From Campylobacteraceae bacterium (GTDB lineage: Bacteria > Campylobacterota > Campylobacteria > Campylobacterales > Sulfurospirillaceae), in NCBI GenBank assembly GCA_027050775.1, contig JALUBH010000020.1, positions 186,001 to 250,000 of the forward strand: a DNA stretch of 64,000 nt, given 5' to 3'. The notes under the pieces were generated by a model. That model made no database searches and was not told the origin of the DNA. It saw nothing but the letters and a program-made list of their open reading frames with translations. Each line of letters opens with the position of its first letter. Position 1 is the stretch's first letter. Positions 1 to 64,000 of this stretch are shown here, one piece after another. A program made the translations under genes and the position numbers.

Positions 1-314
1 TTACTAGTATCTTTTGCAACTATTTCATATAGCCACTGTTTTTTATTTTTATTATAAGTCAAACTTTTAATAATTCCTTTGATGCTACCGGTATAAAAAG
101 TTTTGGAAAAGTTGATTTTTTGTGGCTTTTTTACTGTCTGAATCTCTATGTTATATAAACTCGAACTATCTTTTTTTACAACCATAGTTTTTTTAGATTT
201 TTGAATTGGAACAGATTTATAACTTGTCCTGTTGACCGTCTTGTTTGTCGTAATTGTAGTGAAAACACAGCCTTGAAAAAGCAACACAATAAAAAAAATA
301 GATATATACTTCAT
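1..314 (-). CDS. partial putative lipoprotein
   Basis: The start ATG lies at 314-312 and the frame stays open to the window edge, so about 104 N-terminal residues are visible and the C-terminus is cut off. The N-terminus is a lipoprotein signal (MKYISIFFIVLLFQGC) with the lipobox Cys at residue 16. It is followed by a Lys/Ser/Thr-rich linker and a more ordered stretch (KNKKQWLYEIVAKD). I recognise no family. It is probably an outer- or inner-membrane-anchored periplasmic protein. It diverges from ssrA, and its ribosome-binding site is weak. Confidence 0.6.
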   Translation of the reverse strand, partial: MKYISIFFIVLLFQGCVFTTITTNKTVNRTSYKSVPIQKSKKTMVVKKDSSSLYNIEIQTVKKPQKINFSKTFYTGSIKGIIKSLTYNKNKKQWLYEIVAKDTS

Positions 315-378
315 AAACAATCCAAATCAAAATTTTGTATAATTGTATCTTAATATTCATTAATTTTAAATTTTATGA

Positions 379-384
379 TATAAT
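379..384 (+). promoter_or_regulatory. -10 box of the tmRNA promoter
   Basis: A perfect TATAAT sits 17 bases before the expected 5' end of the tmRNA. No clear -35 box is visible; a T/A-rich upstream region instead is usual for sigma70 promoters in Campylobacterota. Confidence 0.6.
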
Positions 385-400
385 AGTGGCTTTTTTAGAT

Positions 401-785
401 GGGGTTGACAAGGCTTCGACAGGAATAGTGTCAACTTTTGGCTGCATGTCGCAAGTGAAGGACTTGCGTTACAAAACCTTCAAACACATAACTGCTAATA
501 ACAGTAACTATCGTCCAGCTTACGCAGTAGCGTAAGTTTAACTTATAAGCTTAACCGCTTTGGACTGCTTCCTCCTGCGACTCTATCTAGCAGGATTTTG
601 GAAGTATAATAGCTTGATAGATATATCTTGAGACTATCTCATCTCGAGATGAAATTATGAGGTTCGTTTTGTTTGAGCTTTGCTAGTTGTGCAAAAACAA
701 GATTAAATTTAACAACTATTTTAAGCATGTAGAGGCTAGGAGTGGCTATTTTTGGACTCCGGTTCGATTCCGGACAACTCCACCA
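401..785 (+). ncRNA. ssrA: tmRNA (SsrA)
   Basis: The RNA begins with GGGGTTGACAAGGCTTCGAC and ends with a T-arm-like GGTTCGATTCC and the acceptor end CCGGACAACTCCACCA, which are the two ends of one-piece tmRNA. It rescues stalled ribosomes by acting as tRNA and then as mRNA. The resume codon GCT is at 494 and the tag frame ends with TAA at 533-535, giving the tag ANNSNYRPAYAVA. The tag starts with the common ANN and ends in AVA for ClpXP-type proteolysis. The open frame that overlaps it is not a separate gene. Confidence 0.97.
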
Positions 786-815
786 TTTTAAATTTATATT
801 TTAGGGTATTGTAGT

Positions 816-1580
816 ATGCGTTTTTTATTTTTTATTTTTCTAACATTGGCGAACATCTATGCTCTGCCTATATCAAGTACGCAACAAAAAGCACAAGTTC
901 AGATGATGGATGAATTCAACAATGAATATGCCGCATCCGACAAATCAAATAAAAACGAAGTCGATCCGCTATCCGGATACAATAGGGTTATGACAAATTT
1001 TAATGACAAATTTTACACAAATATACTAGAGCCGACTGCGAAGGCATACAAAGCTGTAATGCCAAAACCGTTGAGAAAAGGTTTGGCAAATGCTTTTGAT
1101 AATCTGATGTATCCCATAAGACTGCTAAACAATCTTTTGCAATTGAAATTTAAAAATTCATTTTTAGAGACTCAAAGATTTCTATTAAATTCCACTATTG
1201 GGTTGGGCGGATTGATTGATGTAGCAAATGACAACTTTCATATAAAACAACATCAAGAAGATTTCGGTCAAACTTTAGGCTTCTATGGAGCAGGTGGTGG
1301 TTTTTACATAGTGTGGCCGATTCTTGGTCCCTCAAATGTCCGCGATACGATTGGCATGATAACAGATGGACTTATCAATCCTATGACTTATATAGAAAAT
1401 AGAGGTTACAACTTTTTTGACAACAGTACTGAGTCACTTGGTGTCAAAGTTGGAGAAATTGTGGATTATAGCTCTTTGCATATAGGCGAATATGAGGAGT
1501 TAAAAAAAGACGCTATAGATCTTTATCCATTTTTGAAAAATGTATATGAACAAAGAAGAAAAAAACAGATATCGGAGTAA
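816..1580 (+). CDS. mlaA: MlaA (VacJ) family phospholipid-transport protein
   Basis: 254 residues, the usual MlaA length. An N-terminal signal segment (residues 1-17) is followed by the MlaA core: DPLSGYNRVMTNFND near residue 50, NSTIGLGGLIDVA near 125, and EDFGQTLGFYGAGGG plus VWPILGPSNVRDTIG in the C-terminal half. MlaA is an outer-membrane ring that removes misplaced phospholipids from the outer leaflet. Most MlaA proteins are lipoproteins, but no lipobox Cys follows this signal, so it seems to be cleaved by signal peptidase I or left uncleaved. It is first in an operon with an MlaC-like protein and an RND transporter; its stop overlaps the next gene's ribosome-binding site. Confidence 0.92.
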   Translation: MRFLFFIFLTLANIYALPISSTQQKAQVQMMDEFNNEYAASDKSNKNEVDPLSGYNRVMTNFNDKFYTNILEPTAKAYKAVMPKPLRKGLANAFDNLMYPIRLLNNLLQLKFKNSFLETQRFLLNSTIGLGGLIDVANDNFHIKQHQEDFGQTLGFYGAGGGFYIVWPILGPSNVRDTIGMITDGLINPMTYIENRGYNFFDNSTESLGVKVGEIVDYSSLHIGEYEELKKDAIDLYPFLKNVYEQRRKKQISE

Positions 1581-1587
1581 TAAAAAT

Positions 1588-2166
1588 ATGAAATACCTTA
1601 TCGTTGCCCTGTTAATAAGCATAAATGTATTTGCCTTGTCGGAAAATAAAATAGAGAGCTTTATGAATACAAATATTAACAAAGTTGTCCAAATACTCAA
1701 ATCAGGCAAAGAAAATAATGTTAGCAAAGAGAAACTCAGCAAAGAGATTTTTAAGATTTTTGATCCGGTTTTTGACTACAAATTGATGGCTAGACTTTCT
1801 CTTGGTAGCAGAGTATGGAGAACACTTAGTCAAAGACAACAAAAGAGGTTTACTACTCTTTTTACAAACAGGCTTAAAAAGTCATACAAAAATAAACTCA
1901 ATATGTATAACGGACAAAAAATCACCGTCAAAGGTATAAAGAAAGTAAGAAGCAATAGAATTCACCTACTAAGCGAACTAAAAGGCAAAAAAGAAAAATA
2001 TGATATAGTCTATAAATTTTATGAATCAAACGATAAGCAATGGTATATCTATGATGTTAGTGTGCTAGGAGTCAGTATCATCCAGACTTATAGATCACAA
2101 TTTTCAGACGAACTTAAAAAGATGAGCTTCGATAAACTTTTAAAAAAATTAAATAAACAATCCTAA
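1588..2166 (+). CDS. mlaC: MlaC-like (Ttg2D) periplasmic lipid-binding protein
   Basis: 192 residues from ATG 1588. I prefer this start to the in-frame ATG at 1540 because GGAG (1574-1577) lies just before it and it gives a clean signal peptide (MKYLIVALLISINVFA). The motif VFDYKLMARLSLG, followed by SQRQQKRFTTLF, is the MlaC signature (FD..MA...LG..W....P.Q...F). MlaC shuttles phospholipid across the periplasm between MlaA and an inner-membrane partner. The next gene starts directly after its stop, so the partner here is probably the RND protein rather than the MlaFEDB ABC complex. Confidence 0.88.
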   Translation: MKYLIVALLISINVFALSENKIESFMNTNINKVVQILKSGKENNVSKEKLSKEIFKIFDPVFDYKLMARLSLGSRVWRTLSQRQQKRFTTLFTNRLKKSYKNKLNMYNGQKITVKGIKKVRSNRIHLLSELKGKKEKYDIVYKFYESNDKQWYIYDVSVLGVSIIQTYRSQFSDELKKMSFDKLLKKLNKQS

Positions 2167-4602
2167 ATGCTAAAGTCCATATATAGCAATTTCATATTAA
2201 AGTATGCAAAAACCATACTTCTGACGATGTTGGTTTTAACTGCTTTATTTGGGTATTTTGCTACAAAAATGAGCATAGATGCTTCTGCTGATACTCTTTT
2301 GCTGGATAATGACAAAGATTTGGCTTTTACAAGAGAGATTTCCAAACAATACTATATGCCAAATTTTTTGGTTGTTACATACTCACCAAAAGAGACGCTT
2401 TTATCAAAAAAATCCCTCTCTACCCTTAAAAGCATTAGCAGTGACTTTAAAAAACTACCTATGGTAACATCGGTAATATCAATTCTCAATGTTCCTCTTT
2501 TGCAAAGCCCTCCTAGACCAATCAAAGATCTTTTGGAAAAAATTCCAACACTTCAAGATAAAAGCGTAAACAGACAACTTGCAAAAAAAGAATTTTTGCA
2601 TAGCCCCATATATAAAGACAATCTTGTAAGCAATGATTTTAAAACCACTGCTATATTGTTATATCTTAAAAATGATAAAAAATACAGTAATTTCATACAA
2701 AAAAGAGCTGAATTTAGAAAAAATGGAGATAGGCAAAAGCTGGATAAACTCGAAAAAAGATTCAAAATTTATAAGGATAAAAAGAGAGAAAGAGATCATA
2801 ATAACCTAGTCAAAATAAGAAAGATTATGGCCAAATATAAAAACAACGCCAAAATGTTCTTAGGCGGAGTAAATATGATAAGCGATGATATGATTGGCTT
2901 CATAAAAAGCGATCTTGCAACTTATGGCTCTATCTTGCTTTTGATGCTTATAGCCACACTTTTGGTTATATTTAGAGAGCTTAAATTTGTAATTATACCT
3001 ATCTTGGTTTCTGTCGTTTCTGTCGTTTTTACCATGGGATTTTTGGGTATATTTGGGTGGGATGTTACTGTGATTTCATCAAATTTTGTATCTTTGCAGT
3101 TAATTATAACTCTCTCAATAATTTTACATCTCATAGTCAAATACAAAGAGTTGGCAAATGATAAAACGCTAAACCAAAAAGAGCTTATACTGCGTACTGT
3201 TTTATCAAAAGCAAAACCATCTTTTTTTGCTATCATCACAACGATAGCCGGCTTCGCATCTTTGATTATATCCGACCTAAAACCTGTCATAAATCTAGGC
3301 TATATGATGAGTATAGGCGTAGCTACATCACTAATAGTCTCTTTTGTTCTGTTTCCAGCCATAATGATGCTCTTTCAAAAAAGCACAAAACCACTCTCGC
3401 ACAACAAAAATTTCAGTCTCACGGAGACTTGTTCCAATCTAGTAGTCAAACACGGCAACCTTATCATTGTAATTGCAATTTTAACGGCACTTATTTCGCT
3501 TATTGGGGCAAGTAAGCTCAGGGTTGAAAACAGTTTTATAAGTTACTTTAAAAAAAGTACAGAGATATACAAAGGGATGGAAGTTATAGATAAAAAATTA
3601 GGTGGAACAACTCCGCTTGATTTGATTGTTACTTTCAAAAAAGCCAAAAAGCCAAAAATAAAAGCAAATAATAACGGTTTTGATGAATTTGAAGATGAGT
3701 TTCAAGCGAATAAAAATAAAAACCAATACTGGTTTACGCCAAACAAAATGGATGCGGTAAGAAAAATCCAAAAGTATCTCGAATCCCTAAAAGAGGTGGG
3801 GAATGTGGAGTCTTTCGGTACTGTACTCGAAGTAGCAAAGAGCCTAAATAACAACAAAAATCTAGATACATTTGAATTAGCAGTCCTTTATAAAGAACTT
3901 CCTAAAAAGTACAGAAATATAATCCTAAATCCATACATAAATATAAAAGAAAATCAGCTCCGTTTTGCCATGAGGATTATCGACTCAAATCCAAATTTAA
4001 GACGAAACGAATTGATACATAAAATTCAAAGAGATATACCAAAAATAGTAGGAGATAAAAATATAAAATTTAGACTCTCAAATTTGATGGTCTTATACAA
4101 CAATATGCTCCAATCCCTGTTTGAATCTCAAATTCTTACCATTGGGGCTGTGGTTTTTATACTGTTTTTAATGTTCTTATTGCTCTTTAGGTCACTAAAA
4201 ATCTCAATTATTGCGATAATCACAAATATCATCCCTGTGGGCATCATTTTTGCTGTTATGGGATTTGCAGATATACCGCTTGATGTCATGACCATCACTA
4301 TAGCTTCCATCAGCATAGGTATAGGAGTGGATGACACCATACACTATATCATAAGATTCAAAGAGGAGTATGCAAAAGATGGCGACTACATAAAAGCTAT
4401 GATAAGATCGCATAATAGCATAGGATATGCCATGTATTACACTTCTATTGCTATTATACTAGGTTTTTCGATTTTAGTATTTTCAAACTTTATACCAACT
4501 ATATACTTTGGACTTTTAACTATACTTGTTATGCTAACATCACTTATAAGTGCCCTACTTTTACTTCCAAAATTACTTATAAAATACAGAGCATTTAGCT
4601 AG
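2167..4602 (+). CDS. RND/MMPL family transporter, HpnN-like
   Basis: 811 residues with two-fold internal symmetry: one TM helix (about 14-36), a large periplasmic domain, a TM block (about 245-400) with a sterol-sensing-like stretch (SFFAIITTIAGFASL), then a second TM helix, a second periplasmic domain and a TM block containing GIGVDDTIHY. The size and topology fit MMPL/HpnN-type lipid exporters rather than AcrB-type pumps, which are about 1030 residues. It starts one base after the mlaC stop without a Shine-Dalgarno, so translation is probably coupled. The likely role is moving lipid between inner membrane and MlaC/MlaA; substrate and direction are inferred. Its stop overlaps the stop of trpA on the other strand (CTAG, 4599-4602). 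Confidence 0.88.
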   Translation: MLKSIYSNFILKYAKTILLTMLVLTALFGYFATKMSIDASADTLLLDNDKDLAFTREISKQYYMPNFLVVTYSPKETLLSKKSLSTLKSISSDFKKLPMVTSVISILNVPLLQSPPRPIKDLLEKIPTLQDKSVNRQLAKKEFLHSPIYKDNLVSNDFKTTAILLYLKNDKKYSNFIQKRAEFRKNGDRQKLDKLEKRFKIYKDKKRERDHNNLVKIRKIMAKYKNNAKMFLGGVNMISDDMIGFIKSDLATYGSILLLMLIATLLVIFRELKFVIIPILVSVVSVVFTMGFLGIFGWDVTVISSNFVSLQLIITLSIILHLIVKYKELANDKTLNQKELILRTVLSKAKPSFFAIITTIAGFASLIISDLKPVINLGYMMSIGVATSLIVSFVLFPAIMMLFQKSTKPLSHNKNFSLTETCSNLVVKHGNLIIVIAILTALISLIGASKLRVENSFISYFKKSTEIYKGMEVIDKKLGGTTPLDLIVTFKKAKKPKIKANNNGFDEFEDEFQANKNKNQYWFTPNKMDAVRKIQKYLESLKEVGNVESFGTVLEVAKSLNNNKNLDTFELAVLYKELPKKYRNIILNPYINIKENQLRFAMRIIDSNPNLRRNELIHKIQRDIPKIVGDKNIKFRLSNLMVLYNNMLQSLFESQILTIGAVVFILFLMFLLLFRSLKISIIAIITNIIPVGIIFAVMGFADIPLDVMTITIASISIGIGVDDTIHYIIRFKEEYAKDGDYIKAMIRSHNSIGYAMYYTSIAIILGFSILVFSNFIPTIYFGLLTILVMLTSLISALLLLPKLLIKYRAFS

Positions 4603-5357
4603 GAGTTTATAGCCTCTTTTATATTGCTTGCTATTTGTGAAATTTTTGTTATTTTTTGAATCTTGCTTAAACTGTCATCTAGTAAAACTTTAACAAAAGC
4701 ACTACCCACGATGACTCCGTCAACACCTTTTGACTTCTCTTTTGCCGTTTTCTCATTTACACCAAAACCAACATACACGGGAGTTTGGCTATCTTGTTTT
4801 ATATCTTGTATTATTTTTGTCAAATCTTCATCGACACCTTGCCCTGTAATGCCGGTATATGCGACAAGATATATAAAGCCATCACTCTGTTTTACTACCT
4901 CTTTTACTCTAGCTTCATCATCAGTTGGTGCTACGAAATTGACTAAATTCAAATCTAGTTTTTTAAACATTGACCTATATGGAACAGACTCTTCGTGCGG
5001 TAAATCGGGGATGATAAAACCTTTCACACCTAATTTTTTGGCGAGTTGTGATATATCTTCTATGCCTTTATGATAAAAAGAGTTAAAATAACCCATCCAA
5101 TAAGTATCTATACTGCATGAAACCTTTTTTGATATCTCAAAAATATCTTGCATCTTAAAACCATTTTGCAAAGACTTTAAGTTTGCCTCTTCTATGATGG
5201 GACCATCGGCAACGGGGTCAGAAAAAGCAATGCCCAACTCCAATATATCTGCTCCTGCTTCTTTTAGAGACAAAGCCAAATCTACACTAAAATCTACATC
5301 AGGAAATCCTGCGGTGATATATGCCACTAGTTTTTTATCTATTTTGTTATTGTTCAA
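4599..5357 (-). CDS. trpA: tryptophan synthase alpha chain
   Basis: 252 residues; converts indole-3-glycerol phosphate to indole and glyceraldehyde-3-phosphate, with TrpB as partner. Motifs are AYITAGFPD near the N-terminus, LELGIAFSDPVADGP (with the catalytic acid region), KGFIIPDLPHEES, YLVAYTGITGQG, PVYVGFGV and DGVIVGSAFVK (phosphate site). The start is TTG at 5357, overlapping nothing but following the Hpt stop directly (TAATTG), with GGAGAG 6 bases upstream. It is slightly shorter than the 260-270 typical. trpB is not in this window. It converges on the RND gene with a 4-base overlap. Confidence 0.95.
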   Translation of the reverse strand: MNNNKIDKKLVAYITAGFPDVDFSVDLALSLKEAGADILELGIAFSDPVADGPIIEEANLKSLQNGFKMQDIFEISKKVSCSIDTYWMGYFNSFYHKGIEDISQLAKKLGVKGFIIPDLPHEESVPYRSMFKKLDLNLVNFVAPTDDEARVKEVVKQSDGFIYLVAYTGITGQGVDEDLTKIIQDIKQDSQTPVYVGFGVNEKTAKEKSKGVDGVIVGSAFVKVLLDDSLSKIQKITKISQIASNIKEAINS

Positions 5358-5765
5358 TTATCTCTCCAAATTTAGAGGTACTTTTATGATAAGCGGATTT
5401 AACATGCTAAAAAATTCTGCATCATGCTCAATATCTTTGCGATAAACTTCAAATTGATCGCTAATAAGCAAAAGCCAGTCTATAAACTCTTCGCTTGCAG
5501 GTCCTTCTAAAACTCTTGCCTCTTCACAAACATCTTCACTTAGAGTAGCAAGTTTTACAATCGGATCAAGTTTTAAAAACCCACCGGCTGATTTGAGGTT
5601 GTGGTATATCCTAAAAAGCTCTCTGATATTTTCTTCAAAATTCTCTTGCTTGTTTAGGTTGATAATCAGAGGTTCCATATTTTCACACATTATAGAGTAA
5701 TGATTAATGAAATCTTCAACAATATCCAAATCAAAATCTATCTCTAGCTGTGTGTATAGTCCCAT
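5358..5765 (-). CDS. Hpt-domain phosphotransfer protein
   Basis: 135 residues, all helical in character. The motif HNLKSAGGFLKLDPIVKLA carries the phospho-accepting His of a histidine phosphotransfer (Hpt) domain (HxxKS context). There is no kinase or receiver domain, so it is a stand-alone phosphorelay shuttle or sink, with unknown partners. The ribosome-binding site AGAGGAAATT precedes the ATG. trpA is translationally coupled downstream, which may be positional only. Confidence 0.85.
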   Translation of the reverse strand: MGLYTQLEIDFDLDIVEDFINHYSIMCENMEPLIINLNKQENFEENIRELFRIYHNLKSAGGFLKLDPIVKLATLSEDVCEEARVLEGPASEEFIDWLLLISDQFEVYRKDIEHDAEFFSMLNPLIIKVPLNLER

Positions 5766-5832
5766 AATTTCCTCTTTCTAGCATATATAAAATATATTAA
5801 GTACAATTGTACCATTTTTTTGATAAAATCAC

Positions 5833-5903
5833 TAACTGACTTTACGCACTATAATAAGCAAAGCTCGTTATAGTGGCGGGAACTAAAGTGCTAAGGTCAG
5901 TTA
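5833..5903. repeat. 71-bp palindromic element, short relative of the MITE at 36.6 kb
   Basis: The ends are TAACTGAC and GTCAGTTA, and an inner stem CACTATAA/TTATAGTG lies between them. The left end continues as TTTACGCACTATA, differing at one base from the terminal inverted repeat of the 273-bp element at 36635-36907. It sits between the divergent Hpt gene and panB. It codes for nothing and looks like an internally deleted copy. Confidence 0.7.
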
Positions 5904-5930
5904 CTAAAAAACTAATAGGTGATTTTTCTT

Positions 5931-6713
5931 ATGCAAACAATTACTTCCATAAAAAAAAGTAAATCTAACACACCACTTACCATGATAACTGCCTATGATG
6001 CACTCTTTGCATCTTTATTTGATAATAAAATTGATATAATCCTAGTGGGCGACAGTTTAAATATGAGTTTTAATGCAAAGCCAGACACTCTCTCAGCCAC
6101 TCTAGATATCATGATTTATCACACTAAAGCTGTATGTTCAGGAGCAAAAGATACTTTTATCGTATGTGATATGCCGTTTGGAACTTATACTGATGAAAAG
6201 ATGGCCTTAGTAAATGCTTCAAGGGTCTATAGAGAAACAGGGGCGCATGCCGTGAAAATTGAAGGCGGAAAACACAGGGCGCACATTATAAAAGAGCTTA
6301 CATCAAACTCTATCGCTGTTATGGGGCATATAGGACTCATGCCACAATTTGTCAGAAGCGAAGGCGGATACAAGATACGAGGAAAAGACGAGCACGATAT
6401 CGAGCAACTCATAGAAGACGCAATTGCCGTAGAGAAAGCCGGTGCTTTTTGTTTGGTGATAGAGGGTGTAAAAGCCGATGTTGCAAAAAAGATAACACAG
6501 AGTGTAAATATACCAACTATTGGCATTGGCTCGGGTGTTCACACTGATGGTCAAGTACTTGTTTGGAGTGATGTTTTTGGATTTTTCAATGAATTTAAAC
6601 CGAAATTTGTAAAACGCTATCTTGATGGCGCTAAACTGATAGATGATGCACTACAAAGATACACGCAAGATGTAAAAAATAGAGTATTTCCAGCGAATGA
6701 GCATACATACTAA
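5931..6713 (+). CDS. panB: 3-methyl-2-oxobutanoate hydroxymethyltransferase
   Basis: 260 residues from ATG 5931. AGGTG at 5917-5921 is well spaced for this start, and I reject the upstream in-frame GTG at 5919. It transfers a hydroxymethyl group from methylene-THF to ketoisovalerate in pantothenate (CoA) synthesis. Family motifs are [19 protein letters not shown] with the metal-binding Asp, [25 protein letters not shown] and [16 protein letters not shown]. It is followed 11 bases later by ruvB. Confidence 0.96.
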
Positions 6714-6724
6714 ATGGAGAAAAT

Positions 6725-7756
6725 ATGGAAAGAGTAGTAGAGATAGATAAAATCTCATTTGAAAATGAATTTGAAAAGTCTCTGCGACCAACTTCGTGGG
6801 ATGACTATATAGGTCAAGACAAAATCAAAAGAAATCTGAAAGTTTTTATAGAGGCATCAAAAAAGAGAGAAGAGTGCCTTGATCACGCACTGTTTTTTGG
6901 ACCTCCGGGTCTTGGAAAAACTACTCTTGCGTACATAATCTCAAATGAAATGAAAGCAAATATCAAGATGACAGCTGCTCCTATGATAGAAAAAAGTGGG
7001 GATTTGGCTGCGATACTCACCAACCTAGAAGAGGGAGATATACTTTTCATAGATGAGATACATAGACTCTCACCGGCTATCGAAGAGATACTCTATCCTG
7101 CCATGGAGGATTTTAGACTAGACATCATCATAGGAAGTGGGCCTGCGGCTCAAACCATAAAGATAGACCTTCCTCGCTTCACACTCATAGGCGCTACTAC
7201 AAGGGCAGGCATGATCAGTTCACCGCTTAGAGATAGATTTGGTATGCACTTTAGATTACAATTTTACAACAAACTTGAGTTATCACAAATAATCATAAAA
7301 GCATCGCACAAACTAAATAAAATATGCCATGATGACGGTGCTCTTGAAATAGCAAGAAGATCTAGAGGAACTCCTAGAATCGCCCTTCGACTACTCAAGA
7401 GAGTTAGGGATTTTGCCGATGTTGAAGATGAAGAGAAAATCACAAAAACTAGATGTGACTATGCACTCGAAGAATTGGGTGTAAATGATTTAGGTTTTGA
7501 TGAACTTGATTTGAATTACCTTCAACTTCTCATTGATGCTAAAGGAAAAGCACTTGGGCTCAGCACCCTCTCCGCAGCACTAAGTGAAGACGAAGGGACG
7601 ATAGAAGATGTCATAGAGCCTTATCTACTCGCAAATGGCTATATGCAAAGAACCTCTAGGGGGAGAGTAGCTACAGCAAAATGTTACGAACTTTTCAAAC
7701 TCACTCCGCTTGAAATCGGTGGATTATTTACAAAAAAAGGTGGAGAAAATAGATGA
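6725..7756 (+). CDS. ruvB: Holliday junction branch-migration ATPase RuvB
   Basis: 343 residues. Walker A is GPPGLGKTT (59-67), Walker B is [10 protein letters not shown] (from about 106), sensor 1 is [18 protein letters not shown], and the C-terminal winged helix includes [15 protein letters not shown]. It is the hexameric motor that drives branch migration with RuvA. The ribosome-binding site GGAGA is 6-8 bases upstream. The downstream permease overlaps it as ATGA. Neither ruvA nor ruvC is adjacent. Confidence 0.97.
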
Positions 7757-8796
7757 ATACGCAAAGAAGTTTTTTGATAGCATTTTTCTTGGTTGTGCTC
7801 TATTGGGTTATAAAGTTATATGAGCCTTTTTTAGTTGTGATAGCCGTAGCAACCCTACTTTCAATAGCCACATATAATATAAATATTTATCTTAAAAAAC
7901 ATCTTAAAAACAGAACGCTCGCAGCTGCTATTTCTACACTTCTTCTTTTTGTACTCTTTTTTGCACCAATTATATATATAATAACATCAGCCGGCGAAGT
8001 GATAAATAAATTTGACATCTCTTTGGTGGATAACACTATAAATTACATAAAACATATCGACTTGAAGCTTCCTAGTGCCCTCTCTTTTTTGCAGGGTGAT
8101 TTAGATGGATTTATCAAAAGTTTAAATTTAACAGAGATAACAAAAACCGCACTCTCTTATCTTGGTTCTATTGGAAAAAATAGTGCAAACTTTTTAAAAG
8201 ATATGCTTTTAATTCTCATATTTTTCTTTTTTGTAACTTTAAATGCCAAAGAGCTTAGTAGTTATTTTAGAACACTGCTACCGATGAAAGATAGCGAGAT
8301 AGATATAATTTTTGCTCAAGTCTCAAATGTGATGAGTGTAGTATTTTATTCAATCCTCGCAACAGCCATATTTGAAGGAGCCCTTTTTGCGATTATAAGT
8401 GTAACTTTTGGATATAACGGTCTTCTTTTTGGTATATTTTATGGCTTTGCTTCTTTAATTCCTATAATTGGTGGTGCTCTTATGTGGATACCTCTGAGTG
8501 CTTATGCTTTTGCAAATGGAAACTATACCGAGGGCATAGTCATAGCACTTTATTCTGTTATAGTTATATCTATAATCGCTGATACCTTCATAAAACCTTT
8601 AATTATAAAATTTATAAACAGTAAATTATCGGATGTAAAAGCTACCACAAATGAAATGTTGATATTTTTCGCCATATTGGCGGGTTTAACTACTTTTGGA
8701 TTTTGGGGAATGATACTTGGGCCTGCCATAACCACTTTGTTCATATCTCTTATGACTATGTTTAAATCCATAAAAGAGAAAGGCTTGGATATCTAA
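7753..8796 (+). CDS. AI-2E family (PerM/TqsA-like) membrane protein
   Basis: 347 residues, very hydrophobic, with about eight TM helices: two near the N-terminus, a helix at 55-80, a soluble region at about 85-145, then a C-terminal bundle. The C-terminal pattern [15 protein letters not shown] and the segment [16 protein letters not shown] are characteristic of the AI-2E/UPF0118 family. Members act as exporters or Na+(Li+)/H+ antiporters; the substrate cannot be told here. The start overlaps the ruvB stop (ATGA). Its stop overlaps the stop of the dynamin gene on the opposite strand by 4 bases (CTAA). Confidence 0.88.
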
Positions 8797-10817
8797 GCCA
8801 ACTCTTTTTTACACTCAATTAATACCTTGATTATCTTTTCATGTCTATTTTTTGTTTTATCTATAAAATCCAACTTTTCTTGTTTGATTGTTTGAAATGT
8901 CTCTAAAATTCTGTCATAATCAGCGCTCAAAAAAGTCCTTCTCTTATCCATCAAACTCTCTAGTTTGTAGATAAAAAAACTGTCATTTAATCTGGTTTTT
9001 ATATCTTCCAAAGTTGGATGATAAAGAGAAAATCTTGCTGGATTTTCCTCATAAAGTCTTGAAAATTCTTCCATTTTATTGTTCAAAAATGCTATACAAA
9101 CACCTGTAGCATTTTGATAATTAAACTCTACGGCACTTGCTATGTGTTTAAAGCCGGAGCTTACATATGCTCTTGATTTTAGCATTTCATCATTATATGG
9201 CTTCAGTATGTGCTCATATACCCTTGCTGCAAATTTTCTTATATTTGCAAACTCTATGTCCGAGTGTATCGCCTCCTTTTTTCTTAGGATGCTATACGGA
9301 CTCTGCCATCTATATATATTTTCTTGAAAATTTTTATAGATTTCCATATTTGTCTCATTGACTTTTTTCTCTATCTGGCTTAGAGTTTTTGCATACTTTT
9401 TAAACATTTTACCGACCAAGTTTTCTTCATAAAAAAGTTTTTTATATGCTTCGTCAGCATTTATACTTGGCGCCTCATACTCAATTTTTGAGTATCTCTC
9501 AGATTTGCTTAGAATTCCTCTTTTTTCCTGAGTGTACCTAGACTTTCTAAGTGTTGTAATTTGATTGTAGATTTCGGTGGCTATTATATTGATTATCTCT
9601 TTTATATCGGAGTACGCTTCTTTGAGCTCAAGTGAAAACTCTTTTTTACTGTTTGCAATTTGCTTAGCAGAGAGCAAATCAAAACTCAAAATTTCCTCTT
9701 TTAGCTCATCATAGACCTTCAAAAAAACCTCATATTGAGACATTGTCTTTTGGCATATAGCATTTAACTCTTTTTTTATAGCATACTCTTTAGACTCAAT
9801 CGAGCGTGGTTGAATCTCATCTTTTATAAAATTTATCACCTTGGCTATGTTAGATTTTTCGGCTAATTCTATGTTTTCACTCAAATCACTATTAGCAATC
9901 TCTTGTATTTTTTTATAGTAGCCCTCATACAGCTCTTGCACTGCTTCTTGGTTATTGGATTGTAGAGTCATTTCGAGCTCTACATGTAGAGCTTTCAAAA
10001 ACTCTTCTAAAGCTTCATTCATCTGCACTATTTTATCGCTACTTCTTGATTTTAGCGCTTCTTTGGCAGATATTGGGACTACTTCACTAAAATAACTTGA
10101 AAAATTCTTTTTAACATGTGCGACACTTTTGTCGATCTCATCTTGACTAAATTTATCTTTTTGATTTAGCACACATAAGGATTTGTTTTTATATAAAGAT
10201 AGGTACTTTTGCAAGATTTTCTCTTCGCTCATCTTGCCTGCATTATCTATCAGTGTTAACCAAATAATGCCATCAACTTCATTTAAAACTTTTGTAGTAG
10301 TTTGCGTATCAACAAGAGCTACAGAGTTTAATCCCGGAGTATCTACAAATACGATATCTTTTAGCATATTTAAAGGGGAATAGAGCGTCAGATAATCTAT
10401 ATCTTCCGCACCGTTTCTTTGGTCTACAAATCTATTTATGTGATCTATATCATAATACTCGTCTCTTCCGTCTTTATATCTAACTCTTATCTTTAAGTCA
10501 TCGCCATATCTAATATAATTTACCTTTGAAGTCACAGGAGTAATTCCTGTTGGAAGTATATTTTTAGCCAGTAGAGCATTTAAGAAAGTTGATTTACCAC
10601 TTGAAAACTGTCCCGTTATAGCAACTTTCATAGGCTCTTTTGCTCGTATTTTCAACTTATCCAAAGCTTGTTTAAGAGGAAAAGAGGGAGAAAGTCTATC
10701 ATCAAGTAGGGTATAGTTTACCTTTTCTAGCAGACCAAGAAGTGTTTCATCAAATTTTGGTGCAAGATTTATATATCTTTGCTTATAAGAGTTTATAAAA
10801 TTTTCAAACAGACTCAT
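8793..10817 (-). CDS. bacterial dynamin-like GTPase, second of a pair (Cj-DLP2-like)
   Basis: 674 residues. G1 is GQFSSGKST (69-77), the switch region contains a conserved Thr (PVTSK), G3 is DTPGLNS and G4 is NQKDK. Long helical stretches follow, as in bacterial dynamin-like proteins. It overlaps the upstream dynamin gene by 14 bases and the pair follows frdB, the same order as C. jejuni Cj0411/Cj0412. Those two proteins form a membrane-tethering heterotetramer (established for Campylobacter). The same membrane-tethering or fusion role is inferred here. Its stop overlaps that of the AI-2E gene. Confidence 0.88.
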   Translation of the reverse strand: MSLFENFINSYKQRYINLAPKFDETLLGLLEKVNYTLLDDRLSPSFPLKQALDKLKIRAKEPMKVAITGQFSSGKSTFLNALLAKNILPTGITPVTSKVNYIRYGDDLKIRVRYKDGRDEYYDIDHINRFVDQRNGAEDIDYLTLYSPLNMLKDIVFVDTPGLNSVALVDTQTTTKVLNEVDGIIWLTLIDNAGKMSEEKILQKYLSLYKNKSLCVLNQKDKFSQDEIDKSVAHVKKNFSSYFSEVVPISAKEALKSRSSDKIVQMNEALEEFLKALHVELEMTLQSNNQEAVQELYEGYYKKIQEIANSDLSENIELAEKSNIAKVINFIKDEIQPRSIESKEYAIKKELNAICQKTMSQYEVFLKVYDELKEEILSFDLLSAKQIANSKKEFSLELKEAYSDIKEIINIIATEIYNQITTLRKSRYTQEKRGILSKSERYSKIEYEAPSINADEAYKKLFYEENLVGKMFKKYAKTLSQIEKKVNETNMEIYKNFQENIYRWQSPYSILRKKEAIHSDIEFANIRKFAARVYEHILKPYNDEMLKSRAYVSSGFKHIASAVEFNYQNATGVCIAFLNNKMEEFSRLYEENPARFSLYHPTLEDIKTRLNDSFFIYKLESLMDKRRTFLSADYDRILETFQTIKQEKLDFIDKTKNRHEKIIKVLIECKKELA
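9976..9993. repeat. 18-bp perfect palindrome with CTACATGTAG core
   Basis: AGCTCTACATGTAGAGCT inside the second dynamin gene, coding there for ordinary residues. One of six sites with the exact 10-base core in this window. Confidence 0.9.
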
Positions 10818-13176
10818 TTAGTGCCTTTAAATTTTTTTCGATAGCACCTAGTGCCTCTTTTTTACTTTCTATTTCTGCTAGTCTTTGTTCTTTATTTGCA
10901 GAAGAGTTTTTTATGGCTCTCATGCTATTTTGAAGCAAATCATCTTTTGCTTTCATCTCATTTTCTATATCTGCCACTCTTTTTCTATTTATATCTATAA
11001 AATTATCTAGTAGTTCGACATCAGTTCTTTCTGTTTTTTCGGTAAGTACCAACCAAAGATCATCTATGCTTTTTTGTAGTAAATTGTCCATAAGAGTTTC
11101 TAATTTTTCAGGTGATTTTTTGGCATGTAAATTTATAATTTCATAAATTTTTGTAAGCAGCACAGATCGGTTTTGAAAAACTTTTAACATTTTAAAATTT
11201 GCCTCGAAAAAATCTTTAGAATCAAACGGCGTATTTTCTTCACCTTCGAAATCAACTCTCAGCGCTCTTGTTAAAATATCAAATGAATTTGTCATTTTTT
11301 TCTCAAATTCATATCTGTATTCTCTAATCAAATCTACCAAGCCATCTTTTAAAGCAGTTTCAACCATATAGTCGATTCTTTCTCTTTTTGGCACTCTTTT
11401 ATTTTTTCTCATCTCATATGAAACATCATCTATAACTCTTGCTTTTATGATATTTTTTATAGCGATTAATTTATCATATGAATATTTATGGAGGGTTTTA
11501 AAATATCCTCCAAGCTCCCTCTCTTGTATCTTTATCATTTTTTTTATCTCATCAAGAGCTTTTATCATCTCGTCTTTTTTAGCTTGGTGTTTTTCATACT
11601 CCTCTTTTATCTCAAGATTTGTTTTTCCCAAAAGCATCTCTTCTTCCTCAAAAATAGCTCTACTTTGCTCGACTATAGATAAAAGTTCGTTTTTAGCACC
11701 GTGTATAATCAAGTTTGCTTTTGGACTATGTGAACCAAAAAGCACTCTTTCTAAATAATACTCTATATCTAAAATTCCACTTTTTTTCAAATCATAACCA
11801 TTTTTTCGTGCCAATTCATCTTGCCCGCTTTTAAGCAGAAGTGCCATTTTGCCCGAGACAGGTATAAACTCTATCTTTTGGATAAGAGTGTCAAATTTAT
11901 ATGATTGGTTTTGCCCTTTTAGCCTATTTTGTATACTCGTTTTAGTATAAGATATAACTTCATCTAGCTCATCTTGCGTTACCATGTCTATCCTAGTGAT
12001 AACAATCAGCAATCTTGATATATTTTGATACACAATCGAGTCAATGATAAAATCAATATCTTTTTGAGTAGCTGATTGATTTACGCTCATCAAATGCATC
12101 ATCAAATCACACTCACTTACATACTCGATGGTTATCTCTTCCCTTTGTATTATAGGATCATCTAGTCCCGGTGTATCAACTATCTCGACACCGTCCTTTA
12201 GAAATTCCAAATCACTATATATCTCTACACTTTTGATAAGATTGCATCGCATATCTGATTTTTGTGCCGAGGTATATAAATCAAGATTTTGGATATCTAC
12301 CGTTTCACTTTTGCTTACTTTTTGTATATATTGCTCTAGCGACTTGCCAAAGTGATTTTTTGTCTCTCTTACAAACTTTTCTATACTCTTTACCTCTTTT
12401 GCACTCTCTTCTATCCTTGAAAATTCTGCTTTACTCCAAAAATTTACCTTTGCATATCTCTGTTTAGAATACTTAAGTATGCTTAGATTTGCAGTTTCAG
12501 GCACAACTGCGGTGCCTAGTATTTCCTCTTCTAAAAGCGCATTTAGCAGTGTAGATTTCCCTGTATTTATTACACCTGTGATGCCTATTGAAAATTTTTC
12601 ATCTTTTAATTTTTTCTCCACCATTTCGAGTCTTTTTTTCAATGGCTTTACTTCTAAGCAGATAAAAAGATTTGATATGCATGTTTTAAGAATATTTAGA
12701 GAGTTTTTGTAAAAATTTTTATCTTTTTTGGCGACCTCAAGATTTATCAGCTCCTTTTTAATCTCTCTTTTTTTAATGAGAGCAAAAAGACCGATAAGCC
12801 TCCTGCTTATATAGTATGTGATAATCCCTTCTTTTCTTAAGATTTCAAAATTATTTTTTATGGTTTGAATCAACTCTAAATTGCCAAGTTCAACTATAAA
12901 TTGCAAAACTCTCTTTTGTGTTTGTAGAATTAAATATTTTTCTACAATATTGCTATCAAAGAGTCCACTAAATATCATTTTAAACTCTTTTATTTCTATA
13001 ATCTTTTCGAGATTTTCACTATTTACTATAAAAAGTATAGAGCATCCATCGCAAAACTCTTTGTAGTCGTCATTAAATGTTTTATATATTTTATCGGAAA
13101 ACTCTTTTGGGGCTTTTTCTATATGCTCGCTATTTTCACCCCAATTTAAAAGAAAAAAATCATTTAGTATATGCAC
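10804..13176 (-). CDS. bacterial dynamin-like GTPase, first of a pair (Cj-DLP1-like)
   Basis: 790 residues. An N-terminal helical region of about 190 residues precedes the GTPase domain: G1 GVINTGKST, the PETANLS switch, G3 VDTPGLDD and G4 TRIDMV. The C-terminal ~300 residues are strongly coiled-coil in character (for example KAKDDLLQNSMRAIKNSSAN). The different lengths and P-loops of the two proteins indicate an unequal pair that acts together, as Cj-DLP1/DLP2 do. It starts about 80 bases after the frdB stop, with a hairpin between. Confidence 0.88.
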   Translation of the reverse strand: MHILNDFFLLNWGENSEHIEKAPKEFSDKIYKTFNDDYKEFCDGCSILFIVNSENLEKIIEIKEFKMIFSGLFDSNIVEKYLILQTQKRVLQFIVELGNLELIQTIKNNFEILRKEGIITYYISRRLIGLFALIKKREIKKELINLEVAKKDKNFYKNSLNILKTCISNLFICLEVKPLKKRLEMVEKKLKDEKFSIGITGVINTGKSTLLNALLEEEILGTAVVPETANLSILKYSKQRYAKVNFWSKAEFSRIEESAKEVKSIEKFVRETKNHFGKSLEQYIQKVSKSETVDIQNLDLYTSAQKSDMRCNLIKSVEIYSDLEFLKDGVEIVDTPGLDDPIIQREEITIEYVSECDLMMHLMSVNQSATQKDIDFIIDSIVYQNISRLLIVITRIDMVTQDELDEVISYTKTSIQNRLKGQNQSYKFDTLIQKIEFIPVSGKMALLLKSGQDELARKNGYDLKKSGILDIEYYLERVLFGSHSPKANLIIHGAKNELLSIVEQSRAIFEEEEMLLGKTNLEIKEEYEKHQAKKDEMIKALDEIKKMIKIQERELGGYFKTLHKYSYDKLIAIKNIIKARVIDDVSYEMRKNKRVPKRERIDYMVETALKDGLVDLIREYRYEFEKKMTNSFDILTRALRVDFEGEENTPFDSKDFFEANFKMLKVFQNRSVLLTKIYEIINLHAKKSPEKLETLMDNLLQKSIDDLWLVLTEKTERTDVELLDNFIDINRKRVADIENEMKAKDDLLQNSMRAIKNSSANKEQRLAEIESKKEALGAIEKNLKALNESV

Positions 13177-13224
13177 ATATCTGCCTAATAAAAAGATTTG
13201 TTATTATATCAATATTTGAGAGAT

Positions 13225-13250
13225 TTTGGGAGCAATTTTTTGCTCCCAAA
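13225..13250 (-). terminator. hairpin between frdB and the dynamin genes
   Basis: An 11-bp perfect stem (TTTGGGAGCAA/TTGCTCCCAAA) with a 4-base loop lies just downstream of the frdB stop. On the transcribed strand it is followed by an A/T-rich run without a long U tract, so it is probably an attenuator or 3'-end stabiliser rather than a strong intrinsic terminator. It could let frdCAB be expressed much more than the dynamin genes. Confidence 0.5.
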
Positions 13251-13256
13251 GGATTT

Positions 13257-13976
13257 TTAGCGTAAAGCTACGAGTTTTCTACGCATATAAGCAATTTTAC
13301 TTTGAAGTGGCAAGTGTTTTGGGCAGTTGTCTTCACAAGCCAATAAGCTCATACAACCAAATACACCATCGTCATCTCCAACCAATTCATAATAATCTTC
13401 ATCTGTTCTATTATCCTGAGGATCGGCATAAAATCTAGCAACTCTGTTTAGCCCAACAGCACCTACAAAATTAGGTCTCATGAGTTTTGTGCCACAAGCT
13501 GCAACACATATACCACACTCAACGCATCTATCTATCTCAAATACTTCCTGTGCAACATCAGGCTCAATTGGTCGCTCAAGCTTAGTAAAGTCAATCTCTT
13601 CATTTGTATGAATCCAGCTCTCTACTCTCTTACTCATACCCTCCATCCACTCTCCTGTGTTTACAGATAAATCTTTGATAAGTTTAAATGCAGGCATAGG
13701 CATAAGCTGGATGACACCATCTTTATAATCTTTAGTCAAAGTACGACAAGCAAGCTTTGGAACTCCATTTATCATCATACCGCAACTTCCACAAATCCCT
13801 GCACGACAAACAAAGTCAAAAGATAGGTCATGATCCATCTCTTCTCTTATCTTGCTAAGAGCGATGAATAGAGTCATTCCAGGAGTCTCCTCTAGCTCAT
13901 ACTTAGCAAAATGAGCCTTTGAAACCTTTGAATTTGGATTGTATTTTAGTGCTTTTATAGTTATCATTCGTCCCAT
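13257..13976 (-). CDS. frdB: fumarate reductase iron-sulfur subunit
   Basis: 239 residues from ATG 13976, one base after the frdA stop, with GGAG inside the frdA end; I prefer this to the ATG at 13997. It carries electrons between the dihaem anchor and the flavoprotein. The [2Fe-2S] ligands are in [12 protein letters not shown]...ACRT, the [4Fe-4S] site is [11 protein letters not shown], and the [3Fe-4S] site is [17 protein letters not shown]. The order frdC-frdA-frdB is that of Wolinella, Campylobacter and Helicobacter. The complex reduces fumarate with menaquinol, or runs in reverse as succinate dehydrogenase. Confidence 0.96.
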
Positions 13977-13977
13977 T

Positions 13978-15957
13978 TTATTCTCCAAATCTTTCATTTT
14001 TTACTTTAAAATATGGTTGCAAATTAAAGTCCATAAGAGCAGTTTGAATTTCGAATCTATCTTTTCCTTCCGCTTCCATCTCTTCTCTTATTTTATCAAC
14101 CTCTTCCTGCCTTTTTCCACTTAGTTCATTTTCAACAATCATACCTTTTCTTCCATAGCCTCTAAATGCAGGGGGCATCTCCATCTTCATGATATCCAAA
14201 TCTTCATATTCGATAGTTGGCGAAGTAGCTCCTTCTTTCCAACTAGCAAGAGTTCTTTTAAGCCAATGGGCATCATCTCTTTTTAAGAAGTCTTCCCTAT
14301 AGTGAGCACCACGACTTTCTGTTCTATCTCTTGCACCCATTGCAACACAAAGAGCAAGTTTTATCATTTTTGGTACTCTGTAGGCTTCTTCAAGCTCAGG
14401 ATTACCAACCAATGTTTTTGATTTAATATTTACATCAAGAGATTTCTTATAAAGTTCCTCTAACTCTTCTACCGCCTCTGCTAAATCTTTACCATTACGG
14501 AAAATTGCAACTTTCTCCCACATGACATCTTTCATAGCCTGCTTGATCTCAAAAATGTTGTTTTTACCATCTCCCTCAAGCAGATCTCGCAAAAACTTTT
14601 TCTCTTTTTCCAATGCATTTTCAACTGTTTTTGTACTTATGTCTATATCGGTTGTTAAACAATGTTGAGCAAGATAGTCTCCTATAATCATACCTGAAAC
14701 TACCGTTTCAGCAACTGAATTTCCACCTAGTCTATTGAAACCATGAAGATCCCAACAAGCCGCTTCACCGCAAGAAAAAAGTCCTTTTAAAGTCGGAGAT
14801 TCCCCTGTTGGTTTTACTTTGATACCACCCATTGAATAGTGCTGCATAGGTAGAACCGGTATCCATCCTTTTGGACCCTCATCGGCAGGATCTATTCCGT
14901 TGAATGTTATACATATCTCTTGAACATCTCTTAGATTTTTTTCTATATGTTCACGACCAAGTATTGAGATATCGAGCCATAAGTGATCGCCATAAGGAGA
15001 TGGAACTCCTTTGCCGTTTCTGATATGCTCCATCATACGACGACTTACAACATCACGACTAGCTAACTCTTTTTTTTCGGGCTCATAATCAGGCATAAAT
15101 CTATGTCCGTCCACATCCCTTAAAAGTCCACCGTCTCCTCGACAGCCCTCTGTAATCAATATACCAGAAGGAACTAATGGTGTTGGGTGAAACTGCACAG
15201 CTTCCATATTTCCGAGTTTTGCAACTCCAGTCTCAAGAGCTAATGCAGCTCCTATTCCCTCGCAAATCACAGCATTGGTAGTTTGTTTATAAATTCTTCC
15301 GTATCCACCGGTCGCTAACAATGTACCTTTTGAGACATAAGCACTAAGCTCACCTGTTATAAGGTCTCTTACTATAGCGCCATAACACTGGTTATTTTCC
15401 ACTATGAGAGAAACTGCTTCTTTTCTGTCCCTAATATCTATATTTCTTTTAAGCGCTTCATTTGCCACAGCATAAAGCATTGTATGACCTGTTGCATCTG
15501 CAGTAAAACATGTCCTCCACTTTTTAGTGCCTCCAAAGTCACGAGCCTGAATGTACCCGTGCGTTTGGGCATCTTCTGTTATAGTTGTTCTTTGTGCATT
15601 TATAACAACTTCCCTTGGTCCTTTTTTAATTCTTGTCCAAGGAACGCCCCATCCTGCTAGTTGGCGAATCGCTTTTGGGGCAGTTGTTACAAACATTCTT
15701 GCTACTTCTTGATCACAACCCCAGTCGCTTCCTTTTACAGTATCTGAAAAGTGGACATCCTCATTGTCGCCTCTTGCCATTATCGAGTTAGCAAGACTTG
15801 CTTGCATACCACCTTGAGCAGCTGCAGAGTGTGATCTTTTGACAGGAACAAGACTAAGAACTATCGTGCTTAAACCCTTGCCTCTTGCCTCAGATGCTGC
15901 TCTTAAACCTGCCATTCCACCACCAATTACTAGTGCATCACAATATACTACATTCAT
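13978..15957 (-). CDS. frdA: fumarate reductase flavoprotein subunit
   Basis: 659 residues, as in Wolinella (656). The FAD-binding [15 protein letters not shown] starts at residue 10, and [10 protein letters not shown] holds His43, the site of covalent FAD attachment. [19 protein letters not shown] and [11 protein letters not shown] are in the capping/active-site region. It catalyses succinate-fumarate interconversion on the cytoplasmic face. Its Shine-Dalgarno (GGGGG) lies inside a repeat element that also encodes the end of FrdC, with one base between the frdC stop and the frdA ATG. Confidence 0.97.
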
Positions 15958-16035
15958 CTTACGCCCCCTTTTTCTGGAAGTGAATTCCAGAAAAATTCAT
16001 CGCGACTAAAGCACGAAACGAAGTTTCTGCATTCA
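15958..16035 (-). repeat. leader element copy at frdC/frdA (two hairpins plus Shine-Dalgarno)
   Basis: Read toward frdA: hairpin 1 is GAAAC-TTC-GTTTC (16027-16015). The conserved linker CTTTAGTCGCGATGAATTTT follows, then hairpin 2, CTGGAA-TTCAC-TTCCAG (15990-15974). Last come AAAAAGGGGG and the frdA ATG. The same plan, with other stem sequences, precedes argF, hemN and ribA. In this copy the element is translated as the C-terminus of FrdC. Confidence 0.75.
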
Positions 16036-16834
16036 TATCTCTATTCACATCTTTAGAGTAAGTTTTACTACTAATATTTTTTATATTTATTGCTGTTGGC
16101 TGGTACCTTTGACCTATTTGGTCTCTGTGCTCAAGTCCTATGTTTATGTAAACCGCAAGTGCTGCAAAACCCATAACTAGAAAAAAAGCTATGATTGCCC
16201 ATTGTAATTTCTTGAGTTTTGCTCTACTCGCTTTCGTATCTTTACCTTCAAACCATCCCCATTTTACACATAGTCTGTACAAACCGATATTTCCATGTAG
16301 CACAACTGCTAAAAGAAGTAATATATACAAAGGCCACATCCATCCACTAACCACTCTGTCCGCTGAAGCAAATGGTCCGATATCTCCTGGATTTGTTAAT
16401 ATTGTAATTAGGTGGGCTGAAGCCAAAAAGAACATAGCGAAACCTGTAAGTGCTTGTATAAACCAAAGAGTTGTATCTTCATGCTTCATCATTTTCATGT
16501 GAGTTCTGAAAACTTGATACTCCCTGTACTTTGTAGGCAACTTACGCATACCAAGCGCTGCATGAATTACTATAATTGTTATAATAATTGCAACAGCCAC
16601 TGAAACTATAGCTGGATTTCCACCCTTTATAAGCGGAACGCCCTCAAACATCTTGCTAATATGGTACATCAAATCCTTACTAATCAAGATAGATGAATCA
16701 AAGAACATATGTCCCCACATAAAAAGAGCTAGAATCAATCCAGTTGCACTTTGCCAATAGTCAAGTTTGGCTGGCATCCTACTCTTTTTTCCCTCTGCTG
16801 ACTTACCTAAGAAGCCCTCTATAAGGTTACTCAC
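15959..16834 (-). CDS. frdC: fumarate reductase dihaem cytochrome b subunit with repeat-derived tail
   Basis: 291 residues from a GTG start (AGGA 6-7 bases upstream). Five TM helices. The haem ligands His42, His91, His141 and His180 have exactly the spacing of Wolinella His44/93/143/182. Glu64 matches Wolinella Glu66 (quinol oxidation). Val178 stands where Wolinella has Glu180, the key residue of the E-pathway. The protein is about 35 residues longer than Wolinella FrdC, and the last ~25 (ending [13 protein letters not shown]) come from a dispersed repeat found also before hemN, argF and ribA. The stop lies inside the frdA ribosome-binding region. Confidence 0.95.
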
Positions 16835-16966
16835 ACTTAATCCTTTTTAATGATTTTTTATCTACTATAATGTTACACCTTTTATTATTAAAGTGAAATT
16901 ATGTAATTTGCTTACATATTTGATTAATAAAAAAGAAAAATTAAGTTATATTGCAAAGGGCGGATT

Positions 16967-16992
16967 AAGAGGGAATAGGCCTATTCCCTCTT
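16967..16992. terminator. 26-bp perfect palindrome at the lgt 3' end
   Basis: The arms are 13 bp each, with no loop at sequence level (RNA loop about 4). It overlaps the lgt stop codon and its last two codons. On the + strand it is followed by T7 and would be a strong terminator. On the lgt strand it is followed by only UUAAUC. It separates lgt from frdCAB and may work in both directions. Confidence 0.55.
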
Positions 16993-17802
16993 TTTTTGAA
17001 GGTATATATAGAGTATTAGTGAAGCAAGAGCCATCACTATAGAAAGTATTTGCCCCATAGTCATCCAACCATCAAATATAAAGCCAAGTTGAAAATCAGG
17101 CTTTCTGTAGAATTCAGCCACAAATCTTGCTATTGAGTAGAGCATGCCGTATAGTGCTATTAACTCTCCATCAAATCTCTTTTTAGTTCTATACATGTAA
17201 AGGATAACAAAAACAACAAATCCCTCAAGAAATGCCTCATACAGCTGAGAAGGGTGCCTTAAAGTACCATTTACGTAAATTCCCCAAGGAACATCTGTCT
17301 CTCTACCAATCAAACCTTTATTTAAAAAATTGCCGATTCTGCCAAAAACATAACCCAAAGGCACACTTAAAGCAACCAAGTCAAGAAGTTTTAAGACTTT
17401 CACCTTGTGTCTTTTGCTAAACAGCCAAGTTCCCAACAAAAATCCCACAAGTGCTCCATGGTAACTCATACCGCTGATACCGACAAATACACCATCCATA
17501 AAAGGATTAAATATCTGCCAAGGGTGTGTGAGATAGTAGAGAGTATGCGGGTCATAAAACAATATATATCCAAGTCTTGCACCCAAAATCACACCTATCT
17601 CAACCCATATAAAATAGCTGTCAAGTTCCTTATCGCTAATACCAAGTCTGTCTTTTTTAGCAAAATATTTAGCCAAAAAAAGTGCAGTAAGAAGTGCCAT
17701 CACATACATGATGCCATACCAATGCACACTAATACCGCCAAATGAAAAAGCTACCGGGTTAAAATGCTCGTAAATATGTTGCCAAGTATTCATAAATATC
17801 AT
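16981..17802 (-). CDS. lgt: prolipoprotein diacylglyceryl transferase
   Basis: 273 residues with about seven TM helices. The motifs are [22 protein letters not shown] with the essential His, the Lgt signature [14 protein letters not shown], and [13 protein letters not shown]. It transfers diacylglycerol from phosphatidylglycerol to the lipobox Cys of prolipoproteins, the first step of lipoprotein maturation. The start may be the ATG at 17802 or, with a better upstream GATGA, the one at 17793. Confidence 0.95.
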
Positions 17803-17989
17803 CTTTTTTTAAATTTTGAAGAATTATAACATTTAAATATAAACACTATTTTTAGTTTTATAAACAGATATTCTACACCTAGCCATCATCTCCCATGCAC
17901 AGCATCCTGCAGCAATCATTTGACTACCTCGCAAATATGTCATATTCATCCTAAATGCACAAAATCAGCTTACAATAAAGAAAAAAAGC

Positions 17990-17995
17990 TATAAT
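17990..17995 (+). promoter_or_regulatory. -10 box before the dual-receiver regulator
   Basis: A perfect TATAAT about 35 bases before the ATG at 18030, with an A/T-rich upstream stretch. No other features are visible in the gap 17803-18029. Confidence 0.45.
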
Positions 17996-18029
17996 AGAAG
18001 AAAAAACCTATAGATATTGGGAAGTGATA

Positions 18030-19139
18030 ATGTTTAGCTGTGAACAAGAAAAGAAAATAGTACAAAATAAGAATTTTAATATCCTGATAGTTGAAGACTC
18101 ACGAGTTATAAACAACACATTGACATCACGCCTGAGAGAGAAAGGCTTTAATTGCCATCAAAGCTATGACCTTGCGCAAGCGAGGGAGATTTTACAAAAC
18201 AATAAAATCACTCTTGTCATTTTAGATTTACACCTTCCCGATGGAGATGGAGAGGATTTGATAGATGAAATCAAAGAGGCAAACAGAGATACAAAAATTG
18301 TAATATTTACATCTGAAAATGATCTTTTACGCAGAGATGAGCTCTTTAGACTTGGCATACTCGACTATCTGCTTAAAGGCAGAAATGCAAACTTAACTGT
18401 TAAAGAGATTGAAATTATCATAGAAAGCGTACAGATTAACCCAAACTATACGCTTTTAATCGTTGATGATTCCCGTGTCATAAGAAAAATGATGAACAAA
18501 ATCCTCTCTTCCTGCGGATATACAATTGTTGAAGCAAAAAATGGTGCGGAAGCGATTCAAAGAGTAGCTGACACAGATATTGATTTGATGCTGCTCGACA
18601 TGCAAATGCCGGATATGAGTGGCTTAGATGCACTAAAACAGATAAAATATGATGAAAAGAATTTTAATCTACCTGTTTTTATGATCTCGAGTACTTTGGA
18701 TATAGAAGTGATGAGAGATGCTTATAAAGCTGGCGTTTTAGATTATTTTAAAAAGCCATTTTCACCTGAAGAGCTTAAATTAAAAGTCGAACAAGTCATT
18801 CGACAAAAACAGATCAAGACAAATCTTGAGTACACCCTTAAAACCAGTGAACTCTGTAGCTATTTTTTAAATAAATTCTATGTCAGTGCAATATTTTATG
18901 CCGATTCAAAATTAAAATATGCAAATAAAAATTTTTATAAGGAATTCGGGGAAAATGTTGTCAATATGGGGCAGGCTTTTGAAAAGTTTCATCCCGCACT
19001 TATACAAGATTTGATTATAGCTATGAAAAATTTTCAAAGCTATAATAGTAAAATCACCGACAGAGAAAATCAAAGCTATCTTGTAAAACTTGTTCCCGTG
19101 GATAAGGACGAGTTTTTAGTTGCTTTTGAGAAGATTTAG
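18030..19139 (+). CDS. response regulator with two receiver domains and a PAS-like C-terminus
   Basis: 369 residues from ATG 18030 (GGGAAG upstream); an in-frame GTG two codons earlier is less likely. Receiver 1 (about 16-130) has ILIVEDSRV and phospho-acceptor VILDLHLPDGDG. Receiver 2 (about 140-260) has LLIVDDSRV, LMLLDMQMPDMSG and the KPF motif. The last ~100 residues (ADSKLKYANKNFYKEFGENV) resemble a PAS fold and have no DNA-binding or enzymatic output. It is probably an adaptor in the relay with the neighbouring kinase and HD-GYP regulator. Its stop overlaps that of the HD-GYP gene (TTAG). Confidence 0.85.
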   Translation: MFSCEQEKKIVQNKNFNILIVEDSRVINNTLTSRLREKGFNCHQSYDLAQAREILQNNKITLVILDLHLPDGDGEDLIDEIKEANRDTKIVIFTSENDLLRRDELFRLGILDYLLKGRNANLTVKEIEIIIESVQINPNYTLLIVDDSRVIRKMMNKILSSCGYTIVEAKNGAEAIQRVADTDIDLMLLDMQMPDMSGLDALKQIKYDEKNFNLPVFMISSTLDIEVMRDAYKAGVLDYFKKPFSPEELKLKVEQVIRQKQIKTNLEYTLKTSELCSYFLNKFYVSAIFYADSKLKYANKNFYKEFGENVVNMGQAFEKFHPALIQDLIIAMKNFQSYNSKITDRENQSYLVKLVPVDKDEFLVAFEKI

Positions 19140-20176
19140 TCTTCTTGAAAGCGTTTATAAATCCTTTTGACTTCATCTAAGTTCTCTACAAAGTACTCGA
19201 CTATTTGTGGATCAAAATGCCTCTCTTTTTCTTCAATCAGCAAATTTAATGCTTTTTCAAAACTCCATGCCTCTTTATAGGGTCGTTTTGATGTGAGAGC
19301 ATCAAATACATCCGCAACAGCAACTATACGACCATATAGAGGTATATCTTTACCTTGAAGACCTTTTGGATATCCCTTGCCGTTATATCTTTCATGGTGA
19401 GTTAGTGCTACTACCTCACCTGCTTGCAGATAAGGATTTTCTCTTCCATGCAATATACTTCCACCTATACTTGAATGCTCTTGCATCTGAGTAAACTCCT
19501 CTTTGGTTAATTTTCCTGGTTTAAGCAAAATATTATCATGAATCCCTATTTTCCCAATGTCATGCAGTGGTGCGGCATAGTAGATAATATCTTGTTCTTC
19601 TTTTGATAATCCATATGCTTTGGCAAGAAGTTTGGAGTAGTGAGATACTCTTGCGATATGACTTGCTGTTTCTGGATCTTTATGCTCTGCTGCTTTTGAA
19701 AGTACCTCTAAGGCTTCATATTCACTTTTTTTAAGTAAAGCAGTTGTTTCTTCTACTTTTTCATTAAGAAGACGGTTAAAATTTTGTGTTAATTTCAATG
19801 AAGCTTTTAATTCCAAAATATTTTTAAAACGGAGTTTGAAAATTACAGGAGATACAGGTTTCATCAAAAACTCTGTCACGCCTACTTCAAGGGCTTCATA
19901 CATAACTTCATTGTTATTGTTTGCTGTAATCATGATAGATACCAAATCAGGATAAATCGCTTTTGTCTCTTTAAGTAGCTCTATTCCGTTCATTTGTGGC
20001 ATATTGAAGTCTGTTACTAGTACATCAGTTTTATTGTTTTTTATATATTCTAATGCTTCAAGAGGGTTGTCAAAGGTAAAAACATTTTTGTACTCATCTT
20101 TGCTTAAGATGCTCTCCAGCAAAAGAAGATTGACAATTTCGTCATCAACAACAACCACATTTAATTTATTTGACAT
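19136..20176 (-). CDS. REC-HD-GYP response regulator, predicted cyclic-di-GMP phosphodiesterase
   Basis: 346 residues. Receiver domain with acidic pocket DDE (11-13) and phospho-acceptor Asp56, a coiled linker (about 120-155), then an HD-GYP domain: HDIGKIG (His204-Asp205), LKPGKL, THHERYNGKGYPKG (GYP at 267-269). HD-GYP enzymes hydrolyse c-di-GMP. The receiver probably takes phosphate from the hybrid kinase encoded upstream, with which it overlaps by 11 bases. Confidence 0.93.
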   Translation of the reverse strand: MSNKLNVVVVDDEIVNLLLLESILSKDEYKNVFTFDNPLEALEYIKNNKTDVLVTDFNMPQMNGIELLKETKAIYPDLVSIMITANNNNEVMYEALEVGVTEFLMKPVSPVIFKLRFKNILELKASLKLTQNFNRLLNEKVEETTALLKKSEYEALEVLSKAAEHKDPETASHIARVSHYSKLLAKAYGLSKEEQDIIYYAAPLHDIGKIGIHDNILLKPGKLTKEEFTQMQEHSSIGGSILHGRENPYLQAGEVVALTHHERYNGKGYPKGLQGKDIPLYGRIVAVADVFDALTSKRPYKEAWSFEKALNLLIEEKERHFDPQIVEYFVENLDEVKRIYKRFQED

Positions 20177-23100
20177 TTTTGAAGCCCTTCTCTAATAAAA
20201 CAATATATTTTTTTATCATTTGTAAGACATAATTATACTCAATTTTTACATTATTTTTCGTATCTTCTTCTATTTTTTTCATTGTTTGGCCTATCTCATC
20301 CAATGCAAGAGTTAAAGATGAGCCTTTTAACTTATGTGCTATGTTTAAGATGCTCTTTTTATCGCCGTTTTTAAATGCTTTTTCAAGCTCTTTTTCAGAA
20401 TCTTTTAGATTTTGCACAAAAGCGCTTATGAGTTTTTTAGCTATAGTATCGTCAAGCTCCAGACGAGATTTAATCATACTGAGCAAATCTTTAAAATCTA
20501 AAGTAACTTTTTGCTTCTCTTTTTGTCTCTCATCATGCGGTGCATACTTTGCTAACACTCTTTGCAGCTCTTTTACCTCTATGGGTTTTGCTATATAATC
20601 ATCCATGCCAGCTTCAATAAATCTCTCTTTATCACCCTTGAGTGCATTAGCAGTGAGAGCAATTATAGGTATATATTTTTTCACTTTTAAGCGTATAATT
20701 TTTGTGGCATCAACTCCATTCATTTTAGGCATATTAACATCCATAAATATCATATCATAAGAAAACGATGTTGCTTTCTCAACTGCTTCTTCCCCGTCAT
20801 ATGCAAATTCATAGATGATATTTGGGTATTTGTCAAGCAAAGATTCCATCAACATTCGATTTATATCATAATCCTCAGCGATAAGAACCTTTAAGTTTTG
20901 CGTAAAGCCAGAATCAGCATCTTCCTTGTGCATTAAAGTGTGATTTTGCATCTTAGAGAGTAAAAAGTTATATAAATGCGAACCAAAAGATTCATCAAAT
21001 GTAAGGTCTATACAATCGAGATATTCTTGATTGCATTTATCAGTTATACAGATAATCTGTTCTCGCGGCAGAGTCTTGCGTATCTTCATGCCCGTCTGTG
21101 TATCGAGAGTAAAAACGATACTGTTGTTTTTTAGCAATTTAGTAAAATCATCCTCTTTTGAAATATACTTATATAGAATGTTAAAAGATTCAAAAGTGCT
21201 CTCTATTGTATTTGTAGCAAGTTTTTTATCATCTTTGACGATGATAATCTCATAGCCTGTCAAAAGATTTTTCAAAATAGTGCTTCTATTACATTTTTTA
21301 AAATTTAAATCGAAGAAAAATGTTGTTCCCTTCCCTTCTATAGATTCTACCTGTAGTTCTCCCCCAAATACTTTCACTAAATCAGCACTTATCGAGAGAC
21401 CAAGCCCAGTGCCACCAAATTTTCGTGTTGTAGTATTGTCAGCTTGAGAAAAAGGTTTAAAGATTTTTTTAAGTTTTTCTTGTGGTATACCTATGCCGTT
21501 GTCTGAGACACGAAAACGCACAGTTTGAAATGCGTCATTTTCTTTGAGAACTTCTGTTTGAAAAATAACCTGACCATTTTTCGGTGTAAATTTAATAGCA
21601 TTCGAGAGAAGATTGGTTATGATTTGTCGAAGCCTTGTTGAATCACTTAATATACATTCAAACATCTTTGTGTCAAGCTTATCGACATATATGAGAGATT
21701 TTTGTTCCGCTAGAGATTTAAGCAACTCAAAAGTGGCATTAAACTCTACAAAAGGATTGATTTTGACATTTTCCAACTCTATTTTGTTATTTGCAATCTT
21801 TGATGAATCAAGAATATCGTTGATGATATTTAAGAGTGTACGAGTTGAGCTATTAATCATATCTACATATTTTTTTTGATTATCTGAAAGTTCTGTATTT
21901 TGCAAGAGTTCTGCAAATCCAAGAATTCCATTCATAGGGGTTCTAATCTCATGCGACATATTTGCCAAGAACATCGCCTGTGCGGCTTCTGCCTGTTGGG
22001 CTTTTTCTTTTGAATGTTCGAGCTCTGTTATATCATTGAGTGTATGAGTAACATAAGTTGTTTCGTCATCATAAACAACTTTACGAGATTTTATACTATA
22101 TATGCGCTCCTCGTGATTGGCATCCATTATCAAAGCAAGGTGTATTTTATAAGGCTCTTTGAGTATTGTATCATACCACATTTTAGGCTTTTTTTCTTTC
22201 TTTAAATAGCCCTCTTTTTCTATAAAAAGATCACAAATACACTCATGCCAACTTTTAAAACTCTCTAAATCTTTATAGCCAAATGTTCTAAAAAAGGCAT
22301 CATTGACTTTATCAATCTGATTATTTCTCGTAACAACAATAACATTTTCTTCATTGTTAAGAAGCATATTGGAAAACTTAAGTTGATTTTCGTATGCTTT
22401 TTTACTCTTTACAACATCTGTTATATCCTCTCTGATGGCTAAATATTCTACGATATTGTGTTTTTGGTCAAACATAGGAAAGATATGTGTTTTTATATAG
22501 TAGATAGAACCATCTTTCGCCCTATTTGAGAGCTCTCCATGCCAAATATTTCCTTTTTGAATAGTATCCCACAAATCCTTGAAAACTAATGCATCGATAT
22601 CAGGATTGCGTACGATATTGTGAGATTTTCCCAAAAGCTCCTCTCTTTTATAACCACTTATCTTTTCAAACGCCTCATTGGTGTAAGTGATATCACCTTT
22701 TAGGTCAGTCTTCGATATAATAACGATGCCATTGATAGCTTTCAAAAACTCACTATAATTAAATTTTTCAGACCGAAACTCTTTTTGCTGTTTTTCAAGA
22801 TTTTTGGAAATATAGTCAATTAAATGCAGGGTTGCGCTTTCAGTTATTTTTTTGCTTTGCGAAGAGTCTTGTTGCGATTTTTCTTCTATCTCTATAGATT
22901 GCGTTCCTTTTTCAAAAAGGAAAAGTAGTGTTGTTGTGGTATTGAGCAAAACTGCCTGTTTTGTGCTGTTGTAAAATTCCCCGTAGGTAAAAAAACCAGC
23001 AGTCGGAGCGATTGAATTGGCAACGGCAAATGATTTTTCAAGTTCAAAAGATAAAAACTGTTTTCTTGCTGCACAGGAGTAGATAAATCCAGCTTGAAAA

Positions 23101-24011
23101 TGGTTGTTATTGATATCTACATTCTCTTCTGGGTGGTACTGATTTACCATTTGAGTGCTTCCCAAGCCAAATCTTACTTTATCACCCTCGTGCAAAAGTC
23201 CGGCATAGACGATACTTTCATCTTCAAGCATCTGTATCATAGATCTGGCGATAGTTACACCATTTTCTTGCTTAAGTAGAGGAAATTCAAATGCCGAAGC
23301 AAGCAAGTTTTTTGCAACTTCTTTGCCTAAAACCTCTTCATGAAGCATTTTTACCGGTTTATTGTCTATCTCATATACTCTGTTTCCATCTGCTTTTGTT
23401 ATGGTAAAGCTGGGACCAACAGCTCTCCATCCTAGGTTATAATCACTATAAGCTTCAAGATCATCTCCATTTAACGCTACGGCGACAGCACCTTTTGTAC
23501 GGAGTTTATTATTATATATGACAAAGGTTTCTTTAAAAGCAAAAAGATCTGCAGCCATACCGCCAGAGATGAGCACATGGCTAGGATTACAACTACTAAA
23601 ACCGTTTAGATACTCTTCTCCTACATGCAACAAACCTTCAACAAAAGAGATGATACATTTTGTATCTTTTCGTATCAGTTCCTTTGCGACTTTTTGTCCG
23701 AGTGCATAAGAGTCTTCGTCATCTGCGTAAAAAATGATTGGTATGGTTTTTTCAAAAATAGAGATACTTAAAACAACACTCTTTTCAAGCATTTTAGATG
23801 AAAGGACTTCTCCTGCAGTTGAACAGCCGATAAGTTTTGCATTTGGCAATATCGTACATATATCCGTAACAATTGTTTGCACCTCTTCTTTATCTTTAAA
23901 GGAGGTAAACATTTGTATAAAAATTTTATCATCAAAAAGCGTGACATTATTTACATGCAGATATTCTAAAAACTCTTTTTTTGAAGTATAGCTATAGTTA
24001 AATTGTTTCAC
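20166..24011 (-). CDS. FIST-PAS-PAS hybrid sensor histidine kinase with REC and Hpt domains
   Basis: 1281 residues from a GTG start. Order: FIST sensor (about 1-390; GWRAVGPSFTITKADGNRVY), two PAS domains (about 420-520 and 540-660), HisKA with MSHEIRTPMNG (His687), HATPase (GTGLGLSISADLVKVFGG), a degenerate receiver-like region, a true receiver (FMDVNMPKMNG, Asp1091) and an Hpt domain (IAHKLKGSSL, His1226). There are no TM helices, so it is cytoplasmic. FIST domains bind small ligands such as amino acids (family knowledge). The complete internal phosphorelay probably feeds the HD-GYP regulator just downstream. Confidence 0.93.
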   Translation of the reverse strand: MKQFNYSYTSKKEFLEYLHVNNVTLFDDKIFIQMFTSFKDKEEVQTIVTDICTILPNAKLIGCSTAGEVLSSKMLEKSVVLSISIFEKTIPIIFYADDEDSYALGQKVAKELIRKDTKCIISFVEGLLHVGEEYLNGFSSCNPSHVLISGGMAADLFAFKETFVIYNNKLRTKGAVAVALNGDDLEAYSDYNLGWRAVGPSFTITKADGNRVYEIDNKPVKMLHEEVLGKEVAKNLLASAFEFPLLKQENGVTIARSMIQMLEDESIVYAGLLHEGDKVRFGLGSTQMVNQYHPEENVDINNNHFQAGFIYSCAARKQFLSFELEKSFAVANSIAPTAGFFTYGEFYNSTKQAVLLNTTTTLLFLFEKGTQSIEIEEKSQQDSSQSKKITESATLHLIDYISKNLEKQQKEFRSEKFNYSEFLKAINGIVIISKTDLKGDITYTNEAFEKISGYKREELLGKSHNIVRNPDIDALVFKDLWDTIQKGNIWHGELSNRAKDGSIYYIKTHIFPMFDQKHNIVEYLAIREDITDVVKSKKAYENQLKFSNMLLNNEENVIVVTRNNQIDKVNDAFFRTFGYKDLESFKSWHECICDLFIEKEGYLKKEKKPKMWYDTILKEPYKIHLALIMDANHEERIYSIKSRKVVYDDETTYVTHTLNDITELEHSKEKAQQAEAAQAMFLANMSHEIRTPMNGILGFAELLQNTELSDNQKKYVDMINSSTRTLLNIINDILDSSKIANNKIELENVKINPFVEFNATFELLKSLAEQKSLIYVDKLDTKMFECILSDSTRLRQIITNLLSNAIKFTPKNGQVIFQTEVLKENDAFQTVRFRVSDNGIGIPQEKLKKIFKPFSQADNTTTRKFGGTGLGLSISADLVKVFGGELQVESIEGKGTTFFFDLNFKKCNRSTILKNLLTGYEIIIVKDDKKLATNTIESTFESFNILYKYISKEDDFTKLLKNNSIVFTLDTQTGMKIRKTLPREQIICITDKCNQEYLDCIDLTFDESFGSHLYNFLLSKMQNHTLMHKEDADSGFTQNLKVLIAEDYDINRMLMESLLDKYPNIIYEFAYDGEEAVEKATSFSYDMIFMDVNMPKMNGVDATKIIRLKVKKYIPIIALTANALKGDKERFIEAGMDDYIAKPIEVKELQRVLAKYAPHDERQKEKQKVTLDFKDLLSMIKSRLELDDTIAKKLISAFVQNLKDSEKELEKAFKNGDKKSILNIAHKLKGSSLTLALDEIGQTMKKIEEDTKNNVKIEYNYVLQMIKKYIVLLEKGFKNVK

Positions 24012-24017
24012 TCATGA

Positions 24018-24523
24018 TCACCTTTTAATATAGTAAGTTCCATCAGCACTTACCTCTTTTTTAAATCCATCCAGAACAAAAGAGATATCAGCATAACCCA
24101 TAAAGAGTATGCCGCCATGAGGCATGATTGCATAGATGTCTGTAAGTGCTTTTCTTTTTTCTGTATCATCAAGGTATATTAACATATTTCTACAAAAAAT
24201 AACCTCAAAACCGCCAAGTTTTAAAAATGAATCATCAAAGATATTTTGATGATAAAAGTTTGCGGAACACTTAAAGTTTGCGTCTATGCCTAGAACATTC
24301 ACTCCTTGCATGTTTTCTTCCTTTAAGTAGATTAAAATCGAATACACCTCTTCACTGCTTGAACTTGGAACGCATAAAATATTTTTAATATTATGGCTTT
24401 GTAAGTAGTTGGTTAAAATCTTCAAGTAGCATTTTGGCTTCTGCGTCATCGAAGCGAAATGTTTTTGGAACTTTTTTGTCTCGGGGATTTTTTGCGTCTT
24501 ATTTTTTTAAGCCAAGAAAACAT
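24018..24523 (-). pseudogene. cheR-like methyltransferase remnant
   Basis: The intact frame (from 24449) keeps only the second half of a CheR methyltransferase: VLGIDANF, then FEVIFCRNMLIYLDDTEKRKALTDIY and GGILFMGYADIS. The SAM-binding first motif is weak (ILCVPSSSSEEVYS, where CheR has a Gly/Cys-rich SAGCSTGEE). Upstream, protein-like text continues in other frames: a start MFSWLKKIRRKK at 24523 and RFDDAEAKMLLEDFNQLL. This implies at least two frameshifts. A shortened product from 24449 could still be made, and its end supplies the ribosome-binding site of the kinase gene. Full CheR is about 270 residues. Confidence 0.65.
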
Positions 24524-24743
24524 TTATATCCTTTATGATTTCATCGATTGAGAATATAGCTGATGCTACCCCTATCTCTTTAGCGCTCTTTGGCATGCCG
24601 TAAACTATAGATGTCTTTTTATCCTGTGCAACAATAATTCCCTGCATCTTTAAGCACTTTTAACCCTTTTGAGCCATCTGCACCCATACCACTGAGCAAA
24701 TAGGGGCGAATCTCATAATTTTCAACCTTCGAAGCTGAGATTT
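24507..24743 (-). pseudogene. cheB methylesterase C-terminal fragment
   Basis: On the minus strand one frame reads RPYLLSGMGADGSKGLKVL and, after a frameshift near 24640, another reads IIVAQDKKTSIVYGMPKSA and ends with a stop at 24507. Together these are the last ~75 residues of a CheB catalytic domain (GMG.DG and AQD...VYGMP motifs). The rest of the gene is missing. It is joined upstream to a piece of an MCP gene. Confidence 0.75.
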
Positions 24744-24915
24744 TTATGTACGCTCTGCTAGTTGTTGTACTTCATCTTCGACTACGGCAAAACCGCATTC
24801 ATGCTCACCTGCACAAGCCACTTCTATAGCTGCATTTAATGCAAGCAAGTTTGTCTGGTCTGCAATATATCACCTATAATGCTTAGTACCTCTTTGACTG
24901 AGGCAGCTTCGCTTG
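24744..24915 (-). pseudogene. methyl-accepting chemotaxis protein fragment (signalling tip)
   Basis: The minus strand reads [18 protein letters not shown], shifts by a 2-base insertion near 24870, then reads [20 protein letters not shown] and [16 protein letters not shown], ending at a stop. This is the conserved hairpin tip of an MCP, with departures from consensus (EVACAG for EAARAG, ECGF for GRGF). Both ends are truncated, so it cannot work. Confidence 0.8.
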
Positions 24916-24919
24916 CAAG

Positions 24920-25100
24920 GTAGCTCTTTAATTTCATACTTATTTAACCTATTTAAAATAATTTTATCTCTTATCGTTTTACAGAAATTAAGATTAGTAG
25001 AATGGAAAGACTTCTTAAAAGATATTCCATTTATTCTTTTTGAAAAATAATAGATATTATTTCTTTTGTAGATATCTTTTAATTTTAAAAAGTTGGACAA
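24920..25100 (-). pseudogene. N-terminal fragment of a tyrosine recombinase-like integrase
   Basis: The frame from ATG 25100 gives about 60 basic residues (KLKDIYKRNNIYYFSKRING, then KTIRDKIILNRL), which resemble the arm-binding N-terminus of phage/island integrases. Close to 24920 the text changes to the MCP fragment out of frame. The start lies 85 bases past the 3' end of tRNA-Ser, where island integrases usually sit. The family call rests on position and the short N-terminal pattern. Confidence 0.5.
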
Positions 25101-25124
25101 TTGTTGGACAATTGTTGGACAATT
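25092..25124. repeat. three tandem copies of GTTGGACAATT
   Basis: Three perfect 11-bp direct repeats overlap the start of the integrase remnant and lie between it and tRNA-Ser. They could be recombinase arm sites or operators. They are too few and too close together to be a CRISPR. Confidence 0.85.
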
Positions 25125-25184
25125 TAAAAAATAAGATTTTTTAATTCTTTGAAATGTTGATTTTATGGGGGTTTGTGAATAAAC

Positions 25185-25275
25185 TGGCGGACAGGGAGGG
25201 ATTCGAACCCTCGGTACCGTTACCAGTACGCATCCTTAGCAGGGATGTGGTTTCAGCCAACTCACCCACCTGTCC
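25185..25275 (-). tRNA. tRNA-Ser (anticodon GCU)
   Basis: 91 bases including an encoded CCA. The acceptor stem is GGACAGG/CCTGTCC, the anticodon loop CTGCTAA has anticodon GCT, a long variable arm (class II) follows, and the T-arm is GGGTTCGAATCCC. It reads AGU and AGC codons. Its 3' end faces the integrase remnant. Confidence 0.97.
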
Positions 25276-25336
25276 AACCTTATAAAAAGTAGAACGCAAT
25301 TATACCATTTGAAGATAATAGCATACTTAAATTTTG

Positions 25337-26713
25337 CTACTCTAGCACCCAAACAGAGAAATTTTTACCTTTTATCTTTCCTATCTTTAGCTGAGTATAT
25401 GCTTTTGCTATATAATCTTTTTGTATCGCTACATAACTTTGTCTATCAAATATATCTATCTTACCTATATAGACACTCTTTATACCGGCTTCTTTGGTCA
25501 GCGCTCCTAATATATCTCCCGCTCTGATTTTATTTTTCTTTCCACCCTCAATCACGAGCGTTTTGTTTTCAGGCTGCATAGAAAAGTTTCTTTTTTCTTT
25601 TAAATCATCCTTTTCTCTGAAAATGTACTTTTTATCTATATATTCGTCTAATTTATCTGCCTCATATTCATCGCAAAGTGTTATAGCCACTCCCTCCTTG
25701 CCGGCTCGTGCGGTTCTGCCGGTACGATGAGTATATATCTCAAAAGAGTTAGGCAAATCATAATTTATAACCATATCTAGCTCTTTTATATCAAGACCTC
25801 TAGCAGCAACATCTGTAGCAACTAAAATTCTACAACTTTTATTGACAAACTGCACTAGAACATCTACTCTCTCGTACTGTTCTAAATCGCCATTTATTGC
25901 AAGCGCATCTATGTCTCTTTGTCTAAGCTCTTTGGCTATTTCGTCAGTTTGAATTTTTGTATTACAAAAAATGATAACATTGAGTGGATTGTGCTCACCT
26001 AAAATTTTGGTCAAAGTTGAAAATTTTTCTCTCTTTGGAGTTTTATAGAAATATTCAACTATGTTATTGGCTTCTTCATTTGTGATTGTTTCTATACTCA
26101 CAGAATCAGTCTGTACAGATTGGGCGAGATCTTTTATCTCATCTGGAAAAGTAGCTGAAAACAGAAGTGTTTGTCTCTTGGTTGGCATATACGATATAAT
26201 CTTTTGTATATCTTCAAAAAATCCCATATCTAGCATCCTGTCTGCTTCATCCAAAACTAATATCTCAACACTTTGCAAATCAAGCGAGCCTTTGTTTAAA
26301 TGCCCCAATAATCTTCCCGGAGTACCCACGACTATATGAGCCCCATGTCTCAAAGAGCCTAATTGAGGACCAAATGCCACACCGCCACAAAGTGTAAGAA
26401 CTTTTATATTGTGCTGAAATTTTGCTATATTTCTCAGCTCTGCAGCTACTTGTTCTGATAATTCTCTTGTTGGACATATCACTAAAGATTGGATTTTAAA
26501 TTTTTTGACATCTAGCTTAGAAAGTATCCCTATCCCAAATGCTGCAGTTTTACCGCTTCCTGTTTTTGCTTGCGCAAGAACATCTTTGCCATCAAGAACA
26601 AAAGGTAGACTTTGAGATTGTATAGGTGTCATCTTATCATAACCCATACTACTCAAAGTCTTTAACATCTCTCTTGGTATAGAGAGTTTTGAAAAATCGT
26701 TTTCGTTATTCAC
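25337..26713 (-). CDS. dbpA: DEAD-box ATP-dependent RNA helicase, DbpA-type
   Basis: 458 residues. Motif I is AQAKTGSGKT, Ia PTRELSEQV, Ib GTPGRL, II VLDEADRMLDMGF, III SAT, then ATDVAARGLDI and motif VI HRTGRTARAG. The last ~75 residues (KNKIRAGDILGALTKEAGI, then IGKIDIFDRQSYVAI) are the DbpA RNA-binding domain, which in E. coli and Bacillus recognises 23S rRNA hairpin 92. Role: 50S subunit assembly. It overlaps ywbE by 8 bases. Confidence 0.93.
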   Translation of the reverse strand: MNNENDFSKLSIPREMLKTLSSMGYDKMTPIQSQSLPFVLDGKDVLAQAKTGSGKTAAFGIGILSKLDVKKFKIQSLVICPTRELSEQVAAELRNIAKFQHNIKVLTLCGGVAFGPQLGSLRHGAHIVVGTPGRLLGHLNKGSLDLQSVEILVLDEADRMLDMGFFEDIQKIISYMPTKRQTLLFSATFPDEIKDLAQSVQTDSVSIETITNEEANNIVEYFYKTPKREKFSTLTKILGEHNPLNVIIFCNTKIQTDEIAKELRQRDIDALAINGDLEQYERVDVLVQFVNKSCRILVATDVAARGLDIKELDMVINYDLPNSFEIYTHRTGRTARAGKEGVAITLCDEYEADKLDEYIDKKYIFREKDDLKEKRNFSMQPENKTLVIEGGKKNKIRAGDILGALTKEAGIKSVYIGKIDIFDRQSYVAIQKDYIAKAYTQLKIGKIKGKNFSVWVLE

Positions 26714-26906
26714 TTAATATCTTTTGAACTCTTCCTACTTGAGAATCCATGAGCCTCACTTTTATGCCGTGAGGATGTTTTGGAGATTTTGTGAGGATAT
26801 CTCTGACGATACCCTCAGTCAAAATCCCACTTCTTTGGTCTTGCTTTAAAACTATGGCTACTCTCAAACCGCTTTTGATATTTTTTCTTATTTTTCCATC
26901 CATCAT
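26706..26906 (-). CDS. ywbE: YwbE family protein (DUF2196)
   Basis: 66 residues: VAIVLKQDQRSGILTEGIV and HPHGIKVRL are typical of this small conserved family of unknown function. The start overlaps the AsmA-like gene as ATGA, and its end overlaps dbpA, so the three are co-transcribed. Confidence 0.88.
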   Translation of the reverse strand: MMDGKIRKNIKSGLRVAIVLKQDQRSGILTEGIVRDILTKSPKHPHGIKVRLMDSQVGRVQKILSE

Positions 26907-28375
26907 TTTGGTTGCTTTACAACGCCGTTATAAAAAACTTTACATTTAACATTTTTTTTCTTTGCTATTTTTGGAATTTTTACACCAAAACTACCAAGAA
27001 GAGAAGAGACCATATTTACGGTACTCTTTATTGATGAAGCATCTATTTTTACTTTAGGTTTTGAAAAAGTACCTACAATGGTTTGAGAAAATTTTGCACA
27101 ATTTTTAGCATTTAAAACCCCAAATTTTATATCTAAAAATCTCTGTTTTACGATGTCAAGTTTTCCTTTTATAGCAACCCTGTTCTTACCTGTTGCTGCG
27201 GCTACATCACTTAAGTTAACGATACCTTTTGCTATATTGACTTTTATATGCACTCTTTTAAGAAGCGTTGTTCCTCCACTTCCTGTTCCAAAAACTCCAC
27301 TCAAACTTCCGCCTTTTGCAAAACCGGAAGCTAAAGACATACCTAGTTCAGCAGGATTTGCTTTTTTTGTACTATTGTACTTACTCAATATCTTATCTAA
27401 GTCAAAACCTTTGATACCAACACCTTGTCCATCAATCAAAGCAGTTCCTCTTAGAGTTTTTTTGATTGTTTTTAAATCACCCAAACTAAGAGTAAATTTT
27501 TTATGAACTTTTACTATACCACTTAGCATATCTTTTTTAAGATACTCTTTGGAAAAATTTGCCAATTTAAACTTCGGAATATCCACTTCTATATCCAAAA
27601 GAGGTATCTTTTTGTTCAAATTCAATTTAGCTTTTGCATCTACTAACGAATCATACATGCTCAGCTTCATATTGCTCATATTCACGATAGCATTTTTCAT
27701 ATTTAGATCAATTTTTATATCTTTTATATTGAACTTATCAAATATTACTTTTTGTATCTTTGTCTTTGCATCAAAAGATATGGCTTGCAGCATCTTCTTG
27801 CTAGGGTCAAAGCCTATATTGTCAATTGCTACATTTATATCTTGAACTTTTGCAACTGTTTTGCTTTTTAAATCTTCAAAATTTATATTTGCATTTTTAA
27901 TTCTCACCTCTTTTATATTGACCATAGGGAGCTTAGCTTTTTCACCTTTACTCTCTTTATTCTCTTTTTTTGCTTCTGTTTTTGCTTTTTTATTCTTCAC
28001 TTCAAAGTTAAACTTACCATTTTTCAACTTTTTGATATCCAAATTCAAATCATCCAAAACGATATACTTTACCTTGACTTTTTTGCTTAAAAGTGGCATC
28101 AATTCAACAGCAACTCCTAGTTTTCCCATCTGAAAGAACTTTTGATTTGATTTGATTTGTGGATTTTTTATCTCTACATTTGAGATACTTATACCAACAG
28201 GTGAAAATGACGCAGATATTTTGCCATTTATCTTCATCTCATATCCAGAATTTTGCCTTACTGCTTTTTCGATTTGTGGTTTGTATTTGTTTAGATTTAC
28301 CATAGATATGACTATGACAAGCCCTACGATAATCAGTGCAAAAACTGCCACTATCCATATTAAAAACTTTTTCAT
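26903..28375 (-). CDS. AsmA-family protein
   Basis: 490 residues. One N-terminal TM helix (about 5-27) is followed by the AsmA start pattern VNLNKYKPQIEKAVRQ. A long beta-rich periplasmic region and a C-terminal AsmA domain (LRGTALIDGQGVGIKGFDLD, DIKFGVLNA) follow. AsmA-like proteins are bridge-type lipid-transfer proteins between the membranes; this is family knowledge and the cargo is unknown. A Lys/Glu-rich linker lies near residues 130-150. It overlaps pyrF by 4 bases. Confidence 0.85.
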   Translation of the reverse strand: MKKFLIWIVAVFALIIVGLVIVISMVNLNKYKPQIEKAVRQNSGYEMKINGKISASFSPVGISISNVEIKNPQIKSNQKFFQMGKLGVAVELMPLLSKKVKVKYIVLDDLNLDIKKLKNGKFNFEVKNKKAKTEAKKENKESKGEKAKLPMVNIKEVRIKNANINFEDLKSKTVAKVQDINVAIDNIGFDPSKKMLQAISFDAKTKIQKVIFDKFNIKDIKIDLNMKNAIVNMSNMKLSMYDSLVDAKAKLNLNKKIPLLDIEVDIPKFKLANFSKEYLKKDMLSGIVKVHKKFTLSLGDLKTIKKTLRGTALIDGQGVGIKGFDLDKILSKYNSTKKANPAELGMSLASGFAKGGSLSGVFGTGSGGTTLLKRVHIKVNIAKGIVNLSDVAAATGKNRVAIKGKLDIVKQRFLDIKFGVLNAKNCAKFSQTIVGTFSKPKVKIDASSIKSTVNMVSSLLGSFGVKIPKIAKKKNVKCKVFYNGVVKQPK

Positions 28376-29058
28376 TTTTCCATCCTTTGTATGATTTCTT
28401 CTACTACATGTAGAGGGTCTTTTGCATTATACACCGGCCTTCCGACTACTATAATATCTGACATCTCTTTTTTTGCAAACTCTACTGTTGCGACTCTTTT
28501 TTGATCATCGTTACTATCTTTTAGTCTAATTCCTGGGGTTAAAGTTATAAAGTTTTCATCTGTATTTGATTTGATCAATCTACTCTCAAATGCTGAACAG
28601 ACCACGCCATTGAGTCCACTCTCATATGCATCTTTTGCAAATTGCGCTGCCTTGGCTTCTAAATTCTCACCATATACTTTCCTAAAACCCTCGTCATCAA
28701 AAGAGGTAAGAGCAGTAACAGCAAGAACAATCGGGGGCTTCTTGGAGTTTGAGACTCTTTGCATCACTTCACGCATCGCTTCTTTTCCACAGCTTGCATG
28801 AACATTGAACATGTCTATCCCAAGATTTGCCATCGATTCTGCTGCATCTGCCATCGTATTTGGTATATCATAAATTTTTAAATCTAAAAATATCTTAAAA
28901 TTTTGGTTTATGTCTTTTATCTCTTTGACTATCTTTTTGCCGTCTCTTATGTATGAACGCAATCCGACTTTTAGCCAGATATCCTTCTTCTTTAGTTTTC
29001 TTGCCAGCTCAATATTTGCTTCAAATGTTGGCATATCGAGTGCAACGCAAAGTTTCAT
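28372..29058 (-). CDS. pyrF: orotidine 5'-phosphate decarboxylase
   Basis: 228 residues. The catalytic motif FLDLKIYDIPNT (D-K-x-x-D) follows LKVGL; the C-terminal phosphate site is TPGIR and VVGRP. Last step of UMP synthesis. It overlaps nusB and the AsmA gene by 4 bases on each side, in an operon ribH-nusB-pyrF. Confidence 0.96.
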   Translation of the reverse strand: MKLCVALDMPTFEANIELARKLKKKDIWLKVGLRSYIRDGKKIVKEIKDINQNFKIFLDLKIYDIPNTMADAAESMANLGIDMFNVHASCGKEAMREVMQRVSNSKKPPIVLAVTALTSFDDEGFRKVYGENLEAKAAQFAKDAYESGLNGVVCSAFESRLIKSNTDENFITLTPGIRLKDSNDDQKRVATVEFAKKEMSDIIVVGRPVYNAKDPLHVVEEIIQRMEK

Positions 29059-29462
29059 TTGGCCAACTTTGCTTTATAAACTGCGTCTAATACACCATTG
29101 ATGAACTTCGGACCCGTATCATTGCAAAGTTTTTTTGCTAACTCTATGGCTTCATTGATCACCACTGCACTATCTAGCTCTGTAAACAACAATTCATAAG
29201 TACCTAGTCTCAAAATCGCCCTCTCTACATTTCCGATATTTTTCAAATCCCACTCTTTTAGGTGCTCATCTATCATGGCATCTATATGTTTTAAATTCTC
29301 TTCTACGCCATTGTAGAGTGAAAGTGCGAAATCTTTTTGTCTGTTTCTTATCTTTTTTTCTTCAAAAATTTCATCTACAAATTTATCTATACCATTATTG
29401 CCAATATCTTGGGCATAGAGCAATCCTATTATACTTTCTCTTACTTGATGTCTAGTTGCCAA
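29055..29462 (-). CDS. nusB: transcription antitermination factor NusB
   Basis: 135 residues, all-helical NusB fold: RHQVRESIIGLLYAQDIG at the N-terminus, NVERAILRLGTYELLF and VVINEAIELAKKL in the C-terminal half. It acts in rRNA antitermination with NusE. It lies 9 bases after ribH, an order frequent in Campylobacterota. Confidence 0.95.
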   Translation of the reverse strand: MATRHQVRESIIGLLYAQDIGNNGIDKFVDEIFEEKKIRNRQKDFALSLYNGVEENLKHIDAMIDEHLKEWDLKNIGNVERAILRLGTYELLFTELDSAVVINEAIELAKKLCNDTGPKFINGVLDAVYKAKLAK

Positions 29463-29471
29463 GAAAAATCC

Positions 29472-29936
29472 TTATAAATTTTTATATAAACTGACAAGCT
29501 CTATCAAACTAGTCATTGATTCAAAGCCTTTATTTCCGGCCTTACTTCCAGCCCGCTCTATTGCTTGCTCTATCGTGTCAGTTGTCAAAACACCAAAAGT
29601 TACAGGTTTTTGATATTTTAGTGCAGTATTTGCTATACCTTTTGTTGCTTCAGCAGAGATATAATCAAAATGCGGAGTACTTCCACGGATGACTGCACCA
29701 ACACAGCATATGCCGTCATATATGTTTTTTGCCAATAATTTATCTAGAACAAACGGTATCTCGTAAGCACCGGGTACTAAAATCAAATCAAGATTATCTT
29801 CATTTCCACCGTGTCTCAAAAAAGCATCTTTTGCACCCTCCACCAATCTATCTGTAATTATGTGGTTAAATCTGGCATTTATAATTGCTATTTTTTCTTG
29901 ACCGTTAAGAGATAAATTTCCCTCTATTACTTTCAT
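29472..29936 (-). CDS. ribH: 6,7-dimethyl-8-ribityllumazine synthase
   Basis: 154 residues: [47 protein letters not shown] (with the catalytic His region) and [24 protein letters not shown]. Penultimate step of riboflavin synthesis. First gene of ribH-nusB-pyrF, transcribed away from the TauE-like gene. Confidence 0.96.
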
Positions 29937-30032
29937 ATTAATCCTTAGGTATATTTTCAGACCATTATACTATATTTTAAATATTTTTTCGTTTTAACGG
30001 TTGAGCTTGCATAATATTTTCCCAATAAATGG

Positions 30033-30038
30033 TATAAT
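30033..30038 (+). promoter_or_regulatory. -10 box directly before the TauE-like gene
   Basis: A perfect TATAAT lies 6 bases before the ATG at 30044, and no Shine-Dalgarno is visible. A transcript from this promoter would begin at or next to the start codon, that is, be leaderless. A second AT-rich -10-like stretch is further upstream near 30011. Confidence 0.4.
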
Positions 30039-30043
30039 TTCAT

Positions 30044-30781
30044 ATGCATGATTATATATTTTTTAGTCTTATCACTTTGGTTTTGTCTACCATTTTTTCT
30101 ATGGGTGGAGCAGGTGCAGGTATAGCCTTGATACCTATTTTAAATATTTTTGGTGTAAATTTTGCACTAGCCCGCGCCATAGGACTCTTTGCCGGAGCAT
30201 CTACTACTATGATTTCCAGTGTTATGAATATAAAAAGAAAGATAGTAGATTACTATTTTATGATACCAATTGCGATAATGATGCTATTTTTTGCACCAAT
30301 TGGTGCTTATATGAGTAAATTTATAGATGAGAATATCATCAAATTTTTCTTTATGCTACTTCTGTTTTATAGTGCATCGATGATGATGTTTGGAAAAAAG
30401 AAACCTTTGGTGAAGCTAGAAGGAAAACTCATACTTTTTAGCGTAGGTGCGGGTGTTGGTTTCATAGCAGGAATCCTTGGAGTGGGAGGTGGCAATATAC
30501 TCATACCTCTTCTCATACTACTTGGATTTGAACCAAAAAAAGTAGCAGTTACCGTGAGTTTTGTCGTGCCTTTTTCAGCTCTTAGTTCTTTTTTTACATA
30601 TGCTAGTTATGTAAAAATTGACTGGGTCTTACTCTTTTGCATAGCAGTATCTGCCATAATAGGAGGATATATAGGCAACTATTTTATGCATTTTAAATTA
30701 AAACAGAATCATATAAAAAAAGTAATGGCTCTCATATTGTATATACTCGCTTTTAAATTACTCTATCATTTTTATATTTAA
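30044..30781 (+). CDS. TauE/SafE family sulfite/organosulfonate exporter-like permease
   Basis: 245 residues, about eight TM helices in two repeats, each beginning with the Gly-rich family motif: MGGAGAGIALIPIL near residue 20 and ILGVGGGNILIPLLIL near 145. TauE/SafE proteins move sulfite, sulfonates or other small anions. The gene precedes an ArsR regulator and a cysteine-rich metallochaperone, so a metal- or sulfur-related substrate is possible. Substrate inference is weak. Confidence 0.88.
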   Translation: MHDYIFFSLITLVLSTIFSMGGAGAGIALIPILNIFGVNFALARAIGLFAGASTTMISSVMNIKRKIVDYYFMIPIAIMMLFFAPIGAYMSKFIDENIIKFFFMLLLFYSASMMMFGKKKPLVKLEGKLILFSVGAGVGFIAGILGVGGGNILIPLLILLGFEPKKVAVTVSFVVPFSALSSFFTYASYVKIDWVLLFCIAVSAIIGGYIGNYFMHFKLKQNHIKKVMALILYILAFKLLYHFYI

Positions 30782-30867
30782 CTTTTTTCTATAATATTTT
30801 TATATTTAATCATATTTTAATAAATAGTATATTAGAATATATTAATTTACTTAAAAAGGTGATCTAA

Positions 30868-31212
30868 ATGGAAAATGTTTTTTCTTGTTCAAGAACTGGA
30901 GTTGATTATAATCTAATCAAAGGTGCAAAGACTTTCATAGAGAAACAAGATTTGCTGCTCGAGAAGAAAGCAAAACTTTTTGCTCTATTAGGAAATGTCG
31001 TAAGGCTTAAAATGGTGCAACTTTTTCTACACTATGAAAAGATGTGTGTTTGTGACTTGAGTGATGTTTTAGAGATGAATCAATCACCAATATCACAACA
31101 TTTAAGAAAACTCAAAGATGGTGGAATACTTAGCTCTAAAAGAGATGGCATGACAATTTTTTACTCTGTTACTCCGGACATAAAAGAGGATTTAATCAGG
31201 ATAATAAAATAA
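30868..31212 (+). CDS. ArsR/SmtB family transcriptional regulator
   Basis: 114 residues with a winged helix: MCVCDLSDVLEMNQSPISQHLRKL-type recognition region. The CVC pair in the alpha3 helix is the metal(loid)-binding motif of ArsR-type repressors, and an extra Cys lies near the N-terminus (FSCSRTG). It probably represses the genes around it and releases on binding arsenite or a soft metal. The ribosome-binding site is AAGGTGAT. The upstream AT-rich region has imperfect dyads around TATATTAGAATATA. Confidence 0.88.
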   Translation: MENVFSCSRTGVDYNLIKGAKTFIEKQDLLLEKKAKLFALLGNVVRLKMVQLFLHYEKMCVCDLSDVLEMNQSPISQHLRKLKDGGILSSKRDGMTIFYSVTPDIKEDLIRIIK

Positions 31213-31226
31213 ATTTAGGAGACAAA

Positions 31227-31748
31227 ATGAAATTTTCTCAACAAACAAGTGAAACTTCTTGTTCAACATCACTTAACGATAAAGGAGACAATTGTTGTAA
31301 ACCTCAGCCAAAAGGCAAGGAATACTGCCCTATATGCCACAAAAAAGCAAAAGGTGTTTTAGGTAAAACACTAAATAGTCTTTTTACTCCTCATAGTAAA
31401 TCCAGGCTCAAGTGTTTAGACGGTTTTTACTACTGTAAAACACCTACATGTAAAGCTATCTATTTTAAAAGTGATACTGTTTTAACTCAGAATGATTTGA
31501 GCGTTAGTGCTGGCATTAAAAAAGGAGCTAAACCGGCAACAGTTTGCTATTGTTTTGGATGGACAAAGGAGAAGATAAAAGACGAATTGCAACAAAATGG
31601 TAAAACCAATGCTCTTAAAGATATCAAAGCCAAGATGAAAAACCCGGGTTGTTCATGTGAAGTTCTAAACCCAAGTGGTGGATGTTGCCTCAGCGATGTC
31701 AGCAAAGCACAAAAGGAGCTAAAAGAAGAGTTGGGATTAAGTACCTAA
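31227..31748 (+). CDS. cysteine-rich Fe-S/Zn metallochaperone, CopZ N-terminal-like
   Basis: 173 residues with about 19 Cys. The N-terminal CC and CPICHKKAKGV form a zinc-binding knuckle. YYCKTPTCKAIYF follows, and the C-terminal VCYCFGWTKEKIKDEL with NPGCSCEVLNPSGGCC matches the [2Fe-2S]-binding region of the Archaeoglobus CopZ N-terminal domain. The HMA copper-binding domain of true CopZ is absent. With ArsR just upstream (AGGAG ribosome-binding site), it is probably a metal-responsive redox chaperone. Which metal is unknown. Confidence 0.8.
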   Translation: MKFSQQTSETSCSTSLNDKGDNCCKPQPKGKEYCPICHKKAKGVLGKTLNSLFTPHSKSRLKCLDGFYYCKTPTCKAIYFKSDTVLTQNDLSVSAGIKKGAKPATVCYCFGWTKEKIKDELQQNGKTNALKDIKAKMKNPGCSCEVLNPSGGCCLSDVSKAQKELKEELGLST

Positions 31749-31761
31749 CTAGAAATAACAC

Positions 31762-32790
31762 CTACTCCACCTCTCTTTTTATCCAAGGCATCAGCTTGGT
31801 TAAAATCTCATAAGTTATAGTGTTGAAGTATGCTGACAGATTGTTGACATCATTAAAGAGGCATATTTCATCTCTGTCTCCCTCTATGCATAAACTATCC
31901 ATAGATACCCTGCCTAGTATCTTCTGTCCATTTGCGATAGCCAAATCACCTAATCCGTCATATCTAAAAAAACCATCTCCATAGCCGATGTCATAAGTAG
32001 ATATAATTTTGTCATTTTGAGCCAAGTGGACACCACCATATCCCACTTTTTGCCCTTTTTTTAGAACCCTTGTACTCAACCTGTTTACATACAAGCTCAT
32101 AACAGGTTGCAGATCAAAAGTTGCTATATTTTTATCTATATGAGTATATCCGTAAGTCGCTATGCCACATCTTGCAAAGTCATCTTCTATTCCACCTTTG
32201 CTTCTAAGGAGTGCTGAAGAGTTACAAGAGTGAAAAAATGGTCTTTTCATCTCTAATTCTTTTAAAATTACTAGAGACTCTTTTTTCGCTTTTTTCCAAT
32301 TTTCTTGCTGCCAAAAAAGTTCGCTATTAAAATCATCCGCACTTCTAAAGTGTGTAAAGATGCCCTTTAAATTTAGAGCATTTTCTTTTATATATATCAA
32401 TACATCTTTTAATTCACTCATCCCAACACCGTTTCTATGCATACCGGTATCTATGTTTAGATGTATATTTGATTTTTTTGGAAACTTCTTTAAAAACTCA
32501 AAAGAGTGGACTGCAAAGGAGATATTTTGGCTATAAAGTTCGGTGGGCGGGTGGTCTGCTAGTATCAAAACCTCTTTAAAAAACTGCTCTACATGTAGAG
32601 CCTCTTCCAAAGTTTTAACAGCGGCTTTTGATATACCAAACTCACTTGCCAATTGTGCCATCAACTCCAAACCATGACCATAGGCATTGTCTTTTATGAC
32701 AGCCATCAACTTATCTTTTCCGCCTGCTTTTTTAGATAAAAGGTCTAGATTGTGAAAATAAGAACTTTTTTTTATGACTATTCTTGCCAT
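31762..32790 (-). CDS. alr: alanine racemase
   Basis: 342 residues. The PLP lysine is in VIKDNAYGHG (about residue 33). NIDTGMHRNGV, GYGDGFFRYDG with the catalytic Tyr region, and GRVSMDSLCIE follow. It makes D-Ala for peptidoglycan. It is the last gene of the long minus-strand operon, directly after a small ORF and the aldolase gene. It converges with the metallochaperone gene with a 13-base gap. Confidence 0.94.
   Translation of the reverse strand: MARIVIKKSSYFHNLDLLSKKAGGKDKLMAVIKDNAYGHGLELMAQLASEFGISKAAVKTLEEALHVEQFFKEVLILADHPPTELYSQNISFAVHSFEFLKKFPKKSNIHLNIDTGMHRNGVGMSELKDVLIYIKENALNLKGIFTHFRSADDFNSELFWQQENWKKAKKESLVILKELEMKRPFFHSCNSSALLRSKGGIEDDFARCGIATYGYTHIDKNIATFDLQPVMSLYVNRLSTRVLKKGQKVGYGGVHLAQNDKIISTYDIGYGDGFFRYDGLGDLAIANGQKILGRVSMDSLCIEGDRDEICLFNDVNNLSAYFNTITYEILTKLMPWIKREVE
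32586..32601. repeat. 16-bp perfect palindrome with CTACATGTAG core
   Basis: GCTCTACATGTAGAGC inside alr. Other core copies: 28404-28413 (pyrF 3' end), 40729-40738 (mtnK-nuoA gap), 56050-56059 (Fe-S oxidoreductase). Confidence 0.9.
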
Positions 32791-33057
32791 CTATTTAGCT
32801 TTTAAGTTATAAGCCTTCACTAAAAAACCTCTTAGTTTTCTAGCCTGATAGTCTAGTTTATGAAAGTGACTATATACACTTTTCGCATCCAAAGTTGGAT
32901 TATTAGAAAAATCATAAGTAGCACCTATCTTGTCTTTCGGAATATTTTCATCTAAAAAATTGTAAAAATCCGTCCTAATTTTTATCAACTCATCTAACTC
33001 TTTTTCTATATCGTATTCATTTTTCACATATAAACCTTTTTTGAGATATTTTAACAA
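32791..33057 (-). CDS. small conserved-looking protein of unknown function
   Basis: Up to 88 residues (from ATG 33057); a GTG at 33027 with AAGGT 7 bases upstream is the better start and gives 78 residues. The sequence is acidic, helical and soluble (YDIEKELDELIKIRTDFYNF, SHFHKLDYQARKLRG). I recognise no family. It abuts alr (stop followed at once by the alr start). Confidence 0.65.
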   Translation of the reverse strand: MLKYLKKGLYVKNEYDIEKELDELIKIRTDFYNFLDENIPKDKIGATYDFSNNPTLDAKSVYSHFHKLDYQARKLRGFLVKAYNLKAK

Positions 33058-33072
33058 ATGTGTTATAAAAAT

Positions 33073-33717
33073 CTACTTTTTCATTCCATAAGATTTGAAT
33101 TTTTCTAAGATTTTATCCATCTCTTTATCATCTAGTATAACAGGCTCTCCTGCCTGTTTTGCCATTATATACTGTTTTGCGAGATTTTCAACCTCTATGG
33201 CTATCCATAAAGCTTTTTTTAGTGTGATTGCGGTAGTCACTACTCCGTGATTTGCGAGTAGACAGGCACTATATCCCTTTAGTGCTTTTATGATATTTTG
33301 TGAGAGTTCACTCGTTCCAAATGTAGCATAAGTGGCACAAGGTATCTTTTTACCCCCCGCAACCCCAACCATATAGTGATGAGAGGGTATATCCATCCTG
33401 CATATCGCCATAGATGTGGCGTAAGAGGAGTGATTATGAAGCACACAATTAATCTCAGGTTTTGCTTTTAAAATATCAAAATGAAAATCCAACTCACTCG
33501 ATGGTGGATACTCACCAACATACTCCCCTTTCGAACTAAACGGGACAAAAGCTATATCCTTTGGCTTCAACAAATCATACGAAATACCACTTGGAGTTAT
33601 CAGTATACCATCTTTAAATCTATGACTTATATTTCCTGATGTTCCTTGATTTATACCCAATTGTTCCATCTTTAGACATGTTTCTATGATCTCTTTTCTT
33701 ATATCCAATTCATCCAT
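33073..33717 (-). CDS. class II aldolase, FucA/Ald2-like (5-deoxyribulose/methylthioribulose-1-phosphate aldolase)
   Basis: 214 residues, colinear with E. coli fuculose-1-phosphate aldolase with a +2 offset: GTSGNIS, catalytic Glu75 (PPSSE), Zn ligands His94/His96 (HNH) and His157 (NHGV), Tyr115 (HHYMVG) and the C-terminal LEKFKSYG with Tyr210. These favour aldol cleavage over the dehydratase MtnB of the same superfamily. With mtnK and mtnA in the operon, the likely substrate is 5-methylthioribulose- or 5-deoxyribulose-1-phosphate, giving DHAP plus methylthioacetaldehyde or acetaldehyde (DHAP shunt). The ribosome-binding site is AGGT. Confidence 0.85.
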   Translation of the reverse strand: MDELDIRKEIIETCLKMEQLGINQGTSGNISHRFKDGILITPSGISYDLLKPKDIAFVPFSSKGEYVGEYPPSSELDFHFDILKAKPEINCVLHNHSSYATSMAICRMDIPSHHYMVGVAGGKKIPCATYATFGTSELSQNIIKALKGYSACLLANHGVVTTAITLKKALWIAIEVENLAKQYIMAKQAGEPVILDDKEMDKILEKFKSYGMKK

Positions 33718-33719
33718 TT

Positions 33720-34475
33720 TTACCTACTTATATTTAGATTAAATACGAATCTGTTCGCTAGATAATATCCTATGCTATATGCTAACTTTGCCCCATCTTC
33801 ATCATGTATCAACATCTTTCTTATCAAAACAGGAGTTTCTTTATCTTTTATAACCAAGTGTTTTTTTATCTCATCTGAGGGCATAGAGGCTGAAATCTCT
33901 TCTTGAGAAAAGACTATTTTTACCTTTAGCCTCTCTTCTAAAAACTTATATAGCTGAGTGATATTTCCATCTTGTAACTCTTTTATATCTAGATTCGTAT
34001 CCGGATGAAAAAAACTTTCAACATACAATTCGGGTTCCAAATAGCCCTTAACCCTCAAAAGTCGTATTATCTCTTTGTTTGCTTTAGTATGAAGCTTATC
34101 ATAAACCTCACTTTTTGGCCTACATGCACAAACACTATGTTCGAAGAGTTTAAAATCTCTATTTTGTTTTTTCATATCCTCATTAAAACTATACCAATTG
34201 TTTAGAGTAGTTCTTATGCGACTGTCATCTATATTTTTGAAAGTCCCTCGATTTTTTTTACGAATGATAAGATTTTTGTTTATAAGACCATACATCGCCT
34301 TTCTGACAGTGTTTCTGCTGACACTTAACTCTTTTGAGATTTCAAGCTCATTTGGCAATTTTTCACCCAAACTATAAGGCTCTTTTAGTAAGAGTTCACC
34401 GATTATCTCTTCGACCTGAAGGTACAAAGGAGTTTTGAGCTCTTTATCTATATAATATTGCGATAAATTCAACAT
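33720..34475 (-). CDS. GntR/HutC family transcriptional regulator
   Basis: 251 residues. An N-terminal winged helix (KLPNELEISKELSVSRNTVR) is followed by a C-terminal UTRA ligand-binding domain (YLEPELYVESFF, LIRKMLIHDEDGAKLAYSIG). UTRA regulators sense sugar phosphates or similar metabolites, here probably an intermediate of methylthioribose/deoxyribose breakdown. A strong AAAGGAG precedes the ATG. It lies inside the operon it probably controls. Confidence 0.9.
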   Translation of the reverse strand: MLNLSQYYIDKELKTPLYLQVEEIIGELLLKEPYSLGEKLPNELEISKELSVSRNTVRKAMYGLINKNLIIRKKNRGTFKNIDDSRIRTTLNNWYSFNEDMKKQNRDFKLFEHSVCACRPKSEVYDKLHTKANKEIIRLLRVKGYLEPELYVESFFHPDTNLDIKELQDGNITQLYKFLEERLKVKIVFSQEEISASMPSDEIKKHLVIKDKETPVLIRKMLIHDEDGAKLAYSIGYYLANRFVFNLNISR

Positions 34476-34502
34476 AAACTCCTTTGTTATTGACCTTGTA
34501 CA

Positions 34503-35558
34503 CTATTTTGAAAAACTATACGGCGGCCGTATTATACCTTTTTCTGTGATAAACCCTGATATCAACGAATTGTCCGTTACATCAAAAGCAGGATTAAAAA
34601 CCTTTATATCTTTTGGTGCTATCTGCTGTCCTTTTATGTATATCAACTCGTCTTTTCCTCTCTCCTCGACCACTATATCCGACCCGCTTTTTGAATTTGT
34701 ATCTATGGTTGAGTATGGACAGGCTATATAAAATGGGACTCCATAAAATTTCGCATTTATAGCAAGTGATGATGTGCCTATTTTATTAGCTGTGTCACCA
34801 TTGTTTGCAACTCTATCAGCTCCAACCACAACCATATCAACTCTGCCTAATTTCATCAGATAAGATGATACACTATCGGCTATCATAGTCGTATCAATGC
34901 CAAATTTATTTAATTCCCAACAAGTTATCCGGGCTCCTTGCAAAAGAGGTCTGGTTTCACTAGAGTAAGCTTTGAAACGCTTTCCTTCACTCCACGCAAC
35001 ATACATCGGAGCCAAAGCAGTTCCTATGCCGCCTGTAGCCAATGCTCCTGCATTACAAAGTGTCAAAACACCACCATCCTTCTTGATCAACCCTGCTCCA
35101 TTTTCTCCTATGAGTCTACAAGTCTCTATATCACTTTTATGTATGGAGATAGCCTCTTTTTTGAGCACAATATAAAGCTCTTTCGCAGTTGCATTTTTTG
35201 GAAAACTTTTTGCGATTTTTGAGAGCCTATTGAGTGCCCAACTCAGATTTACCGCTGTTGGTCTTGAGCTATTTAGATACTCTGCATTTTTATAAACCAA
35301 CTCCAAAAATGACTCAATCTTAAAATCAAGTGAATCTTTGAGGCTTATCACAAGACCATAAGCACCTGCAATTCCTATAGCAGGGGCTCCTCTTACTTTT
35401 AGTTGATAAATTGAGTCATAAACCTGCTCAACACTCTTTTGCTCTTCAATTACTTCATCAGTAGGAAGTTTTGTTTGGTCCAATATAAAAAATCTATCCT
35501 CATCATCAAAATATAGAGCTTTCGGTATGGATTCTAAGAGTTTTTTCCTATCACTCAT
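34503..35558 (-). CDS. mtnA: S-methyl-5-thioribose-1-phosphate isomerase
   Basis: 351 residues. RGAPAIGIAGAYGL (56-69), Cys168 in LTLCNAGALATGG, ETRPLLQGAR, and Asp248 in VVVGADRVANNGDTANKIGT are the catalytic and binding elements of MtnA, and distinguish it from eIF2B subunits. It converts MTR-1-P (or 5-deoxyribose-1-P) to the ribulose form. It starts 2 bases after the binding-protein stop. Confidence 0.96.
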   Translation of the reverse strand: MSDRKKLLESIPKALYFDDEDRFFILDQTKLPTDEVIEEQKSVEQVYDSIYQLKVRGAPAIGIAGAYGLVISLKDSLDFKIESFLELVYKNAEYLNSSRPTAVNLSWALNRLSKIAKSFPKNATAKELYIVLKKEAISIHKSDIETCRLIGENGAGLIKKDGGVLTLCNAGALATGGIGTALAPMYVAWSEGKRFKAYSSETRPLLQGARITCWELNKFGIDTTMIADSVSSYLMKLGRVDMVVVGADRVANNGDTANKIGTSSLAINAKFYGVPFYIACPYSTIDTNSKSGSDIVVEERGKDELIYIKGQQIAPKDIKVFNPAFDVTDNSLISGFITEKGIIRPPYSFSK

Positions 35559-35560
35559 CT

Positions 35561-36619
35561 CTAAAATAATCCTTTCTTATCTACTGGTATCCAAGGATAG
35601 TTCAGCAAATTAACACTATTGAACTTAGGAAATTTTTTTCTTAATTGCTTCATGTTTTTTATCTTCAATCTTCTTAACTCTTTTGCGGTAAAAAGCATAG
35701 GTGGTATCAAAATTTTGTGAGGTATCTTTATGCCTGCAATTTTCAATGCAATTGCTCTAACTGAAACAGCACCTATAGAGGCAGGATTTGTAGCGGCTGT
35801 TGCAGCCCAGGGACTATCTGGCTTTATCATCTCTCTTATATCTTGGGTTGAGATGTCAGCTGTATATACCTTTACTTTATCTTGTTTTTCAGCTTCTCTG
35901 AGGGCTTGAACCACACCCTTTCCCAATTCATCATAAGGAGCAAAAAATGCGTTTATCTCCGGATGTGCAAGCAAAACCGCTTTTACCTGATCAGCATTTT
36001 TAGAGGCTATCGGAGACTCAAGCGTTCCTGTTTTCACTATCTCTTTTATGCCCGGATACTCTTTTTTAATCTTTTGCCAACTTTTGTCTCTCTTATCTAA
36101 GGGTAAGATTCCGGCAATACTTACATAACCGACATTTGCTTTGCCATGAAAGTCTTTTACCATCTGCTTAAGTGCCAACATACCGAGTAATTCATCATCT
36201 TGTGAGATTTGTGGAATTTTTGGATTTTTTAAATCAACATCAAATGCAACTACGGGAATTCCAGCTTTTATAGCATCAGCTGCGGGTTTCATCATAGTTT
36301 CGCTTAAACCGTGGTCTATGATAATTCCATCAACTTTCATATTTATAGCTTCATAGACAAAGTTTGCCTCTGCTTGGTTATCCATACTCTTTCCAAATAC
36401 AATAAGCTTAATGCCTAGCAAATTCGCCTGTATCTGCGCTCCTGCTCTATATGTCTGCATAAATTCACCCTCTGTCATCTGCCTAATCAAGGCAACGCGT
36501 ATCGTCCTTGAGCCGTTAAACGGGGGTGGTGCACCTTTTAAACCTTTTGCGAGAGCACTGTTTGTGCCAAAAAATAAACCAAGCACTACAAAAAGTACCA
36601 TTAAAAACTTTAACTTCAT
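35561..36619 (-). CDS. periplasmic sugar-binding protein of an RbsB-type ABC transporter
   Basis: 352 residues. The signal peptide (1-25, ending NSALA) is followed by a type I periplasmic-binding fold: RVALIRQMTEGEFMQTYRAG, DGIIIDHGLSETMM, VVAFDVDL, NAFFAPYDELGKGV. A strong AAAGGAG precedes the ATG. It is separated from the permease gene by a foldback element. The operon context points to methylthioribose or 5-deoxyribose as ligand. Confidence 0.9.
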   Translation of the reverse strand: MKLKFLMVLFVVLGLFFGTNSALAKGLKGAPPPFNGSRTIRVALIRQMTEGEFMQTYRAGAQIQANLLGIKLIVFGKSMDNQAEANFVYEAINMKVDGIIIDHGLSETMMKPAADAIKAGIPVVAFDVDLKNPKIPQISQDDELLGMLALKQMVKDFHGKANVGYVSIAGILPLDKRDKSWQKIKKEYPGIKEIVKTGTLESPIASKNADQVKAVLLAHPEINAFFAPYDELGKGVVQALREAEKQDKVKVYTADISTQDIREMIKPDSPWAATAATNPASIGAVSVRAIALKIAGIKIPHKILIPPMLFTAKELRRLKIKNMKQLRKKFPKFNSVNLLNYPWIPVDKKGLF

Positions 36620-36634
36620 ATCTTCTCCTTTTTT

Positions 36635-36907
36635 TAACTGACCTTACGCACTATATCACATCATCAGTGAGTTTTAAGGCTGACGAGTACGAGGCGGTTT
36701 TGCTTTGGCATAGCTAAAGCTATGTTAAAGTGAAACCAACGAAGTAATCATATGCCTTAAAATTCACCCGTAGGGCAAATAAGAAAAAGGCATATTGCTT
36801 CGTTGGAAAACTTTCACCATAGCTTAAGCTATGCTAAAATCTTTCCACCTCGCACTACACCTCTTTCTTATTTGCTGATGGTGCGATATAGTGCGTAAGG
36901 TCAGTTA
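36635..36907. mobile_element. 273-bp foldback MITE inside the sugar-uptake operon
   Basis: Perfect 23-bp terminal inverted repeats (36635-36657 and 36885-36907; TAACTGACCTTACGCACTAT at the outer end). Inside, two arms of about 50 bases are also inverted copies (GCATAGCTAAAGCTATG against GCATAGCTTAAGCTATG). It has no coding capacity. TA at each outer edge could be the target duplication of an IS630/Tc1-type transposase. The right end supplies the stop codon of the permease gene. A 71-bp relative lies at 5833-5903. Confidence 0.85.
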
Positions 36908-37888
36908 TATTTCTGATTTTGATAATCCAAATGTAAATATAAGTGCTGCCACTAAAACAACACCTTTTATAAAATCCTGCGTATAATATGGCAAAGACAG
37001 CATAGTCAAGCCATTTAAAAGCATACCGATAAATATAACTCCCACTACAGAGCCAAGTGCATTTGGTTTTTTGACTCCTAAAACCGCATACCCTATCAGT
37101 GCGGCAGCTACAGCATCCAACAACAATCCTCCTCCACTTGTAACATCACCTCTCCCAATCCTAGCTGCCAACAGTACACCGGCTATCGAAGAGATGGTGC
37201 CGGATAACACATAAGCTGCTATTTTATATCTTTCAACACTTACACCTGCTAGTTTTACTGCTTTTTCATTACCCCCTATCGCATATAAAATTCTTCCCCA
37301 CTTTGTATATTGAAGTATAAAATATATTATTATCGCCAAAATCGCAAAAACTATTACCGGTATGGGTATGAGGTTAAAAAGTCTGCCTTGTCCCAAAAAT
37401 AAAAACTGTTGTGCAAACTCTCCTTTTGCTTCACTACCGTTGGCCAACATCATTCCTGTACCTATAGACATACCCGCAGATGGTATCAACTGTAAACCCT
37501 GAATTAAAAACATCATTCCCAAAGTTGCCAAAAGATCTGGAATTTTTGCTTTCACTATCAACAAGCCGTTTACCAATCCGATGGTGACTCCAAGCAAAAC
37601 AGAGAGTAAAATCGCATATATATAGTTTAGATTTAGCACAACCATGACATAAGACGAAATCATCACACAAATCGCTGCGGTTGAACCGATAGAGAGGTCA
37701 AATCCATCTACTATAAGTGTAAATGTAACTCCTAGTGCCAAAATCCCAACTATGGTAACACCAAGTAAAATCGAGAACATATTTGACCAACTCCAAAAAG
37801 ATGGCTCAAGCAAACCAAAACCCAAAAATGAACCTGCCATAACTATCAAAAAACCATATTTTATGGCAAATGCTACAAATTTTTCCAC
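36905..37888 (-). CDS. ABC transporter permease, RbsC family
   Basis: 327 residues from a GTG start with AAGGA upstream. About eight to ten TM helices. The family signature GFDLSIGSTAAICVM is near residue 62 and GGNEKAVKLAGVSVERYK is the coupling loop region. It works with the ATPase and binding protein on either side. Its stop TAA is formed by the end of the MITE, so the natural C-terminus may have been altered by a few residues. Confidence 0.92.
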   Translation of the reverse strand: MEKFVAFAIKYGFLIVMAGSFLGFGLLEPSFWSWSNMFSILLGVTIVGILALGVTFTLIVDGFDLSIGSTAAICVMISSYVMVVLNLNYIYAILLSVLLGVTIGLVNGLLIVKAKIPDLLATLGMMFLIQGLQLIPSAGMSIGTGMMLANGSEAKGEFAQQFLFLGQGRLFNLIPIPVIVFAILAIIIYFILQYTKWGRILYAIGGNEKAVKLAGVSVERYKIAAYVLSGTISSIAGVLLAARIGRGDVTSGGGLLLDAVAAALIGYAVLGVKKPNALGSVVGVIFIGMLLNGLTMLSLPYYTQDFIKGVVLVAALIFTFGLSKSEI

Positions 37889-37892
37889 CCTA

Positions 37893-39398
37893 TCATCCTT
37901 CTTGTGTAATCAAACTCAAAAGCTTGTCTCTGTCTATTTGAGAAGTTCTTTCATCTGAAAGTATTCTTCCTTTGTTCATAACCATAATTCTATCCGTTAC
38001 ATCTATCAATTCGTCTATATCGCTGCTTATCATGAGCACTGAGCTCTCTTTTGTATTTTCCATAAGATATTGGCTCATATCTCTTCTTGATTTTATATCA
38101 ACACCCTGAAAGGGCTCATCTAGTATCACTATATTATGTTTCATCAAAAGCCATCTTGCAACGACCACTTTTTGCTGATTTCCACCTGAAAGTGACTCGA
38201 TCAGAGCATTATACCCTTCACATTTTATGCCCATTTCATGTATCATTTTTTTTGATGCTTTTATCTCGTTTTTTTCTAAAAGCACTCCATATTTTGAGAA
38301 AAAATTCAAAAATGGAAGTGTGATATTATTTTTTATAGACTCTTCGGGGATTATCGCATTTACCGTTCTGTTTTCAGGAACCATATGAATTCCTTGTTTT
38401 ATAGCCTGATGTATATTTTTAAAATTTACACTTTTACCATTTAACTTTATCTCCCCACTTATAGAATTCCGGATACCAAAAAGAGTCTCCGCAAGCTCTG
38501 TTTTACCGGCACCTATAAGTCCTATGAGACCTATTATCTCACCCGAATAAATCTTCATATTGATTGGCTCACTGCTTCCGTCTATCACTAAGTTTTTCAA
38601 CTCAAGCACCAGTTTTTTTGTATTTTTTTTATCATAACTTCGCTCAAGCACACTCTGCAAATTTCCAACCATCTTTTTGACTATCTGAGAAATCTCCAAA
38701 GGCTGATACAATAGACCTCCAAATTTCCCATCTCTTATAACTCCAACTCTATTTGAAATTTTTTTTATTTCTGCTAAATAATGAGATATAAAGAGGATAG
38801 AAACTCCCTCATCTCTAAGTCTATACAGAGTCTCAAAAAGCATCGAGGCTTCTCTATCGGATATCGAGGAGGTAGGCTCATCCAAAATCAAAAGTTTTGG
38901 TTTTCTAGCAAGTGCTCTTGCTATGATAATCATCTGCTTTTGACTTTGTGTAATATCTTGGATATTCTGTTCCATATCAAGATATTCTAAATCCATCTTT
39001 CTAGCAATCTCTTTAGCCCTTTGTATTATCTTTTTTTTCTCATATATAAAAGGCGCTTCCGGCGAAACTATCATCTCTAATGCCAAATTTTCAGCTACAC
39101 TCATATTTTGGACGATTCCTTGCTCAATACTTTGATGTACGACCTGGATACCTGCCTCATAAGCATCTCTTGGTGATTGAAATTTTGTCAGCTTGCCGTC
39201 TATGTATATCTCTCCTTCGTAATCTGCATAGTACCCGCACAATATTTTTATGAATGTTGACTTTCCTGCACCGTTTGCACCAACTATAGAAAAAATTTCA
39301 CCTTTATGAAAATCAAAATTTACCTTACTCAAAGCTTTTGTTACACCAAAGCTTTTACTTATATTTATAGCTTTGATTATAGGTTGCTTATCTTTCAT
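37893..39398 (-). CDS. sugar ABC transporter ATPase, RbsA family (two nucleotide-binding domains)
   Basis: 501 residues. Domain 1: Walker A GANGAGKST, signature-like DITQSQKQM, Walker B LLILDEPTSS. Domain 2: degenerate P-loop GLIGAGKTEL, signature LSGGNQQK, Walker B VILDEPFQGVD. This is the standard layout of RbsA-type ATPases, where one site is degenerate. It overlaps mtnK by 4 bases. Confidence 0.94.
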   Translation of the reverse strand: MKDKQPIIKAINISKSFGVTKALSKVNFDFHKGEIFSIVGANGAGKSTFIKILCGYYADYEGEIYIDGKLTKFQSPRDAYEAGIQVVHQSIEQGIVQNMSVAENLALEMIVSPEAPFIYEKKKIIQRAKEIARKMDLEYLDMEQNIQDITQSQKQMIIIARALARKPKLLILDEPTSSISDREASMLFETLYRLRDEGVSILFISHYLAEIKKISNRVGVIRDGKFGGLLYQPLEISQIVKKMVGNLQSVLERSYDKKNTKKLVLELKNLVIDGSSEPINMKIYSGEIIGLIGLIGAGKTELAETLFGIRNSISGEIKLNGKSVNFKNIHQAIKQGIHMVPENRTVNAIIPEESIKNNITLPFLNFFSKYGVLLEKNEIKASKKMIHEMGIKCEGYNALIESLSGGNQQKVVVARWLLMKHNIVILDEPFQGVDIKSRRDMSQYLMENTKESSVLMISSDIDELIDVTDRIMVMNKGRILSDERTSQIDRDKLLSLITQEG

Positions 39399-40612
39399 AT
39401 CTTTTGCATCTCTTCTATCACTTCATCTATACTGTTGTAATTAAAAGTTATAAATTTTATGGCACTTTCAAGCACTTTTATCTCCACCTCAGCTCTTCTT
39501 TCTAAATCCTCTATCCCTGCGACATCGGCTACTTTTGCCAGCCCTACGGTTCGTCTGAACATTTCACAAGCCATAAAACCAACACTATCATCAAAAACAT
39601 CCTTCACAAAGGAGTCTGCGTAGTGCCCAAAATGCTCTAAACCATCGGGATAACTCCACTGTAGAGATTTTCTTTTTTTCTCATTTTCAACCATATTTGT
39701 CTTAAATTTTGAAGCAAACATCTCCCATGTATCTTTTATCATGGCTAGAACATAATCTTTATAAAAATTTTCATCTTCTTTAAGGGAGAAATAAGACATA
39801 ACAAGATTTGCTAGGTAAATTCCTACATCAAAACCGATAGGACCATAAAATGCAAATTCCGGATCTATCACATAGGTTTCGTCCTTGTTTAGCATAATAC
39901 TTCCTGTATGCAAATCCCCATGCAAAAGTGCTTGAGCATCAGTCATAAACTTATATCTCATCTTTGCAACTGCTGTTTTTACATCTCTGTTTTCTCTGAA
40001 TTTTTTTACAACGGATATGTCAAGTTTAGGATTGCACTCATTTGTCTCATTATCCTCATAGGGGTGCGTAAATATAAAGTCTTCGGTTATCTTGCAAAGT
40101 TCTTTGTTTATAAATTTCTTGACTCCCTCTTTCTTTTGGGCACTTGATAAATAAAAGTCAGTCGTATAAAAAAGTGTGTCGGCCAAGAATGTAGATATAT
40201 GCTCACTCAAAAATGGAAAAACTTCTCTGTTTATCATCTCGCCCCTCAATATCTTGTGAGAATCAAGGTTTTGCATGACAACAAGCGACATATCAACACT
40301 ATCATAGTAAATCTTTGGTACATATTGCGGACATATCTCTTTTTCTATCTTTAGCGCTTCTATCTCAAAAACCATCCTAATTCGGCTCAGCGGATACTCC
40401 TCGCCTACACATCTTAAAAAAGGTACAGCCTGTTTCAAAATCAAACTTTTTTTATCGCACTTTATGTTATAAACAAAATTTAAATTCCCATCACCAATTT
40501 CGCTTACATCAAGCTTATCGATAGATTCATCATCACTTAGTAGAAGAGCTCTGATGTCCGGAGTCTCATCTATATACTCTTTGATTAAATCATTATTTAG
40601 CACTTTATACAT
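39395..40612 (-). CDS. mtnK: 5-methylthioribose kinase
   Basis: 405 residues from ATG 40612, chosen over the ATG at 40642 because AAAGGTGA lies just before it. The ATP-binding DGNLNFVYNI, the catalytic LLHGDLHTGSIML and the metal-binding VIDPEFAFYGPIGFDVG are the hallmark MtnK motifs of the choline-kinase-like fold. It phosphorylates MTR (and in the DHAP shunt 5-deoxyribose) at C1. First gene of the operon mtnK - ATPase - permease - binding protein - mtnA - gntR - aldolase. Confidence 0.95.
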   Translation of the reverse strand: MYKVLNNDLIKEYIDETPDIRALLLSDDESIDKLDVSEIGDGNLNFVYNIKCDKKSLILKQAVPFLRCVGEEYPLSRIRMVFEIEALKIEKEICPQYVPKIYYDSVDMSLVVMQNLDSHKILRGEMINREVFPFLSEHISTFLADTLFYTTDFYLSSAQKKEGVKKFINKELCKITEDFIFTHPYEDNETNECNPKLDISVVKKFRENRDVKTAVAKMRYKFMTDAQALLHGDLHTGSIMLNKDETYVIDPEFAFYGPIGFDVGIYLANLVMSYFSLKEDENFYKDYVLAMIKDTWEMFASKFKTNMVENEKKRKSLQWSYPDGLEHFGHYADSFVKDVFDDSVGFMACEMFRRTVGLAKVADVAGIEDLERRAEVEIKVLESAIKFITFNYNSIDEVIEEMQKI

Positions 40613-40627
40613 GATATCACCTTTAAA

Positions 40628-40665
40628 GTTATATAGGTACATATTGAGTTATGTTCCTATATAAC
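40628..40665. promoter_or_regulatory. inverted repeat before mtnK, candidate GntR operator
   Basis: The arms GTTATATAGGTACA (40628-40641) and TGTTCCTATATAAC (40652-40665) pair at 13 of 14 positions around a 10-base spacer. It lies between a -10-like box and the mtnK ribosome-binding site, where a repressor or an mRNA hairpin would control the operon. Confidence 0.55.
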
Positions 40666-40692
40666 TCATCCTACAACTCATAACATTAAAGA

Positions 40693-40698
40693 AGTATA
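40693..40698 (-). promoter_or_regulatory. -10-like box of the mtnK operon
   Basis: TATACT on the minus strand, about 28 bases upstream of the inverted repeat. No clear -35 box. The rest of the divergent gap to nuoA (to 40880) is AT-rich and holds one CTACATGTAG palindrome (40729-40738). Confidence 0.35.
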
Positions 40699-40880
40699 AA
40701 ATCATAATCAAATATAAATATTTTTACTCTACATGTAGCAAATTTACTCAACAGAGTATTAAACAATCATCTTGCTGATAAATTGAGTATATTTTTTTAC
40801 TTTTGTTTTAAATTAGTTTAGCTATCATATCTGAAATTTTATAGGCATCAAGAAACTCGGACTCTCAAAAGGATTAAGTT

Positions 40881-41243
40881 ATGTCATCACAAGTTTTTTT
40901 AGCGTCATCTATCATAGTGGTGTTAGTTATCGCTATACCTATACTCTTCTTAGCAACAGGTAAATTAGGGCCTAAAAATAAAAAACAAAAAGAGAAAAAT
41001 ATCTCTTATGAGAGTGGTGTTACAAAATCCATCGGCAACAGCAACAACCCTTTTAGCGTGAAATTTTATTTAGTAGCACTTCTTTTTGTGCTTTTTGATG
41101 TGGAAATTATATTTATGTTTCCTTGGGCCGTAGATGTGAGAGAGCTTGGTTGGTTTGGAATCGTAGAAATGTTTACATTCATGGCTCTTCTTTTAGCCGG
41201 ACTTATATATGTGTACAAAGCAAAGGCACTAACATGGCAATAA
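40881..41243 (+). CDS. nuoA: NADH-quinone oxidoreductase subunit A
   Basis: 120 residues with three TM helices; SYESGVTKSIGN and LVALLFVLFDVEIIFMFPWA are the conserved NuoA regions. AAAGGATT precedes the ATG. Membrane arm subunit near the quinone site. First of nuoABCDEF on the + strand. Confidence 0.96.
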   Translation: MSSQVFLASSIIVVLVIAIPILFLATGKLGPKNKKQKEKNISYESGVTKSIGNSNNPFSVKFYLVALLFVLFDVEIIFMFPWAVDVRELGWFGIVEMFTFMALLLAGLIYVYKAKALTWQ

Positions 41244-41770
41244 TATCAACAACGCAGGGTGAAGAGGCGATATTTGGTGATAGTGTAATCACTACAAAAC
41301 TAGACAGCGCTATATCTTGGGCAAGAGAGTCTTCAATGTGGCCATATATCTTCGGTACCGCTTGTTGTGCTATCGAGTTTATGAGTGTAGCTTCAAGCAA
41401 ATTTGATATATCAAGATTTGGAGCAGAAGTCGTCAGATTTTCTCCTCGTCAAGCAGATTTGATGATTATAGCTGGAACAATCAGCAATAAACAAGCACCC
41501 ATATTAAAAAGAATATATGATCAAATGACAGAACCAAAGTGGGTTATGAGTGCCGGTGCATGCGCTTGTAGCGGTGGATTTTATGATAATTACACAACTT
41601 TGCAAGGGGTCGATGAAATCATCCCTGTTGATGTTTATATCTCCGGTTGTCCACCTCGTCCCGAAGCCTTTTTAGATGGCCTAATGCAAATACAAAAACT
41701 TCAGGCAAAACCTGCAAAATACCTACAACAAAGAGCAAAAAGAGAGTTTAAAGGCAGACTCGATGCTTAA
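41234..41770 (+). CDS. nuoB: NADH-quinone oxidoreductase subunit B
   Basis: 178 residues from ATG 41234, overlapping nuoA by 10 bases; a longer upstream frame is only the antiphase reading of nuoA. The ligands of cluster N2 are in TACCAIEF, GACACSGG and SGCPPRPE. It passes electrons to quinone. Confidence 0.96.
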   Translation: MAIISTTQGEEAIFGDSVITTKLDSAISWARESSMWPYIFGTACCAIEFMSVASSKFDISRFGAEVVRFSPRQADLMIIAGTISNKQAPILKRIYDQMTEPKWVMSAGACACSGGFYDNYTTLQGVDEIIPVDVYISGCPPRPEAFLDGLMQIQKLQAKPAKYLQQRAKREFKGRLDA

Positions 41771-43427
41771 AGCGTTTGATAAAAAACTAGAATTTACTAA
41801 AGAGAAGAGTAACAGATATATAGTAAAATTGGAAGATTTAAAAAGAGTTATCGGTTTTTTAAAAAAGAAAATGGGATACAATTTCTTGGTAGATATAACT
41901 GCCGTTGACTACTCAACATACAAAACTGCATATCCTAAAAGATTTGCTATCATATATATATTAAGAGATAAAAATTTTGATAATCTTACTGTGATAAAAT
42001 CATACCTAAATGAAGATGAGATTGTAGATTCTATCACCGACCTATACAAATCGGCAAATTGGAGCGAGAGAGAAGTATGGGATCAGTATGGATTGAAGTT
42101 CAAAAATCACCCCAATCTTAAAAGGGTTCTTAACCACAAAGAGTTTATAGGTCATCCTTTAAGAAAAGATTATCCTATCACAAAAAATCAGTTGTGTACC
42201 AAAACAGATGATTTAATGGACGAGATGATACCACGATTAAAAGCAAAAGGATATGAAAACCAAGAAGAGGTTATGTTTCTAAATCTTGGTCCTGCACACC
42301 CTGCAAGTCATGGAACTATCAGAACATTTGTTGCACTTGAGGGCGAGACTATTATCAGTGCAGTCAGCGAGATAGGTTACCTTCACAGAGGTTTTGAAAA
42401 ATCCTGTGAAAACCATACATATAATCAAATAATTCCCTACACAGACAGGCTCAACTACTGCTCTGCCATACTAAATAATATAGCTTTCGCACATACGGTA
42501 GAAGGAATGCTTGGGGTTGAATTACCACAAAGAGGGCAATTCATAAGAGTCATTATCGGTGAACTCTCAAGAATTATAGACCATCTTGTCTGTTTGGCTG
42601 CAAATCTTGTTGATATGGGAGCTTTGACAAACTACTGGTATCTTTACAATCCTAGAGAGACTGCTTATCATCTACTCTCAAAACTTACAGGTGCAAGACT
42701 CACTAACTCCTATATGAGAATAGGCGGCATGACACACGACTTATATGATGGTTTCAAAGACGACTTAAAACAGTGTTTGGAAGATGTACAAAAAGGGATG
42801 GATGACTCTCTTAGCCTAATAGAACATAACAGAATCTTTCAAGACAGAGCACAAAATATAGGTGTAGTCAGTAAAGAAGAGGCGATAAATAGAGGTTGGA
42901 GCGGTCCAAACCTAAGAGCTAGCGGAGTGAACTATGATGTAAGGAAACAACATCCTTATTACTTTTATGATACTTTTGATTTTGATGTAGCACTTGGGAG
43001 TGTCGGTGATGTGTATGATAGAATGATGGTAAGATTTGAAGAGATAAGACAAAGTATGCGAATCATAGAAGAAGCTATGAAAAGACTGCCGAATGGCGAT
43101 ATAAATGTGCCGGATCACTCAATCACATTTCCAAAAAAACAAAAAGTATATACAACCATAGAGGGTGCCATGAACCAATTTAAACTCGTCATGGATGGAG
43201 TAAAAGTGCCGGCTAGCGAACACTATAGTGCTATAGAAGCTGCAAATGGAGAGTTGGGATTTTATATAGTAAGCGATGGCAGTGGCACACCATATAAAGT
43301 AAAAGTGAGACCTCCTTGTTTTTTTGCTATGAGTTCACTTCCTGATATGATTGAAGGAGAAATGGTAGCAGATGCCGTACTTGATTTAGGAAGCCTTAAT
43401 ATAATAGCAGGAGAGTTAGATAGATGA
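41763..43427 (+). CDS. nuoCD: fused NADH-quinone oxidoreductase subunit C/D
   Basis: 554 residues. The NuoC part (1-about 150) has the pattern SEREVWDQYGLKFKNHPNL and GHPLRKDYP. The NuoD part (about 165-554) has LNLGPAHPASHGTIR, EIGYLHRGFEKSCEN and the C-terminal GELGFYIVSDGSGTPYKVKV...DLGSLNIIAGELDR. The quinone-site His and Tyr regions are intact. NuoC lacks the first ~50 residues usual in longer forms. The fusion is continuous, with no frameshift needed. It overlaps nuoB by 8 bases. Confidence 0.95.
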   Translation: MLKAFDKKLEFTKEKSNRYIVKLEDLKRVIGFLKKKMGYNFLVDITAVDYSTYKTAYPKRFAIIYILRDKNFDNLTVIKSYLNEDEIVDSITDLYKSANWSEREVWDQYGLKFKNHPNLKRVLNHKEFIGHPLRKDYPITKNQLCTKTDDLMDEMIPRLKAKGYENQEEVMFLNLGPAHPASHGTIRTFVALEGETIISAVSEIGYLHRGFEKSCENHTYNQIIPYTDRLNYCSAILNNIAFAHTVEGMLGVELPQRGQFIRVIIGELSRIIDHLVCLAANLVDMGALTNYWYLYNPRETAYHLLSKLTGARLTNSYMRIGGMTHDLYDGFKDDLKQCLEDVQKGMDDSLSLIEHNRIFQDRAQNIGVVSKEEAINRGWSGPNLRASGVNYDVRKQHPYYFYDTFDFDVALGSVGDVYDRMMVRFEEIRQSMRIIEEAMKRLPNGDINVPDHSITFPKKQKVYTTIEGAMNQFKLVMDGVKVPASEHYSAIEAANGELGFYIVSDGSGTPYKVKVRPPCFFAMSSLPDMIEGEMVADAVLDLGSLNIIAGELDR

Positions 43428-43897
43428 ATTGGAAATTTAATGAGAAAAATGAGAAAAAATTTCAAGATTTACTAAAAAGATATCCCAAAAAGGACTCTTT
43501 GACACTTCCATCACTTTGGATGATACAGTATCAAGATGGCTGGATTTGTGAGGACGCCATGAGATATCTAGGACAAAGACTAGATATGTCCCCTATGGAT
43601 ATATACTCTATCGCCTCTTTCTACTCAATGTTCCACTTAGAACCGATAGGCAAATACAACATACAGGTATGCAAAACACTCTCATGTAAACTCAGAGGCA
43701 GTGAAGATATAAAAAAACATATAGAAAATAGGCTTGGCATAAAAGCGGGAGAGAGTACGGAAGATATGAAATTTACAATTACAGAAGTTGAATGCCTAGG
43801 CTCATGTGGAACTGCACCTTGTGTATGCATAAATGAAAATTATATACAAAACTCAACACCTAAAATGATAGATGATATTTTGGATGGATTAAAATGA
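43424..43897 (+). CDS. nuoE: NADH-quinone oxidoreductase subunit E
   Basis: 157 residues. A thioredoxin-like [2Fe-2S] (N1a) domain has ligands in VCKTLSCKLRG and ECLGSCGTAPCVCIN. It overlaps nuoCD and nuoF by 4 bases. In Campylobacter and Helicobacter, nuoE and nuoF are replaced by unrelated small genes, so the presence of both here indicates an NADH-type input module. Confidence 0.94.
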   Translation: MNWKFNEKNEKKFQDLLKRYPKKDSLTLPSLWMIQYQDGWICEDAMRYLGQRLDMSPMDIYSIASFYSMFHLEPIGKYNIQVCKTLSCKLRGSEDIKKHIENRLGIKAGESTEDMKFTITEVECLGSCGTAPCVCINENYIQNSTPKMIDDILDGLK

Positions 43898-45138
43898 TAC
43901 AAAAGATAGTAAGCAAAAATTTTGATGTATTGGACTCTCATCTTTTACATGTAGCAAAACAAAATGGCAGATACTCATCACTTGAAAAATTATTTTCCAT
44001 GAGTAGTGAAGATGTGCTCGATGCAGTTGATCAGAGTGGACTAAGAGGAAAAGGTGGTGGTGGTGCCCCAACCGCTGGAAAGTGGAAACTCATACCAAGC
44101 CCATGCGATAAACCTACATATCTTATAATAAATTCCGATGAAAGCGAACCAGGTACTTTTAAAGACAGGCAAATTTTAGAATATGACCCTCACCTTTTGA
44201 TAGAGGGAATTATATGCTCCTCATATGCCATCAAGTCTCATCATGCCTACATATATATAAGAGGAGAGTATGTTTTTTGGGCAAAAAGACTCCAAAAAGC
44301 TATAGATGAGGCATACAATGCAAAAATCATCGGCAAAAGTGTTATGGGGCATGATTACGAGCTAGAAATCACACTTCATAGGGGAGCGGGAGCTTATATA
44401 TGCGGTGAAAAAAGCGCACTAGTAGAGTCTTTAGAGGGCAAAAGAGGGCATCCTAGACTCAAACCTCAGCAAAAAGAACCAGAGTGGTTTTTCGGAAATC
44501 CTGCAATTGTAAATAATGTCGAAACTATAGCTAGTGTTCCTTTCATCATCAAAGAAGGTTTCGCAGCATACAGAGCATATGGCACCCAAATGAGTCCGGG
44601 AACCATGCTTTTTGGAATGAGTGGTCATGTACAAAACCCGGGTATCTATGAGGCACAATTTGGCGAAAGTATGAGTGAGTTTATAAACAAAATCGGGGGC
44701 GGCATAAAAGATGGCAAAAAACTAAAAGCTATCATTCCTGGAGGCTCATCTACGCATGTCCTAAAAGCAGATGAGATAGAAGACATAACGCTAGATTACG
44801 AATCTCTAAAAGCTCACGGCTCGAGTCTTGGAACGGGTGGAATGATACTGATGGATGAGACTGTTTTTATGCCTGATGTTGTAAAAAATCTATTTGAATT
44901 TTATCACCATGAAAGTTGCGGTCAATGCACTCCTTGTCGAGAAGGTGTCGGTTGGAGCGATAAACTTATGGGCAAGATACTTGATGGGAAAGGGACTAAA
45001 AAAGACCTCGAAACTCTTATGGATTTAAGTTTTATACTAAATGGAAAGACTATATGTGTCTTTGCACCCTCAGTTGCACACATCATAGATAGCTATATAA
45101 ATAAATTTAAAGATGAGTTCTACTCTTTAGTAAAATAA
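43894..45138 (+). CDS. nuoF: NADH-quinone oxidoreductase subunit F
   Basis: 414 residues. GLRGKGGGGAPTAGKW (NADH/FMN Gly-rich loop), NSDESEPGTFKDRQ, GAGAYICGEKSALVESLEG and the N3 [4Fe-4S] ligands in ESCGQCTPCREG are all present, so it should bind NADH and FMN. The last gene of the + strand half; 20 bases separate its stop from that of nuoN on the other strand. Confidence 0.95.
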   Translation: MIQKIVSKNFDVLDSHLLHVAKQNGRYSSLEKLFSMSSEDVLDAVDQSGLRGKGGGGAPTAGKWKLIPSPCDKPTYLIINSDESEPGTFKDRQILEYDPHLLIEGIICSSYAIKSHHAYIYIRGEYVFWAKRLQKAIDEAYNAKIIGKSVMGHDYELEITLHRGAGAYICGEKSALVESLEGKRGHPRLKPQQKEPEWFFGNPAIVNNVETIASVPFIIKEGFAAYRAYGTQMSPGTMLFGMSGHVQNPGIYEAQFGESMSEFINKIGGGIKDGKKLKAIIPGGSSTHVLKADEIEDITLDYESLKAHGSSLGTGGMILMDETVFMPDVVKNLFEFYHHESCGQCTPCREGVGWSDKLMGKILDGKGTKKDLETLMDLSFILNGKTICVFAPSVAHIIDSYINKFKDEFYSLVK

Positions 45139-45158
45139 TTGACCTGACACATTATATA

Positions 45159-46661
45159 TCAACCCATAAATAGAGATTGATATGCAAATTTTGCCGTATC
45201 TATCAAAAAGTCAATTCCTGGGAAATATGAAACCAAGGTATTTCCTATTCCTCCCCAAATTATCAGTATGGCCATTATCCCTATAACCAAAGGTGGAATT
45301 CCTCTAAGTGGAGGGATTTTACCTTTCATCTCAGGACTTGGATAAAAGTACATCAAAGCTATAAGTTTAAAATAGTAGTAAACAGAGACAAATGTTGCTA
45401 ATATTCCTACAATTGCCAAAATGGTATAACCAGACTCTATCGCCCCTATAAAAATATAAAACTTTCCAATAAAACCTATGGTTGAAGGAATTCCTGCCAA
45501 TGAGAGTAAAAATATACTCATCATAGCAGCCATATACGGTCTTACATGAGAAAACCCTCTAAAATCCTCATAAGTAACTCTTAGATGATCACTTGATGCT
45601 ATATAAGAAAGCATTCCAAAAGCACCCATGGAAGACAAAAAGTATGCAATAAGATAGAAGATTATCGATGTAGCCGCACTTTCACCAATACTACCTATAG
45701 AAACAAACGCTATGAGTAAATAACCCGTATGAACTATGCTTGAAGCAGCAAGCATTCTTTTGAGACTTGTTTGAAAAATTGCCAAAAAACTTCCATATAT
45801 CATAGTCAAAATGGCTACATAAAAGAGTATGTCACTCCATATATTTTTCAGCTCATGAAAATCGACCAGCACAAATCTTAGTATAAAACCAAATATAGCC
45901 ACCTTAAATGTCGAAGCCATAAAAGCAGTGATAGGCAAAGGTGCGCCTTCATAGGCATCCATTGACCAATTTTGAAAAGGAAATGCCGCAATTTTAAACA
46001 AAAATGTTATAAGTATAAGTGTTCCACCAACTATAGTAAGTGTCATGTCCTCTGTTTTATGAGAAGATAGATAACTTGCAATATTTAAGATATTTGTGCT
46101 TTTTGTTCCTGCATATATAAGAGTAACGCCAAGCAAAAACATAATACTTGCCATCGAACCAAGTATTAGATATCTAAAACTCCCCTCTATTCTTCTGACA
46201 TTGTTTTTTTGAAAGCCAATCAAAACATACAAAGATATAGAGGCAATTTCAAGAGCAATAAAAGAGGTAAAAAGCTCATTGCTCTGAACCAATAAAAGCA
46301 TACCGAAAACAGCAAAAAGAAGCAGAGAAAATACTTCGCCTCTAAGCATATTCGACTTATCAAAGTAATGGGTTCCTACTAACACCGTAACAATGCCACC
46401 TGCAATAATTATAGAGTTAAAATACCCAGAAAATGTATCTGAAACAAGCATATAAGAGAATAGATGAGCATATGGAGCAATTGAATATACCATACCAAAG
46501 TTTAAAGCATTTGTTGCAAAAGAAACAATCAGAAAAAAGAGCGCTACCCAAGACAATTTGTCTATACTAAATTTCTTAATCGGACTTAGTAACATTAAAA
46601 CAATGGCACCAACACCTATGGACAAAAGTGGCAATAGATAAATTATATCATCATACTTCAT
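45159..46661 (-). CDS. nuoN: NADH-quinone oxidoreductase subunit N
   Basis: 500 residues, about 14 TM helices of the antiporter-like type. LFKIAAFPFQNWSMDAYEGAP (with the channel Lys) and MLAASSIVHTGYLL are conserved. Overlaps nuoM by 4 bases. Last gene of the nuoG-N half. Confidence 0.94.
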   Translation of the reverse strand: MKYDDIIYLLPLLSIGVGAIVLMLLSPIKKFSIDKLSWVALFFLIVSFATNALNFGMVYSIAPYAHLFSYMLVSDTFSGYFNSIIIAGGIVTVLVGTHYFDKSNMLRGEVFSLLLFAVFGMLLLVQSNELFTSFIALEIASISLYVLIGFQKNNVRRIEGSFRYLILGSMASIMFLLGVTLIYAGTKSTNILNIASYLSSHKTEDMTLTIVGGTLILITFLFKIAAFPFQNWSMDAYEGAPLPITAFMASTFKVAIFGFILRFVLVDFHELKNIWSDILFYVAILTMIYGSFLAIFQTSLKRMLAASSIVHTGYLLIAFVSIGSIGESAATSIIFYLIAYFLSSMGAFGMLSYIASSDHLRVTYEDFRGFSHVRPYMAAMMSIFLLSLAGIPSTIGFIGKFYIFIGAIESGYTILAIVGILATFVSVYYYFKLIALMYFYPSPEMKGKIPPLRGIPPLVIGIMAILIIWGGIGNTLVSYFPGIDFLIDTAKFAYQSLFMG

Positions 46662-48142
46662 GATCCAACTCCCACTTTTAAAATATCTACAAGATAGTGT
46701 GTTATAGTTGGCTCAATCTTATATAAAAACCAGTGTGGATATATACCCATGGCAAATATAACCACTGCCAAACTAAATATACCTACCATCTCTTTTATAT
46801 CCAAATCTTTCATTTTACTCACATCATTATCTGTACCAACTAAAATAGCTCTTTGAAATAGCCAAAACATAAAACTAGCTGCCACCAAAACAGTCAATGC
46901 AGAAATTACACCCACATAGTGGTTAAATTGAAATAAACCAAATACTATCAACAACTCTGAAACGAATCCATTGGTTCCGGGCAGTCCAACTATGCAAAGA
47001 AGCATCAATGCAAAAGCAAGTGTCAAAAATGGAGCTTTTTTTGCTATGCCACCAAGCCCAGAGATTGATCTTATGCCCAAATCATGTTCAATAGTTCCAT
47101 TGAGTAAAAAAAGTCCACCAGTTGCCATAGCGTGAGCAACAATCAAAAATGCGGCTCCTGTCATACCATAAATATTTAGTGAAAAGATACCCGCTGTTAT
47201 GAAAGATAGATGCGAAGCCGAAGAGTAGGCAAACATCTTCTTGATATTTTGCTGCATCAACGCTGCAATACCAAAATACAACAGCCCAAAGACACCAAGC
47301 CCTACAAAATATGGTGCAAATTCTACATATTGGTGAGGAAAAAGAGGCAGTACAAATCTAACTATCCCGTAAATTCCCAATTTTGCCATGATGGAAGATA
47401 GTATAAAAACACCACCTGTCGGCGAGTTTGAATAAGTTTGCATAAGCCATGTATGGAAAGGAAAAATAGGAATCTTTATAGCAAATGCTATCATAAAACC
47501 AAAAAACAGTAGTGTTCTTTGAAGATTAGTAAGGGTTGTAATTTGCACTAAATCACTAAGTTGAAAACTCCAAACTCCAAATTCATTATAAAATGCAACT
47601 CCTAGATATAGTATAGAAACAAGCATAAATAAAGAGCCCATTATCGTGTATATGGTAATCTTTAGCGTGGAAAATATCCTATTGCCTGTCCCATAAATTC
47701 CTATAATCATAAATACCGGCAAAAGCATCGATTCCCAAAAGAAGTAAAATAAAATCATATCCAAAGACAGAAGTGCTCCTGTGACACCTGTTTGTATCAA
47801 AAGCATACTTGCCCAATAACCTTTGGCTTTTTTTGTCTTCCATAAAAATAGATAACCTAAAGGTATAAGAGTAGTGATAAGCATCAAAATAATCATAGAA
47901 AAACCATCAACACCCAAACTATAGTATATACCATAAGTTGTAATCCAAGGATGAAATTCTCTAAACTGCATATAATCAGTCAGTCGAAATCGAAAAAATA
48001 TACTCAAGGAGAGTAGAAAAACCACCACAGTTGTGGCAAATGCAACATTTCTAGTTACCTTCATACCCACAGGAAGTATCAACAGAACAAAAGAGACAAC
48101 AAGAGGTAAGAAAATGATTAGAGTTAAAAGTCCTATACCCAT
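46658..48142 (-). CDS. nuoM: NADH-quinone oxidoreductase subunit M
   Basis: 494 residues, about 14 TM helices. YSLGVDGFSMIILMLITTLIP, FFWESMLLPVFMIIG with the key Glu, KIPIFPFHTWLMQTYSNSPT and MFAYSSASHLSF mark NuoM. Separated from nuoL by 4 bases. Confidence 0.95.
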   Translation of the reverse strand: MGIGLLTLIIFLPLVVSFVLLILPVGMKVTRNVAFATTVVVFLLSLSIFFRFRLTDYMQFREFHPWITTYGIYYSLGVDGFSMIILMLITTLIPLGYLFLWKTKKAKGYWASMLLIQTGVTGALLSLDMILFYFFWESMLLPVFMIIGIYGTGNRIFSTLKITIYTIMGSLFMLVSILYLGVAFYNEFGVWSFQLSDLVQITTLTNLQRTLLFFGFMIAFAIKIPIFPFHTWLMQTYSNSPTGGVFILSSIMAKLGIYGIVRFVLPLFPHQYVEFAPYFVGLGVFGLLYFGIAALMQQNIKKMFAYSSASHLSFITAGIFSLNIYGMTGAAFLIVAHAMATGGLFLLNGTIEHDLGIRSISGLGGIAKKAPFLTLAFALMLLCIVGLPGTNGFVSELLIVFGLFQFNHYVGVISALTVLVAASFMFWLFQRAILVGTDNDVSKMKDLDIKEMVGIFSLAVVIFAMGIYPHWFLYKIEPTITHYLVDILKVGVGS

Positions 48143-48146
48143 AAAA

Positions 48147-50030
48147 CTATCCTAACTTCAATATCAAATAGAGGCTAAAAGAGCTAATTCCAACCAACAT
48201 AAAAAAGGCGTAAGCCCTTGTATTTGCACTCTGCATCCGCCCAACCCTTCTACCTAAATTTATAAAACCACTTGAGATGGACATCACGATTTTATCTATA
48301 ATTCCATCGTCAACAACTACTGATATAAAAACGCTCAATTTTTGGAGACCTTTTACAAAAACATAATCATATGCCTCATCTATATAAAATTTATTGTACA
48401 CTACGCCACTTATTTTTATCTCTTTACTAAAATCATATTTATAAAATTTTACATATGCTATACCGATGCCGATAAGTCCAGCCACTACACTTATAAGCAT
48501 GAGCGAAATCTCTTGCACATGCTCTACATGTAGAGCTGGCCCACTCCAAGCTTCAAGCCAACTATCTATCAGATTATGAGCACCAAAAACCTCCGGCAAA
48601 CCCACAAATCCGGCAAATGTAGCACCAAAAGCCAAAATAACCAGTGGAGCTTTCATACTCCACGAAAGCTCACCTACTTTTTTATCACTATAATTTTTAC
48701 CTTCAAAAGTAACAAAAAAGAGTCTAAACATATAATATGCTGTCAAAGTAGCGGTAAAAAGACCTATGATATATATCAAGTATTCTTGGTGCAAGTAAGC
48801 TTTTAACAAAATCTCATCTTTGCTAAAAAATCCGGAAAAAGGAGGTATGCCACTTATCGCCAAAGTAGCGGTAAGCATAGTTATATATACAAGAGGTATT
48901 TTTTTTCTTAAACCTCCCATCTTAAAGATATTTTGTTCATGATGTAGTGCTATGATAACAGCACCAGCTCCCATAAACAGAAGGGCTTTGAAAAAAGCAT
49001 GTGTAAAGACATGAAAAAGACCAGTCGAGTATCCGCCTAAGCCAACTGCTATAAACATATAACCTAGTTGAGATATGGTAGAGTATGCAAGTATCTTTTT
49101 GATGTCGGTCTGTCTCATGGCGATAATAGCAGCAAAAAGAGCAGAAAATGCACCGATATATGCTATAAATACCCCAACATCAGGAATTAAATCATATAAA
49201 AAGTGAAATCTTGCCACCATGTAAACACCGGCTGTAACCATCGTAGCTGCATGTATGAGTGCTGAGACCGGCGTTGGTCCTGCCATAGCATCAGGCAACC
49301 AGACATAAAGTGGTATCTGCGCTGATTTTCCCATCGCTCCCACAAATAGAGCAACCCCTATAAAAGTAAGAACAGGGATAGGCACTAAAGAGACATACTC
49401 CTCAAGCGCATAGTAGTCAAATCCCAATTTTCCAACATAAAAAAACATGGTGACCAGCCCAATGATAAAGCCAAAATCACCTATTCTATTAACTATAAAA
49501 GCTTTATTTCCCGCTACAACATTAAGAGGATCGGTAAAATAAAAACTAATCAAAAGGTATGAGCACAGCCCAACGCCCTCCCAGCCTATAAACATAATAA
49601 GTGGGCTGTTTGCCAAAACCAAAAGCAACATGGACGCCATAAAAAGATTAAAATATGAGAAAAATTTGCCATACCCCCCATCACCTTTCATATATCCTGA
49701 TGCGTATATATGTATCATGGAGCCTATAAAGGTGACAAAAATAGTCATAAAGATAGATAATCTATCACCCAAAAAGCCCATACTAATGATGTAGCCATTA
49801 ACTTTTAACCAAGTATATGGCTCATATATATACTCACTTGCCCCTTCATAAAGGCCTATACAAAACAAAACTCCCAAAACAAAACTTGCCATAGGAGCAA
49901 AAAGAGCCAAAGTGGTAAAAACAAAATCCGGAATCTTTCTTATTTTTATGGAGTAAAGATGCATCAATCCTAAAAACAGTGAACTGATAAGCGGAATTAA
50001 AACAATCCATGCTAAAAAGTGGCTGTTCAT
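48147..50030 (-). CDS. nuoL: NADH-quinone oxidoreductase subunit L
   Basis: 627 residues, about 16 TM helices with the C-terminal lateral helix. FIGWEGVGLCSYLLISFYF, AQIPLYVWLPDAMAGPTPVS and ILAYSTISQLGYMF are conserved NuoL proton-channel regions. The stop is 4 bases before the nuoM start. Confidence 0.95.
   Translation of the reverse strand: MNSHFLAWIVLIPLISSLFLGLMHLYSIKIRKIPDFVFTTLALFAPMASFVLGVLFCIGLYEGASEYIYEPYTWLKVNGYIISMGFLGDRLSIFMTIFVTFIGSMIHIYASGYMKGDGGYGKFFSYFNLFMASMLLLVLANSPLIMFIGWEGVGLCSYLLISFYFTDPLNVVAGNKAFIVNRIGDFGFIIGLVTMFFYVGKLGFDYYALEEYVSLVPIPVLTFIGVALFVGAMGKSAQIPLYVWLPDAMAGPTPVSALIHAATMVTAGVYMVARFHFLYDLIPDVGVFIAYIGAFSALFAAIIAMRQTDIKKILAYSTISQLGYMFIAVGLGGYSTGLFHVFTHAFFKALLFMGAGAVIIALHHEQNIFKMGGLRKKIPLVYITMLTATLAISGIPPFSGFFSKDEILLKAYLHQEYLIYIIGLFTATLTAYYMFRLFFVTFEGKNYSDKKVGELSWSMKAPLVILAFGATFAGFVGLPEVFGAHNLIDSWLEAWSGPALHVEHVQEISLMLISVVAGLIGIGIAYVKFYKYDFSKEIKISGVVYNKFYIDEAYDYVFVKGLQKLSVFISVVVDDGIIDKIVMSISSGFINLGRRVGRMQSANTRAYAFFMLVGISSFSLYLILKLG
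48521..48536. repeat. 16-bp perfect palindrome with CTACATGTAG core
   Basis: GCTCTACATGTAGAGC inside nuoL, identical to the site in alr although the encoded proteins are unrelated. Confidence 0.9.
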
Positions 50031-50347
50031 AGTGTACCCTTCTGTTTTAATGCATTGTAATCATCAATATTTAAAGAGTGTTTTAGCCTAAACATAGCAA
50101 CTATCAACGATAAAAATACCGCAGCTTCCGAAGCAGCTATCGCCATCACCATCATGGCTATAATCTGCCCGTCCATCGAACTAAAATATTTGCTTAAAGT
50201 CACTAACATCAGATTTATGGCATTTAACATCAACTCTATGGACATATAAATTATAAATATATTTTTTCTGCTGATCAAGCCGATAATTCCTATACTAAAA
50301 AGTAGAATAGATAACGATATATAGGACATAAAAGATGCTTCAATCAT
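50027..50347 (-). CDS. nuoK: NADH-quinone oxidoreductase subunit K
   Basis: 106 residues, three TM helices; the membrane Glu of the E-channel lies in IYMSIELMLNAINL and the second in AIAASEAAVFLSLIV. Overlaps nuoJ and nuoL by 4 bases. Confidence 0.95.
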   Translation of the reverse strand: MIEASFMSYISLSILLFSIGIIGLISRKNIFIIYMSIELMLNAINLMLVTLSKYFSSMDGQIIAMMVMAIAASEAAVFLSLIVAMFRLKHSLNIDDYNALKQKGTL

Positions 50348-50850
50348 TTTCTCTCCCTCTTTCTTGCTAAAACTATCGAGCCTATCAATGCCACCAAAAG
50401 CAAGATAGATATAGTCTCAAACGGCAATAGCCATCCCCTAAAAAGCTTATCTCCAAGCATCTTTATATCACCAAAATTCTTTATCTTGGTAGTAAAATCT
50501 CCGATATGAGGCATTCTGAGAAATGCTTCAAACAAAAGATAGTCTATAGGAGTTAAAACGATAGCAACTACAAGCATATTTATATATTTATTTGGCTCTT
50601 TTGGAGCATGTTCTTCTCTTATATTTAAGAACATAATGATAAAAAGCATAAGTGTAATTATCGCTCCAGCATAAATTATAATTTGTACCATAAATAAAAA
50701 CGAAGCATTTAAAAGTGCATAAAGCCCTGCTAGCGCCATCACTGTTACTATAAAGCTAAGAGCACTGTGCATTGTATTTGAAAACATTATCATACCAATG
50801 GCACCCATGAGCGCAAATAGTGATAAAATCAAAAATATAACATTTATCAT
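50344..50850 (-). CDS. nuoJ: NADH-quinone oxidoreductase subunit J
   Basis: 168 residues, five TM helices; NASFLFMVQIIIYAGAIITL is the conserved TM3 region with the pi-bulge and Tyr. Overlaps nuoI by 4 bases. Confidence 0.95.
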   Translation of the reverse strand: MINVIFLILSLFALMGAIGMIMFSNTMHSALSFIVTVMALAGLYALLNASFLFMVQIIIYAGAIITLMLFIIMFLNIREEHAPKEPNKYINMLVVAIVLTPIDYLLFEAFLRMPHIGDFTTKIKNFGDIKMLGDKLFRGWLLPFETISILLLVALIGSIVLARKRERK

Positions 50851-51347
50851 TTTTCGCCCTCGAAGGATTTGTGCGCTAACAACTGCTCTTTATCCAAGAC
50901 AAAATCCTTTCTTCTTTTCGCTACAAAACTAAAAATACCGGTATCCATCCTTATGGCATCACAAGGGCAGGCCTCCACGCATCCACCACAAAATACACAC
51001 TCTAACAAATCTATCTTAAAAACTGCCGGCATTTTTTCATCTATGCCATCTCTTCTCTCTTTTCCCTCTATAAAAATACAATCGGCAGGACAGGCAGTAG
51101 CACACATAAAACAAGCTACGCATCTTACGCTCCCATCATCTCTATGAGTGAGTCTATGAACGCCTCTGTATCTTTGCGTTATATCTTGAGGTTTCATCTC
51201 CGGGTAACACTCTGTTTTTATATTTGAAGTATCACTTAGATTTTTGGCAAAATGAGACATTGTAGTCTTCATTCCGGCAAATATAGCAGGCAAATAGAGT
51301 TTGTCTTTAAAACTCTTACCATATCTTGGTACTATTTTTATGCCCAT
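50847..51347 (-). CDS. nuoI: NADH-quinone oxidoreductase subunit I
   Basis: 166 residues from ATG 51347, one base after the nuoH stop, with GGAG inside the nuoH end; an in-frame ATG at 51374 is less likely. Two [4Fe-4S] sites (N6a/N6b): CVACFMCATACPADC and CVFCGGCVEACPCDA. Confidence 0.94.
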   Translation of the reverse strand: MGIKIVPRYGKSFKDKLYLPAIFAGMKTTMSHFAKNLSDTSNIKTECYPEMKPQDITQRYRGVHRLTHRDDGSVRCVACFMCATACPADCIFIEGKERRDGIDEKMPAVFKIDLLECVFCGGCVEACPCDAIRMDTGIFSFVAKRRKDFVLDKEQLLAHKSFEGEK

Positions 51348-51348
51348 A

Positions 51349-52632
51349 TCAAACTCCAAATCCAACGACCACAAGTGCAGTTAAAAATATATTTGCAATG
51401 GAGAGTGGCAATAATACTTTCCAGCCCAAGTTTTGAAGTTGGTCATATCTAAATCTAGGAAGTGTCCATCTAACCCAAACAAAAACAAAATTCATCAACA
51501 AAAGCTTTATAGCGAATGTTGCCACTTGTATAACTGCTACTGCTATATTTGTTCCTGTAACTCCTATGCCGCTATATAAAAAATATGCTAATATTGCTAT
51601 TATCACCATATTCATAAGCACCATCATTCGCAGTAACCATTTGGTCTCTTTGTTTCTTATGTCATCAGTTTTAGGCCAAACATTGTTTTTTACAATCCAT
51701 CTTCCAAAAAGAAAACTCAAGAGAGGAAGCGCTACTACAATAATCCACATAATAGCACTAAAGTGCTCTTTTAGTGTTGCAGTGCCAAGCCAAGGCAAGT
51801 TGTATCCGCCGAAAAACAGAGTCACTATCAAGGCGCTTGAAGCACTCATGGCTACATATTCACCTACAAAAAAAAGTCCAAATTTCATAGCGCTATACTC
51901 TGTATGATAACCTCCGACTATCTCACTCTCACCCTCAGCTATATCAAAAGGTGTTCTGTTTGCCTCTGCAAAAGCCGTAACTATGAAGATGATAGCAGCT
52001 AGAGGCTGCATGACAACTCCCCATGCCGGGATAAAACCGAAAAGAAGTTTTCCTTGAAAGTTTACTATATCTACTAAATTTATAGAGCCATAAGTGATTA
52101 AAAGGGATATAAGAGCCAAAGTCATAGAAGCTTCATAGCTTATCACTTGTGCACCTGCTCTGATTGAACCAAGCAAAGAGTACTTGTTGTTACTAGCCCA
52201 GCCTCCTAATATGATTCCATATATACTAAGCCCGGCAAATGCCAAAAACCAAAGCACTCCTAAATTTATAGGCAAGCCTTGCATCACAAAGGTTTGAGAG
52301 CCTATCACCAAATCATCGGCAAAAGGCATCACCATATATGATAAAAAGGCTGAAGCAAAAACAATAACCGGTGCTATTGAAAAGACAAATTTCTCTTTGA
52401 TGGCTCCTGCTCTAAAATCCTCTTTAAATACCAATTTAAGCATATCTGCAAAAGACTGTATCAACCCTCCTAAGCGAAATCCTGCTATATTGCATCTATT
52501 TGGCCCAAGTCTATCTTGTATAAATCCTGCCACTCTTCTTTCAACCCATACCAAAATAGGCGCAGCTCCCAGCGAAAAGAGGAGAGCTATAATTATGTTA
52601 ACAACTATAACTATTATGAGTATAATATTCAT
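51349..52632 (-). CDS. nuoH: NADH-quinone oxidoreductase subunit H, extended form
   Basis: 427 residues, about 90 more than the usual 325-335. The conserved parts are VERRVAGFIQDRLGPNR, FAEANRTPFDIAEGESEIVGG and the end WVRWTLPRFRYDQLQNLGWK. The extra residues lie between about 290 and 385 and include hydrophobic segments (IMWIIVVALPLLSFLFG, MVIIAILAYFLYSGIG), that is, one or two added TM helices before the last conserved helix. It anchors the quinone chamber. Overlaps nuoG by 4 bases. Confidence 0.93.
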   Translation of the reverse strand: MNIILIIVIVVNIIIALLFSLGAAPILVWVERRVAGFIQDRLGPNRCNIAGFRLGGLIQSFADMLKLVFKEDFRAGAIKEKFVFSIAPVIVFASAFLSYMVMPFADDLVIGSQTFVMQGLPINLGVLWFLAFAGLSIYGIILGGWASNNKYSLLGSIRAGAQVISYEASMTLALISLLITYGSINLVDIVNFQGKLLFGFIPAWGVVMQPLAAIIFIVTAFAEANRTPFDIAEGESEIVGGYHTEYSAMKFGLFFVGEYVAMSASSALIVTLFFGGYNLPWLGTATLKEHFSAIMWIIVVALPLLSFLFGRWIVKNNVWPKTDDIRNKETKWLLRMMVLMNMVIIAILAYFLYSGIGVTGTNIAVAVIQVATFAIKLLLMNFVFVWVRWTLPRFRYDQLQNLGWKVLLPLSIANIFLTALVVVGFGV

Positions 52633-54143
52633 CGTCCTATCTTCATACTATTTGATTTTATCTGTGTGAATTTTATATCGCCTAAGAATTCTTCATCCTC
52701 TAAACCACCCTCCCAAACATCTTCGCATGTAACTCTACCGTCATTTAAAATAGTCTCTACAAATTCTAGTACTTTTAGAGCTTGTATGTTTTTTTGTATC
52801 TCGCAAGAGCTGAATTGCATATAGTTATCACAGTTGATAAAAGTACCTTGTCTGCTAGTGTGAGAAACTATAGGTATCACTATGTCGATCTTCTCCTTTT
52901 CTTTAAAATCTCTATAGTTCATCACCCCAATCGAACCATCATAGCCCATCTCTTTTATGATTTGTATGTCATCTCTGCCTATAAGCAAAACAAACTCTTT
53001 GCCTTTTAAATCCCGCAGTAAATCCTCTTTCGAATCATTTATAGCTAAAAATTTCAAAGTTTTTCTATTTGGAGTTTTATCGCTCTGCCTTAACATATCG
53101 TCTTTAAAATCTTCATCAAAATTATCATCAAAGCCATTGATAGCAGCATCCAACTTATGTGCTAATGTTCTTACTCTATATATCTCTTCGAGGCTGAGAG
53201 TCGGTGAAACCAAGAAAAGTGTCTTGGGACCATATCTCTTTAAGAGTCTCTCTATCTTTAAAATAGCATATTCAAATTCACTCTCCATGCCTCTTATATA
53301 AGCATTTAAGAGCCTATTTTCATTCTCTTTTTTATAACTTAGTCTTCCATAGTCGCAGATAAAATATCCATTTACATTTTTATTAAATTTAGGCCTATAT
53401 CTATATACAACATCATCTTTATACTTCTCTTTGTTATGGTCAACCAAAAGCGAACAACCTCTCGAGCATCCATCACATATAGCAACTTCAGGCTTTAAGA
53501 ACCAAACTCTTTGGTGAAATCTAAAATCTTTACTCGTTAAGGCTCCAACAGGACAAAGATCTATGACATTCATAGCATACGGATTCGATAGCTTGGTTCC
53601 GGGAAAAGTAGATATGTAGGAGTGGTCATTTCTCACCACGACACCCAATTCATGTGTTTTTGTTATATTTTTAGTAAATCTGACGCATCTTGTGCATAAA
53701 ACACATCTATCTTGGTCGAGCATAACATTTGCACCCAAATCTACATGCTTTCTTTTTTTATTTTTAGCAGTATCTAGTCTACTATCATATAGTCCGACAT
53801 CCATATAATAATTCTGCAAAGAGCACTCACCTGCTTGGTCACAGATAGGGCAGTCCACGGGGTGATTTATAAGCTCAAGCTCCAAAATCTGTCTTTTAAC
53901 TCTGGCGATATTTTCACCTTTTGTTCGTATAATCATCCCATCTTTTACGGGAGTATCGCAGGCAATCTGAGGTCTTTTTTTACCCTCTATTTCTACCATA
54001 CACATGCGACAGTTGCCGTCTTTACCAAGAGATGGATGATAACAAAAATGTGGAATATTTATACCATTTGCCAAAAGCTCTTCGATAAGAAGCGCATTGT
54101 CGTTTGCATATATCTCTTTACCATCAACCGTTATCGTTGCCAT
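52629..54143 (-). CDS. nuoG: NADH-quinone oxidoreductase subunit G, short form
   Basis: 504 residues; E. coli NuoG has about 900. N-terminal [2Fe-2S] (CYHPSLGKDGNCRMCMVE...ACDTP), the His-ligated cluster (HPVDCPICDQAGEC), a [4Fe-4S] N4-type set (CVLCTRCVRF with LCPVGAL) and a further CDGCSRGC...CDYG set resembling N7. The molybdopterin-oxidoreductase-like part is reduced to about 230 poorly conserved residues. First gene of nuoGHIJKLMN; the 254-base upstream gap should contain its promoter, but I cannot fix it. Confidence 0.93.
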   Translation of the reverse strand: MATITVDGKEIYANDNALLIEELLANGINIPHFCYHPSLGKDGNCRMCMVEIEGKKRPQIACDTPVKDGMIIRTKGENIARVKRQILELELINHPVDCPICDQAGECSLQNYYMDVGLYDSRLDTAKNKKRKHVDLGANVMLDQDRCVLCTRCVRFTKNITKTHELGVVVRNDHSYISTFPGTKLSNPYAMNVIDLCPVGALTSKDFRFHQRVWFLKPEVAICDGCSRGCSLLVDHNKEKYKDDVVYRYRPKFNKNVNGYFICDYGRLSYKKENENRLLNAYIRGMESEFEYAILKIERLLKRYGPKTLFLVSPTLSLEEIYRVRTLAHKLDAAINGFDDNFDEDFKDDMLRQSDKTPNRKTLKFLAINDSKEDLLRDLKGKEFVLLIGRDDIQIIKEMGYDGSIGVMNYRDFKEKEKIDIVIPIVSHTSRQGTFINCDNYMQFSSCEIQKNIQALKVLEFVETILNDGRVTCEDVWEGGLEDEEFLGDIKFTQIKSNSMKIGR

Positions 54144-54397
54144 TAACTCTAAAGCCTTAATTGTTTTATGCCATTCTACCTAGCTAAAACTTTAAACAAG
54201 CTGTCAAAATGATGATAAAATTTTATATTGGTTATGTTTAAAATTTTAAAATTTCACCATCTTTTAGGATTATGGGTGTTTATACTATGCAGTGGTCTCA
54301 TTATGGTCTTATTCTGTAAAAAATTATAAGTGTATCAAAACTTCAAACAAATTTCATTCTTAGCACTTTTTTAACTATCAAATGCTAAACTATTGGA

Positions 54398-54877
54398 ATG
54401 GAAACTAGAAAATTTTTTAAACTTCTCTTTTTAGAGACTATACTTCTTCTATCTGTGGGGGCATATTTTTTGATAAGCTCTAGCGATATTTATAGATGGT
54501 ATGTTGGAAATACAAATTTTGCCAAACAAAAAAAAGGTTGTGACTTACACAATAAAGCTTGCAGCGTGAATCTTAAAAATGGTAGTGTGATAACTCTCAG
54601 CATAATACCAAAAACAATTCCTTTGATGAAACCTATAAAGTTGAATGTAACAACCAAGGGTATAAATCTTGAAAAACTTAGCCTAAAAGTATTTGCAACC
54701 AATATGAACATGGGTTTGATAGAAAAATCTCTAAAAAGAGTAAAAAAAGATACATATAAAGGTGAGATAACGCTGCCGGCTTGCATAGTCGGAAATATGA
54801 TTTGGAATGTAAATATCATAGCAAATGAGCCATCAAAAAGCCTTGGAGCTACATTTGTATTTCAAACAACAAGATAA
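54398..54877 (+). CDS. membrane-anchored periplasmic protein, FixH/YtkA-like
   Basis: 159 residues. One N-terminal TM helix (about 7-27) and a periplasmic beta domain with a Cys pair (GCDLHNKACSVNL) and LSIIPKTIPLMKPIKLNV, ATNMNMGLIE, KGEITLPACIVGNMIWNVNI, which resemble the FixH/YtkA immunoglobulin-like fold. The Met-rich NMNMG and the Cys residues could bind copper. Divergent from nuoG. Family assignment is tentative. Confidence 0.6.
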   Translation: METRKFFKLLFLETILLLSVGAYFLISSSDIYRWYVGNTNFAKQKKGCDLHNKACSVNLKNGSVITLSIIPKTIPLMKPIKLNVTTKGINLEKLSLKVFATNMNMGLIEKSLKRVKKDTYKGEITLPACIVGNMIWNVNIIANEPSKSLGATFVFQTTR

Positions 54878-54983
54878 ATAAGAAAATTAACATACTATCA
54901 TAACTTTTGTATCTAATTCTAGCAAAAAGCATGTCTTAATGAAAAAGCTAGTAAAAATATCTCTACATGAAAAATTGGGGCAT

Positions 54984-55017
54984 AAAAAAAGCGTTCGAGA
55001 TGGGCATCTCGAACGCT
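54984..55017 (-). terminator. strong intrinsic terminator
   Basis: A 13-bp perfect stem AGCGTTCGAGATG/CATCTCGAACGCT with a 2-base loop at sequence level, followed on the minus strand by a run of T. It ends the minus-strand hemN/Fe-S/ychJ transcription and the candidate sRNA. Confidence 0.88.
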
Positions 55018-55065
55018 AATTTTAAAAAATATATTCATTTTCTAAAAGGAGGATTGCGTCTTGGT
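54984..55065 (-). ncRNA. candidate small RNA with an anti-Shine-Dalgarno motif
   Basis: Minus strand: TATAAT at 55077-55072 with an A start about 7 bases on, then UCCUCCUUUU (complement of AAAAGGAGGA, 55044-55053), an AU-rich stretch, and a perfect 13-bp stem (54990-55017) followed by U-rich sequence. About 82 bases, with no coding capacity on this strand. The architecture (seed, AU-rich spacer, intrinsic terminator) is that of a trans-acting sRNA. It could also be the 3' UTR of the ychJ transcript. Confidence 0.5.
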
Positions 55066-55142
55066 AGTGAAATTATATGATTAAAAACTAAATACAAAGT
55101 AACTTTTTGACAAACAAAATATAAACATTAAAATAATATCGT

Positions 55143-55532
55143 CTATAAAAACTCACCATCAACATAGAGCCATCTGTTATCTTTTTTTATAAATCTGCTT
55201 TTCTCGCAAAAACTGTTGTCAATATTATCGCAAAATATACTTGCTTTAAATGTTACGAAAGCTTCTGACTCACCATCTATAAACTCCAAAATTTCTAATT
55301 TTTGGAAATCACATTTTTTGCTAAATTCTTTTAGTTCGGATTCATCTAAGTTTTTATCTAAAGAGGTTTTTATGATGTATTTTATATCAGATATAGCATA
55401 AGCGCTATATCTGCTTTTCATGAGCTCTAAAGCATTTTTCGCAAAAGCTCCTTTGTGAAGTGGTGCACAACATTTTTTATACTTTTTTCCACTTCCACAA
55501 GGACAAGCAGAGTTGACGCTAAATCTCTTCAA
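55143..55532 (-). CDS. YchJ family SEC-C protein
   Basis: 129 residues from a TTG start (AGGTTGAT upstream). The N-terminal zinc-binding SEC-C motif CPCGSGKKYKKCC is followed by the YchJ/UPF0225 domain (LMKSRYSAYAISDIKYIIKT, SRFIKKDNRWLYVDG). Function unknown. Follows the Fe-S oxidoreductase by 15 bases. Confidence 0.85.
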   Translation of the reverse strand: MKRFSVNSACPCGSGKKYKKCCAPLHKGAFAKNALELMKSRYSAYAISDIKYIIKTSLDKNLDESELKEFSKKCDFQKLEILEFIDGESEAFVTFKASIFCDNIDNSFCEKSRFIKKDNRWLYVDGEFL

Positions 55533-55547
55533 TAAAAAATCAACCTG

Positions 55548-56816
55548 TTACTCTTTTAGAGCTTTGGCTATGAGTTCTAGTGGATTTTTGAAAATCACAT
55601 CTTCATTTCCGTCCACAAACAGTGAGTTTGTGATTTGCATCCTGCAAGCACTACACTCTGCACTAACTATGTCTGCCCCGCTCTCTTTGATCATAGCAGC
55701 TTTTGGCATACCGGCTGCTTTAGCTAAATGGTACTTTTCGCTCTGGATTGTAACCCCTCCAAAACCACAACATCTATTTGAGTCGCTCATCTCTTTTAAC
55801 TCATAATTTTGACTTATCAAATCTCGTGGTTCTTTGTAAATACCCTGCATCTTTCTGGCATGACAAGGGTCATGATATGTGATGATTTCACTCATCTTAT
55901 GGTTTTTTTCTGCTAAAATCTCTCTTAGATTTGTACACTTATCAAGATACTCAGTAGCCATATAAATTTTTGGTGTCAATTTTAGAGCTCTGTTCTTCCA
56001 CTCCGGCTTATCATGAAAAAAGTGTACATAGTCCACCTTAATCATAGCACTACATGTAGCCTCAGGAATTATCACAGCATCAAGTTCATCTATAAAACTT
56101 TCCATATACTCTATGTTGTGTTTTGCCAAGTAATCCACCGTGTCAAAATCGCCAGTAAAGTATGCAGGTGCCCCACAACACAACTGTTGCTTTATGAGGT
56201 AGGCATCTATCTTTAAAACTTCTAAAATCTCCAAAAGTGCTTTGCCTATATCCGTATATGTATAGTTTGCCAAACACCCTATGAAAATCCCTACTTTTCC
56301 TTTTCCACCATTTTTTATAACATCTGGATGAGAGTTCAAAAAACTCTTAGCTTTTGCACTTGGAAGAAGTCTATCTTTTTTGATGATAGGCAGTGAAAAT
56401 CTAGGCTCCATAGAGCTCTGCTTTTCGTGTATCTTAAATCCACAAGTTTGAAAAACATAGCCAAGTTTTGCAAGTAAATCCATCACTTTTCTATGTCTTA
56501 GAAGCCAGAAAAAGAGTTTTTTATACCAAGCAAGCCCATACTTTTGCCTGATATCATCCCTGACTTGTTCTATGAGCATATCTACAGGCAAATCATTTGG
56601 ACATATATCTACACAATTAGTGCATAAAAAACAGCTTTCAAATATATCTTTTGCATTTTTATCAAGTTCTAAATCACCTCTTTGGTAAGCTCCCAAAAGG
56701 TCCAAAAAACCCCTTGGTGAAGTGACTTCGTCCATATTTACACCATGAATAGTACATACTGGGATACACTTTCCACACTTTATGCACTCATCAGCGCTGG
56801 TGTTAAAATCAAACAT
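55548..56816 (-). CDS. Fe-S oxidoreductase with two ferredoxin and two CCG domains (GlcF/HdrD-like)
   Basis: 422 residues. Two [4Fe-4S] motifs near the N-terminus (CIKCGKCIPVC and CFLCTNCVDIC, about 14-80) and two cysteine-rich CCG domains (IGCLANYTY...QLCCGAPAYF and YHDPCHARKM...NRCCGFGG). This is the layout of GlcF, LutA/GlpC and HdrD-type subunits that pass electrons from 2-hydroxyacid or heterodisulfide chemistry. No partner flavoprotein is adjacent, so the substrate is unknown. Starts directly at the hemN stop (TAGATG). Confidence 0.87.
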   Translation of the reverse strand: MFDFNTSADECIKCGKCIPVCTIHGVNMDEVTSPRGFLDLLGAYQRGDLELDKNAKDIFESCFLCTNCVDICPNDLPVDMLIEQVRDDIRQKYGLAWYKKLFFWLLRHRKVMDLLAKLGYVFQTCGFKIHEKQSSMEPRFSLPIIKKDRLLPSAKAKSFLNSHPDVIKNGGKGKVGIFIGCLANYTYTDIGKALLEILEVLKIDAYLIKQQLCCGAPAYFTGDFDTVDYLAKHNIEYMESFIDELDAVIIPEATCSAMIKVDYVHFFHDKPEWKNRALKLTPKIYMATEYLDKCTNLREILAEKNHKMSEIITYHDPCHARKMQGIYKEPRDLISQNYELKEMSDSNRCCGFGGVTIQSEKYHLAKAAGMPKAAMIKESGADIVSAECSACRMQITNSLFVDGNEDVIFKNPLELIAKALKE

Positions 56817-58190
56817 CTATACTGTCTTTGAAAATCTTCTCTTGCTTTCTGGTATCTTTTTCAGATAGGCATCAAAAGGCATAGAGATATTTCTTATGAG
56901 CAGTGTTCCTGTCGGATTTACTGTTATCTTTTTTGAGTTTGTATCTATATATACCAACCCCTCATCCACAAAAGAGTTTAAATCCTCGATAGCATCAGCA
57001 AAATAGTCAAAGAAGTCAACCCCAAACTCCTCTTCAACTCTAGCAATATCAAGTTTGAAGTTACTCATCAGTTCCATAATCACAGCTTTTCTGAGCACAT
57101 CATCATCGCTTAGCTTCAAACCTCTATGGACCGGCAAAACTCCATTGTCTATGGCATATTCATACATCTTCATATCTTTAAAATTTTGCACATAATGAGC
57201 CACACCTTCACCTATACTTGTCAATCCTATCCCCACCAAGTCAGCACCACCTTTTGTGGTATATCCTTGAAAGTTTCTATGAAGTTCGCCTTTGTCTATA
57301 GCCAAAAACAGTTCATCATCAGGCTTGGCAAAATGATCCATTCCTATCATCCTAAGACCGTTTGAGCTTAGATAATCTATAGTGTATTTCAAAATTTCAA
57401 GTTTTTCACTAGGTCTAGGCAGTGTTGTCTCATCTATCTTTCTCATAGTTTTTTTCATCCAAGGCACATGAGCATAATTAAAAACAGCAAATCTATCCGT
57501 ATCAAGCAAAAGTGCTTTCTCTAGCGTCTTTTTGAAAGTTTCAAGGTTTTGGTATGGCAAACCATAGATAAGATCCATATTTACCGAATTTATACCAGCA
57601 TCTCTAGCCATTTTAACAGCATTTTGAGTCACTTCAAAAGGCTGAATTCGGTGTACTGCTTTTTGTACGACATCATTAAAATCTTGCACACCAAAACTGA
57701 CACGATTAAATCCACCTCCAACCAAAACATCAACTTGCTCTTTGGTTAAAAATCGAGGGTCAATCTCACAGCTTATCTCAGCATCATTTGCAAAATTTTT
57801 AAAATATTTTCTTATGAGTTTTATGATTCTTTCTAGCTGTTCGGCACTAAAAAATGTAGGAGTTCCACCTCCAAAATGCATCTGTATAACTTCTCTGCTC
57901 ATATCGAGATGTTTCGAAAGTATCTCTAGCTCTTTTTCAAGGTAGCCGATATATCTCTCTTTTTTATCATCTTTACTTGTAAAAACAACATTGCACCCAC
58001 AAAAATAACAAGCACTTCTGCAAAATGGCAAATGAAAATACAGAGACAACGGTCTTTTTTTATCTTGGTTTTCTAAGATGTTAACATAAGAGGAAGCATC
58101 AAAACTCTCGCTAAACTCTGGTGCTGTCGGATAACTTGTATATCTTGGCCCTGGCTTAGAATACTTTGAAAAAAGTTCAAAATCTATCAT
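56817..58190 (-). CDS. hemN: oxygen-independent coproporphyrinogen III dehydrogenase
   Basis: 457 residues. The radical-SAM Cys set is Cys57, Cys61, Cys64 (CRSACYFC), with the extra Cys66 typical of true HemN. FGGGTPTFF, EIDPRFLT, RVSFGVQDFN and NMDLIYGLPYQ follow, and the C-terminal HemN domain is complete, which argues against HemW. Haem synthesis without oxygen. Its Shine-Dalgarno (AAAGGAG) and start are supplied by a copy of the leader element. Confidence 0.95.
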   Translation of the reverse strand: MIDFELFSKYSKPGPRYTSYPTAPEFSESFDASSYVNILENQDKKRPLSLYFHLPFCRSACYFCGCNVVFTSKDDKKERYIGYLEKELEILSKHLDMSREVIQMHFGGGTPTFFSAEQLERIIKLIRKYFKNFANDAEISCEIDPRFLTKEQVDVLVGGGFNRVSFGVQDFNDVVQKAVHRIQPFEVTQNAVKMARDAGINSVNMDLIYGLPYQNLETFKKTLEKALLLDTDRFAVFNYAHVPWMKKTMRKIDETTLPRPSEKLEILKYTIDYLSSNGLRMIGMDHFAKPDDELFLAIDKGELHRNFQGYTTKGGADLVGIGLTSIGEGVAHYVQNFKDMKMYEYAIDNGVLPVHRGLKLSDDDVLRKAVIMELMSNFKLDIARVEEEFGVDFFDYFADAIEDLNSFVDEGLVYIDTNSKKITVNPTGTLLIRNISMPFDAYLKKIPESKRRFSKTV

Positions 58191-58270
58191 TTAATTGTCT
58201 CCTTTAACTTGAGCAGAGCCCAAGCTAAATTCCTATCACTAAAGCTTATGCGAAGCATAGAATATTTCAT
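58187..58270 (-). repeat. leader element copy before hemN, with a 27-residue ORF
   Basis: Read toward hemN: hairpin 1 TATGC-TTC-GCATA, linker AGCTTTAGTGATAGGAATTT, hairpin 2 TTGGGC-TCT-GCTCAA, then TTAAAGGAGACAATTAAATG. The ATG at 58270 opens a frame of 27 residues ending DRNLAWALLKLKETIK, whose TGA overlaps the hemN start as ATGA. The base sequence has drifted from the other copies, but both hairpins, the Shine-Dalgarno and the overlap are kept. Confidence 0.65.
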
Positions 58271-58274
58271 ATTG

Positions 58275-58796
58275 TTACCTTGTTATTTGTTGTGTAAATT
58301 GATTGGCGAATAGGTCTTTTAGATTTAAAAAAAGATTTGGGTGCTCTTTTTTTATCTTTCGCAGAAGTCTTTCTAGATCTACATTTACTGTTTTTGAATT
58401 ACTGTTCTTAAGAGCCAATTTCTTTATCTCATCCATAGCTACCGCCCAAACATCCTGATAGTCTATAGGTACATGTTGCAAAATCGTCTTTTCTAGTTTG
58501 AGATCAAAATTATCCTGCTGCAACCCTTTAAAATTCTCTATCAGTTTATTCATCGTATCTATAGAAACCATCGCATGAAGCTTTTGCTCTTCGTCTATAA
58601 CAAACCAAGGCTCTTTACTTTCCCAGCTTCCGCTTTTCAGGTTTAGCATCTTCACATCTGGATTGTCTGTATTTTCTATCTCTATGACGGTCTCATACTT
58701 CTTCTTGTCAGTGCTAAAGTATTCATCTATACTGCCTAGCTTGTCAAATATGCTTATATCTTTTTTATCCATTTTTTGCTCACTATCTCTTTTCAT
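58275..58796 (-). CDS. DUF2603/UPF0763 family protein
   Basis: 173 residues, cytoplasmic, lineage-specific to Campylobacterota as I recall. Acidic N-terminus, middle [20 protein letters not shown], then a helical stretch and [20 protein letters not shown]. Function unknown. Overlaps argF by 14 bases; the start could be ATG 58796 or 58772. The order argF - this gene - hemN is that of C. jejuni Cj0994c-Cj0992c. Confidence 0.8.
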
Positions 58797-59703
58797 CCAA
58801 CCAAACCATCAAACCTTTTTGTGCATGTAGCCTATTTTCAGCTTCATCGAAAACTGTATCCGAATATCGCTCAAGTATCTCATCACTCACCTCATAACCT
58901 CTATACGCAGGCAAACAATGTAAGAAAATAGCATCTTGTTTTGCCCTAGACATTAAAGCATCATCAACTATATAACCCTTAAAATCTTTTACTCTGCGCT
59001 CTTTTTCATCTTCTTGTCCCATAGATACCCAAGTATCTGTTGTGATTACATCTACACCTTCAACAGCCTCTTTAGGATCATTTGTATATGTGATAGTTCC
59101 ACCGCTTTGCTCACAAAGCATCTTGGCATCTTTGATGATTTCATCTAGTGGCTCATATCCTTTTGGGGTAGAAACTCTAAGCTCAAAACCAAGCTTACCG
59201 GCCAACATCATCCAAGAGTGAGTCATGTTGTTACCATCTCCTATATACGCTACTATCTGGTTTTCTTCTTTGCCGTGTTCAATCATAGTTAGATAATCTG
59301 CCAAGAGTTGAACAGGGTGATATTTGTCAGTCAGACCATTGATGATAGGCACTTTTGAGTAAGCAGCAAACTCATCTAAAATATTTTGTGAATATGTCCT
59401 AATCATCACCATATCAACCATACGGCTAATCACTCTTGCCGAATCTTTCATCGGTTCACCGCGACCAAGCTGAAGGTCATTTGAAGATAAAAACAGACCT
59501 TGGCCACCGAGTTGATGGATACCAACTTCAAAACTTATCCTCGTTCTTGTACTGCTTTTTTCAAAAAGCATACCTAAAGACTGATTTTGCAAGTATGGTA
59601 TATAGTTTTTGACTTTTGCCTCTTTTTTAATCTTGATACCCAAATCTATAATCTCTAAAATTTCTTCTTTTGTAAAATCATACAACGATAAAAAGTGTCT
59701 CAT
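58783..59703 (-). CDS. argF: ornithine carbamoyltransferase
   Basis: 306 residues. The carbamoyl-phosphate site is KSSTRTR (about 53-59), then HPVQ, the ornithine loop and HCLPAYRG. Arginine synthesis, citrulline-forming step. Its ribosome-binding site GGGGA lies in the last unit of the repeat array, and its ATG overlaps the TGA of the repeat-encoded ORF. Confidence 0.96.
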
Positions 59704-59948
59704 ACTATTGTCCCCTTTTTACGGAAGTGAATTCCGAAAAAATTCCTCGCGACTGAAGCTACGCCGTTGGCGAGAAGATTACTATTTATTGTCCCCTTTT
59801 TACGGAAGTGAATTCCGAAAAAATTCCTCGCGACTGAAGCTACGCCGTTGGCGAGAAGATTACTATTTATTGTCCCCTTTTTACGGAAGTGAATTCCGAA
59901 AAAATTCCTCGCGACTGAAGCACGATCTGTTGCTCTGTAAATATTCAT
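59700..59948 (-). CDS. 82-residue ORF made of three leader-element units
   Basis: The ATG lies one base after the hemB stop, with AAGGA inside the hemB end. The frame runs through all three repeat units and stops at a TGA overlapping the argF ATG. Each 27-residue unit contains [16 protein letters not shown] and [10 protein letters not shown]. The product is basic and without recognisable domain. Translation would carry ribosomes from hemB to argF. Whether the peptide itself matters is unknown. Confidence 0.35.
59704..59948 (-). repeat. tandem array of the 81-bp leader element between hemB and argF
   Basis: Units begin (in + coordinates) at 59707, 59788 and 59869. The first two are identical over 81 bases and the third matches for 53 bases before diverging near 59922. 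In the sense direction each unit has hairpin 1 CGCC-AAC-GGCG (GAGC-AACA-GATC in the most distal unit), GTCGCGAGGAATTTT, hairpin 2 CGGAA-TTCAC-TTCCG, and AAAAAGGGGACAAT. The period is a multiple of three, so copy-number changes keep the frame. Confidence 0.92.
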
Positions 59949-59949
59949 T

Positions 59950-60927
59950 TTACTGTCCTTCGTTTAGGATTTGGGCTACCTCTTTTGCGTGGTAGCTTAT
60001 GATGATATCAGCTCCGGCTCTTTTGAAGCCCAACATTGTTTCCATCATCACTCTGTCATAATCAATCAAACCTGCTTTTCCTGCGTTTTTAAGCATGGAG
60101 TATTCGCCACTTACATTATAAACTGCAAGTGGAGTCGTTGTAGCATTTTTTACATCTCTTATGATATCCATATAAGCAAGAGCAGGTTTTACCATAAGTA
60201 TATCTGCGCCCTCCATCTCATCCTCAACAGACTCTGCTACAGCTTCTCTTCTGTTCGCAGGATTCATCTGATAGCTTCTTCTATCTCCAAAGCTTGGAGC
60301 AGACTCCGCAACATCTCTAAATGGTCCATAGTAGGCACTTGCAAACTTGGTAGAGTAGCTCATAATCGGAAGATTTATAAATCCCTCATTATCTAAGGCT
60401 TCCCTTATAGCTGTTATCATACCATCCATCATACCGCTTGGTGCTATCATATCGACTCCGGCTTTTGCATGCACGAGTGCTTGTTTGCCCAAAATCTCTA
60501 AAGTAGCGTCATTATCGACCGTCTCATGTTCCATATCAAGAATACCGCAGTGGCCATGGTCTGTAAACTCACAAAAACACAAATCACTCACCACAAACAT
60601 ATCAGGATGCTCTTTTTTTATAGCTTTTATAGCACTGGCTATGATGCCGTGCTCACTTAGCGCATCGCTTCCTATACTGTCTTTTACATCCGGAATCCCA
60701 AAAAGGATGATAGAGTTTAAACCCAAGTTTTTTAGCACTTGGCACTCTTTTAATATCTCATCTATGCTCATCTGAAAAACGCCAGGCATAGAGCCAATCT
60801 CTTTTTTTAAATTCTCGCCATTTTTAACAAATAAGGGGTATATAAAATCATCTTTGCTTAACTTTGTCTCTTGAACCAAATCTCTTAAATTTGCATTAAT
60901 TCTTAATCTCCTGAATCTTTTAAACAT
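59950..60927 (-). CDS. hemB: delta-aminolevulinic acid dehydratase (porphobilinogen synthase)
   Basis: 325 residues. The metal-site region is [14 protein letters not shown], the active-site lysines lie in [17 protein letters not shown] and [12 protein letters not shown], and the C-terminal YNVSGEYSM is conserved. The cysteine-containing site suggests a Zn-dependent enzyme. Haem synthesis. Followed at once by the repeat-encoded ORF and argF. Confidence 0.96.
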
Positions 60928-61035
60928 TCTTTTTCCTTATGTTTGTTAAAATACTATTTTTTATTAAAGAAAATATTTTAGCATAATATATTTAATATAA
61001 AAGTAAATATACAATTTTTCAGCGATAGCTCGTGC

Positions 61036-61252
61036 GATAGTGTGAGGAATTTTTCCATGAATTCTTATAAGACAGAGGGGACAGCAAGGTGAATAATTAC
61101 AGAGCGATAGCTCGTGCTTCAGTCGCGAGAAATTTTTGCGGAATTCACTCCCGTAAAAAGGGGACAATAAATAGTAATCTTCTCGCCAACGGCGTAGCTT
61201 TAGTCGCGAGAAATTTTGCTTGGGCTTTGCCCAAACAAAAGGGGACAATAAA
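61036..61252 (+). repeat. three leader-element copies before ribA
   Basis: Copy 1 (about 61033-61091) is degenerate, keeping AGC-GATA-GCT, GTGAGGAATTTTT and GAGGGGACA. Copy 2 (about 61095-61168) has hairpin 1 GAGC-GATA-GCTC and hairpin 2 CGGAA-TTCAC-TCCCG (one mismatch). Copy 3 (about 61169-61252) has hairpin 1 CGCC-AAC-GGCG and hairpin 2 TTGGGC-TTT-GCCCAA. It ends AAAAGGGGACAATAA next to the ribA ATG. The orientation is again toward the downstream gene. Confidence 0.8.
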
Positions 61253-61256
61253 ATGA
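61089..61256 (+). CDS. 55-residue leader ORF ending at ribA
   Basis: GTG at 61089 (GGGG upstream, from the degenerate copy) opens a frame through copies 2 and 3: [19 protein letters not shown], then [16 protein letters not shown] and KQKGTIK, ending in a TGA that overlaps the ribA ATG. The degenerate copy before it also ends with a stop that overlaps this GTG (GTGA). The product resembles the hemB-argF ORF. Expression is unproven. Confidence 0.35.
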   Translation: MNNYRAIARASVARNFCGIHSRKKGTINSNLLANGVALVARNFAWALPKQKGTIK

Positions 61257-61816
61257 GAATAAACATATCAAACATAGCAAATCTTCCAACAAAATATGGA
61301 AATTTTAAGATACAATCATTTCGTGAGGGCGTAAAAGAGCATCTTGTGATCTTTAATGAACCCTTTGGGCAAGCACCAATAGTCAGAATTCATAGTGAAT
61401 GTCTAACAGGCGATACCATAGGAAGTCTAAAATGTGATTGTGGAGATCAACTACAATTTGCCCTAAAAACCATAGGTAAAAAGGGTGGAATGGTCATATA
61501 CCTCAGACAAGAAGGAAGAGATATAGGACTTTTGAACAAGGTAAATGCTTATGCTCTTCAAGATGCAGGCTACAATACGGTAGAGGCAAACCATCAGCTA
61601 GGATTTGAGGCCGATGCAAGAAATTATGAGATAGTTAGTATCATCCTTCATCACTTCAAAATAAAATCTATAAGGTTATTAACAAATAATCCAAAAAAAC
61701 TCCATAGCTTAAAAGATATAGACATCGTTGAGAGAATTCCTATCATAATAGAACCAAACAAATATAATAAAGAGTATCTTAAAACAAAAAAAGAGGAGAT
61801 GGGGCATTTACTGTGA
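61253..61816 (+). CDS. ribA: GTP cyclohydrolase II
   Basis: 187 residues from ATG 61253. The zinc-binding ECLTGDTIGSLKCDCG and the catalytic YLRQEGRDIGLLNKV are complete. No DHBP synthase domain is fused. First committed step of riboflavin synthesis. Divergent from hemB, as in C. jejuni. Its ribosome-binding site is the end of a leader-element copy. Confidence 0.96.
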   Translation: MRINISNIANLPTKYGNFKIQSFREGVKEHLVIFNEPFGQAPIVRIHSECLTGDTIGSLKCDCGDQLQFALKTIGKKGGMVIYLRQEGRDIGLLNKVNAYALQDAGYNTVEANHQLGFEADARNYEIVSIILHHFKIKSIRLLTNNPKKLHSLKDIDIVERIPIIIEPNKYNKEYLKTKKEEMGHLL

Positions 61817-62379
61817 ATATGCACTATCTCAAAACAAAAAAATTCTCAAAAGAGTGCGAGATTTTTACTAATTTGATTTTGAAATACAATAAAATTCACA
61901 ATATAACAGGTGCAAAAAATAAAAAACAGATACAAGAAAATATAGATGATAGTATATACCCTCTAAATTTTTTATCGATAGATATAAAAAATGCCATAGA
62001 TGTCGGAACAGGGGCTGGATTTCCCGGATTTGTACTGGCTATGGCTATGCCTGATGTTCATTGGACTCTTTTTGAACCTATCAAAAAGAAGAGTTCTTTT
62101 TTACATTTGGCAAAAAGTGTGATAGGTTTACAAAATATTGATATAATTTCGCAAAGAGTTGAAGAGGTGAAAGCTTTTGATGTAGATTTAATATGCTCAA
62201 GAGCAGTTACCAAAACCAACTCGCTGATAGACATTTGCAAAAACTTTATAAAAGAAGATACGCTTTTACTCTTTTATAAAGGCTCAAATGTGGATGAGGA
62301 GATACAAGATATGAGAAACTGCCAAATCCATAAAAGAGGCAATCGAAACTATCTGCTATTAAAGGATATAAAGATATGA
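61813..62379 (+). CDS. rsmG: 16S rRNA (guanine527-N7)-methyltransferase RsmG
   Basis: 188 residues from GTG 61813 (GGGG 8 bases upstream, overlapping the ribA stop as GTGA); an ATG two codons later is possible. SAM site AIDVGTGAGFPGFVLA, then FEPIKKKSSFL, and CSRAVTKTNSLIDIC are typical of RsmG/GidB. Confidence 0.94.
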   Translation: MNMHYLKTKKFSKECEIFTNLILKYNKIHNITGAKNKKQIQENIDDSIYPLNFLSIDIKNAIDVGTGAGFPGFVLAMAMPDVHWTLFEPIKKKSSFLHLAKSVIGLQNIDIISQRVEEVKAFDVDLICSRAVTKTNSLIDICKNFIKEDTLLLFYKGSNVDEEIQDMRNCQIHKRGNRNYLLLKDIKI

Positions 62380-62600
62380 TATTTAAGTTATTAGTTTTTG
62401 GAGTAGTTGTTTTTATTGTATATACACTCTTTTTCAAGACAAGCCGAGGAAAAGTAGAACAACCAAAAAAAAGAGACAAAAAACAAGATAGTGATACGAT
62501 GGTAGAGTGTGCAAATTGCTCTGTCTTTGTCAGTGAAAGCGAAGCTATAATCAAAGATGGAAAATTCTACTGCTCAAAAGAGTGTGCAGGAGTAAAATAG
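62376..62600 (+). CDS. PP0621 family small membrane protein with zinc knuckle
   Basis: 74 residues. An N-terminal TM helix (about 3-20), a charged linker, then CANCSVFVSESEAI and YCSKEC, a four-Cys zinc-binding site. Family of unknown function, commonly next to rsmG in this group. Overlaps rsmG by 4 bases. Confidence 0.85.
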   Translation: MIFKLLVFGVVVFIVYTLFFKTSRGKVEQPKKRDKKQDSDTMVECANCSVFVSESEAIIKDGKFYCSKECAGVK

Positions 62601-62971
62601 TGGAGATATTTGGACATGATTTTATAGAAAACAGAGTTTTTTGCACTATAAACTCCACAGAAGATATAAAAAATACAACTCCAAATTCTGTACTTTTGAT
62701 GGATTTTAACAAAGAGATTATCACATACGCAAAAGAGCAAAATCTTCCATTTGGCGTCAGAGTAAACTCCATAAAGGAACTTGTCCTCTCATCAGCTTCA
62801 AAAGCATCCTACCTCCTAGTCAACCATAAGTTTTCACAAACAGCACAAAAAATTGCAAATGAATACATGTATGATGCAAAGATTCTTCTAGTTTCAAACG
62901 ATGAAGAAGATATAGAATTTTGTGCCAAAAACGGCATAGATGGGATACTGTTTGAATTCAAACATCAATAA
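62600..62971 (+). CDS. hypothetical protein, alpha/beta
   Basis: 123 residues from GTG 62600 (AGGAG upstream, TAGTG junction with the preceding stop). Alternating strands and helices: SVLLMDFNKEIITYA, FGVRVNSIKELVLSS, YLLVNHKFSQTAQKIANEY, KILLVSNDEEDIEFC, GIDGILFEF. This has the look of a half TIM-barrel or a receiver-like sheet without catalytic residues that I can name. No family recognised. Confidence 0.7.
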   Translation: MEIFGHDFIENRVFCTINSTEDIKNTTPNSVLLMDFNKEIITYAKEQNLPFGVRVNSIKELVLSSASKASYLLVNHKFSQTAQKIANEYMYDAKILLVSNDEEDIEFCAKNGIDGILFEFKHQ

Positions 62972-63593
62972 TTTTTCCATTGCCGAAGAAGTTTGGCATG
63001 CTATAACGCATGGAATTGGATTTTTTTTAGGAATTGCGGGGCTAGTCATACTTGTCCTTACCGCATCTTATCATTCAAACGCTCTTGGAATCACAGCTTC
63101 TGCTATATATGGCAGTACTTTAATCATCATGTATGGTTCATCCACTCTTTATCATTCGATTAGCAATAATCATATAAAAAAGCTTTTTCAGACTTTTGAC
63201 CATGCCTCTATATATATCCTGATAGCCGGTTCATATACACCTATCTCTCTTTTGGTATTGAGAGGAGCTTGGGGGTGGAGTATATTTGGTGTAAACTGGG
63301 GAGTGGCTATTTTTGGCATAATTTTAAAATTCTTATATCCAGGCAAATTTGAAAAATTATCTCTGTTTTTATATGTTATCATGGGCTGGATGATTCTAAT
63401 AGCTTTTGAACCTCTAGTCCACCATATGCCAACCGATGGGTTATGGCTACTTGTAGCAGGTGGACTATTTTACAGCTTTGGTGTTATCTTTTATGTCAAA
63501 GATGCCAAACCATACTTTCATACCATATGGCATTTTTTCGTTTTAGCGGGCAGTATTTGTCACTATTTTGCAATTTTATTCTATGTTTTTTGA
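62940..63593 (+). CDS. hemolysin III / YqfA (PAQR) family membrane protein
   Basis: 217 residues, seven TM helices. SIAEEVWHAITHGIGFFLG, SSTLYHSI, FDHASIYILIAGSYTP and the C-terminal FHTIWHFFVLAGSICHYFAI carry the conserved metal-binding His and Asp residues of the PAQR/HlyIII family, which act in membrane-lipid homeostasis or as hydrolases. The start is ATG 62940 (32-base overlap with the previous gene) or TTG 62952. Confidence 0.9.
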   Translation: MGYCLNSNINNFSIAEEVWHAITHGIGFFLGIAGLVILVLTASYHSNALGITASAIYGSTLIIMYGSSTLYHSISNNHIKKLFQTFDHASIYILIAGSYTPISLLVLRGAWGWSIFGVNWGVAIFGIILKFLYPGKFEKLSLFLYVIMGWMILIAFEPLVHHMPTDGLWLLVAGGLFYSFGVIFYVKDAKPYFHTIWHFFVLAGSICHYFAILFYVF

Positions 63594-63639
63594 GCAATTT
63601 TATTCTATATGTTTTTTAGTTTTTCAGGTATAGTTTCAT

Positions 63640-64000
63640 ATGATAAATTTTTTGAGAAATACGCTATTTGAAAATTTGCAGTGCTCGAATGAAAATTTTG
63701 AGAAGCACTACCATGATACTTATACGATAGGATTGACCTATAAAGGCTTTTTAAAATCCTACAATCTTAAACAAAATTTTGAATCATATATTTACTCTTG
63801 TCGCATAAATAATCCAGGTGAAATTCACGGTGGAGTCTCAAAAGAGTGGTCGCATCTTAATTTCTACCCAAAAACTGAACTTTTGATGAGTGTCTATGAG
63901 CAAATATTTTCAGAAAAAAAGATACCTATCTTTGAAAAACACATTATATATGACGATATACTTTTTACAAAACTAGATAGATTTTTTCACTCCATATCTA
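63640..64000 (+). CDS. partial AraC-type regulator, N-terminal sensing domain
   Basis: The frame is open from ATG 63640 to the window end (120 residues). HYHDTYTIGLTYKG and INNPGEIHGG match the cupin-like AraC-family ligand-binding domain (HxHDxYxIGL, PGxxHGG). The DNA-binding domain would lie beyond the window. Confidence 0.75.
   Translation, partial: MINFLRNTLFENLQCSNENFEKHYHDTYTIGLTYKGFLKSYNLKQNFESYIYSCRINNPGEIHGGVSKEWSHLNFYPKTELLMSVYEQIFSEKKIPIFEKHIIYDDILFTKLDRFFHSIS

Follow-up and report, generated by a model that had tools for sequence, protein, structure and literature searches.

The locus described here raises the question of which compound is imported and degraded by a seven-gene operon of a marine Campylobacterota bacterium, a group sustained mostly by inorganic sources of energy together with amino acids and organic acids. 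In the initial annotation, a minus-strand operon had been described that combines mtnK, an RbsABC-type importer, mtnA, a GntR/UTRA regulator and a FucA-like aldolase, and seven minus-strand ORFs of matching families were indeed found to constitute a single operon at positions 33073–40612 of the window, which is the whole stretch of 64,000 nucleotides that was analysed. The operon is probably devoted to the uptake and catabolism of 5-methylthioribose (MTR), and 5-deoxyribose is likely to be handled as well. Its features are the following:

33073–33717, minus strand: FucA-like class II aldolase (PF00596; PRK08087 at 241 bits, cut-off 264; catalytic residues kept)
33720–34475, minus strand: GntR-family regulator of the HutC/UTRA type, a probable local repressor (PF00392 and PF07702)
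34503–35558, minus strand: mtnA, methylthioribose-1-phosphate isomerase (TIGR00512 at 406 bits, cut-off 279)
35561–36619, minus strand: periplasmic solute binding protein (SBP) of the 5-methylthioribose type by its 4RY8 match and pocket comparison, with a signal peptide-like N terminus
36638–36904, no strand: MITE-like hairpin of 267 bp (TIRs, RNA fold, other genome copies)
36905–37888, minus strand: RbsC-like importer permease with a GTG start (BPD_transp_2, RbsC/AraH-like, under cut-offs)
37893–39398, minus strand: RbsA-like double-ATPase importer subunit (CUT2 ATPase family, below every equivalog cut-off)
39395–40612, minus strand: mtnK, S-methyl-5-thioribose kinase (TIGR01767 at 476 bits, cut-off 275)
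40629–40664, no strand: palindrome, candidate operator of the GntR regulator (shuffles; presence in relatives)

The same seven genes occur in identical order in three related contigs (L017–L019) and, therefore, their grouping is not due to chance. Relatives of the host genus come from marine metagenomes, and the operon is apparently a genus-level trait within one Campylobacterota family. The downstream alr gene was excluded from the operon because it adjoins the operon end in L019 and not in L018. Additionally, the 285-bp gap between the permease and SBP genes, on which the initial annotation was silent, is filled by the MITE-like hairpin, which has perfect 20-bp TIRs (36638–36657 and 36885–36904) and an RNA fold z of –15.8. 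Further copies of this hairpin are found elsewhere in the genome, and the L017 operon carries a copy (92.5%) at another site; the hairpin is an insertion between these two genes, outside the ancestral operon. Regarding regulation, the palindrome TTATATAGGWACATA-n6-TATGTWCCTATATAA lies 17–52 bp upstream of the mtnK start, where none would be expected in shuffles, and it is kept upstream of mtnK in L016 and L019 and degenerate in L017 and L018. This palindrome is a likely operator of the GntR regulator. No SAM riboswitch was found upstream of the operon, since the Rfam matches in the whole 64-kb window consist of tmRNA and a single tRNA only.

The first two catalytic steps can be predicted from protein families. 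MtnK and MtnA each score well above their own curated cut-offs, and their solved relatives are, respectively, the MTR kinases 2PYW (Arabidopsis) and 2OLC (Bacillus), which are the nearest to MtnK, and 1T9K and 2YRF. The corresponding DrdKIA enzymes, known from the 5-deoxyribose disposal cluster of Bacillus thuringiensis and relatives, act in vitro on both 5-deoxyribose and MTR through the proposed chemistry, and the studied DrdK accepts 5-deoxyribose as well (PMC6079011).

The importer is the best-supported part of the proposal: by kinship of its SBP it is of the MTR type, and binding of MTR is predicted. The best PDB match of the SBP was 4RY8 (E 1e-73), deposited as the 5-methylthioribose transporter solute binding protein of Thermotoga lettingae (TLET_1677), whereas ribose SBPs were matched at 1e-11 to 1e-20; identity to 4RY8 reached 40% versus 28% to the ribose SBP 2IOY. 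The 4RY8 crystal presumably contains bound MTR, and MTR transporters are reportedly described in a 2004 paper. Relatives of the SBP with 43–45% identity adjoin mtnK-mtnA in Sinorhizobium, Shinella and Mariluticola. The enterobacterial MtrB type is more distant (31–32% identity; 5ULB, Enterobacter) and, in Enterobacter, accompanies a complete set of methionine-salvage genes, a context that agrees with the MTR transporter predicted previously (PMC3228920). The SBP was modelled with AlphaFold both by itself and together with three close relatives, and the pLDDT of 41 was too low for these models to serve as structural evidence.

Genome content was checked family by family. None of the three Aldolase_II proteins of the genome is MtnB: besides the operon's aldolase, there is a 381-aa aldolase half that adjoins a kinase of the FGGY type, while the third protein, of 150 aa, is devoid of the HxH motif. 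The genome also yielded no match to MtnD (acireductone dioxygenase, ARD) and none to a RuBisCO-like protein, so that MtnW is lacking too. Thus, the absence of mtnB, mtnD and mtnW claimed initially was borne out, and the genome-wide search that the same annotation had proposed, which extended to an MTA/SAH nucleosidase, recovered the latter at 282 bits against a cut-off of 169. Classical aerobic methionine salvage was ruled out by the lack of MtnB and MtnD, and the MTA-isoprenoid shunt by that of a RuBisCO-like protein.

It could be argued that MTR is imported mainly for its sulfur, as in the DHAP shunt of Rhodospirillum rubrum, which serves sulfur salvage (PMC10986504), with methylthioacetaldehyde reduced to methylthioethanol and the methanethiol of the latter channelled into methionine synthesis. 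The kinship of the SBP to an MTR binder rather than to a plain deoxyribose binder would be consistent with such a role, as would the finding that, in Rhizobium, a relative of the SBP is encoded amid sulfur-acquisition genes of the LLM-flavin monooxygenase and SfnB kinds. However, no nitrogenase-like reductase (Oxidored_nitro, PF00148) was matched in the genome, this being the family of methylthio-alkane reductase and the one family searched, and sulfur recovery via that enzyme was ruled out accordingly. A sulfur-centred function is, consequently, considered unlikely.

A still less probable alternative is the uptake of ribose or another pentose, with mtnK and mtnA homologues recruited to a different sugar. 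In its favor, the ATPase, permease and SBP are all of the CUT2/Rbs type by profile comparison, the importer subunits being generically Rbs/AraH-like, and the halophilic ribulose-1-phosphate aldolase family is found among the matches of the aldolase (175 bits, cut-off 300), which exceeds no equivalog cut-off. However, the importer missed all RbsABC equivalog cut-offs, with the SBP reaching 53 bits against the 337 demanded for RbsB. The ribose contacts, which we take to be N13, F15, F16, N64, D89, R90, R141, F164, N190, D215 and Q235 in E. coli RBP numbering, are occupied in the SBP by G, F, M, D, D, V, R, P, Y, D and T, in that order. The Asn, Arg, Asn and Gln that ribose SBPs keep are, thus, missing, and the changes parallel those in 4RY8. 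The importer shares with RbsABC the fold family and subunit make-up and differs from it in these contact residues; a ribose importer was rejected on account of the pocket residues and the family cut-offs. Ribose is also no substrate for the studied DrdK (PMC6079011), and both MtnK and MtnA are well above their own cut-offs. A GntR-mtnK-mtnA-aldolase-ABC operon is also present in Caballeronia, where the SBP retains an intact ribose-type pocket although the enzyme set is the same, indicating that importer and enzymes are exchangeable modules.

For the last step of an MTR and 5-deoxyribose pathway, DHAP and an aldehyde are the predicted products of the aldolase, whose presumed substrate, the ribulose-1-phosphate, is deduced from the gene neighbours. 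Residues E75, H94, H96, H157 and Y115 correspond to E73, H92, H94, H155 and Y113 of E. coli FucA, in agreement with the Glu75 and three Zn-ligand His noted initially. The aldolase scored 207 bits with E. coli FucA and 137 bits with B. thuringiensis DrdA (6BTD), and it is 43% identical to Ald2 of extraintestinal pathogenic E. coli. Hardly any weight can be given to a fucose-type pathway, in which the aldolase would act on L-fuculose-1-phosphate or a similar 6-deoxyhexulose phosphate beside incidental mtnK and mtnA neighbours, since, despite its best matches being FucA, its linkage with these genes is fixed in four contigs and also found in Caballeronia, Ald2, which has a demonstrated part in the DHAP shunt, resembles FucA as well (PMC3228920), and the operon lacks a fucose kinase or isomerase. 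In other Campylobacterota, the partners of mtnKA are class II aldolases of two clearly distinct kinds.

The reading of MTR/5-deoxyribose import coupled to a DHAP shunt, already advanced in the initial annotation, is backed above all by SBP kinship, and also by gene content, the MtnK and MtnA families, the catalytic residues, the nucleosidase and the absence of the classical salvage enzymes MtnB and MtnD as well as of a RuBisCO-like protein and a nitrogenase-like reductase, all of it read from sequence. What we infer is which substrates are used, how the aldolase acts, how the operon is regulated and that its role is in carbon supply or disposal rather than in sulfur supply, as follows. The sugar would be imported by the SBP, permease and ATPase, phosphorylated at C1 by MtnK and isomerised by MtnA to the ribulose-1-phosphate, from which the aldolase would release DHAP together with 2-(methylthio)acetaldehyde in the case of MTR or acetaldehyde in that of 5-deoxyribose. 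The GntR/UTRA protein would probably act as a repressor at the palindrome that precedes mtnK until released by a sugar or sugar phosphate. MTR and 5-deoxyribose arising from the cell's own MTA/SAH nucleosidase would be disposed of by the same enzymes. The importer may serve to scavenge the waste of other cells or to recover leaked sugar of its own, two uses that look alike in sequence.

Both halves of this system, uptake and breakdown, are already known elsewhere, and the operon is a well-preserved further case. Like the DrdK-DrdI-DrdA cluster, several hosts of which lack methionine-salvage genes (PMC6079011), it groups the genes of a kinase, an isomerase and a class II aldolase of the FucA-like kind; unlike that cluster, its aldolase is by sequence nearer to E. 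coli FucA than to DrdA, an MTR-type ABC importer together with a GntR regulator forms the core around which the operon is organised, and the host belongs to Campylobacterota. The mtnK-mtnA-ald2 operon of extraintestinal E. coli also unites a FucA-like aldolase, a transporter and a local repressor (PMC10986504, PMC12632272), but relies on a single putative permease and the DeoR-family repressor MtnR instead of an ABC importer and a GntR/UTRA protein. With the MTR ABC transporters (TLET_1677/MtrABC), it shares a CUT2-type importer linked to mtnK and similar SBP pocket positions, whereas the enterobacterial MtrB type serves a full methionine-salvage pathway that is absent in this host. The dedicated importer, initially singled out as what stands out, is not what sets the operon apart, given that some published DrdKIA clusters include sugar transporter genes (PMC6079011), and that an MTR ABC transporter, MtrABC, was predicted in Bacillus cereus and enterobacteria (PMC3228920), besides the 4RY8 crystal.

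What may be new, as a tentative proposal that is somewhat less than an even chance, is that one Campylobacterota genus has joined a dedicated high-affinity MTR/5-deoxyribose importer to a DHAP-shunt operon and lives partly on the SAM waste of its community, and that mtnKA in Campylobacterota is a fixed core whose partner is drawn from at least three unrelated kinds of class II aldolase (a FucA-like one, an aldolase-SDR fusion and a short type of ~200 aa), all outside methionine salvage. If this conserved operon does import MTR or 5-deoxyribose, these SAM by-products would pass between cells where Campylobacterota live and would merit a dedicated importer, and the SBP would offer a simple handle on the molecule that is traded, whether MTR, 5-deoxyribose or both.

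Seven successive minus-strand genes, running from mtnK through a FucA-like class II aldolase gene, were recovered by ORF calls and profile matches, confirming that the operon proposed in the initial annotation is real:

33073-40612, minus strand: mtnK, RbsA-like ATPase, RbsC-like permease, periplasmic substrate-binding protein (SBP), mtnA, GntR/UTRA regulator, FucA-like class II aldolase

In profile searches, MtnK (476 bits against a curated cut-off of 275) and MtnA (406 bits against 279) were both assigned by wide margins. The host genome comprises 2.19 Mb in 48 contigs, and its named relatives are Campylobacterales metagenome bins, whose names suggest a marine vent-like origin. Identical seven genes in identical order were found on three related contigs (L017, L018 and L019), while a fourth, L016, stops just past mtnK. 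The SBP is present in 7 of the 10 genomes of the host's own genus, host counted (89-93% identity to that of the host), and in one genome of another genus of the same family, g3 (82%), and it was found in none of the g2 genomes searched within this family.

The proposed mtnK start at 40612 is reasonable; an alternative longer frame from 40642 would overlap an upstream palindrome:

40629-40664, directly upstream of mtnK: palindrome TTATATAGGWACATA-n6-TATGTWCCTATATAA

Allowing up to 3 mismatches, this pattern occurs just once in the window, with 0 expected by chance. Ahead of mtnK it is conserved in L016 and L019, and the L017 and L018 versions are degenerate. As an operator for the GntR/UTRA protein encoded in the operon, it makes a good candidate. 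A scan of the window detected no riboswitch. The operon also carries an insert, of which a sister operon holds a copy elsewhere:

36638-36904, between the permease and SBP genes: MITE-like element of 267 bp with a perfect 20-bp TIR, CTGACCTTACGCACTATATC
L017 1117-1383, upstream of mtnK: full-length copy, 92.5% identical

The element folds as a single long hairpin (z -15.8), a TIR-like match lies at 5836-5855 of the window, and partial relatives are dispersed through the host genome. The permease-SBP gap of L017 is short, and such differing placement in sister operons would be the trace expected of a non-autonomous mobile element (MITE).

The closest solved relative of the SBP is 4RY8 (E 1e-73), whose title begins 'Crystal structure of 5-methylthioribose transporter solute binding protein TLET_1677 from Thermotoga lettingae', followed by ribose-binding proteins at 1e-20 to 1e-11. 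5-Methylthioribose (MTR) is presumably bound in the 4RY8 crystal. The ribose contacts were taken to be the 11 positions N13 F15 F16 N64 D89 R90 R141 F164 N190 D215 Q235 (E. coli numbering), at which the alignment gives:

Window SBP: G F M D D V R P Y D T
4RY8: G F F D D L R S W D T
Ribose binder 2IOY: N F F N D R R F N D Q

The window pocket retains two Asp and one Arg, and most other ribose-fitting polar residues are replaced, in line with 4RY8. In Sinorhizobium medicae, Shinella and Mariluticola, SBP relatives (43-45% identity) are encoded next to mtnK-mtnA. The enterobacterial MtrB type is more distant (32%) and, unlike the window protein, belongs to a locus holding the full methionine-salvage set, for which an MTR transporter, mtrABC, had been predicted (PMC3228920). 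This importer kinship is the strongest new evidence. In Rhizobium johnstonii pRL9, a further relative (L087 8938-9984, plus strand; 44%) has a similar pocket, and its ABC genes and its own are surrounded by LLM flavin monooxygenases and an SfnB-family sulfur acquisition oxidoreductase, a setting that hints at a related organosulfur sugar used as sulfur source.

The aldolase retains the FucA catalytic set E75, H94, H96, H157 and Y115, including the glutamate and three Zn-ligand histidines already claimed for it. It groups with FucA by profile, passing 0 equivalog cut-offs, and scores 207 bits to FucA versus 137 to B. thuringiensis DrdA; its identity is 46% to E. coli FucA, 43% to an E. coli Ald2-like protein and 51% to a Caballeronia aldolase. 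Since the ExPEC Ald2 is likewise FucA-like (PMC3228920), this closeness is no argument against a DHAP-shunt role, and context suggests the substrate assignment. The Caballeronia aldolase belongs to this operon:

L089 7254-14802: GntR, mtnK, mtnA, class II aldolase and ABC importer

There, the SBP retains every ribose-type pocket residue, and dihydroxyacetone kinase genes then follow.

MTA/SAH nucleosidase, sought in the host genome, is encoded there (282 bits against a cut-off of 169). This enzyme converts MTA to MTR and 5'-deoxyadenosine to 5-deoxyribose, so that the cell makes both sugars. Family searches of the host genome returned no acireductone dioxygenase, RuBisCO-like protein or nitrogenase-like protein, and none of its three class II aldolase-family proteins, the operon aldolase included, is MtnB. 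The claimed absence of mtnB, mtnD and mtnW therefore holds genome-wide, and without MtnB, acireductone dioxygenase and RuBisCO-like protein the known methionine-salvage route is blocked past 5-methylthioribulose-1-phosphate. The second aldolase is:

G000:C18 83225-85276 (L003): 381-aa aldolase half and adjoining kinase

It shares 53% identity with the aldolase portion of a fused aldolase-dehydrogenase; the gene downstream reads as an FGGY-type sugar kinase, and the pair apparently belongs to another sugar-phosphate pathway. The third, of 150 aa, is a Campylobacterota protein without the HxH motif.

Across the class, MtnK exceeded the cut-off in 26 of 397 genomes, none of which (host counted) encodes acireductone dioxygenase. 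For 24 of the others, the mtnK region was set against the window operon, and no window-type importer or aldolase lies nearby; a ~200-aa class II aldolase-like protein lies at or near mtnKA in 12, an aldolase-dehydrogenase fusion in 9, and neither was found in 3. These counts indicate that mtnKA without methionine salvage is common, that aldolases are exchangeable and that the importer version is rare.

L049 7323-7979 (minus), L053 7330-7938 (minus), L067 11269-11877 (plus) and nine more loci: ~200-aa class II aldolase-like protein
L056 5947-7908 (minus), L065 11294-13255 (plus), L064 11306-13267 (plus) and six more: fused class II aldolase/short-chain dehydrogenase
L074 8772-9914 (minus), L073 8989-10125 (plus): divergent MtnK-like kinase

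Because the ~200-aa protein matches the MtnB profile weakly (30-40 bits, cut-off 137) in genomes without acireductone dioxygenase, it may be a third aldolase for 5-modified ribulose-1-phosphates. The fusion, which also occurs at or beside mtnKA in some alphaproteobacteria (further loci, L086 and L090), could couple cleavage to aldehyde reduction or oxidation. The divergent kinase, from g2 genomes of the host's family and one other family, falls mostly under the TIGR01767 cut-off (the L073 copy is above) and adjoins glycosyltransferase-like genes and, in L074, also rhodanese-like genes.

Operon content, SBP kinship to 4RY8, the missing methionine-salvage enzymes and the nucleosidase together support the earlier reading of uptake plus DHAP shunt. 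MTR or 5-deoxyribose, imported or self-made, would be phosphorylated by MtnK, isomerised by MtnA and cleaved by the aldolase to DHAP and 2-(methylthio)acetaldehyde or acetaldehyde. In B. thuringiensis, DrdKIA performs the same reactions in vitro on 5-deoxyribose, MTR being converted too (PMC6079011). The likeness of the SBP to an MTR binder makes MTR the more likely imported sugar, and sulfur salvage is less likely than use as carbon or disposal, since the search for nitrogenase-like proteins, the family of the methylthio-alkane reductase, gave no known sulfur-recovering enzyme. Beaudoin et al. (2018) described kinase-isomerase-aldolase clusters across six phyla, with sugar transporters in four of those shown, and suggested salvage of exogenous 5-deoxyribose (PMC6079011); ExPEC E. 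coli carries the operon, a permease included, and 5-deoxyribose supports its growth (PMC10986504, PMC12632272). Compared with these clusters, the window operon has a better-defined importer, of a kind already known, and its own regulator. What is new is thus the host and the detail, the kind of system being known already, and the operon represents a well-conserved addition to the known transporter-bearing clusters, in a Campylobacterota host.
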